Assembly: GCA_017540825.1 (NCBI GenBank)
Contig: JAFYAH010000046.1
Coordinates: 1-35,623, forward strand
Direction of reading: 5' to 3'
DNA length: 35,623 bases
DNA from: Candidatus Methanomethylophilaceae archaeon
GTDB taxonomy: Archaea > Thermoplasmatota > Thermoplasmata > Methanomassiliicoccales > Methanomethylophilaceae
In this document: piece by piece, positions 1 to 35,623 of the stretch
How positions within the stretch are numbered: the stretch's first letter is position 1
How the letters are laid out: every line of letters starts with the position of its first letter
The notes under the pieces: model-generated
The model's input: only the letters and a program-made list of their open reading frames with translations
Told to the model about the DNA's origin: nothing
Database searches by the model: none
Translations under genes and position numbers: made by a program

Positions 1-914
1 CCGGCGTTGGTGATGATGCCTATGCCGTCCTTGTCCATCGAGCTGTAGCTGCTGAACACCTTGAGCGCGTCGAACATCTCGTCGAGGTCGAACGCCCTGT
101 GGATGTTGAGCTTGTTGAATATCACGTTGTTGACCGCGTCGGAGCCTGCCAGGGACCCGGTGTGCGAGGACGCTGCGGCGGATCCGGCCTGGGTCCTCCC
201 GGACTTGAAGATCACGATGGGCTTCTTGACGGGCATGTTCTCGATGGCCTTGACGAACTTCTCCCCGTTGGAGATGCCTTCGCAGTACATCCCGATGACC
301 TTGGTGTTGGGGTCGTTGGAGACCTCGTCGATGAGGTCGGCCTCGTCGATGTCGGCCTTGTTCCCGAACGTGATGAAATTGGCGAACCCTATGTCGTTGC
401 GGTAGGCCCAGTCGATGATGGAGGACCCGACCGCTCCGGACTGTGAGAATATGGTGATGTTCCCAGGCTTGGGAAGGAGGTGCGCGAAGGTCGCGTTGAC
501 GCCTGCGCCGGGGTTCATGTTCCCGAAGCAGTTAGGCCCGAAGAACCTGACTCCGTATTTCTTGGCCTCCTCCTTGAGCTTCTTCTCGAGCTCCGCCCCC
601 TCGGGGCTGTCCTCCTTGAAGCCGGCGGTGAGGATGGTGGCGTACTTGATCCCGGCCTTGCCCAGGTTGGCCATCTCTCCGGGGACGAAGGCGGCCTTCA
701 CCGCTATCACGGCCAGGTCGACGGGCTCGCCGATCTCGGTGACGTTCGTGTACGCCTTGTATCCCTGTATCATACCGCCCTTCGGGTTGACCGGATACAG
801 CTTTCCCTTGAAACCCGCGTTAATCATATTCTTTACGAGCATTCCGCCGAGCTTGGTCTCGTCGTTGGACGCTCCTATGATCGCGACAGAAGATGGGGTC
901 AGCAATGACTTCAT
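1..914 (-). CDS. ADP-forming acetate/acyl-CoA synthetase, alpha-type subunit (partial)
   Basis: The gene enters the window from the left, and its first 304 codons are visible. The N-terminal part is a CoA-binding Rossmann domain (AIIGASN near residue 11, PVNPKGG near 41). It is followed by succinyl-CoA-synthetase-like ligase segments (FFGPNCFGNMNP near 124; SQSGAVGSS near 158). The motif SSHTGSLAGSD places the predicted phosphohistidine at His251. Enzymes of this family convert acyl-CoA, ADP and phosphate to acid, CoA and ATP in the cytoplasm. The ATG at 912-914 lies about 22 nt after a TATA-like element, so the transcript is probably leaderless. Whether an ATP-grasp beta domain is fused cannot be seen, because the 3' end is outside the window. 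Family assignment is strong; the substrate is not determined. Confidence 0.9.
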   Translation of the reverse strand, partial: MKSLLTPSSVAIIGASNDETKLGGMLVKNMINAGFKGKLYPVNPKGGMIQGYKAYTNVTEIGEPVDLAVIAVKAAFVPGEMANLGKAGIKYATILTAGFKEDSPEGAELEKKLKEEAKKYGVRFFGPNCFGNMNPGAGVNATFAHLLPKPGNITIFSQSGAVGSSIIDWAYRNDIGFANFITFGNKADIDEADLIDEVSNDPNTKVIGMYCEGISNGEKFVKAIENMPVKKPIVIFKSGRTQAGSAAASSHTGSLAGSDAVNNVIFNKLNIHRAFDLDEMFDALKVFSSYSSMDKDGIGIITNA

Positions 915-936
915 GGATGACCGTATCCGCGTTCAA

Positions 937-946
937 GTGATAAACC
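937..946 (-). promoter_or_regulatory. TATA-like promoter of the acyl-CoA synthetase gene
   Basis: On the minus strand this reads GGTTTATCAC and lies about 23-32 nt upstream of the ATG at 914. That is the spacing expected for an archaeal TATA box feeding a leaderless or very short-leader transcript. Confidence 0.5.
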
Positions 947-994
947 TTTGTGAACTAAGAGCAGTTGATTGACGTAATTCGTAACCATCGGTAC

Positions 995-1009
995 GAAAAC
1001 AAAAAGAAA
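995..1009 (-). terminator. Oligo-T tract downstream of the surface-protein gene
   Basis: The minus strand reads TTTCTTTTTGTTTTC about 225 nt after the stop of the upstream surface-protein gene and before the acyl-CoA synthetase promoter. Oligo-T runs are the usual intrinsic terminators of archaeal RNA polymerase. Nothing else is recognisable in the 318-nt gap between the two genes. Confidence 0.4.
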
Positions 1010-1232
1010 TCGAAAACTAATCTGCTGAATCAGTAGAAGTTCGACGATAGCCTTAGTTAATGTCGTACATGGGTCCCATCCAACAGATTTCAACGTCGAA
1101 TGACGGATTGAGTTCAGGAAAGGATGAGTTCAACGAGCCGAATGAACGAACATGCAGAATACTCGAAATCAACACCAATCCAAGCGCTGAGTAAAAATGC
1201 GACGGGCGATCTCACCCGTCGGATGTTTGAGG

Positions 1233-3686
1233 TCAATGATGCCGCCGGATTATGACCGCAGCCACCACGATTGCAGCTATACCTGCCACTAACCCAGCAA
1301 TCATCAGCCACGATTGGTCGTCTGACTTCTCTGGAAGCCATATTGGAGTCAGGCACAGGTTATCCTCAGGCATAGTCGAAATCGATTCCTTCCAACCAGA
1401 GAAAACATATCCTTTCTTCTCAGGGATCTTCAATTCGGATATTGGGTCCCCGGCTTTGAACGATTGCAGAAACAACGGTGTGTGGTAATCGCTGTAGTAG
1501 TACACGTCATAATACTCCGACATGGGATCGCTCTTGGTCCAGTTGGCTGTATAAACGGCATCTTTAGAAGGGAAATAACCGGTATAGCCCTCCCATGAGA
1601 CGAACGAGTATCCGGCTTTCGATACTTTCGGAGCATCCAAAACGTCTCCGACCTTTCCGTGCGCAATAGACACAAGACTCGTTCCATCCATGAATTCCAC
1701 AGTGATGGTGACCACTTTCATTTCCCAGTTTGCGTACACGACGATGTCTTTGTCGCCCATCCTGGTATTTCTGTCTATTGACCACCCCTTGAATACATAT
1801 CCGTCGCGAACGGTACTCGGCAACGGTATGACGTCTCCCTCGGAAACCTCAACCGACGGACAAGGTGATCCTCCCCGAGCATCGAAGGTAACCGTATGGA
1901 CCTTCGAGATTTCGGAAACCCAGTTAGCTGTATAGTACTGAGTTGACCCGCCCATGACAGATTCCGGGCTCGGCGTCCATCCTTCAACCATCATTTTCGT
2001 TGACGATAGTTCAGGAATCGTTATGGATTCGCCGTGCTCATAATACTTCATCAGATTGCCATTGTGCAAGCTCCATCCATCAGGCACTTCATTCAATCTG
2101 ACATCTGATAAGAGCAGTTCCACATGAGGTAGAACCACATAATTGATCTTCGTGTTTTCATCGATAAAGCTGGATAAAAAGCCATCTTCCATGATAGAAT
2201 AAACGGTGCAATGTGAGCTGTAAACTGTGCTATAATACTTGTACGACATGGAAAAGCTTTCATTTCCAAAAGTCGGGCAACCAAAAATGGCAACATTTCT
2301 AATCGAATAGGCAGATTTGAACGCCTTTTCACCAATATGATTGACTGAGTCCGGTACCGTAACCGAAGTTACCTTGTGATCAGTACCATTAAACAGATTG
2401 CTGGGTATAACTTCGACTGAATTTCCAAATACCACTGTACGCTCTTTCTTTCCTTCCGAAAAAACTTGTGATGAATACTCGAGATTCGCAATCCTCTTAG
2501 CATTGATGTAGATGACCGAAACATTGGAACAGCTATTGAACGCCTTCTCCCCTATCTGAACGACATTCTCCGGGATGGTTATCTCGTTCAATGAAGTACA
2601 CCCTTCAAACGAATGAGCCCCTATCGTATGAAGCGAATCTGGGAGATCGATCGATGAAATATTGCTGCATCTGCTAAACGCCCCATTTCCAATTTTCGAG
2701 ATGCTGTCACTGAACAAGACTGAAGAGACCTTGTTACTTTCAGAATTTCCAAAGCCTTTAGCGACACTGAAAAGTCCAGTTTGTATCTCACTCACATGTG
2801 GGCCGAATGTTACATTGGTCGATTCTGCATACCTTCCGACATTCGAAAAGATGTGAAGATATTCCCCCGTATCGCCCATCGTTGAATCATAGAACACATC
2901 TGTAACCTTGGTACAGTTGTAGAAAGCCCGATCGCCGATTTCCTTAACACTGCTAGGAACAATGATTCTAGTCAATGAATTGCACTCGTAAAATGCGCTG
3001 GAACCTATAGACTCCACAGGTGTCCTGTCAAGGGCCAGCGATTCAATCTGACTTTTGCCAAATGCATAATTGCCTATGATTCTCAAGCTTTTGGCATTTG
3101 AAATATCCAATTCCTTCAGATTGTAGCTCTCCGCGAACGCCCTACTACCTATAGTCTCGATGTTAGAACCAATCACGATCTTCGCAATATTGTAGTTGTT
3201 CTCAAAGAAAGATGCTGGCACATTCTTTACATCATTTCCAAAAATGATAGATAATGTATTCTTTTTACCGATATTTTTGAAACCAGTGTTGATTTCGAAA
3301 TCACTGCAAGATATTGCATTGAAATAAAGAGTTTCAACACCAGTGCATCCGTCAAAAGCACCATATCCTATAGAAGTGACGTGAATAGGGATTGTTATTG
3401 ACTTCGCATAGGACATATTGCTGAATGCGTTCCTCTCTATTTCTATAACTGAATAGTTTTTGTTACCAAATTTTACAAAATCTGGTATATCAATAGAATT
3501 CAGATTAGCAGTTGTAGTGCCTGTGACTTTGACAGCTGCTGGGACTTCCATTACGATTGAATACTCGAGATCCGCAACCGTAAAGGAATCTCCGACCGCA
3601 CCGTGAGATTCGTCATCATATGAAACGACAACGATCGCAATCACCGTAACAATACCGATCATCACCAGTGCTTTCGTAATTTTCAT
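1233..3686 (-). CDS. BspA-type leucine-rich repeat surface protein with InlB B-repeats and C-terminal membrane anchor
   Basis: This 817-residue protein starts with a signal peptide or anchor (MKITKALVMIGIVTVIAIVV). About a dozen LRR_5/BspA-type repeats follow, with recurring patterns such as IGxxAFxxCxxLxxIxIPxSV. Near residues 590-775 there are three InlB/Listeria-Bacteroides-type repeats, each ending in a GYxFxGW ... ANW-like signature. It ends with one hydrophobic helix and a basic tail (IIRRHH), so most of the protein should lie outside the cell, anchored at the C-terminus. Such proteins are taken to be adhesins or surface-interaction proteins in gut-associated microbes, including Methanomassiliicoccales. 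The gene is clearly more AT-rich than its neighbours, which suggests transfer or different selection. The ATG at 3686 lies 20 nt from a TATA box. The ligand is unknown. Confidence 0.9.
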   Translation of the reverse strand: MKITKALVMIGIVTVIAIVVVSYDDESHGAVGDSFTVADLEYSIVMEVPAAVKVTGTTTANLNSIDIPDFVKFGNKNYSVIEIERNAFSNMSYAKSITIPIHVTSIGYGAFDGCTGVETLYFNAISCSDFEINTGFKNIGKKNTLSIIFGNDVKNVPASFFENNYNIAKIVIGSNIETIGSRAFAESYNLKELDISNAKSLRIIGNYAFGKSQIESLALDRTPVESIGSSAFYECNSLTRIIVPSSVKEIGDRAFYNCTKVTDVFYDSTMGDTGEYLHIFSNVGRYAESTNVTFGPHVSEIQTGLFSVAKGFGNSESNKVSSVLFSDSISKIGNGAFSRCSNISSIDLPDSLHTIGAHSFEGCTSLNEITIPENVVQIGEKAFNSCSNVSVIYINAKRIANLEYSSQVFSEGKKERTVVFGNSVEVIPSNLFNGTDHKVTSVTVPDSVNHIGEKAFKSAYSIRNVAIFGCPTFGNESFSMSYKYYSTVYSSHCTVYSIMEDGFLSSFIDENTKINYVVLPHVELLLSDVRLNEVPDGWSLHNGNLMKYYEHGESITIPELSSTKMMVEGWTPSPESVMGGSTQYYTANWVSEISKVHTVTFDARGGSPCPSVEVSEGDVIPLPSTVRDGYVFKGWSIDRNTRMGDKDIVVYANWEMKVVTITVEFMDGTSLVSIAHGKVGDVLDAPKVSKAGYSFVSWEGYTGYFPSKDAVYTANWTKSDPMSEYYDVYYYSDYHTPLFLQSFKAGDPISELKIPEKKGYVFSGWKESISTMPEDNLCLTPIWLPEKSDDQSWLMIAGLVAGIAAIVVAAVIIRRHH

Positions 3687-3705
3687 ACTGCGACAACAGT
3701 ACTAA

Positions 3706-3717
3706 GGTATAATAATG
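3706..3717 (-). promoter_or_regulatory. TATA box of the surface-protein gene
   Basis: The minus strand reads CATTATTATACC, ending 20 nt before the ATG at 3686. This is a good archaeal TATA position for a leaderless transcript. Confidence 0.55.
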
Positions 3718-3984
3718 ACATGTTTTTAGCAACCACGTAATACAATTATCTAAGAAACCAATTTCCATCTATTGCACGCTCTCTGCCTAACCGTTATCTA
3801 CCTGTAGACCCTTCACTTGGACGCCGGTCCGGCGAAGGGGCGCGACATCGTGACCGCCATGTGCACGGGACGGCGAACAGCGGCCCTTTTCCCATTCATT
3901 GGGGCTCCTGCGGGAGCTGGCGACGCGTCGTCGCAGCCATGACCGGAGGCCAACGCAGGGTCCGACAATCACCCCCGGCGTAAG
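3718..3984. other. Intergenic stretch with GC-rich inverted repeats
   Basis: I see no convincing gene in these 267 nt. The GC-rich half contains short palindromic segments (CGCCGGTCCGGCG near 3822; GCGACGCGTCGTCGC near 3922) and a repeated CCGGAGGCC word near 3944 and 3991, the second inside the next gene's 3' end. These could form RNA hairpins, but no known RNA family was recognised. Confidence 0.3.
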
Positions 3985-4740
3985 TCAGTGCCCGGAGGCC
4001 GGCGTCATCGTCGGACCATGAAGAGGCGTGTTAGCGCTCGGGGGACACCTTCGCATGCTGACCCCTAACTGCGCCAGCTCCTGCGCCAGCCTTTTAGCCT
4101 CCGGATACGCCGAGAACAGTTCCGCGTACTCCTTCTCCGTCTTCTTCCTGCACGGGGCGAAGCCCAGGTCTATGTTCAGGGCAAGGGAGTAGAGGGCGAA
4201 GTCCAGGGCCTCGTCCGAAAGAGAGCTGTCGTCTAGCTTCGACGATACGGAGACCACCCTCATGAGGACGCTGAACCTGCCGGCCCCGGGGCCGTCGTAG
4301 TCCGTGTCCCACGCCAGGAACGTGCTGGGGTCCCTCTCCAGGAGCCCGGCCGACACCAGCCTGTCGTAGGACGCCCTCAGGTCCTTGTGGACCCCCTCCT
4401 CGGCGGGGACCATACCTCCCTTCCTCCTCAGGTAGACCGGCTGGTTCCTCTCCACGAAGCCCGTCCCGGTGAGCCAGTCGCAGACGGGCTCGCTGTAGGG
4501 GGCGTCCCCGGCGCAGCAGATCTTCCTCATCAGCGTCTCCGCGATGGACGCCATGACCTCCTTGGGGGCCTCCTTCAGGTAGTCGCTCACGAAGAACCTG
4601 GCCCAGTCCCCGTGCCTGATCCATTTGAGCCTCAGCTCGTCGAACTCGGCGTACTCCGCCGTCACGTCCTCGTATCCGTATCCCGACGCCGCCTCCATGA
4701 ATACCTCCGTGAGGCTGCTGTCAATCCAGCTTTCGTCCAT
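3985..4740 (-). CDS. M48/SprT-like metallopeptidase homologue, apparently without its zinc motif
   Basis: This 251-residue cytoplasmic protein begins at the ATG at 4740, preceded by AGGAG about 6 nt upstream; an in-frame TTG at 4758 is a weaker alternative. The features RLKWIRHGDWARFFVSDYL near residue 42 and GRFSVLMRVVSVSS near 153 recall an archaeal family of predicted zinc peptidases. From memory, active members carry a Tyr-His-Glu-Leu-Leu-His segment followed by GFxP and a later FxxxYP. Here the aligned stretch is DFALYSLALNIDLGFAP, then LFSAYPEAKRL. The HExxH position therefore reads SLALN, and no replacement zinc motif is seen. It may be a pseudoenzyme. The last 25 or so residues look unconserved. 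It is divergent from the AhpD-like gene across about 90 nt. The family call is moderate. Confidence 0.55.
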   Translation of the reverse strand: MDESWIDSSLTEVFMEAASGYGYEDVTAEYAEFDELRLKWIRHGDWARFFVSDYLKEAPKEVMASIAETLMRKICCAGDAPYSEPVCDWLTGTGFVERNQPVYLRRKGGMVPAEEGVHKDLRASYDRLVSAGLLERDPSTFLAWDTDYDGPGAGRFSVLMRVVSVSSKLDDSSLSDEALDFALYSLALNIDLGFAPCRKKTEKEYAELFSAYPEAKRLAQELAQLGVSMRRCPPSANTPLHGPTMTPASGH

Positions 4741-4832
4741 CTTAGTCTCCTGCGGCAAGCCCGCATATTCGCTACCGAAGAGGAGGAGTTAAACAAGGAT
4801 GTGTGCGCGCACGCTACATCACGGTTATCAAC

Positions 4833-5261
4833 ATGCATGACGTCCCTATGCTCATGGAAGAAGACCCGAAGGAGAGGGAAGTAGCCGACAGGATACTGGA
4901 GGCGATCAAGCGCGAGTACGGGTTCGTGCCCCTGGTGAACCAGGTCATGAGCACCCGCCCGGACATATTCATACCCCAGACCAGGCTCAACAAGGCCGTA
5001 TTCGAGGGGAAGAGCGACCTCGACGAGAAGACGAAGTACCTGTGCGCGGTCTCGGCGGCGGCGTCCTCCGGAGCGGAGTACTGCATCGGCGTCCACATGA
5101 GGCACGCCTTCGACGCGGGAGCGACCGAGGACGAGATACTCGAGGCGGTGACGATAGGATGCCAGGTCGCCATGAACCGCGCCCAGTCCTACGCCCTTCG
5201 CAGGTATGCGGAGATGTTCGACATCGACACGGACGAGAGCTACCTAAACAACGTTAAATAA
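4833..5261 (+). CDS. AhpD/carboxymuconolactone decarboxylase-like protein
   Basis: This 142-residue protein has the CMD-domain pattern: FVPLVNQVMSTRPDI, a helix LDEKTKYLCAVSAAAS, then GAEYCIGVHMRHAFDAGATEDEILEAV. In redox-active AhpD-like members a CxxCxxxH motif carries the thiols. Here the first cysteine is alanine (AEYCIGVH), so only one cysteine and the histidine remain, and classical disulfide peroxidase activity is doubtful. The ATG at 4833 was chosen because homologous sequence begins there; an in-frame GTG at 4803 would add ten residues. The gene is followed after 28 nt by the HesB/IscA-like gene on the same strand, which has its own TATA box. The substrate is unknown. Confidence 0.75.
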   Translation: MHDVPMLMEEDPKEREVADRILEAIKREYGFVPLVNQVMSTRPDIFIPQTRLNKAVFEGKSDLDEKTKYLCAVSAAASSGAEYCIGVHMRHAFDAGATEDEILEAVTIGCQVAMNRAQSYALRRYAEMFDIDTDESYLNNVK

Positions 5262-5265
5262 TACC
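5253..5265 (+). promoter_or_regulatory. TATA box of the HesB/IscA-like gene
   Basis: GTTAAATAATACC overlaps the stop codon of the upstream gene and ends 24 nt before the ATG at 5290. This is typical archaeal TATA spacing for a leaderless mRNA. Confidence 0.5.
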
Positions 5266-5289
5266 TCGTCGCATGAGCCGTCGATAACT

Positions 5290-5616
5290 ATGGTCCAGAT
5301 TACGTCTGATGCGGAGAAGTTCATCAACGACCTTCTCGAGAAGAACAACAAGGTCGGATACGGTATCAAGATCTACCTGTCTGGATTCGCATGCTCCGGA
5401 CCCCAGTTCGGAATGTCATTCCAGGAGAAGCCCAACGAGGGAGAGGTCGTCGACAAGACCGCCCAGGGGTTCGAGATGTACTACGACAGCGAGACCGAGG
5501 AGGCCCTGAGCAAATGCGTCATCGAGTTCATCGACGACCCCAACTTCGGGACCGGCCTCACCATCCGCGACCCCAGCTTCGAGGGATGCTCCTCGTGCGG
5601 CGGCGGGTGCCACTGA
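5290..5616 (+). CDS. HesB/IscA-like iron-sulfur cluster protein
   Basis: This 108-residue protein fits the A-type iron-sulfur carrier fold. It begins ITSDAEKFINDLL, then has YGIKIYLSGFACSGPQFGM with Cys35, and ends with the cysteine cluster GCSSCGGGCH (Cys100, Cys103, Cys107). In IscA/HesB proteins one cysteine near residue 35 and a pair near the C-terminus bind iron or a [2Fe-2S]/[4Fe-4S] cluster for transfer to apo-enzymes. The extra terminal Cys107 is a small variation. The protein is cytoplasmic, with its own TATA box. It converges with the MazG-like gene, leaving 35 nt between the stops. Methanogens need many iron-sulfur proteins, so a housekeeping role is likely. Confidence 0.82.
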   Translation: MVQITSDAEKFINDLLEKNNKVGYGIKIYLSGFACSGPQFGMSFQEKPNEGEVVDKTAQGFEMYYDSETEEALSKCVIEFIDDPNFGTGLTIRDPSFEGCSSCGGGCH

Positions 5617-5651
5617 AACTCCAGGGCCTCCGGGCCCAATCCTTTTCATTC

Positions 5652-6020
5652 TCATTCCAGCTCGGTGTACTTCAGGTTCTTGCCCCTGCTGAGGCCGGCC
5701 GGGTACTTCTCGGCGTTCTTCCGAATCTTCGACTCGAGAGCGCAGGACAGGTCTATGCCGTTCATCTGCGCGAACCTGAGTACGAAGTAGAGGACGTCGG
5801 CGACCTCCTCCTCTACGTGCTCGCGGCGCCCGGGGTCGGAGAGGATCCCCTGGCACTCCTCCAGGCTCTTGAACCTGAATATGTCCAGGAGCTCCGAGGC
5901 CTCGGTGACCATGCCTATGGCCAGGTCCTTCGGGTTGTGGTACCTGTCCCAGTCGCGCTCCTCGCAGAAAGCCCTGACCTCCTCCTTGAGGGAGGATACG
6001 GTGGCGACGCTGTCGTCCAT
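5652..6020 (-). CDS. MazG-like nucleotide pyrophosphohydrolase
   Basis: This 122-residue protein is a single-domain MazG-type NTP pyrophosphohydrolase. The helical metal-binding motifs are visible: MVTEASELLDIFRF near residue 37 (Glu-x-x-Glu-Leu) and EEEVADVLYFVLRF near 70 (Glu-x-x-x-Asp). A basic segment, KIRKNAEKYP, follows. The family hydrolyses (d)NTPs to NMP and pyrophosphate, often removing damaged nucleotides. The ATG at 6020 is preceded by a TATA-like GGATTATACGC about 21 nt upstream, so it can be transcribed on its own, although it also lies behind the DUF6951-like gene. The substrate cannot be read from sequence. Confidence 0.88.
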   Translation of the reverse strand: MDDSVATVSSLKEEVRAFCEERDWDRYHNPKDLAIGMVTEASELLDIFRFKSLEECQGILSDPGRREHVEEEVADVLYFVLRFAQMNGIDLSCALESKIRKNAEKYPAGLSRGKNLKYTELE

Positions 6021-6040
6021 GCGTACGGATGACCGGGCAT

Positions 6041-6051
6041 GCGTATAATCC
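6041..6051 (-). promoter_or_regulatory. TATA-like element of the MazG-like gene
   Basis: The minus strand reads GGATTATACGC and ends 21 nt before the ATG at 6020. It sits exactly where the upstream DUF6951-like frame should end. Confidence 0.4.
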
Positions 6052-6060
6052 TGGCGGAAG

Positions 6061-6378
6061 CCCTCGCTCCCACTCTATGGACACGGGCTTCTTGAGGCCC
6101 AGGCCAGCGGCCGCCTCGATGCACTTGACGACTCCGCAGGGGACGGGGCAGGCGGTGTGGCGGATGTTCTCCGACGCCCAGGCGTAGACCTTTGACTCGT
6201 TGAACGGGGTCCCGACCTCCTCGTAGCACGCTATGTTCTCTATCACAGGGACCTTGGAGACCATGGGGCAGTCGCTCTCGATCCTCACCGTGACGCTCAT
6301 CATGTCGTCCGAAGGGGTGGCGGTTATCCTGGTGGTCTTGCCGCAGACCCCCGCTTTCACGATCGCGGTTTCGCTCAT
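6061..6378 (-). CDS. DUF6951-like small cysteine-containing protein, 3' end uncertain
   Basis: The first 105 or so residues resemble a small family of uncharacterised proteins known to me mainly from methanogenic archaea (DUF6951). The pattern is VKAGVCGKTTRI near residue 7, VRIESDCPMV near 31, SKVYAWASENIRHTACPVPCGVV near 62, and a C-terminal AAGLGLKKPVSIEW. The conserved cysteines (12, 37, 77, 81) suggest metal or cluster binding, but no function is known. The ATG overlaps the stop of the upstream transporter gene (ATGA at 6378-6375), pointing to translational coupling. The frame does not stop where the family normally ends. It stays open through the whole MazG-like gene to 5416, so the listed end is where recognisable similarity stops. 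Confidence 0.6.
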
Positions 6379-7382
6379 GCTCCCGTGAAGCCGTCCGGCC
6401 GGATAAATAGCCGTCGATTGGATGAAGTACACCTCCCCCTCAGCCCCAGGCGGATGCTCGCCACGACGGAGAGGGCCGGGAGCTCTATGAGCGGGCCTAT
6501 GACGAGGACGAGGGCTATGAGCGGGCTCTCGGGGAACGCGGCCACGGCTATGGCGAGCGCGAGGGGCGAGTTCCTGGCCATGGTGGTGAATATCAGCGAC
6601 GTCGCGTCGTCGAAGGAGAAGCCCTGCGTCTTGGACGCGACGGCCGAAACGGCATAGCTGGCCAGGAAGAACAGCAGCAGCGGCACCGCCATCTCCAGGA
6701 TCACCCAGAGGTTGTCGAACAGCACCGCGCTCTCCGACGCGAACATCGCCACGATGGCGAGGCATAGGAAGAAAAGCTGCAGGGCGTCGCACCTCTCGTC
6801 CATGAAGCCCTTCGCCCTGGCCACGGAAGCCGCCTTCGAAGAGAGGGCCTTGACGACGAGGGAGGCGACGAAGGGGACGAGCAGCACCCACGCCATGCTG
6901 GCCAGCATGCCGGCCATGTCGAACTCGGCGCTCCTTCCCATGAACACGAGCAGGTACACCGGCATCAGGACTATCTGGAGCACCAGGTTCACCGGGAGGA
7001 GCGTGCTGCTCAGGTCCACGTTGCCCTTGGCCACAGCGGTGAACACGAGGTACCAGTCGGTGCAGGGGGTGACCAGGAGCATTATGAGGCCGATACGGAG
7101 ATCCACAGAGCCGCCGAAGAACAGGATGCCCAGAAGGAACGACAGGATCGGGGTCCAGACGAAGTTTATCAGGACCGCGGAGGACAGGAAGCGGACGTTC
7201 CTGAAGGAGTCGCCCATCCGCTTCAGGTCCACGGACAGGAACACCAGGAACAGCATCGCCATCAGGAACGGCTCGATTAGGGCGGCGGAGGCGTCCCCGA
7301 TCCCGGAGAAGACCCCTATGGCCAGGCCTGCTATCGCCGCCGAAAGCATGACGCCGGTGTGGATCCAGGCCTCGTAGCCCAT
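6375..7382 (-). CDS. ACR3/bile-acid:sodium symporter (BASS) superfamily transporter
   Basis: This 335-residue integral membrane protein has about ten hydrophobic segments. The central signature LLVTPCTDWYLVFTAVAKGNVDLS, with its conserved Pro-Cys-Thr, matches the ACR3-type arsenite carrier and related BASS transporters. A second signature, TTMARNSPLALAIAVAAFP, covers the region where these proteins form the substrate-binding crossover. Arsenite extrusion is possible, but no arsR or arsenate reductase gene is nearby, so the substrate stays open. The gene has its own TATA box and its stop overlaps the next start by 4 bp. The last 20 or so residues (GRCTSSNRRL onwards) are polar and poorly recognisable. 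Confidence 0.8.
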   Translation of the reverse strand: MGYEAWIHTGVMLSAAIAGLAIGVFSGIGDASAALIEPFLMAMLFLVFLSVDLKRMGDSFRNVRFLSSAVLINFVWTPILSFLLGILFFGGSVDLRIGLIMLLVTPCTDWYLVFTAVAKGNVDLSSTLLPVNLVLQIVLMPVYLLVFMGRSAEFDMAGMLASMAWVLLVPFVASLVVKALSSKAASVARAKGFMDERCDALQLFFLCLAIVAMFASESAVLFDNLWVILEMAVPLLLFFLASYAVSAVASKTQGFSFDDATSLIFTTMARNSPLALAIAVAAFPESPLIALVLVIGPLIELPALSVVASIRLGLRGRCTSSNRRLFIRPDGFTGA

Positions 7383-7400
7383 GCTGCCTACTCAGATTGG

Positions 7401-7410
7401 GAATATATAA
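7401..7410 (-). promoter_or_regulatory. TATA box of the ACR3/BASS transporter gene
   Basis: The minus strand reads TTATATATTC, ending 18 nt before the ATG at 7382, in the 40-nt gap behind the ligase gene. The transporter group can therefore be transcribed independently of the ligase. Confidence 0.5.
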
Positions 7411-7422
7411 CGGTAGCCTATG

Positions 7423-9198
7423 TCAGGGGTCGTCCCCGTCGCTGATCCCGTCGGAGTCGTGGGACTGCATCCCGTACATCCTGACGATCTCGTCCACGGA
7501 GGTGGCCTGCTCGGGGGACTTGTCGTCCCTCACCCTGCCGGTGAACCTCGGGAACCTTATGCCCAGGCCGGCGCCCTCCTTGATGACGTCCCTGGCTGCC
7601 GTGTGTATGGGGCTCAGGGTGATCTCGGCTGCGACGACCTCCAGGACGACGGTCGGCTCGAACCACACGTCCGGGACCATCTCGGCCTCGACTGAAGCGG
7701 GCTTCGACTCGGAGAGCCCGTCGTCCAGAAGGTCCGGCATCCCCGCGAGGAAGGCGTCGTCGAAGCCCGTGCCTAGCTTGCACACGGTCTCGAACATCCC
7801 CGTCTCGGGGTCGAAGGCCGCCATCAGCAGGGCTCCGTACCTGCCCGCCCTCTTCCCCATGCCGTAGAACGCACCGACCACCGCCAGGTCGAACGAGTCC
7901 GTGAGGGCCTGCTGGTAGTCCTTCTTGTACTTTATCCACAGGAACCCCCTGGAGCCCGCCCTGTACACGGATTCCGGAGCCAAGGACTTCGCCATTATCC
8001 CCTCGCACCTGGCGGCGATGGCCGAGGAGAAGAACCTCTCGCCCTCCTCCGGGCTCTCGACGACCTTCATCGTGGTCATCTGCACCATGCCGCCGATGGA
8101 GAAGCCGTCCTCCAATGCCTTCCTCCTCTCCGGGTACGGCAGGCCGGTCAGGTCCTTCCCGTCGGCGAACAGCATGTCGAACATGAAGATCCTCACGGGC
8201 ACGTCCCTCACGACGTCCTTCATGTCCTTCCTGCGCCTGTGCGTGACGGTCTGGAACGGCAGCATGAATCCGGTCTCGGGATGGATGGCCACGCACTCCC
8301 CCTCGATTATGGCCTCCCCGCATCCGCAGCGGGTCCTCAGAGACTGGGCTATGTCCGGGAAGTTGGAGGTTAGGTCCTCCAGCCTGCGGGAGAACAGCTT
8401 CACGCCGTCCTTCCCGATGTGCGCCTGGACGCGTATGCCGTCGTACTTGTACTCCATGGCGCAGCGGCCGCCCATCTTGGCCACGACCTCGGCGATGGAC
8501 GGGAGGCGCTCGGCGAGCATGACCTTCACGGGGCTGCCGACCTTGACGCCGATGGCCCTTATGGCGTCCATGCCTCCCTCGGCGATGGTCTCGGCGACCA
8601 GCCCTATGTCGCAGGTGACGTTGAACGCCCTCTCTATGGCCGGACGGTCCTCCTTGGCGGCGAACGCCTCGGCCAGGGCGTCCAGGATGGTCATGGCCCC
8701 GGCTCCGACCCTCATGCGGCCTGTGACGATCCTGCAGAGATACCTGGCCTCCACGGGGCCGGCGTCGTGCATTAGGTTGGACAGCTGCTTTATCTTCTTG
8801 TCCTGGGAGTCCTTCCCCTCGGCGCCCTCTATCGCCGTCAGGCCCTTGACCACGCGGTCGAAGGTGAGGTCCTCTGAGAACAGGGTCATCTGCTTCTTCT
8901 TCCCGATGAGGCTCTCCGCAACCTCCCCCGGGTCGCCTGTCTTGACCCACAGCTCCTCCACCTTCGATTCGGGCATCCCGGCGGTGAACGCTATGGCCTT
9001 GAGAACCAGCTTGTCCGCCATGCCCAGCTCCTGCGGGTAGAAGTCCGGATGGAGCTTGCCCTGCATCAGATACACGATGTTCCTGAGCTCCTTCGGGTCC
9101 ACTCTGCGGAAGAAGTCCGCCATGATCGAGGTCATCTCGAGACGGCCGCCGGTGGACTCCAGTCTGTCGAACGTGTCAGCGAGCTCGGAATAAAGCAT
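7423..9198 (-). CDS. lig: ATP-dependent DNA ligase
   Basis: This 591-residue archaeal replicative DNA ligase seals nicks in duplex DNA during replication and repair. An N-terminal DNA-binding domain covers about residues 1-215. The nucleotidyltransferase motif I is EYKYDGIR, with Lys251 as the adenylated residue. Further motifs include LFSRRLEDLT (motif Ia), EGECVAI (III), FMFDMLF (IIIa), EGIMAKS (IV) and FLWIKYKKDY (V). An OB-fold domain with RYGALLMAAFDPETGMFETV and a final RFTGRVRDDKSPEQATS complete the enzyme. The ATG at 9198 is 19 nt from a TATA box. Length and motifs are complete. The final 20 residues are acidic and not conserved. Confidence 0.97.
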   Translation of the reverse strand: MLYSELADTFDRLESTGGRLEMTSIMADFFRRVDPKELRNIVYLMQGKLHPDFYPQELGMADKLVLKAIAFTAGMPESKVEELWVKTGDPGEVAESLIGKKKQMTLFSEDLTFDRVVKGLTAIEGAEGKDSQDKKIKQLSNLMHDAGPVEARYLCRIVTGRMRVGAGAMTILDALAEAFAAKEDRPAIERAFNVTCDIGLVAETIAEGGMDAIRAIGVKVGSPVKVMLAERLPSIAEVVAKMGGRCAMEYKYDGIRVQAHIGKDGVKLFSRRLEDLTSNFPDIAQSLRTRCGCGEAIIEGECVAIHPETGFMLPFQTVTHRRRKDMKDVVRDVPVRIFMFDMLFADGKDLTGLPYPERRKALEDGFSIGGMVQMTTMKVVESPEEGERFFSSAIAARCEGIMAKSLAPESVYRAGSRGFLWIKYKKDYQQALTDSFDLAVVGAFYGMGKRAGRYGALLMAAFDPETGMFETVCKLGTGFDDAFLAGMPDLLDDGLSESKPASVEAEMVPDVWFEPTVVLEVVAAEITLSPIHTAARDVIKEGAGLGIRFPRFTGRVRDDKSPEQATSVDEIVRMYGMQSHDSDGISDGDDP

Positions 9199-9216
9199 GA
9201 AGCATAATTGGACAGG

Positions 9217-9228
9217 GGTTTAATAACG
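9217..9228 (-). promoter_or_regulatory. TATA box of the DNA ligase gene
   Basis: The minus strand reads CGTTATTAAACC, ending 18 nt before the ATG at 9198. This is consistent with a leaderless transcript. Confidence 0.5.
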
Positions 9229-9392
9229 TTTCATGGGAGCACTTTAACAACCTTATGATGGTTGGGATGAGAATAACAGCACCGCCCATAATGCGATCGT
9301 GCCGTTAAGCGGGAAGTCCCGGCGCGCTGACTTCTCTGCACTCGGCGTGACGGGTACCGCCCGGCAGGAGGTGATTGGATCCTTAGGATCTG

Positions 9393-9423
9393 CATCGAAT
9401 GCCGCTACGGTGGTATTCGCATG
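9393..9423 (+). other. RNA hairpin with a cUACGg tetraloop
   Basis: The arm CATCGAATGCCGC (9393-9405) pairs with GTGGTATTCGCATG (9410-9423) through 13 pairs, including two G-U, with one bulged base. They enclose TACG (9406-9409). In RNA the loop is C(UACG)G, one of the most stable tetraloops known, so a structured transcript is plausible. Whether the region is transcribed is unknown. Confidence 0.35.
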
Positions 9424-9596
9424 ACGGTCTCCGTCGATGGATGGACGATCGTCATCGACATCCCATAAGGAATGCCGAGGTCTGATCCGCCTTAAGGATC
9501 CGGTCCCTCCGGGGGCCGTTACTTCCCTGCTTTATCAATCAAAAGCCTATACTTCAAACTATCTCACGGAATTCAGTGGCTTCGGTCATGTTTCGA

Positions 9597-9668
9597 TTCA
9601 CTATAGTGCTATTATGGGATATCCTGAATAGTCACTATCTGGACAGCACTGTTAAAGACTATAGTGAA
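9597..9668. repeat. Inverted repeats built on ACTATAGTG
   Basis: TTCACTATAGT (9597-9607) and ACTATAGTGAA (9658-9668) are perfect 11-bp inverted repeats. The first also forms a 10-bp palindrome, CACTATAGTG. A partial copy, TCACTAT, lies at 9632, and the pair ACTGTT/AACAGT occurs at 9648-9653 and 9667-9672. The layout resembles repressor operators or mobile-element ends, but no linked regulator or transposase is present. Confidence 0.45.
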
Positions 9669-9717
9669 CAGTTTGAAATGCGATTCGATGGGATACTAAA
9701 CGACTGGAGCGCCTGCG

Positions 9718-11274
9718 TCACGGATCGAAATCACCCAGCCCGGACTGCTGCCTGCGCGAAGACCTCGGGGACGACCTGCTGAGCTCCTCGCTGAGCCTCT
9801 CCAGCCTCTCCCTCATGTCGTCCTCCTTGCGCTTGCTGCTCCTGTCGAAGACCTCGTCCATCGTCCCTTTCGCTATCAGGACGTAGACCTCCCCGTCGTT
9901 CTTCCTGCCGGTGCGCCCGCGCCTCTGTATCGTGCGTATCTCGGACGGGACCGGCTCGTAGAAGATCACCGCGTTGGTGCTGGACACGTCCAGTCCCTCC
10001 TCACCGACGGATGTGGAGACCACCACGTTGTACTCCCCCGAGCGGAACCTGCTCAGCAGCTCTATCTGGTCCTTCTGCTTCAGGCCGCCGTTGGCCTGGC
10101 CGACGAGCTTCCCCACCCTGGCTCCCGGGATCAGCGAGAGCTTGGACACCAGCAGGTCGCACGTGTCCCTGTACTGGGAGAACACCAGGACCTTGCTGCC
10201 CGGATCGTCAGCCAGTATCATGCTGACCAGGGACATCGCCTTGGAGATCTTCGGGTGCTCGGCGTTGGTGCTCCTGACGACGCGGGCGAGCTTCGGGAAC
10301 AGGGGATCTCCCACTATGGTCTTCACGGCCTTCCCGCCCTTCTCCGCCCTGGACTCCGCGACGAGCTTGTCCAGGTAAATCCTCAGGGCGGTCATCCCTT
10401 GGGTCTCGGCCATGTTTATCGCATGCAGGAGCTTGATGCATACAGCCTGCAAGGAGAGCCCCTTGAAGACCACTGGGCTCCTCTCCCCGCGGGAGGCCCG
10501 CATCTGGAGAGTGGCGCCTATCGTGAGCATGTGCTTCGTCGAGGCAGGCCATCCCCTGTCCATCAGGCCCAGGCTTATCAGCTCCTCCGTGTACCTCTCC
10601 AGCATCGCCCTGAGGATCGCGGAGACCTTCACCAGGTCCGGGGGCATGTTGACCTCGATCCTGTTCACGTAGGTGTCGAACACGTACGGGGACACGTCCG
10701 GGTCGTCGTCGGACCTTATGTCGATCCTACGGAGGTCCAGGTTCTCGCACACCTCCTTGATCCTCTCGTAGTCGCTCCCCGGCGAGGCGGTCATCCCTAC
10801 CGAGCGCATCCCGCTCCAGCAGTGCTCCGCGACCGTCACGTAGGAGTAGTTCCCGACGCCGCGGTGGGCCTCGTCGTATATCACCAGCGAGAAGCCGTCC
10901 AGGTCGTAGCGAGACGACTCCAGGTCGTTCGCCACGCACTGGGGGGTGCTTATGACCACATCGGACTCCTCGACCATCCTCGCCCTGGACTCCGGCTTCA
11001 TCGCCCCGGTCATGACGGAGACGGCGGTGCCGGACAGCATCTCGGAGAAGAACCTGCTGTGCTGGTCTACGAGGGGCTTCGTGGGCGCCAGTATCATGAC
11101 CTTCCCGCTTGCCAGGAACTCCGCCGCCACCCTGAGCGCAACTACTGTCTTCCCGAGTCCCGTCGGAAGGATCACTAGCGTGTTGCACCCGAGGCATCCC
11201 TGCACCATCGACGTCTGGTACCTCCTCTCCTCGACCCTGTCCGGGACTATGCGCGGATGCGACACGAAGCTCAT
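9718..11274 (-). CDS. Hef/FANCM-type superfamily 2 helicase without the ERCC4 nuclease domain
   Basis: This 518-residue protein carries both helicase domains of archaeal Hef (FANCM/Mph1 family), which remodels stalled forks. Seen in order are Walker A PTGLGKT (Lys42), ILAPTKPLVDQH (Ia), DEAH at 134-137, MTASPG (III), LVFSQYRDT (IV), STSVGEEGLD (V) and QRRGRTGR (VI). The insertion between the two RecA-like domains is typical of Hef. Full-length Hef has an ERCC4/XPF nuclease and HhH domain of about 200 more residues. This protein instead stops after a charged tail ending QSGLGDFDP, which resembles a PCNA-interacting peptide (Q-x-x-L-x-x-F). Nuclease activity may come from another gene. The Sel1-repeat gene is 51 nt upstream on the same strand. 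Confidence 0.9.
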   Translation of the reverse strand: MSFVSHPRIVPDRVEERRYQTSMVQGCLGCNTLVILPTGLGKTVVALRVAAEFLASGKVMILAPTKPLVDQHSRFFSEMLSGTAVSVMTGAMKPESRARMVEESDVVISTPQCVANDLESSRYDLDGFSLVIYDEAHRGVGNYSYVTVAEHCWSGMRSVGMTASPGSDYERIKEVCENLDLRRIDIRSDDDPDVSPYVFDTYVNRIEVNMPPDLVKVSAILRAMLERYTEELISLGLMDRGWPASTKHMLTIGATLQMRASRGERSPVVFKGLSLQAVCIKLLHAINMAETQGMTALRIYLDKLVAESRAEKGGKAVKTIVGDPLFPKLARVVRSTNAEHPKISKAMSLVSMILADDPGSKVLVFSQYRDTCDLLVSKLSLIPGARVGKLVGQANGGLKQKDQIELLSRFRSGEYNVVVSTSVGEEGLDVSSTNAVIFYEPVPSEIRTIQRRGRTGRKNDGEVYVLIAKGTMDEVFDRSSKRKEDDMRERLERLSEELSRSSPRSSRRQQSGLGDFDP

Positions 11275-11325
11275 GCTGCCGGATTAACGCGGAGGTTGGA
11301 CATAACCGTAGCGCATAAGGCCCGA

Positions 11326-12882
11326 TCAGCGCGACGCCCTCTCCTCGGCCATGGCCTTCCAGCGGCCGAGGTTGTCCTGGACGTACTCCAGCAGGTCGCA
11401 GAATCCCTCCAGGTCGCCCTCCGCCACCGTGCAGTAGCGGTCCGGGATGCAGTCGCTGTCGCGGGGGGCCTCGTCGACCCAGACCTCCAGCTGCTCCTGC
11501 ACGTTCCTGGTGAGGCTCAGCACAAGGTAGCCTTCCATCTCGACGGTTATGCAGTCGGAGTAGTAGAACCCGCGGAAGATCTTCCCGACCTTCATCCTGC
11601 CGGACAGGCGCCTGCTGACGGTCTCGAACGCCTTCCCCAGGTCTATCTCGGGCTTGTCCTTCCAGGACGGACGGTACGCGTAGTTGAGGAGGCACCGTAC
11701 GAACTCGCACAGGAACAGCTCGGGGAACCGCTCGCCCGTAGGATCGAACCTTGGCGCCACCTGGTCGAAGAGCTCCCTCTCGGCATCCGGGTCCAGCCTT
11801 CCCGAGAACTCCTCGGGAGGATCCAGCATGGTCCATCCGGAGATGAACGGAGGGTCCTCCTCGTCCTCGTCGCAGTCGTCGTAGCAGTCCTCCACGAACC
11901 TGGGCTCCTCTTCCTCCCATTCGGGATCGAGCCTCAGCATGGCCTCCCTGCCCGCCTCGACGTCGTTGTAGGCGGCTTTCCCGTACCATGTCTTGGCGTT
12001 CTCGATGGACTGCGCGACTCCCAGCCCGGCCTCGAAGAGCCTGCCCAGATGGAGCATGGCGAGCGCCTCGCCCTTGTTCGCCGCCTTGGCGTACCATCTC
12101 GCGGCCTGCTCGTAGGACTGCTCGACGCCAAGCCCGAGCTCGTACATCTGGCCGACGTTGTCCTGGGCCACCTCCCTCCCCTGCTTGGCAGCCTTGAGGT
12201 ACCATCCGAACGCCTCCTCGTCCGACCTCTCCACCCCCAGCCCCTGGCTGTATAGATGGGCGAGGTTCGTCTGGGCGTAGGCGTTCCCGTTCTCCGCGCC
12301 TCTCCTGTACCACATCGCGGCCTTCTCGAGGGACTTCTCGACGCCCCTTCCGACCCCGTAGCAGTATCCGGCGTCGTTCTGCGCCTCCGGATCGCCCTGC
12401 TCCGCCGCCTTGAGGGTCCATTCGAAATCCTTGGCCGAAGACTGCCTCACGCCTGTCCCGGTGTGGTACATCCACGCTATCTCCTTGGAGGCCTCCGCGA
12501 CCCCCAGGTCGGAAGCCCTGCCGAGCAGCCTCAAGGCCTTCTCCCCGGATGCCGGAACTGCCGTCCCCAGCATGTGCCAGACCCCGACCCTGTAGAAGGC
12601 GAGCGGGTGGTCCTGCGACATCGCCTTCTCGTACCACGCGAGGGCCTCGCCGTCGCACCGGTCTATGCCCAGCCCGTACTGGAGGGCGTACCCGATTGCG
12701 TACTGGGCGTCGGGGTCCCCTCCTTCGGCCGCGGCCTCGAGGGCGGATATGAGCCCGGCGTCCGTCCCGTGCTCGCGCGCCAGGCCCTCGACCATGGACA
12801 GGACCCTGGCGTAAGGCCCCCCTTTGTCCCGGTCGTACTCCAGCCATCTGACGAGCTCCGGCATGCCGCTGTCCTCTCCCAT
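11326..12882 (-). CDS. Sel1-repeat (TPR-like) protein
   Basis: From about residue 52 to 305 this 518-residue protein consists of around seven Sel1-like repeats of about 36 residues. Each repeat has the form AxxxLGxxYxxGxGVxxSxxxAxxWYxKAA. It has no signal peptide or membrane segment. An acidic linker follows (EEEEPRFVEDCYDDCDEDEEDP near 324). A C-terminal domain of about 170 residues that I do not recognise comes last (LFDQVAPRFDPTGERFPELF, FYYSDCITVEMEGYLVLSLT). Sel1 repeats normally act as scaffolds for protein partners, and the partner here is unknown. The gene is divergent from rpoL across 121 nt and precedes the Hef-like gene by 51 nt. No functional link to Hef is evident beyond position. 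Confidence 0.85.
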   Translation of the reverse strand: MGEDSGMPELVRWLEYDRDKGGPYARVLSMVEGLAREHGTDAGLISALEAAAEGGDPDAQYAIGYALQYGLGIDRCDGEALAWYEKAMSQDHPLAFYRVGVWHMLGTAVPASGEKALRLLGRASDLGVAEASKEIAWMYHTGTGVRQSSAKDFEWTLKAAEQGDPEAQNDAGYCYGVGRGVEKSLEKAAMWYRRGAENGNAYAQTNLAHLYSQGLGVERSDEEAFGWYLKAAKQGREVAQDNVGQMYELGLGVEQSYEQAARWYAKAANKGEALAMLHLGRLFEAGLGVAQSIENAKTWYGKAAYNDVEAGREAMLRLDPEWEEEEPRFVEDCYDDCDEDEEDPPFISGWTMLDPPEEFSGRLDPDAERELFDQVAPRFDPTGERFPELFLCEFVRCLLNYAYRPSWKDKPEIDLGKAFETVSRRLSGRMKVGKIFRGFYYSDCITVEMEGYLVLSLTRNVQEQLEVWVDEAPRDSDCIPDRYCTVAEGDLEGFCDLLEYVQDNLGRWKAMAEERASR

Positions 12883-12973
12883 GCCCCGGCATGAGCGTGC
12901 GCGTATTTCACTGTGCCACGGGCGTTTCGTACCATGAGGGCACGGAGGATGCCGGCTGACCGCTACACGAAAC

Positions 12974-12986
12974 GTTATTTATAATC
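12974..12986 (+). promoter_or_regulatory. TATA box of the rpoL-truD operon
   Basis: GTTATTTATAATC ends 17 nt before the rpoL ATG at 13004, a strong AT-rich match in a GC-rich region. The transcript would be leaderless or nearly so. Confidence 0.6.
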
Positions 12987-13003
12987 AGAATATAGGCGAG
13001 GGC

Positions 13004-13249
13004 ATGAAGACCTACCTCATAGAGGACAACGGCGAATCCGTCATCATCGGGTTCAAGGAGGCCAACCTGACCCTCATCACGCCCATCATGAAGGCGCTCT
13101 ACGACGACGAGAACGTGGAGATGGTAAGGTACGTCGACAAGCACCCTGAGCTCGACGACAGGACCCTCTACGTCCAGGTCAAGAAGGGATCCGCGCTCGA
13201 CGCGATCAAGAAGGCGTCCAAGGCCGTCGCCGACTACTACGGGCTCTGA
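13004..13249 (+). CDS. rpoL: DNA-directed RNA polymerase subunit Rpo11 (RpoL)
   Basis: This 81-residue protein matches the small archaeal polymerase subunit L, counterpart of eukaryotic Rpb11 and of part of bacterial alpha. It forms the assembly platform with Rpo3. The family pattern is visible: a first strand segment ending ESVIIGFKEANLTLITPIMKAL, the RYVDKHPELDDRTLYVQVKKG core, and a final amphipathic helix (ALDAIKKASKAVADYYG). Its length is normal for the shorter archaeal forms. It lies 5 nt upstream of truD, forming a two-gene operon of information-processing functions. Confidence 0.9.
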   Translation: MKTYLIEDNGESVIIGFKEANLTLITPIMKALYDDENVEMVRYVDKHPELDDRTLYVQVKKGSALDAIKKASKAVADYYGL

Positions 13250-13254
13250 GCCTC

Positions 13255-14553
13255 ATGGGATACAGGAAGTGCCTCACCGCCGAAGCCGACATCGGCATGC
13301 GCAACTACCTGTGCGAGGCCGACGGCACCGGCGGGCATCTGAAGACGGAGCCCGAGGACTTCGTCGTCAGGGAGATCTCTGACCCTCCCAGGGCCAAGGA
13401 GAACGGGGACTACACCATCGCGACCGTCTCCTCCCGCAACTGGGAGACCAACAGGCTGGTCAGGATGCTCTCCCGCAGCCTCGGGATATCCAGGGAGAGG
13501 ATAGGGTTCGCGGGGACCAAGGACAAGAGGGCGGTCACCACCCAGCTGATGTCCTTCTACGGCAGCCCGGACCTGGGCAAGGTGGACCTGAAGGACGTGT
13601 CCGTCAGCGGGGCCTACAGGGGCGCCAGGGGCATACAGATAGGCGACCTCATCGGGAACTCGTTCGAGGTCACCGTCAGGGACTGCTCCGTCCCCATGGG
13701 CGAGGCGGAAGGCATAATCGCGTCCGACGTGGCCGACATAAAGAAGGCCGGAGGGTTCCCCAACTACTTCGGCGTCCAGAGGTTCGGGGTCGTCAGGCCG
13801 GTCACCCACCTCGTGGGGGAGAGGATCGTCCGCGGGGACTTCGAGGGAGCGGTCAGGACGTACATATCGTACTCCACCCCGGAGGAGGAGCCGGAGCTCA
13901 GGGAGAAGAGGAGGGAGCTCGAGGGGAGGGACGACTGGAAGGACATGCTTCCCGGGATCCCGGAGAGCATGTCGTACGAGAAGATGATGATAGGCGCCCT
14001 TGCGGACGGCGGGAGCTGGACCGACGCCATAGAGTCGCTGCCCACCAACCTCCAGATGATGTTCGTCCATGCGTACCAGTCGTACCTCTTCAACGAGATG
14101 CTGAGCATGAGGATGGACGCGGGGCTTCCGCTGAACATGCCGGTCGAGGGCGACATGGTGATCCCCCTGGACCAGAACGGGAACCCGGAGCACGAGAACC
14201 CCATACTGACGACCTCCAGGAACATAGACCTGGTCGCCAGGCAGGTCCGCGCCAAGAGGGCGTTCGTCACCATCGCCCTGTTCGGGACCGACAGCGTCCT
14301 GGCGGAGGGGGAGATGGGCGAGATCGAGAGGAAGGTCGTAGAGGAGCAGAGGCTGTCCCAGGAGGACTTCAACATCCCCGAGCTCCAGAGGTGCAGCTCG
14401 AAAGGCATCCGGAGGGAGGTCCTGTGCCCGCTGAAGGACCTGAAGAGCTCGGTCGGAGAGGACAGCTACACCCTTTCGTTCTCCCTGCCCAAGGGCAACT
14501 ACGCGACCTGCCTGCTCAGAGAGTTCATGAAGTCCGAGATGAGGGACTACTGA
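13255..14553 (+). CDS. truD: tRNA pseudouridine synthase TruD
   Basis: This 432-residue protein is an archaeal TruD/Pus7-type enzyme that isomerises uridine to pseudouridine, classically at position 13 of tRNA. The catalytic motif is FAGTKDKRAVTTQ with Asp90. Other hallmarks are HLKTEPEDFVVREI near residue 28, NYFGVQRFG near 168, and a TRUD insertion domain in the middle, followed by FVHAYQSYLFNEML near 268. Archaeal members are longer than E. coli TruD, and this length fits. The ATG starts 5 nt after the rpoL stop, so the two are almost certainly co-transcribed. Confidence 0.95.
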   Translation: MGYRKCLTAEADIGMRNYLCEADGTGGHLKTEPEDFVVREISDPPRAKENGDYTIATVSSRNWETNRLVRMLSRSLGISRERIGFAGTKDKRAVTTQLMSFYGSPDLGKVDLKDVSVSGAYRGARGIQIGDLIGNSFEVTVRDCSVPMGEAEGIIASDVADIKKAGGFPNYFGVQRFGVVRPVTHLVGERIVRGDFEGAVRTYISYSTPEEEPELREKRRELEGRDDWKDMLPGIPESMSYEKMMIGALADGGSWTDAIESLPTNLQMMFVHAYQSYLFNEMLSMRMDAGLPLNMPVEGDMVIPLDQNGNPEHENPILTTSRNIDLVARQVRAKRAFVTIALFGTDSVLAEGEMGEIERKVVEEQRLSQEDFNIPELQRCSSKGIRREVLCPLKDLKSSVGEDSYTLSFSLPKGNYATCLLREFMKSEMRDY

Positions 14554-14605
14554 CCCGGGGGTCCGGATTCGCGCCTGAGATGCCTCGGCCATCGTTCCCG
14601 ACGAG

Positions 14606-14655
14606 AATCCTAGCAAAAAACTTGGATGCAAAATAATCCCAGCAAAAAACTCGGA
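14606..14655 (-). terminator. Duplicated oligo-T terminator between convergent genes
   Basis: Two 21-nt direct repeats (14606-14626 and 14635-14655) differ at only two positions. On the minus strand each contains AGTTTTTTGCT, so the DUF3795 transcript meets two T6 tracts about 60-100 nt past its stop. On the plus strand, TTGTTTTA at 14662 may serve truD. Tandem oligo-T signals are typical archaeal terminators. Confidence 0.5.
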
Positions 14656-14713
14656 ATGTCCTTGTTTTAAATATATGGGCTCGAGAACGTGCATTGGAAG
14701 CGCAAATACTGTA

Positions 14714-15103
14714 TCATCTGACGTTGCTGTTCGGGCGCAGAGAGCCCCCGCCCCTGCGACGAGGCCGTCGGCTGGACCTGAGGTTCTCGAGGGCTTCGGG
14801 AGCTGCTTCCACGACCATGCGCATCTTCTCGCAGGAGCCCATCCCCTGGCATCCTCCGCAGGTCTCCAGACCCTTGCCCATGGCGCACTGCCTTATCTGG
14901 CACAGGGACTCGCAGTACGGCGTCTTCGCCCCGTCCATGCGGCAACCTTCGCAGTTTATCATGTCCGGAGTGATCTCGACGCCGTTCATCTCGGACCATT
15001 TCCTGGCTATCTCCCGGCGGAGCCCGTCGTCGTCGTTCTTCGTAGCGATGTAAGCCTCGCAGGTCTCGCAGTCCAGTCCACAATATGCGATGAATCTGTT
15101 CAT
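14714..15103 (-). CDS. DUF3795-like cysteine-rich protein
   Basis: This 129-residue protein begins MNRFIAYCGLDCETCEAYIA, the hallmark of DUF3795 proteins. It continues with cysteine pairs NCEGCRMDG, YCESLCQIRQCAM, ETCGGCQGMGSCEKM. About a dozen cysteines suggest binding of zinc or an iron-sulfur cluster, but the role is unknown. The start at 15103 was chosen because the family begins with this Met; an in-frame ATG at 15127 would add eight unrelated residues. The C-terminal 25 residues are arginine-rich (SSRRPRRRGGG) and may bind nucleic acid or simply be unconserved. The gene is divergent from the symporter gene and converges with truD. Confidence 0.8.
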   Translation of the reverse strand: MNRFIAYCGLDCETCEAYIATKNDDDGLRREIARKWSEMNGVEITPDMINCEGCRMDGAKTPYCESLCQIRQCAMGKGLETCGGCQGMGSCEKMRMVVEAAPEALENLRSSRRPRRRGGGSLRPNSNVR

Positions 15104-15195
15104 CCAAGTCCCTCTGCGACGATGCATGGGGGAGCGGGTTGTTCAATGTTCGCACGATCCCTGCCCGACCGCATGCGCCCCGACGGCCTCGGTCT

Positions 15196-15207
15196 TAATT
15201 ATTTATC
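15196..15207 (+). promoter_or_regulatory. TATA box upstream of the AGCS symporter gene
   Basis: TAATTATTTATC lies about 51 nt before the ATG at 15258, giving a predicted leader of roughly 25 nt. It sits in the divergent gap with the DUF3795 gene. Confidence 0.45.
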
Positions 15208-15257
15208 GCAAAACGACATATACCCGCCAGTCGTGCTGCCTTCCGTCGCGATGCCGT

Positions 15258-16676
15258 ATGTCCTTCGAATCGTTCATTGATGCGGTCTGGGAGTTCGACG
15301 ACTACCTCTGGTACATCCCGTTCGCCCTCATCATCTGCCTCGGAATCTACTCGACTGTCAAGCTGAGGGGGATACAGTTCGCCCGCTTGGCGGAGATGTG
15401 CAGGATAACGTTCTCCAGGGAGAAGACCGGGAAGGACAAGGTGTCCCCGTTCCAGGTGTTCTGCATGAGCATGGGGAACCGCATCGGCGTGGGGAACATC
15501 GCAGGGCCGGTCACCGCCATCCTGATGGGAGGCCCCGGGGCCATCTTCTGGATGTGGGTGTTCGCCACCTTGGGAGGGGCCACCAGCTTCGTGGAGACCA
15601 CGGTCGGGCAGATCTTCAAGAGCCGCGACGGCGAGGGAGGATTCATCGGAGGCCCCGCGTACAACGTGTTCAACGGCATAGGGTCCAAGAGGATGGGCGT
15701 CCTCCTGGCAGGCCTGATGATCGCGGTGTACATCGGAGGCTACGTCCTCTCCGAGATATCCACCATATCCACCTCGTTCACAGGGGCGTACGACTTCGAG
15801 CACAACAGCTTCGTCATAGCGTTCTTCCTGCTGGCGATAGCCGTCCTAGTGGTCACGGGCGGGTTCAAGCGCGTAGCGAGGGCCTCCGCCGTGATCGTCC
15901 CCGCGATGGCGGCCCTCTGGATAGTGCTGTGCGTCGCCGTGATGTGCATCAACATCGGCGGGATGCCCAACGCGGTTTCGTCGATATTCACCTGCGCGTT
16001 CAGCGTCCCGGCCACCGTGGGAGGAGGCGTCGGGGCCATGCTCACGATAGCCATGAGGAGGGGGATCTGGTCCAACGAGGCCGGAGAAGGGACCATCACC
16101 AACATCTCCTCGTCCGCGGACGTCCCCCATCCTGTGAAGCAGGGGCTGTCGCAGTCCCTCGGGGTCCTGTTCGACACCCTGATAAGCACCATGACCGCCC
16201 TTGTCATCCTGAGCGCGTTCTCCGACTACGACGCCATCGCGGCCACCGGCATCGTGGACTCGATGCATCTGCTGGAGCACGTCATGGGCGATGCCATCGG
16301 AGGCGTCGCGCCCAGCCTGGTGTTCGTCTTCATGTTCCTGTTCGCCATAACCAGCTTCATGGGCGACTACGTGATCGGGGAGAACAACCTGAAGCTCATC
16401 ACCAAGGACGGCAAGGCCAGGACGGGTCTTATCGCGATCACCCTCGCCGTCGTCTTCCTGGCCGCCTACTTCGGCACCGACGGGCTGTACGCGATCATGG
16501 ACGTGCTGCTCGCGATATGCGGAGTGGTCAACTGCTTCGTGATGTTCAAGCTCGGGAGGTACGCCCTCGAGGCGTATGCGGACTACCGCAGGCAGAAGGA
16601 AGCGGGCGTGGAGGACCCCGTGTTCCGCAAGAGCTGCCTCTCGGACTCGACCGGAGTGACGTCCTGGGAAGACTGA
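15258..16676 (+). CDS. Sodium:alanine/glycine symporter (AGCS family)
   Basis: This 472-residue integral membrane protein has about ten or eleven hydrophobic segments. The AGCS signature is clear: MGNRIGVGNIAGPVTAILMGGPGAIFWMW near residue 72, then ATSFVETTVGQIFK, GGPAYNV, and GIWSNEAGEGTITN near 271. These proteins import alanine or glycine together with Na+ or H+. The motif usually reads G-x-x-G-x-GNIAG; here Asn-Arg precedes Ile-Gly. The start at 15258 begins MSFESFIDAVWEF, typical of the family. Amino-acid uptake would suit a gut archaeon depending on external nutrients, but this is inference. It lies 60 nt upstream of thiS. Confidence 0.93.
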   Translation: MSFESFIDAVWEFDDYLWYIPFALIICLGIYSTVKLRGIQFARLAEMCRITFSREKTGKDKVSPFQVFCMSMGNRIGVGNIAGPVTAILMGGPGAIFWMWVFATLGGATSFVETTVGQIFKSRDGEGGFIGGPAYNVFNGIGSKRMGVLLAGLMIAVYIGGYVLSEISTISTSFTGAYDFEHNSFVIAFFLLAIAVLVVTGGFKRVARASAVIVPAMAALWIVLCVAVMCINIGGMPNAVSSIFTCAFSVPATVGGGVGAMLTIAMRRGIWSNEAGEGTITNISSSADVPHPVKQGLSQSLGVLFDTLISTMTALVILSAFSDYDAIAATGIVDSMHLLEHVMGDAIGGVAPSLVFVFMFLFAITSFMGDYVIGENNLKLITKDGKARTGLIAITLAVVFLAAYFGTDGLYAIMDVLLAICGVVNCFVMFKLGRYALEAYADYRRQKEAGVEDPVFRKSCLSDSTGVTSWED

Positions 16677-16704
16677 ATACCATAGCAGGACCCCTTTTCG
16701 CTAG

Positions 16705-16713
16705 GGTTTATAG
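16705..16713 (+). promoter_or_regulatory. TATA-like promoter of thiS
   Basis: GGTTTATAG lies 23-32 nt upstream of the thiS ATG at 16737, so a separate promoter starts the thiamine cluster. Confidence 0.45.
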
Positions 16714-16736
16714 CCACGCTTCCCTTATCGGTAGCC

Positions 16737-16937
16737 ATGGCCAGCGTCAGGATAAACGGAGAGGACGTCACGATCGGGGACGAAACCGTCTCATCGTACC
16801 TCTCCTCGCACGGGTACGACCTTTCCAGGACCGCCGTCCTCCTGAACGGGAAGGTAGTCCCTCGCTCGAGCATCGGATCAGCGCGCATCGAGGACGGGGA
16901 CGTCTTGGAAGTCGTGAGCTTCGTGGGAGGAGGATGA
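16737..16937 (+). CDS. thiS: Sulfur carrier protein ThiS
   Basis: This 66-residue beta-grasp protein ends in VSFVGGG, so it carries the C-terminal Gly-Gly that is adenylated and turned into a thiocarboxylate to supply sulfur for thiazole formation. The pattern MASVRINGEDV, TVSSYLSSHGYD, AVLLNGKVVPRSSI and IEDGDVLEVVSFVGGG matches ThiS, including the N-G-x-x-V-P segment. A MoaD-type role in molybdopterin synthesis is the main alternative. The presence of thiG, thiH and tenI just downstream favours ThiS. No thiF-type adenylating enzyme is encoded in the window, so that activity must come from elsewhere. Confidence 0.88.
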   Translation: MASVRINGEDVTIGDETVSSYLSSHGYDLSRTAVLLNGKVVPRSSIGSARIEDGDVLEVVSFVGGG

Positions 16938-16996
16938 ACCCGATCGACTGAATTCCAAGGAAAGGAATGAAATACCCCTAGGGATGCTTAGAAATC

Positions 16997-18772
16997 ATGG
17001 TCGGCTACCCCGTAGGAATAAGCAGCTTCGAAAAGCTGGTCGACAAAGGCTATCCCTTCGTGGACAAATCCATGATCATAGCCGACCTGATAGACAGCGG
17101 AAGAGAGGTTACCCTTTACACCAGGCCGAGAAGGTTCGGGAAAAGCCTGAACCTCAGCATGATAGAATGCTTCTTCGACATCTCTCGCAGAGGAAAAAAG
17201 GACCTCTTCGAGGGACTGAGGATTGAGCGCTCCGACAGATACGACCTCTGCTACAAGAAAGAGCAGTGCGCACACCCTGTGATCCGCCTGTCCTTCGCCG
17301 ACATAGACGTCAGCACCGTAGAATCGTTGGAGAGCAGCATGCGCAACCTCGTCTCTATGGTTGCTGAAAAGGTTCGCAAGCAGATCCTGCCGCTGAACAC
17401 GGACGAACTGGACCTCGAAAGGATAGAGAGGTACTCCAGAAAGGACATAGAAAGGGAAGAGATGATCTCGTCGATGCACGAGCTGTGCAGGATACTCTCC
17501 GAGACCTTCGGATCCAGAACGATAGTCCTCATCGACGAGTACGACCGCCCGTTCCAAGCAGGAATACGCATGGATCATTCGGACCCGCGCAAGACCCTGC
17601 TGAGCTCCTTCATGACCAAGACGCTGAAGGACAACGACCACCTGGAATTCGGCGTCATGACCGGAATAATACGGCTATCGAACGCCGGTATCCTCAGCGG
17701 ATTGAACAACATCTTCGTATCGGACATATTCTCCCATTCCGGACAGGAGTTCTTCGGGATCACAGAGGATGAAGCGATAAACCTCTTGGGAAGCGATTCC
17801 GAAAAAGACCTGGAGACCCTGAAAGAATGGTATGACGGCTACAGGTTCGGAGACGCGAACGTGTTCAATCCGTGGAGCATCATGTGCTTCCTCGACAACG
17901 GACGCCGGCCTGAACCCTACTGGGACGCGGACTCCCAGAACTACGCGTTCGACAGGCAGTTCATGTCCGCCCCCGGCAGCGTTACAGACAAGATATCGAA
18001 GCTCTTCGACGGAAAGGACGAGAGCGTCGTGTACGCTATCGACCGTACCATGGACTATGAGTCCGGACCGTTCGCTGAGGATCGCCAGAAGATTTTCTAC
18101 ACGTTCTTAGCCATGACGGGATACCTGAAGGCGATCCCTCTGTCCATGGAAGGCGGTAGTCCTCTATGCAGGCTTTCCGTGCCGAACAAGGAGGTGAAGT
18201 TCCGCTACAGCGACCTCATTGCCAGAACCAGGCTGTCACATGCGTCGGCATTCGTAGAGCGCGTCTTGCAAAGAGACGAGGCAGGAGCCTCGGTCGAGAT
18301 CGAAAAGATATTCCACGGGCTCAGCTACGACGACGGGCTGGATCACGACACGCTCAAAAGAATGCTGACGATGCACCTGGGCTCGCTGGGATACGACGCG
18401 ACGGACGAGCAGAGGCGCATGTTCGGAGACATCGACATCCTGCTGTCTCTGAGGAACGGCATGCAGGCGGTGATCGAGCTGAAGACCAGCAAAAAGACAT
18501 CGGCCAGACCGGATGCGCTGGCTATAGAAGCCGTCGACGACGTCAGAAGGAAAGGCATTGCCCGGAATCCCTACGGAACCGCTGTAATGACCATAGGCTT
18601 GGGCGTCTGCCCGTCAGGCTTTTCAGCGAAGATAGAGCGAGTGGCCGCTCGCTACAGCCATGAACGAACCTATCATATCCAGGGACGGCATGGAAGCCGC
18701 ATCTGGCCCTGGCCATCAGAATCGAAATGGCCCCCGACCAGGCTCACGCATAACGATCTACTTCAGGAATAG
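16997..18772 (+). CDS. AAA-ATPase with C-terminal PD-(D/E)XK nuclease-like domain (AAA-ATPase_like/DUF1703)
   Basis: This 591-residue protein begins with the family signature YPVGISSFEKLVDKGYPFVDK. Walker A follows in RPRRFGKSLNLS (Lys49), and Walker B in IVLIDEYDRP (Asp180, Glu181). The C-terminal DUF1703 domain has a PD-(D/E)XK core, GDIDILLSL with Asp480 and VIELKTSK with Glu494 and Lys496. These proteins occur in many divergent copies in anaerobic bacteria and some archaea, and a mobile or defence role is suspected but unproven. It separates thiS from thiG, although nothing in its sequence suggests thiamine chemistry. Codon use is less GC-biased than that of its neighbours. It ends with TAG, after which the same frame stays open into thiG. 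The last 30 residues look unconserved. Confidence 0.9.
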   Translation: MVGYPVGISSFEKLVDKGYPFVDKSMIIADLIDSGREVTLYTRPRRFGKSLNLSMIECFFDISRRGKKDLFEGLRIERSDRYDLCYKKEQCAHPVIRLSFADIDVSTVESLESSMRNLVSMVAEKVRKQILPLNTDELDLERIERYSRKDIEREEMISSMHELCRILSETFGSRTIVLIDEYDRPFQAGIRMDHSDPRKTLLSSFMTKTLKDNDHLEFGVMTGIIRLSNAGILSGLNNIFVSDIFSHSGQEFFGITEDEAINLLGSDSEKDLETLKEWYDGYRFGDANVFNPWSIMCFLDNGRRPEPYWDADSQNYAFDRQFMSAPGSVTDKISKLFDGKDESVVYAIDRTMDYESGPFAEDRQKIFYTFLAMTGYLKAIPLSMEGGSPLCRLSVPNKEVKFRYSDLIARTRLSHASAFVERVLQRDEAGASVEIEKIFHGLSYDDGLDHDTLKRMLTMHLGSLGYDATDEQRRMFGDIDILLSLRNGMQAVIELKTSKKTSARPDALAIEAVDDVRRKGIARNPYGTAVMTIGLGVCPSGFSAKIERVAARYSHERTYHIQGRHGSRIWPWPSESKWPPTRLTHNDLLQE

Positions 18773-18811
18773 CAAAAACAGCGATGCTGGCCTTTCCAAA
18801 GAGGAATGAAC

Positions 18812-19645
18812 ATGTCTGACGATCTCGTAATAGGAAAGAAGCGCTTCAAATCAAGGTTCATACTAGGCTCGGGGAAGTTCTCCCTCGAGATGACCGACAA
18901 GGTCATCCGCAACGGCGGGGTGGAGATAGCGACCCTAGCCGTCCGCAGGGTGAACAAAGGAGGCCAGGAGAACGTCCTCGACTACATGCCGGAGGGCGTC
19001 ACCCTCCTTCCGAACACCTCCGGGGCCAGGAACGCGGAGGAGGCCCTCACGATCGCGCAGCTGGCCAGGGAGCTGGGGTGCGGGGACATGATCAAGATAG
19101 AGATAGTCCGCGACACCAGGTACCTCCTCCCGGACAACGCCGAGACGATAAAGGCCGTCAAGCTCCTCTCTGACGACGGCTTCACGGCCCTGCCATACAT
19201 GATGCCCGACCTCACCGCCGCCAGGGACATGGCCAGCGCCGGAGCGGCCGCTATAATGCCTCTGGGAGCGCCCATTGGCAGCAACAGGGGCCTCCTGACC
19301 AGGGACTTCATCAGGATGATGGTGGAGGAGATCGACCTCCCCATAATAGTCGACGCCGGGATCGGGCGCCCCTCGCAGGCCTGCGAAGCCATGGAGATGG
19401 GCTGCGGGGCGGTCATGGCCAACACGGCCATAGCCACGGCGTCCGACGTCCCGGCGATGGCCACGGCCTTCAGGATGGCCATAGAGGCGGGCAGGCTGGC
19501 TTACCTCTCGGGGCCTGGAAGGGTCCTGGAGGACAGGGGGGAGGCCTCGTCGCCCCTCACAGGGTTCCTGGGTGAGCGAGATGGCGTTCAGGGCGCCGAC
19601 GGACGCCTGCGACTACATGCCGCACATGGAGAACATAGGTACTGA
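18812..19645 (+). CDS. thiG: Thiazole synthase ThiG
   Basis: ThiG is a TIM-barrel enzyme that condenses 1-deoxy-xylulose 5-phosphate, dehydroglycine and ThiS-thiocarboxylate sulfur into the thiamine thiazole. The hallmarks are all present: SRFILGSGKF, EGVTLLPNTSGARNAEEA, KIEIVRDTRYLLPD (the Schiff-base lysine is Lys95), MPLGAPIGSNRGL, PIIVDAGIGRPSQACEAMEMGC and the terminal SSPLTGFLG. The ATG at 18812 follows AGAGGA at 18800-18805; an ATG two codons earlier (18806) also fits. The last 24 or so residues after the normal ThiG end overlap the start of thiH and are probably run-on. This bacterial-type enzyme is unusual in archaea, which generally make the thiazole with Thi4. Confidence 0.95.
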   Translation: MSDDLVIGKKRFKSRFILGSGKFSLEMTDKVIRNGGVEIATLAVRRVNKGGQENVLDYMPEGVTLLPNTSGARNAEEALTIAQLARELGCGDMIKIEIVRDTRYLLPDNAETIKAVKLLSDDGFTALPYMMPDLTAARDMASAGAAAIMPLGAPIGSNRGLLTRDFIRMMVEEIDLPIIVDAGIGRPSQACEAMEMGCGAVMANTAIATASDVPAMATAFRMAIEAGRLAYLSGPGRVLEDRGEASSPLTGFLGERDGVQGADGRLRLHAAHGEHRY

Positions 19646-20762
19646 GATACTGGAGAAGGTCCTGGAAGCCGACAGGGGATACGACCCGGGATCCTTCTCG
19701 GAGGCGGACGTCAGGAGGGCGCTGTCCAAGGACCGGCTTGACCCCTATGACTTCGGCGCCCTGCTCTCGCCGGCGGCGGCCCCGCTCATGGAAGAGGTCG
19801 CCAGGAAGGCGAGGCAGGCCACCAGGGACCACTTCGGCAACGCCGTGACCATGTTCACGCCCATCTACACCTCGAACTACTGCGAGAACCGCTGCCGGTA
19901 CTGCGGATTCAACCGCGACAACGACATCAGAAGAGCCCGCCTCACCGAGGAGGAGGTCGAGAGGGAGATGGACAGCATAGCCTCCACCGGCCTCACCGAC
20001 ATACTGATACTCACGGGAGAGTCCCGCAGGCATTCCGACCTGGAATACATCGGCATGTGCGTGAGGAAGGCGGCGGAGCGCTTCTCCAGCATAGGCATGG
20101 AGGTCTATCCGGTTAATTCGGACGAGTACCGGTACCTCCACGAGTGCGGCGCGGACTACGTGACCGTCTTCCAGGAGACATACGACCCTCTGACCTACGC
20201 CAGCTTCCACCCGGGAGGCCCCAAGAGGGTCATGTCCTACAGATTCAACGCCCAGGAGAGGGCGATACTGGGAGGGATGAGGGGGGTCGGCTTCGCGGCG
20301 CTCCTCGGGCTGAGGGACGACTGGAGAAAAGATGCGTTCTGCTGCGGGATGCATGCGTACCTCCTGCAGAGGAAGTACCCCCATGCGGAGATAGCGTTCT
20401 CCCTTCCCAGGCTCAGGCCCACGAGCGCCCATCGCGAGGACGACGTCAAGGTCTCGGAGAAGGACCTGCTGCAGGTCGCCATGGCCTACAGGCTCTTCAT
20501 GCCGTTCGCCTCGGAGACCATCTCCACCCGCGAGCTCCCCAGGTTCAGGGACGGCATAGTCGGCATATGCGCCACCAAGATCTCGGCCGGGTCCTCGGTG
20601 GAGATCGGGGGCCACAGCGACGTGGAGGACAAGGGCGACGGCCAGTTCAGGCTCTCGGACACCAGGAGCGTGGAGGAGGTCAGGGAAGCCCTCGTACGGC
20701 AGGGGCTGCAGCCGGTCTTCAACGACTACGTGAGGTCCGACCGATGGACATCGTGTCCGTGA
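19581..20762 (+). CDS. thiH: 2-iminoacetate synthase ThiH (radical SAM)
   Basis: ThiH cleaves tyrosine with a radical-SAM mechanism to give dehydroglycine (2-iminoacetate) and p-cresol, supplying ThiG under anaerobic conditions. Visible features are FGNAVTMFTPIYTSNYCENRCRYCGF, where Cys101, Cys105 and Cys108 form the CX3CX2C site for the [4Fe-4S] cluster. Others are ILILTGES, VFQETYDPLTYASFHP, IGLGALIGL-like FAALLGLRDDWR, SFPRLRP and STRELPRFRD. The ATG at 19581 has GGGTGA about 5 nt upstream; GTG at 19572 is an alternative. The start lies inside the 3' end of thiG and the stop overlaps tenI by 19 nt, so translation of the three is probably coupled. The length of 393 residues is normal. Confidence 0.94.
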   Translation: MAFRAPTDACDYMPHMENIGTEILEKVLEADRGYDPGSFSEADVRRALSKDRLDPYDFGALLSPAAAPLMEEVARKARQATRDHFGNAVTMFTPIYTSNYCENRCRYCGFNRDNDIRRARLTEEEVEREMDSIASTGLTDILILTGESRRHSDLEYIGMCVRKAAERFSSIGMEVYPVNSDEYRYLHECGADYVTVFQETYDPLTYASFHPGGPKRVMSYRFNAQERAILGGMRGVGFAALLGLRDDWRKDAFCCGMHAYLLQRKYPHAEIAFSLPRLRPTSAHREDDVKVSEKDLLQVAMAYRLFMPFASETISTRELPRFRDGIVGICATKISAGSSVEIGGHSDVEDKGDGQFRLSDTRSVEEVREALVRQGLQPVFNDYVRSDRWTSCP

Positions 20763-21349
20763 CCGACCGCAGGAGATGCGTCCGCCCTCTCGAGGAGCAG
20801 GTGGAGCTCGTCTGCGAGGCGGGGGCGGACATGGTCGTCCTCAGGGAGAAGGACCTATCGGAAGGAGAATACAGGGCGCTGGCCGCATCCGTTGCGAGGA
20901 TCTGCCGCTCCTTCGGGACCGAGTTCTGCGTCAATCTGCATGCGCCGGTGGCGGAGGAGATGGGCTCCGCGCTGTGGCTTCCCTTCGACGCCTTCGTCCG
21001 TGCCGGGAGGCCTCGGGTCAGGAGGCTGGGCGTCTCCGTCCACTCGTTCGAGGAGGGCGTCGAGGCCGCTGGAGGAGGGGCCGACTTCGTCGTGTACGGG
21101 AACGTGTTCGAGACCTCCTGCAAGCCGGGGAAGGCCGCCAGAGGCCTGGACGACGTCAGGAGGCTGTCCGAGGCCCTGGACGCGCCTGTCTACGCCATAG
21201 GCGGGATAAACCCAGGCAACATAGGGGAGGTCGCTGCCAGCGGGGCCCAGGGGGCATGTCTCATGTCCGGCCTCATGGCGTCGGAATCGCCGTCGAAGGT
21301 CGTGTCGGCCTGCAGATCAGCCTCCCAGACCTTAGAACGAAAAAGATAG
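20744..21349 (+). CDS. tenI: TenI-like thiazole tautomerase (ThiE superfamily)
   Basis: This 201-residue TIM-barrel protein belongs to the ThiE/TenI superfamily. Its core GVSVHSFEEGVEA, ADFVVYGNVFETSCKPGKAARG and YAIGGINPGNIGEV resembles Bacillus TenI (SVHSLEEA, VFET-CK-G, AIGG). It lacks the Asn-Asp-Arg and GVHLGQ-D segments of thiamine-phosphate synthase. TenI aromatises the ThiG product, so the position behind thiG-thiH fits; His100 is a candidate catalytic residue. ThiE is the alternative call. The start at 20744 overlaps thiH by 19 nt. The gene stops with TAG, followed in frame by one codon and then TAA, so amber readthrough would add only two residues. Confidence 0.8.
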   Translation: MDIVSVTDRRRCVRPLEEQVELVCEAGADMVVLREKDLSEGEYRALAASVARICRSFGTEFCVNLHAPVAEEMGSALWLPFDAFVRAGRPRVRRLGVSVHSFEEGVEAAGGGADFVVYGNVFETSCKPGKAARGLDDVRRLSEALDAPVYAIGGINPGNIGEVAASGAQGACLMSGLMASESPSKVVSACRSASQTLERKR

Positions 21350-21350
21350 G

Positions 21351-21363
21351 ATTAAATATAAAA
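21351..21363 (+). promoter_or_regulatory. TATA box of the tRNA-Gly gene
   Basis: ATTAAATATAAAA begins just after the tenI stop and ends 21 nt before the mature 5' end of the tRNA. This is the normal spacing for an archaeal tRNA promoter. Confidence 0.55.
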
Positions 21364-21384
21364 TCGACAGTGGGGACGTTCGAG

Positions 21385-21457
21385 GCAGCTGTGATCTAGC
21401 TGGTTAGGATCTGAGCCTTCCAAGCTCATTGCCCGGGTTCGAATCCCGGCGGCTGCA
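21385..21457 (+). tRNA. tRNA-Gly (anticodon UCC)
   Basis: The full cloverleaf folds by eye. The acceptor stem GCAGCTG/CGGCTGC has one G-U pair, the D-stem is ATCT/GGAT with loop AGCTGGTTA, and the anticodon stem is TGAGC/GCTCA. The anticodon loop CTTCCAA gives UCC, reading GGA and related glycine codons. The T-arm is CCGGG-TTCGAAT-CCCGG with a four-base variable loop, and the discriminator base is A at 21457. CCA is not encoded. No intron is present. It follows tenI and precedes two accessory-looking genes. Confidence 0.95.
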
Positions 21458-21550
21458 CTCATCTTTCTTGATTCCCTCATCTGGAGCGGCATTTCCATGC
21501 GGCGGCTGATGCTCAGAAGCGTGATGCCTTGATTCGGACAGGGAATTGCC

Positions 21551-22696
21551 ATGGAATACGACCTGATGCACAAGGACACGAGAGTCCTCCAGATGAGCCT
21601 GGACGAAGAGAGCGGCCTGATCGGATCCATCGAACGCGTGTACTCCATCGAGCATCTCCCCGTCGGGACGTTCCAGGACGGCCTGATGAACGGCAACGAC
21701 CTCAGGAAGTGGTGGGCCAGAAGATCCATTCCAGCCAGCCGCAGCGGCATCGGGGATGTGCTATACAGCCTGGACATCCCATGCGCCACGGCGCTTCTAC
21801 CCGGCTGCGTGGGCCTCAGCCTGTCCGACCAGTATTGGATCAGGGCATCGGGGACAGAAGCGCATTGGAAGGACGTGAACTTCTTCGACAACGGGTTCTC
21901 GGAGGACCTCGGCGACCTGATGTTCGGGAAAACCGTCGAAAGCGACATGGACCTGAACACGCCGGACAGCACCACGGACGGGGTCCTGAAGAAAAGATGG
22001 AAGATAATCGGCGGGAAGAGGTTCCTGATCAAAGCGGGAGCAGGGACGGCCATGCAGGAGCCGTTCAACGAGGCTGTGGCGTCCCTCTTGATGGACATCC
22101 TGGATGTGCCTCATGTCCCCTACAGCGTCGTCTGGTCGGACGGCCGCCCGTACAGCGTCTGCCCCGACTTCGTAGACAGGAGCACCGAGCTGGTATCCGC
22201 CTACAGCTTCATGAACAGCTATTCGAGAAGGACGGACGCGCCATACGACCGCTACGTGGACGGGTGCCGTGGTCTCGGGATAGACGTCGTTCCCGCCCTG
22301 GACCGCATGATGGCTGTCGACTTCCTGATGGCCAACGGCGACCGGCATCTGAACAACTTCGGGCTCATTCGCGATGCGGACACGCTGGAGCTCCTGGGCC
22401 CGGCGCCCATCTACGACAGCGGCTCGTCCTTCGGGCACGACCTCCTCACGAAGGAGATCCCGTCCAAGATGGGCGAATCCTGCAAGCCGTTCAAGAATAC
22501 CTTCCCGGAGCAGATGGGGCTCGTGTCCGACTTCGGATGGATCGACTTCGACGCCCTTCGCGACGCCCTCCCAGGCATCAAGGCGATCCTCTCGGCGGAA
22601 GGGTTCCTGGACGCCGCCCGCGTTGAGGCCCTGACACACCTGATGGATAGCCGCATCTCCGCCTTGGAGCGCATAGCTGGCGGAACGGCCCGCTGA
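21551..22696 (+). CDS. HipA-like protein kinase without a HipB partner
   Basis: This 381-residue protein has the HipA kinase core. The nucleotide-binding lysine is probably in FLIKAGAG (Lys161). The catalytic loop is FLMANGDRHLNNFGLIRD, with Asp264 and Asn268, and the metal-binding segment is PIYDSGSSFG (Asp289). The N-terminal 150 residues contain LRKWWARRSIPASR, seen in a stand-alone HipA-like group in gut bacteria, rather than the HipA N1 domain. Classical HipA phosphorylates GltX and is restrained by HipB. No HipB-like helix-turn-helix gene is next to this one, so its substrate and control are unknown. It lies 93 nt after the tRNA-Gly, a common site for integrated genes. The ATG at 21551 is preceded by AGGGA. 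Confidence 0.85.
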   Translation: MEYDLMHKDTRVLQMSLDEESGLIGSIERVYSIEHLPVGTFQDGLMNGNDLRKWWARRSIPASRSGIGDVLYSLDIPCATALLPGCVGLSLSDQYWIRASGTEAHWKDVNFFDNGFSEDLGDLMFGKTVESDMDLNTPDSTTDGVLKKRWKIIGGKRFLIKAGAGTAMQEPFNEAVASLLMDILDVPHVPYSVVWSDGRPYSVCPDFVDRSTELVSAYSFMNSYSRRTDAPYDRYVDGCRGLGIDVVPALDRMMAVDFLMANGDRHLNNFGLIRDADTLELLGPAPIYDSGSSFGHDLLTKEIPSKMGESCKPFKNTFPEQMGLVSDFGWIDFDALRDALPGIKAILSAEGFLDAARVEALTHLMDSRISALERIAGGTAR

Positions 22697-22752
22697 TGCA
22701 ATGATCCTCATGGTCGTCGAAGCCTACAGGCCTAGCAGATCGGCCTTGGAAC

Positions 22753-22763
22753 GGTAATATACC
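22753..22763 (+). promoter_or_regulatory. TATA-like promoter of the amber-containing helicase gene
   Basis: GGTAATATACC lies about 50-60 nt upstream of the ATG at 22814, giving a leader of roughly 25 nt. The leader contains the ribosome-binding site GAGGTG at 22802-22807, six nucleotides before the ATG, which decides the start. Confidence 0.45.
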
Positions 22764-22813
22764 ACTCTGGCCATACCTCCCCTCGTTTCGGATTCTATTT
22801 CGAGGTGCTACAG

Positions 22814-25522
22814 ATGGATGGGGACAAACGGAGGAACCTGAAGATCGTCAGCGACGCCATGATGGTCCTGCAGGAACCCCTCCAGGACTACGTCATATCC
22901 GAGCTGAAGTTCATGTTCGGGGACGAATGGTGGACGAAGGGAGTCGTCGGGAGCAGGACGGCGTACCTCCCGGTGGACTTGCCTCTCAGCGAGGTGGACG
23001 AGGAGGCCGCCCGGCAGTACCTCGACTCCTCAGGATGCCTCAGCCTGGTCCGCAAGCACAGGCTGGTGCAGGGGACGACGTCCTCCGACGAGGACTCCCT
23101 GAAGAAGGTGAGCGACCTCAAGGACGTCATGCTCAGCGTCAGCAAGAAGGACTACGGCCTGCGCCAGTCCCAGGAAGCCGTCAGATGCATGATGGCCGTG
23201 GACGACCTGATGCTCCTCGACTGCCACGACAGGCTCCAGTCCCTGTACGACAGGCTGGCGGCCGACGACGGGCCGAAGACTCCCAAGAGCCCTCCCAGGC
23301 AGATCATCCTGGGCGGAGGGAGCGCCCCCGCCCCGTCCGAAGCCCCCAGCGGCCAGGTCCTCAAGACCATGGCGTTCCACGCGTGCGAGGGCATGCTCGA
23401 CAACCTGGCGATGAAGCAGGCCGGGAACTCCCAGGTGTCCAGGTTCGTCTCGGACGTCGTCGCCTGCGTCTCCAGGAACGGCGGATTCAAGCTGAAGCTG
23501 GACAAGGACCTGTTCGTGGACGACTCGCTCTGCCTGATTATAGACGGAAAGGAGTACGGGGCCACGAGAGCGTCCTTCGAAGGGTACGACAGGATGTCGA
23601 AGACCATCATGCTCTACTGCAGGGACAAGGAGCTGGCGGACGCCGTCATGTCCCATGGCTACATGCAGGTGTTCTCGGACATGAAGTGGCTCGTGGGGAA
23701 GACCCAGTCCTTCTTCGACTCCTACGGCAACAGCATCTCCTACCCGCCCGACCCCAAGATCTACGCCGCCGGGACCATGCTGACGTCCATAAACATGAAC
23801 CACTCCAGCGAGCAGATGGACGCCGTCTCCATGTCGCTGTCCAAGCCTCTGTCCTACGTCTGGGGCGTCCCGGGATCGGGAAAGACCCAGGCCGTCCTGG
23901 CCAAGGCGATCTACGAATGCGTCAAGAGGAGCGAGAGGGTGGCCGTCATAGCGCCCACCAACAACGCCCTGGAGCAGGTCATCAGAGGGCTGATCAAGGC
24001 GTTCAACAACGAGTTGGCTGACGTGAAGACCCTGGATCCCGCTAAAGACATCATGCGCATAGGCACCCCTACGGCCGAGTTCATGACCGACTATCCGAGC
24101 GTGTGCGAGCCCAGAGGCCTGCAGACGCAGCTGGAGAGGAAGGTCCAGTCCCTGAACCGCTTCCTCTGCATAAGGTCGGAGAGGAGGTACGAGTCCCTCA
24201 AGAAGGGCTGCAAGGAGGCCGTCAGGCTGGCGAGGGGCGCGAGGAACGACGAAAAGGGAAGGATGGAGGTGTACATGTCCATGAAGCCCCTGCTCGACGC
24301 CATGTCCGAGGACCCGCGCTACAGCGTCAACGCGAAGGCCACCACCCTATGGAACGCGATCCCCAACGCGGAGAGGATATACCGCCTGATCTACGACCGG
24401 GACAGGTCGCAGTTCTTCGACGAGGAGACGGTCGCGATGGACGACGCCTTCCTGGACGAGACGATAGATAAGCTCCGGGCGGAGATAGACAGCATCAGGA
24501 GGAGGAACCCCAACACGGACATCAACTCGGTGAAGATCGTCGCCATGACCCTGTCCAAGTTCATCGTCTCCTACGGGCCGTACGCCATGAACGGCAGGGC
24601 CGCCCTGGAGGTGGACCGCGTGTTCGTGGACGAGGCCGGATACTGCAACGACCTGCAGATGCTCAGCCTGTTCACGCTGAACGCCCCGATAACCATGCTG
24701 GGGGACCACATGCAGCTCCCTCCGGTGTGCGAGATAGACCGCAGGGACCTGCTGGCAGGGATAGACGAGGGCAAGGAGCACAGGTACGACTTCCTCTGGG
24801 ACCTCTCCGCCCTGTACGTAGACCACTTCTTCGACAAGAGCTCCGGCCGCCTGGCGCAGATGTACCGCGACTCCGAGGACCCGGACTTCCCGTACACTTC
24901 CCGCAGGGAGCTCACCATGACGTACAGGTTCGGCCCTAACCTCGCCAAGACCCTGGGGAAGCACGTCTACGGCCTGGACATAGGCAGCAGGTCCCCCGAC
25001 CCGCTGGACATAGAGGTCGTGGACGCCGTCCTGGACAGGTTCCCGGTGAAACGCGGGGAGGTGAGGAGGGAGAACGCCAGCGAGGCCGACGCCGTATCCA
25101 GGTACCTGAAGGACAACAGCCTGTCGGCGGACGACAGCTTCGTGATCCTGGCGCCGTACAAGGACCAGGTTAAGTGCATCAAGAAATAGTGCCCCGGATA
25201 CGAGGAGAAGGTGCTGACCATACACAAGTCGCAGGGGAGGGAATGGGACACCGTCATCATCTCCGTATGCGACTGCAGGGCCAACCCCGAGGAGAAGAAG
25301 CCCAGGTTCACCAGCACCCTGTTCGAGGAGGACGGCGCCACCCCCGGGATAAAGGTGATCAACACCGCCATATCCAGGGCCAAGAGGAAGCTGGTCCTGG
25401 TCTGCGACGTAGGATACTGGAAGAGCCTCGACGGGGAGCTCATCCGCGACCTGATAACGGGGCGACGGCAGGACGCCGCCCGGGAATCCTGGGCCTTGCC
25501 ATCCAATCAATATATAAGCTGA
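22814..25522 (+). CDS. Superfamily 1 helicase/AAA protein with an in-frame UAG (candidate pyrrolysine protein)
   Basis: The frame runs 791 codons to a TAG at 25187-25189, then 110 more codons to TGA. The first part carries Walker A VPGSGKTQ (Lys357), Walker B VFVDEAG (Asp606, Glu607), motif III LGDHMQLPPV and motif IV TYRFG (Arg705). The part after TAG carries motif V LTIHKSQGREWD (His804, Gln807) and motif VI NTAISRAKRK (Arg855). Both halves are needed for an SF1 enzyme, in the correct order and the same frame. Decoding UAG as pyrrolysine would give 902 residues. Termination would give a protein without motifs V and VI. A nonsense pseudogene is the alternative, but no other lesion is visible. 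The N-terminal 300 residues match no family I recognise. The nucleic-acid substrate is unknown. Confidence 0.8.
25187..25189 (+). other. In-frame amber codon between helicase motifs IV and V
   Basis: TAG follows the codons for DQVKCIKK and precedes CPGYEEKVLTIHKSQ. It is codon 792, in a loop that should vary in related helicases, 12 codons before the motif V histidine. No strong stem-loop is obvious just downstream. Confidence 0.75.
25509..25518 (+). promoter_or_regulatory. TATA box of the DEAD-box helicase operon
   Basis: AATATATAAG overlaps the last codons of the SF1 helicase gene and lies about 80 nt upstream of the DEAD-box start, implying a leader of roughly 50 nt. This is longer than most leaders in the window and may allow post-transcriptional control. 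Confidence 0.5.
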
Positions 25523-25596
25523 ACACGATTCACGGATTCGAAAACCGAAAAGTTGTCTGTGTCAGTCGCAGGCAGTGATTCAGATCTGTGATACGT

Positions 25597-27009
25597 ATGA
25601 TCTCTAACTTCATCGAAATCGGAATATCGGAAGACATCGCGAAGGCCATGGACGACATGGGCTGGACCGAGCCTACCCCGATCCAGATCCAGTCCATCCC
25701 CGTGGGGCTGGAGAGGATAGACATGTTCGCCCAGGCGCAGACCGGCACAGGGAAGACCGGCGCCTACGGGACCATAATCATCGGGACCATCCCCTCCGGG
25801 ACCGTCACCCCGTCCGCCATCGTACTCGTGCCCACCAGGGAGCTGGCCAACCAGGTCTCCGGCGAGCTCACCAAGCTGTCGAAGTACACCGGCCACGTCT
25901 GCATCCCCATATACGGGGGAGCCAGCATAGAGAAGCAGCTGGCGAAGCTCAAGAGCGGGTGCGACATCGTCGTGGGGACCCCCGGACGCGTCAGGGACAT
26001 GGTCACCAGGAAGGCCCTGAACCTGTCCGACATCAAGACCCTGGTCCTGGACGAGGCCGACAGGATGCTGGACATGGGGTTCATCGAGGACATCGAGTTC
26101 ATCCTCAAGGCCATGCCCAAGCAGAGGCACACGATGCTGTTCTCCGCCACCATGCAGGAGAACGTCAAGCAGCTGGCCTTCGACTACATGGTCAACCCCA
26201 AGGAGATCTCCGTTTCCCAGGACGAGGTCATCCTGGACCTCACCAAGCAGTACTACATCTCCGTCGGGAGGAGGAACAAGTCCTGGGCCCTCTGCAGGAT
26301 CCTGGACATAGACCAGCCCAAGGCGATCATATTCTGCCAGACCAAGAAGATGGTGGACGTGCTGGACGAGAGGCTGTCCGACCTGGACTACCACGTCGTG
26401 GCCATCCATGGGGACATGCCCCAGTCCAAGAGGGAGAAGGTAATCAGGGACTTCAAGGAGGGACGCACCGACATCCTCATAGCCACCGACGTCGCGGCCA
26501 GAGGGCTGGACATAGACGACATCAGCTACGTCATCAACTACGACATGCCCGACGACATCGACACCTACATACACCGCATCGGTAGGACCGGAAGGGCGGG
26601 CCACGAAGGCACGGCGGTCTCGTTCGTGACCTCGGAGGAGGAGCACCTGGTGAAGGAGTTCCAGATGCGCATAGGCATCGACATCGAGAAGAGGAGCGTC
26701 CCCGAGGCGGAGCCAGGGCAGAGGGACACCATCAAGAGGGTCGTCGACTACGACCAGATCTCCGACGTCTTCGGCATGTGCAGGTTCGAGGTCAACCTCG
26801 GGAAGAGGGACGGCTTCGGGAAGGTCGCGCTCGCCGACTTCATCATACGCAACGCCAGGGTCAGGGACGTGTCCATCGGGAAGATCGAGATCGGACGCGA
26901 CTCCTCCATCGTCGAGGTCCACAAGGACTTCGGCAACAGGATGACCATGGACCTCACCAAGTCCAGATACGACGGCAAGAAGATCACCGTACGCGTGATC
27001 CAGGACTGA
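25597..27009 (+). CDS. DEAD-box RNA helicase with DbpA-like RNA-binding domain
   Basis: This 470-residue protein contains all DEAD-box motifs: the Q motif around EPTPIQIQSIP, Walker A AQTGTGKT (Lys53), PTRELANQ (Ia), TPGR (Ib), DEAD at 152-155, SAT (III), IIFCQTKK (IV), ATDVAARGLDIDD (V) and HRIGRTGRAG (VI). The C-terminal 75 residues (RFEVNLGKRDGFGKVALADFI, then IGKIEIGRDSSIVEVHKDF) look like the DbpA/CsdA RRM-like domain that binds ribosomal RNA. Ribosome assembly or cold adaptation is therefore likely. Start choice is between GTG 25588 and ATG 25597; ATG is preferred, with no clear Shine-Dalgarno for either. It is first in a tight three-gene operon. Confidence 0.95.
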   Translation: MISNFIEIGISEDIAKAMDDMGWTEPTPIQIQSIPVGLERIDMFAQAQTGTGKTGAYGTIIIGTIPSGTVTPSAIVLVPTRELANQVSGELTKLSKYTGHVCIPIYGGASIEKQLAKLKSGCDIVVGTPGRVRDMVTRKALNLSDIKTLVLDEADRMLDMGFIEDIEFILKAMPKQRHTMLFSATMQENVKQLAFDYMVNPKEISVSQDEVILDLTKQYYISVGRRNKSWALCRILDIDQPKAIIFCQTKKMVDVLDERLSDLDYHVVAIHGDMPQSKREKVIRDFKEGRTDILIATDVAARGLDIDDISYVINYDMPDDIDTYIHRIGRTGRAGHEGTAVSFVTSEEEHLVKEFQMRIGIDIEKRSVPEAEPGQRDTIKRVVDYDQISDVFGMCRFEVNLGKRDGFGKVALADFIIRNARVRDVSIGKIEIGRDSSIVEVHKDFGNRMTMDLTKSRYDGKKITVRVIQD

Positions 27010-27014
27010 GCCGG

Positions 27015-27593
27015 ATGAACCCCCAGGTGCCGAACGCGCTGTCGATATCGAGGATCGCGGGGGCGTTCGCCCTGGTCCTGACCGGAGGGCTCAACGAGTG
27101 GTTCCTCGCGATATTCACGCTGTGCGCCGTCACGGACTTCCTGGACGGGTACATCGCCCGGAAGCACGGCCTGTGCTCCGATGAAGGGGAGGTCATAGAC
27201 AGCATAGCGGACTTCGCCGTCGTCCTGGCCATGCTGCTGGTCCTGATCCCCTCCCTTCCCTGGGACCCGTGGATGATCCAGCTCATAGCGCTGATAGCGG
27301 CCGTCCGCGGCATATCCCTCTGCGTGGGCACCATAAGGTTCGGCAGGATGGCCCTGCTCCACACCTTCCTGAACAAGGCCGCGGGATTCCTCCTGCGCCT
27401 GTCCCCCTTCTTCATCATGTTCTGCGACCTCGGCGCCGTGGTGGCGGTCGTATGCGCCGTATCCCTGGCCGGAGCGGTCGAAGACCTGGCCATAAACCTG
27501 CGCGCCGACAGCCTGGACCGCAACGTCCGCTCGTTCCTGGACCTGAACCCTCGCAATAGGATGAAATACAGAGGCGCTGATGAGCGGCCATGA
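27015..27593 (+). CDS. CDP-alcohol phosphotransferase (membrane phospholipid synthesis)
   Basis: This 192-residue membrane protein carries a perfect CDP-alcohol phosphotransferase motif, D-x2-D-G-x2-A-R-x8-G-x3-D-x3-D. It reads DFLDGYIARK onward with Asp41, Asp44, Gly45, Arg49, Gly58, Asp62 and Asp66. Around six hydrophobic segments match the family. Enzymes of this type move a polar head group onto a CDP-activated lipid. In archaea the products include archaetidylserine, archaetidylglycerol phosphate and archaetidylinositol phosphate, and which one applies here cannot be told. It begins 5 nt after the DEAD-box stop. Its own stop overlaps the next start (ATGA at 27590-27593). Confidence 0.9.
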   Translation: MNPQVPNALSISRIAGAFALVLTGGLNEWFLAIFTLCAVTDFLDGYIARKHGLCSDEGEVIDSIADFAVVLAMLLVLIPSLPWDPWMIQLIALIAAVRGISLCVGTIRFGRMALLHTFLNKAAGFLLRLSPFFIMFCDLGAVVAVVCAVSLAGAVEDLAINLRADSLDRNVRSFLDLNPRNRMKYRGADERP

Positions 27594-29593
27594 CAATCCT
27601 TCTCACCAGATGCCCCAAGTGCGGCGAGAACTTCATGATGGCGGACACGGAGGAGCTGGAAGGCACTTGCATCCTCTGCAGCTGCATCAAGCCCTTCACG
27701 AAGGAGGAGATGAGCGATGCCGAGACCCGTCGCGACAAGCTCTCCGAGGAGTACATCCCCCGCATGCAGGAAGCCTACGAGAAGAAGGATACGGCAACCA
27801 TGTCCGCCCTCGCCGAGGAGGCCGCCTCCAAGGGGGTCACCTCGTGGTACGCCTGGTTCTTCATCGGCTGGTGCCACATGTACGAAGGACATATAAGCAG
27901 GGCTTTCGACGACTTCGAGCTGGCGGTGTCCTTCCTGGACGAGGAGAGCTTCGACGAGTTCTACGACCTCGTGGCCGACACCTGCATCGAGTCCCTGGCC
28001 TCCTCCCACGAGAAGGAAGACGGATGGAGCGGGGACTGCATGTCGCTGTTCGGGTTCTCCGACACCCTCACCGACCGCTTCGGAGAGCTTATGGAGTGCG
28101 GGTTCGAGGAGGACCTCATCACCAGGATGGGGTACATGGACGCAGAGGTGTCGGAAGAGCCGTCCTGCTGCTTCCTGGCCTACGAGACCTTGAACATCGC
28201 GGTGCGCTATTCCCACTACAACCTCTACATGCCGGACCATCTGCCGATCCTCAGCGCCGCTTCCTGGACCGTGGAAGCCATGGGCCGCAGGGCGCAGGAG
28301 ATCGGGGCTTCGAAGAACACCATGGCCATGTTCCCGCTGATGAAGGAGTTCCTGGACAGGCTGCTGAAGATCGAGTCGGACATATACGGCGACTTCGGCG
28401 AGGAGAAGCTGGACGCCCTCTGCGACCTATGGGCCTCGATGGAGAAGGACGAGCACGAGGAGCACTTGACCCGCGCGTACAGTTCCTTCGCCTCCTACAT
28501 GGTCTCTGCCGGCCGCAACAAGGGCCAGAAGAAGAAGATGGACGCCGCCCTCCTGGACTACGACAGGTCCATCAGGAAGTCGCTGGAGGGCCTGCCTCTC
28601 GACGAGGAGCAGGACGAGGAGGGATCGGACGAGTACGACTTCGACGACGTCGAATGCCCGCTGTGCGGGAAGCGCGTCCCCGCCGGCCCGGGCGGCATCG
28701 TAGAATGCGAGTGCGGGTTCAGGCATAGGAACGTCACCAGGAGGATCTTGGATCTGCCCGAGGACGAGGATGCGCTGGTCGCCATGGCGGAAGAGGCCTT
28801 CGACGGCGGCGACGCGGAGCTCCTGAACAACCTGGGCAACCGCATACTGGACCAGGGGGACCATCCCATGGGGTACCTGGCCATAGCCCGCTCGCTGATC
28901 CTGGACGGTATGCTCGCGGAGAGCCTGGACGCCCTCTGCAGGAAATCGACGAAGCTTTCCGGAAAGGACGGCAGGATGTTCTACGACCGCGCCCTGGACA
29001 TGGTCGTGGAAGGCATCGCGAACGCATCGAAGAACGAGGACCTGCTCTCCTCCATATTCCTCATCCCGCTCGTGAGCAGCCTGGAGCGCTTGGAAGGCAG
29101 GAGCTTCCTCCTCGACCTGATGGACAGGATCCTCGGGCTCGGGAGCGCCAAGACGCTGGTCAGCGACATGATCGTGCCGCTCTCCCTGTTCCGGCTGATG
29201 GCGATCAACATGGGGATGAACACGTCGCTGGAGTCTTGGAAGAGCCTGTGCGACAGATGCGCCCGGTTCCTGGAGACGGCGCTGGCCAGGATCGACGGCG
29301 TTCCCGAGGACGAGGACTCCGGGCAGTGCTCCGAGAACATCAGGAAGAGCATGGACGTGATAGGCTACATGCAGAAGCGGATCGAGCAGAGCATCAGCCG
29401 CGCAGACCCCGCATCCCTGGAGGGCCTCGAGAAGAGGTGGAGGTGCGGCGATGTCCACGACATACTCTCCGACCTGATGCTGAAGACGATCTGGCACGAC
29501 ACGAAATACGACCCCGGCTCCGACGAGGTCCGTGACGCGAGGGACGCGGTCGACGCCGCTCTGCTCGCATACATGGAAGGGCCGTCGAAGTGA
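27590..29593 (+). CDS. Uncharacterised 667-residue protein with two zinc ribbons and TPR-like helices
   Basis: I do not recognise a named family. The N-terminus has a zinc-ribbon-like cluster (Cys8, Cys11, Cys27, Cys30, Cys32). A second ribbon lies mid-protein in CPLCGKRVP and CECGF (Cys356, Cys359, Cys373, Cys375). The rest is helical and rich in Asp, Glu and Met, with TPR/Sel1-like segments such as WYAWFFIGWCHMYEGHISRAF near residue 86 and DAELLNNLGNRILDQGDHPMGYLAIA near 405. No signal peptide or membrane segment is seen. Its 4-bp overlap with the CDP-alcohol phosphotransferase gene implies coupled translation. A scaffold or regulatory role is possible. The stop at 29591 abuts the convergent EFR1 gene. 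Confidence 0.8.
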   Translation: MTILLTRCPKCGENFMMADTEELEGTCILCSCIKPFTKEEMSDAETRRDKLSEEYIPRMQEAYEKKDTATMSALAEEAASKGVTSWYAWFFIGWCHMYEGHISRAFDDFELAVSFLDEESFDEFYDLVADTCIESLASSHEKEDGWSGDCMSLFGFSDTLTDRFGELMECGFEEDLITRMGYMDAEVSEEPSCCFLAYETLNIAVRYSHYNLYMPDHLPILSAASWTVEAMGRRAQEIGASKNTMAMFPLMKEFLDRLLKIESDIYGDFGEEKLDALCDLWASMEKDEHEEHLTRAYSSFASYMVSAGRNKGQKKKMDAALLDYDRSIRKSLEGLPLDEEQDEEGSDEYDFDDVECPLCGKRVPAGPGGIVECECGFRHRNVTRRILDLPEDEDALVAMAEEAFDGGDAELLNNLGNRILDQGDHPMGYLAIARSLILDGMLAESLDALCRKSTKLSGKDGRMFYDRALDMVVEGIANASKNEDLLSSIFLIPLVSSLERLEGRSFLLDLMDRILGLGSAKTLVSDMIVPLSLFRLMAINMGMNTSLESWKSLCDRCARFLETALARIDGVPEDEDSGQCSENIRKSMDVIGYMQKRIEQSISRADPASLEGLEKRWRCGDVHDILSDLMLKTIWHDTKYDPGSDEVRDARDAVDAALLAYMEGPSK

Positions 29594-30340
29594 GACGTTC
29601 GGGTTGACGTACCTTCCGTGCCCTATGGTCGCCCTGCCGTACTGTATGGCGAACATGGGGCATCTATGGAGGCAGGCCAGGCACATGGCGCATCTCTTCT
29701 CGACGATGACCGGCCTCCTGTTCTCCATCTTTATCACCCTCGCGGGGCAGATGGTCCTGCACTCCCCACACCCGTCGCACATGCTGGTGACCCAGAACAT
29801 CTTGGTCTTCTGAAGCCCGTAGATGGAGTACTGGGGCTTCGCCATGAGCGCGGAGGTGGCGTCCGGCATCCTGCAGGAGCGCCTCGCCCTCACCCCCTCC
29901 AAGACGTCTTCCACCATGGGGACGGACTCTTCGAGGACCTTGCCCACCTTGGCCTTGTCCGAGAGGTCGTGGATCGGGGTCCACGTGTGGGGCATCACGA
30001 CGCGGAACATCCCGTCGATGCGGATCCCCTTGGCGGAAAGGACCTTCTCCGCCATGCCTCCGGCGTTCCCGGGGGACAGCCCGCAGGTGACCGCCAGGAA
30101 CACGTACGTCCCGGGATCCATAGCGATGTCGGCCTTCTCCAAGAAGTCGAGGACTATAGTGGGAAGCCCGGAGAAGTACACCGGGAACACGAACCCCAGG
30201 GGCTCCCCCGAAGGGACCTGGAAGCGCCTGTCGCCGTCCCTGAGGCACCTGTCCATCCTGACAACGGAGCCTCCGCCGGCCTCGGAGAGCCTCTGGGCCA
30301 GGTAGAGCGAGTTCCCGGTGGCGGAGAAGCAGAACAGCAT
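29588..30340 (-). CDS. EFR1-type flavodoxin-ferredoxin protein, 3' end unclear
   Basis: The N-terminal flavodoxin-like domain begins MLFCFSATGNSLYLAQRL (FMN-binding loop) and continues FVFPVYFSGLP. A bacterial-type double [4Fe-4S] domain follows: CDGCGECRTICPA (Cys188, 191, 194, 198) and CAMCLACLHRCPM (Cys217, 220, 223, 227). The family terminal motif GRATIGHGRYVNPNV ends near residue 249. EFR1 proteins are presumed electron carriers in anaerobes. No stop occurs where the family ends: the frame continues antisense to the zinc-ribbon gene down to 28427. The listed end is the last recognisable residue. It lies 36 nt downstream of the ValRS stop, on the same strand. Confidence 0.85.
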
Positions 30341-30376
30341 GATAGCGGAAGGAACCGGCCGGAGCCGGCTCCGGTT

Positions 30377-32995
30377 TCAGACCTCGATGAGGATGAGGAT
30401 GCCGCCGACCTGGATGGTGTCCACGGCCTTCCCGTCGAGCATGAGGCGCTTCTCGACCTCGAAGTACTCCGGGCCTACGGAGACCTTCTCCCCGTCGACG
30501 TCGAGCTCCAGAGGGCCTTCGGAGAGCCTTGCGGCGGCCTCCTTGGGGTCCATGGCCGCTATCGCGGAGACGATGCCCTTGGCCTGGGCCTTGAACGCCG
30601 GCCCGAGCTTGGAGTGCATGGGCTTTATCCCGACGACCTCCTCGGTGAGCTCGGCCTCGGGGGCGATCTCCACCTTCCTGGCCTTGGTGGTCTCCATTAT
30701 GTCGGCCTTGGCGCATTCCAGAGCCTTGGCCTCGGAGCCGACGAGCTCCAGCAGGTCCAGCTCGGCGTTGAGCGGTATCTTCTTCTCTCCCTTCCATGCG
30801 CGGATCTCCGCGAGGACGTTCTTCAGCACCTCTCCGGCGGCCTCGGCGTCGTCGTCCTTGAACATCGGCTCCGGCCAGGCGGTCAGATGGAGGCTCCTGC
30901 AGCCGTCGATGGCCTTGAAGTGCTCCTGGTAGACGTCCTCGGTAACGTGGGGCATGAAGGGCGCCAGCATCTTGATGCTCCCGAGAAACACGTTGTACAG
31001 GGTGTACTTGACGGCGGGGTCGTTCCTGGCCTTGACCATCTCGACGTAGTTGTCGGCGAACTCGTGCCAGATGAACCCCTCGACCTCCCTCATGGCCTTG
31101 TCGAACTGGTACTGCCCGAGGCAGGAGTCGACGGTCTCGAGGACCTTGGTGAACCTGCTGATGATCCACCTGTCGGAGACCCTGAGCTCGGGCTGCCCCT
31201 TGGGGACGTCGTCGAAGAACCTGGACACGAACTGTCCGAGGTTGAACACCTTGTTGCAGAGCTTCTTCCCGCGGATGACGTCCTTCTCCCTGAAGGCGTG
31301 GTCGATGCCGAGCGAGCAGGTCGCGGCGTAGTACCTGAGCGCGTCGGCCCCGTAGTTCTTGAGTATGGGTATGGGATCGATGACGTTCCCGATGGACGAG
31401 TGCATAGGGGTCCCGTCGGGGGCCATGATGAACCCGTGGATCATGATGTCCTTCCATGGGATGCTCTCCTCGATCTGCTCCGCCCTTAGTATGGAGTAGA
31501 ACGCCCAGGTCCTGATGATGTCATGAGACTGGGGCCTCATGCTCATGGGGAACAGCTTCTTGTGGAGCTCCTCGTCCCTGCCCCAGAACGTGTTGTACAA
31601 GGAGGATCCCGAAGAGTCCATCCACGTGTCGAAGACGTCGGTGCATCCTATAAGCTTCCCGCCGCACTCCGGGCACTTCTCCACCGGAGGGGCGTCGAAC
31701 ACCGGGTCGACGTAGCACTGCTCCGCCGTGGCGCAGACCGCATGGCCGCACTTCTCGCACTCCCATATGGGGATGGGCGTGGCGAACACCCTCTGCCTGC
31801 TCAGGACCCAGTCCCACTCCAGGGAGTTGGTCCAGTCCTGCAGCCTTATCTTCATGAACTCGGGGAACCAGTTGATCTCGTCCGCCCTCTTGAGTATGGT
31901 CTCCTTGAACGAGGTGGTCTTCAGGAACCACTGGGGGACCTGCAGGAACTCGATGGGGGTGTGGCACCTCCAGCAGATGGATACCTGCTGCGGGTTGTCC
32001 TCCTGCTTCACCAGGAGCCCTGCGGCGCGGAGGTCCTCTATGGCGGCCTCCCTGGCCTCCAGGACGGGCATCCCGGCGTACTTCCCGGAGAGCTCCGTCA
32101 TCTTGCCGGCTTCGTCGATCCCCTTCTCCATGGGGAGGTGGTACTTCATGACCCACATGAGGTCGTCCTTGTCCCCGATGGTGCATATCATGACGTTCCC
32201 GGTGCCGTAGTCGAGCTTTACGGCGGGATCGGAGATGACCTTGACCCTCCTGCCGTACAGAGGGGTTATGAGCTCCTTCCCGACCAGATGGGCCTTCTCC
32301 TTGTCGTCCGGATGGACCGCGACCACCTTGCAGGTGCACAGGAGCTCCGGCCTGGTGGTCGCGACCAGGACATAGTCGTCCTCCTTGTCGGAGTCCGCGA
32401 CCATGAACTTGATGTAGTTCAGCTTGTTGACGTTGTCCCTGTACTCCACTTCCGCGTCGGCGAGGGCGGTCATGCAGCCCGGGCACCAGTTCACCGGGAA
32501 GTTCGCCTTGTAGACCAGCCCCCTGTTGAACAGGTTGACGAAGGACAGCTGGGTTATCTTCCTGTAGTAGGGAGCGTCGGTCTGGTAGTAGATGCTGGGG
32601 TCCATGGACTCGCCGAGCATCTTGAAGTCCTCGGTCATCTGGGCTATGAAGCCGTTGGCGTACTCCTCGCACAGCCTCCTGTACTCCTGCCTCGAGGTGT
32701 CGAGCTTCGTTATGTGGTGCTTCTTCTCGACCTTGACCTCGATCGGGGTCCCGTTGACGTCGAAGCACAGCGGGAAGAAGACGTTGTAACCCTTCATCCT
32801 CCTGTAGCGGGCCGCGAAGTCGATGAGGGAGTATCCGGTGGCGTGCCCCAGATGGAGCGGCCCGGAAGTGTACCTCGGAGGATTGTCTATGCTGTACACC
32901 GGCTTATCGGACTTCGGGTCGAAGCGGTACACCGCCTCGTCCTTCCACATGTCCTGCCAGCGTTTCTCGATAGAAGCTGAATCGTACTGTGCCAT
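30377..32995 (-). CDS. valS: Valyl-tRNA synthetase
   Basis: This 872-residue class I enzyme charges tRNA-Val. HIGH is HLGH at residues 48-51 in the segment PPRYTSGPLHLGHATGYS. The editing domain contains VATTRPELLCTCKVVAVHPDD, and the catalytic core has SRQRVFATPIPIWECEKCG with zinc-type cysteines. The KMSKS region is degenerate, reading TPMHSSIGN at residues 529-537, so the usual lysines are missing. The C-terminus (residues ~775-872) carries a domain with HSKLGPAFKAQAKGI that also occurs in the GlyRS at the window's right end. The start at 32995 (MAQYDSASIEKRW) fits the family and sits 26 nt from a TATA box. Confidence 0.95.
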   Translation of the reverse strand: MAQYDSASIEKRWQDMWKDEAVYRFDPKSDKPVYSIDNPPRYTSGPLHLGHATGYSLIDFAARYRRMKGYNVFFPLCFDVNGTPIEVKVEKKHHITKLDTSRQEYRRLCEEYANGFIAQMTEDFKMLGESMDPSIYYQTDAPYYRKITQLSFVNLFNRGLVYKANFPVNWCPGCMTALADAEVEYRDNVNKLNYIKFMVADSDKEDDYVLVATTRPELLCTCKVVAVHPDDKEKAHLVGKELITPLYGRRVKVISDPAVKLDYGTGNVMICTIGDKDDLMWVMKYHLPMEKGIDEAGKMTELSGKYAGMPVLEAREAAIEDLRAAGLLVKQEDNPQQVSICWRCHTPIEFLQVPQWFLKTTSFKETILKRADEINWFPEFMKIRLQDWTNSLEWDWVLSRQRVFATPIPIWECEKCGHAVCATAEQCYVDPVFDAPPVEKCPECGGKLIGCTDVFDTWMDSSGSSLYNTFWGRDEELHKKLFPMSMRPQSHDIIRTWAFYSILRAEQIEESIPWKDIMIHGFIMAPDGTPMHSSIGNVIDPIPILKNYGADALRYYAATCSLGIDHAFREKDVIRGKKLCNKVFNLGQFVSRFFDDVPKGQPELRVSDRWIISRFTKVLETVDSCLGQYQFDKAMREVEGFIWHEFADNYVEMVKARNDPAVKYTLYNVFLGSIKMLAPFMPHVTEDVYQEHFKAIDGCRSLHLTAWPEPMFKDDDAEAAGEVLKNVLAEIRAWKGEKKIPLNAELDLLELVGSEAKALECAKADIMETTKARKVEIAPEAELTEEVVGIKPMHSKLGPAFKAQAKGIVSAIAAMDPKEAAARLSEGPLELDVDGEKVSVGPEYFEVEKRLMLDGKAVDTIQVGGILILIEV

Positions 32996-33020
32996 GGCTA
33001 ACGCCTGCTGATTATTGAAA

Positions 33021-33030
33021 AGATATATAA
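33021..33030 (-). promoter_or_regulatory. TATA box of valS
   Basis: The minus strand reads TTATATATCT, ending 25 nt before the valS ATG at 32995. It is a strong AT-rich match in a GC-rich context. Confidence 0.6.
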
Positions 33031-33414
33031 GTGATGTTAGAAAGGAGCAATCGACCACGGCCTGCACGGGACGGCCAGCGTCCTTACGCGCCTGATGATC
33101 GACCGTCTTCTCATCTTCCAGCGGCAGCCGGCCCGTGTTCTGAAACTGTGAGGAAGCTTGCATTATGTCTATTATGTCATGATTAGTTCACATGATGACA
33201 TAATCATATGCAGGCTGCAGAGGAGCGCTTCATGATCAGAGATGGACGACATCCGGGTGGAACGCATGGATGAAGGCATCTGGACAGCGCCCTCCTGACC
33301 TGAAGATCGGATGCACCGTTCGCAGCCAGAAATCAGAAATGCGACCTCGCGTCGCCGATGCGTTCCTGCTCGGAAAGCCGGATGGTGGAAACGGGGCCGA
33401 AGCCCCTGGAGGGT
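33031..33414. other. 384-nt intergenic region upstream of valS
   Basis: No protein or RNA gene is recognisable here. It contains the AT-rich inverted repeat described separately, the far upstream part of the valS promoter region and the sequence downstream of the CBS-domain gene. Confidence 0.4.
33162..33204. repeat. AT-rich inverted repeat ATTATGTCAT/ATGACATAAT
   Basis: ATTATGTCAT at 33171-33180 and ATGACATAAT at 33195-33204 are perfect 10-bp inverted copies separated by 14 nt. An extra half-copy, ATTATGTC, stands at 33162-33169. The site is about 140 nt upstream of the valS TATA box, too far for a simple repressor. It could bind a dimeric regulator or be a leftover mobile-element end. Confidence 0.45.
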
Positions 33415-34590
33415 TTACTTCTTCCTCTTGCGGAAGGTGACCTTGGAGTCCTTCATGTTGATGACGGCGTCCTCGAGCTTCTTTATCAGCGTGGAGCAGG
33501 TCTGGACGAGGTCCCATCCGACCTCCTTCATCTGGACCGCGGTCCCGTTGATGAACAGCCTCGCGCTTACGCTGTACTTGAAGCTGCCTCCGACGTCGTT
33601 GTACCTGGAGACGTGCATCGTCAGCGACTCGGGCTTGTAGATCTTGGAGATCTTGGACACCATGGTCTCTATGTCGGCGTATATGGGCTCGACGGCCATC
33701 TTCTCGTCGTCCTCGAGGCCGCTGATCTGGACGAACAGCATGTCCCTCTCCCTGCAGGCGGAGATCAGCTCGAGTATGTCGAACTCGGTGATTATCCCGA
33801 CGAGCGTCTTGCCCTCCACCACCGGGAGCGAGGAGAACTTGTTGTCCACCATCAGGTCCACGGCCTGGGATATGTCGGCGTCCCACTCGATGACGCAGGC
33901 GGAGGTCGTGGCGATGGACTCGACCGTTATCTGGGAGCGGGAGCTCTTCTCCAGGTCCCCTATGGTCTTGTTCTCCTTCTTCCAGTTGTTGTCTATGATC
34001 TCCCTCATGCCCACGATGCCGGTGACCGCGTTCTGCTCGTCGACCACGGGTATGGTCCTGTAGTCCTCGCGGATCATCAGGTCGAGGGCGTCGTCCATCA
34101 GGTCGTTCACCTTGACGGACTCCACCGGGTTGCTCATGACCTCCCAGACCTTGATCTCCTTCAGGGCGCGTATGTCCCTTACTATCTCGATCAGCCTGTT
34201 CCTCTCTATTATTCCCACTATCTTCTTCCCGTTGAGGATCGGGAGCTGTCTGCAGTTGTTGGAGACCACGATCTCGGCTATGCGGGTGATCTCCATGTCG
34301 GCAGTCACCGACGGGAAGTTGCGGATAAGGCCCTTGACCTTCGCATCCAAAGACACGCTCTTCTTCCTGAGTATCGATGAGTAGCTCACCATACCCATGA
34401 ACTCGCCCTGGTCGACGACGGGCACGTCCTGGTACCTCGTCTCCTTCATCACGGCGAGGACGTCCGCGATGCGGTCCTCCGAAGAGACCACCGGGAAGTC
34501 CTCGGACATGATCCTGTCGACGGATATGCCGTCGATCTGCGACCTGAGCATAGATAGCTTCTTCAGATCTTCTAGGTCCTTTACAGCCAT
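33415..34590 (-). CDS. Four-CBS-domain protein with C-terminal HPF-like domain
   Basis: This 391-residue cytoplasmic protein holds four CBS domains, seen as repeated signatures: VDRIMSEDFPVVSSEDRIADVL, IRNFPSVTADMEITRIAEIV, WEVMSNPVESVKVNDLMDDAL and ITVESIATTSACVIEWDADI. Each is followed by a P-V-V/I-x-G-x-x-x-GI pattern. CBS pairs usually sense adenine nucleotides or SAM. The last 100 residues (MTMHVSRYNDVGGSFKYSVSARL) resemble the S30AE/hibernation-factor fold found on some archaeal CBS proteins, which hints at ribosome binding. The ATG at 34590 is preceded by GAGGTG (7 nt) and a TATA box, which rules out a 22-residue longer start at 34656. Confidence 0.87.
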   Translation of the reverse strand: MAVKDLEDLKKLSMLRSQIDGISVDRIMSEDFPVVSSEDRIADVLAVMKETRYQDVPVVDQGEFMGMVSYSSILRKKSVSLDAKVKGLIRNFPSVTADMEITRIAEIVVSNNCRQLPILNGKKIVGIIERNRLIEIVRDIRALKEIKVWEVMSNPVESVKVNDLMDDALDLMIREDYRTIPVVDEQNAVTGIVGMREIIDNNWKKENKTIGDLEKSSRSQITVESIATTSACVIEWDADISQAVDLMVDNKFSSLPVVEGKTLVGIITEFDILELISACRERDMLFVQISGLEDDEKMAVEPIYADIETMVSKISKIYKPESLTMHVSRYNDVGGSFKYSVSARLFINGTAVQMKEVGWDLVQTCSTLIKKLEDAVINMKDSKVTFRKRKK

Positions 34591-34628
34591 GTCTTTACAC
34601 CTCGATAAGATAAATCGGAAGGCTGGAC

Positions 34629-34636
34629 ATATAATA
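34629..34636 (-). promoter_or_regulatory. TATA box of the CBS-domain gene
   Basis: The minus strand reads TATTATAT, 38-46 nt upstream of the ATG at 34590, implying a leader of about 15 nt with the Shine-Dalgarno GAGGTG. A second AT-rich element, GATTTATCTT (about 34608-34617), lies closer. Confidence 0.45.
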
Positions 34637-34762
34637 CTTGCCGAAAATGGCCACATCGTGGCAGGTATGGGAGGCGAAGGGCCGCAGGATGCGAGGAAAA
34701 CCAGGGCAGGGCCGCGGGTCCGGAGGGGCCTGGGCCTCGCCCTGTTGAAAGGAGTTAAATAT

Positions 34763-35623
34763 TCAAAGGGAAGGGAACGGCTTCCCCGCCAGGAGCTCCT
34801 CGAGCACCGCGGAGGCGGAGTCCGCAGGTATGCGCTTCTGGTCGGTGGTGTCCCTGTCCCTGATGGTCACGGTGCCGTCCTTGAGGGTCTGGTAGTCCAC
34901 GGTTATGCACCAGGGCGTACCGACCTCGTCCATGCGGGCGTACCGCTTGCCGATGGTCCCGGAGCCGTCGTAGTAGGCCTCCATCCTGTGGGTGTGGACC
35001 TTCTCGTATATCTCCCTGGCCTTGTCGTCGAGGCCGTCCTTCTCCATCAGGGGGAATACGCCGACCTTGATGGGGGCGACCGCCGGGGCCAGCCTCAGGA
35101 CGGTGTAGTCGTCCTTGGGGTCGTAGGCGTGCTCCAGGACGGAGTAGAATATCCTGTCCAGCCCGTGGGACGGCTCGATGACGTGGGGTATCACGCGGAC
35201 CCCCGCGACCTTCTCAACCCTCTTCACGACCTCGAAGTACTCTTCGGTAAGGACCACGTCCTCCCCGTCCACCTTCACGGCCAGCTTCCCGTCCTTCACG
35301 TCCGAGGGCGACATCGACTCCATGGCGGCGGCTATCGCCTTGGCCTTGGCCTTGAAGGCCGGACCGAGCGCCTTGTGCTTCGCCGCTATCTTCTCGACCT
35401 CCATCTCGCGGGGCTCGTCGAACCTCTTCAGATGGGTGAGGTCGGCTCCGGAGAACTGGGAGTGCCTGGAGAGGTCCCAGGACCCCCTGTCGGCTATCCC
35501 GACGACCTCGGTCCATCCGTAGGACAGGAGGACCTCCGCGTCCCAGCAGTCGGCGGCGTAGTGGGCCATCTCGTCCTTCTCGTGCTCCCTGAACCTGAGC
35601 CTCTTGGGGTCTATCCCGAGGGA
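34763..35623 (-). CDS. glyS: Glycyl-tRNA synthetase, C-terminal part (partial)
   Basis: The last 286 codons of an archaeal/eukaryotic-type class II GlyRS are visible; the 5' end lies beyond the window. The segment begins GIDPKRLRFREHEKDEMAHY, typical of the motif-2 side. It contains DCWDAEVLLSYGWTEVVGIADR and SGADLTHLKRF. Motif 3 follows in VIPHVIEPSHGLDRIFYSVLEHAY. It finishes with the anticodon-binding domain (APIKVGVFPLMEKDGLDDKA, YDGSGTIGKRYARMDEVGTPWCITVDY, TIRDRDTTDQKRI). An insertion with HKALGPAFKAKAKAIAAAM closely resembles the C-terminal part of the nearby ValRS. The stop at 34763 is followed 172 nt later by the CBS-domain gene start. Confidence 0.95.
   Translation of the reverse strand, partial: SLGIDPKRLRFREHEKDEMAHYAADCWDAEVLLSYGWTEVVGIADRGSWDLSRHSQFSGADLTHLKRFDEPREMEVEKIAAKHKALGPAFKAKAKAIAAAMESMSPSDVKDGKLAVKVDGEDVVLTEEYFEVVKRVEKVAGVRVIPHVIEPSHGLDRIFYSVLEHAYDPKDDYTVLRLAPAVAPIKVGVFPLMEKDGLDDKAREIYEKVHTHRMEAYYDGSGTIGKRYARMDEVGTPWCITVDYQTLKDGTVTIRDRDTTDQKRIPADSASAVLEELLAGKPFPSL

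Follow-up and report, generated by a model that had tools for sequence, protein, structure and literature searches.

The locus and the encoded protein

The window, by which is meant the whole stretch of DNA analysed (35,623 nucleotides), carries on its forward strand a helicase gene whose frame is interrupted once, by a TAG at codon 792, before its terminal TGA (Table 1). Translation agrees with the initial annotation, which had described one open frame with this TAG as its sole interruption, and both the coordinates given there and the placement of the motifs before and after it are correct. Encoded 5' of the TAG are Walker A (WGVPGSGKT), DEAGY, GDHMQLPP and TYRFG, and the regions of motifs V and VI follow 3' of it. 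The Pfam domains AAA_11 (residues 332–639) and AAA_12 (residues 750–865) were both matched above cut-off, the latter match running across codon 792.

Table 1. Positions of the features discussed. Locations without a prefix are those of the window; prefixes name other contigs or loci.
Feature	Location	Strand	Remarks
AAA-ATPase-like gene (PF09820)	16997-18772	+	TAG end at 18770-18772
tRNA-Gly	21385-21458
HipA-like kinase gene	21551-22696	+
Shine-Dalgarno-like GAGGTG	22802..22807	+	5' of ATG 22814; read from the sequence, putative role
UPF1/IGHMBP2-like SF1 helicase gene	22814..25522	+	902 codons including one in-frame TAG; ends in TGA
In-frame TAG, codon 792	25187..25189	+	predicted pyrrolysine; end of helix after motif IV
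Motif V region LTIHKSQGREWD	25214..25249	+	3' of TAG
Motif VI region NTAISRAKRK	25361..25390	+	3' of TAG
MtmB gene	C68:12870-14300		in-frame TAG at 13485-13487
tRNA-Pyl, CUA anticodon	C68:15328-15398
pyl cassette	C68:15328-19255		pylT, pylS, pylB, pylC, pylD
Dus tRNA dihydrouridine synthase	L158:5537-6568		internal TAG
Heavy-metal P-type ATPase	L153:14067-15452		TAG right after TGD motif
Phage integrase	L038:474-1460		internal TAG

On the evidence of both sequence and predicted fold, the protein is best classed as a UPF1/IGHMBP2-type SF1 helicase. Among sequences of solved structure, SMUBP-2 and NAM7/UPF1 are nearest, and a Foldseek search with the AlphaFold2 model (mean pLDDT 79) returned Ighmbp2 (E = 8.8e-23), SETX and Upf1 as best PDB matches. 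The protein shares its fold and motif order with UPF1/IGHMBP2 helicases but differs from them in an N-terminal region of its own, of about 320 residues and with no Pfam match, and it scored 64.1 bits against TIGR00376 (IGHMBP2 family helicase), far under the curated cut-off of 348.9. The first part of this region is common to few homologues only (L002-L004), and most same-genus homologues begin later in the alignment. The family is patchy, with a match in 20 of the 80 relatives searched, and has a second member in the same genome, a shorter, TAG-free paralogue on contig C59. The best homologue is 45% identical, leaving no close orthologue for dating the mutation or for dN/dS; the helicase query found no relative in a genome-contig collection, no match in phage records and distant homologues only (34–35% identity) in viral contigs.

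Just 5' of the helicase, and 3' of a tRNA-Gly, lies a HipA-like kinase gene; C43 holds a paralogue of it (51% identity). The best PADLOC match of the helicase is MkoA of Mokosh (E = 1.2e-28, residues 340–871), and both this sequence match and the kinase neighbour are reminiscent of that system, but the conserved adjacency of a kinase is not seen here. A HipA-like gene is absent beside the helicase homologues of 13 other loci; the two genes thus do not form a conserved system, and a Mokosh-like pair (type I, MkoA plus kinase) was rejected on these neighbourhoods.

The reading frame beyond the TAG

The frame beyond the TAG is not a product of chance, since its codons align with full-length helicases up to residue 881 and its identity to L002 and L003 (54.5 and 60.2%, respectively) is at the level of that between L002 and L003 themselves (60.2%). 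Its GC3 is 0.85, the genome median being 0.84, and with conservation close to that of uninterrupted homologues the 3' part is free of signs of relaxed constraint. As the TAG falls between motifs IV and V, termination there would cut off an essential part of the protein, and an SF1 enzyme that lacks motifs V and VI is expected to have no helicase activity.

Pyrrolysine decoding in the host

The analysis covered 2.33 of the 2.37 Mb of the genome. A tRNA-Pyl with a CUA anticodon was detected by ARAGORN on contig C68, as part of a complete cassette in which PylS, PylB, PylC and PylD each score above their NCBIfam curated cut-offs, so that all of the genes pylS, pylT and pylBCD on which the initial annotation had made its proposal depend are present. 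The PylS of this cassette is a protein of 273 residues without the N-terminal domain, and its nearest relatives (at most 93% identity) come from MAGs labelled Methanomethylophilaceae, Methanomassiliicoccaceae or Thermoplasmata, several of them from sheep and deer guts. The same contig carries an MtmB gene (E = 1.7e-228), the match spanning an in-frame TAG. With a full cassette and a methylamine methyltransferase gene containing an in-frame TAG, the host is a pyrrolysine-decoding organism. Given the complete cassette, it is likely, judging from sequence, that UAG 792 of the helicase is read as pyrrolysine. Of the initial proposal of a pyrrolysine-containing enzyme, readthrough thus stands as very probable, on the strength of the intact, conserved frame and the full cassette, but pyrrolysine as a functional feature of the enzyme does not.

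In-frame TAG codons across the genome

With a simple 3-periodic Markov gene caller, 1,677 genes were called, ending in TGA (1,316), TAA (203) or TAG (158). Where at least 25 open codons followed the stop, these codons were scored as coding or not: coding potential continued past the stop in 49 of 105 TAG-ended genes (47%) vs 127 of 823 TGA- or TAA-ended genes (15%; Fisher p = 3e-12), the latter baseline probably reflecting neighbouring genes that lie in frame by chance. The excess of TAG genes with a coding continuation amounts to about 33–39, and TAG remains, after correction, the terminator of ~119 of ~1,640 genes (~7%). The helicase is tenth in the ranked list of TAG-continuation genes, in which domain matches also run across the in-frame TAGs of Dus, Phage_integrase, heavy-metal P-type ATPase and HAD hydrolase genes; its TAG is an ordinary one among those of dozens of scattered genes, and the helicase is not special in this respect. 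Other candidates include several Sel1 or leucine-rich repeat proteins, and TAG-containing genes may be enriched in fast-evolving repeat proteins. Several Sel1-repeat genes with an in-frame TAG lie on contigs C8, C10, C49 and C53.

An error of assembly or base calling, the real codon being a sense codon, would be conceivable in a draft genome of 73 contigs; it is very improbable, as the readthrough excess is specific to TAG whereas random errors would yield TGA and TAA as well. TAG also occurs as a real terminator in this genome, which makes UAG decoding ambiguous, and termination must therefore compete at codon 792. Within the window, an AAA-ATPase-like gene ends in TAG with thiG next in the same frame; this TAG should terminate, since readthrough would fuse both proteins.

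The site of the TAG in homologues

Among 15 aligned homologues, none has a TAG at column 792, which reads Y, I, A, M, G, G, K, S, K, M, S, N, M, R and T and adjoins an indel. Conservation of the TAG or its replacement by Lys, Gln or Arg had been envisaged at this codon; the TAG is not conserved, and Lys and Arg do occur, among varied other sense residues. In the AlphaFold2 model, residue 792 is the last of helix 783–792, and alignment and model together suggest that the site is a hypervariable helix end and hence a permissive position, at which the side chain would presumably be exposed. Two homologues from genomes with pylS carry a TAG elsewhere: in L007 (G029 C5) it replaces, at codon 592, the otherwise invariant Gln of the motif IV PYxxQ and should be less tolerable than that at codon 792 of the window gene, and in L013 (G021) it lies at codon 334. 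Full-length homologues in G034 and G046, genomes with no pylS match above cut-off, are TAG-free; G046 also holds (L026, on its contig C1) an N-terminal piece of a helicase of this family, interrupted by a TAG at codon 15 and probably a remnant. A mid-gene TGA or TAA was found in none of the homologues examined, a TGA in L011 having been rejected as a mid-gene stop for its position near the C-terminal end (codon 697 of 716).

These comparisons bear on the possibility that the gene is a recent pseudogene, in which case the TAG would cut the helicase short after residue 791, with loss of motifs V and VI, and the 3' part would not have decayed yet. Such a state would be in keeping with the many genes of the genome that still end in TAG, with the paralogue on C59 and with a family that is dispensable, 60 of the 80 relatives searched being without a match. 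It is nevertheless unlikely: the codons beyond the TAG form an intact frame whose conservation matches that seen in relatives, mid-gene stops among homologues in pyl-positive genomes are TAG only, never TGA or TAA, and UAG should be at least partly decoded in this host.

It had also been proposed that UAG 792 is a switch, the charging of tRNA-Pyl setting the proportion of full-length helicase to an ATPase-like fragment. The position of the TAG between motifs IV and V would suit such a role, and UAG decoding dependent on carbon source has been reported for Acetohalobium arabaticum (PMC8211752; PMC4153887). However, the TAG is conserved in no homologue and lies at a variable position, the feature is common to many unrelated genes, and the RNA 3' of the TAG is not unusually stable (z = -0.65 over 104 nt from the TAG), no PYLIS-like structure being found there. 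The last result accords with the view, expressed in a review, that decoding of UAG as pyrrolysine needs no cis element (PMC8211752). Regulatory readthrough is accordingly most improbable, and the stronger form in which the UAG would sense the supply of methylamine and pyrrolysine, full-length helicase being made only with charged tRNA-Pyl and the 791-residue product having a role of its own, is more improbable still. The idea of the TAG as a functional or regulatory feature is thus not supported, in view of its absence from the site in all homologues, the hypervariability of that site and the dozens of unrelated TAG genes, and nothing specific speaks for control of the level of active helicase by tRNA-Pyl charging.

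Probable pyrrolysine at a permissive site

The reading preferred here, with a probability of about 0.82, is that the gene, from a gut archaeon of Methanomethylophilaceae type, encodes a 902-residue helicase in which UAG 792 is partly decoded as pyrrolysine, the TAG having drifted in at a permissive site and the pyrrolysine having no needed role. The tRNA-Pyl (CUA), charged by the PylS without N-terminal domain, would compete with the release factor at UAG 792 and insert pyrrolysine there, the full-length protein being made by part of the ribosomes; the incorporation of pyrrolysine, the efficiency of readthrough and the activity of the product are what we infer from an intact downstream frame, a full pyl cassette and a genome-wide excess of TAG readthrough. 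The TAG would have arisen in this lineage and been tolerated because UAG was already decoded in the host, and the variable, non-conserved site suggests that the change was presumably neutral and the pyrrolysine a product of drift. The alternative kept in the initial annotation, a nonsense mutation that is nearly neutral in a host able to suppress UAG, has thereby become the best reading: the site is variable, the TAG private and the number of like genes in the dozens.

Relation to known pyrrolysine systems

The same cassette that would act on the helicase decodes the UAG of the methylamine methyltransferases MtmB, MtbB and MttB as pyrrolysine. In these enzymes the pyrrolysine is catalytic and the TAG conserved, whereas the helicase site is variable and its TAG private to the gene. 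Archaea that read TAG codons genome-wide as pyrrolysine, with proteomic support, have reportedly been described in a 2025 study in Science. In 'Candidatus Methanomethylophilus alvus', 16 putative pyrrolysine-containing proteins other than methyltransferases were predicted (Borrel et al. 2014, PMC4153887), the TAG genes including those for a prophage-type helicase, a transporter and Cas1; TAG-free homologues were noted, and in-frame amber codons were explained as stable mutations in a background of suppression by tRNA-Pyl (PMC4153887). That archaeon belongs to the same order, and both the phenomenon and its explanation match those given here, but species and gene are different, and TAG terminators make up 1.6% there (PMC4153887) vs ~7% here. 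The helicase therefore adds an instance and not a principle, phenomenon and explanation having been published in 2014 (PMC4153887); it is neither a new kind of enzyme nor a switch, but another concrete case of the drift of UAG into sense positions in pyrrolysine-decoding gut methanogens. The genome still seems to end ~7% of its genes with UAG and is useful for the study of ambiguous UAG decoding. Gene callers using table 11 split genes of this kind, here those for the helicase, Dus, P-type ATPase and integrase, so that annotations of such genomes are systematically wrong at these places.
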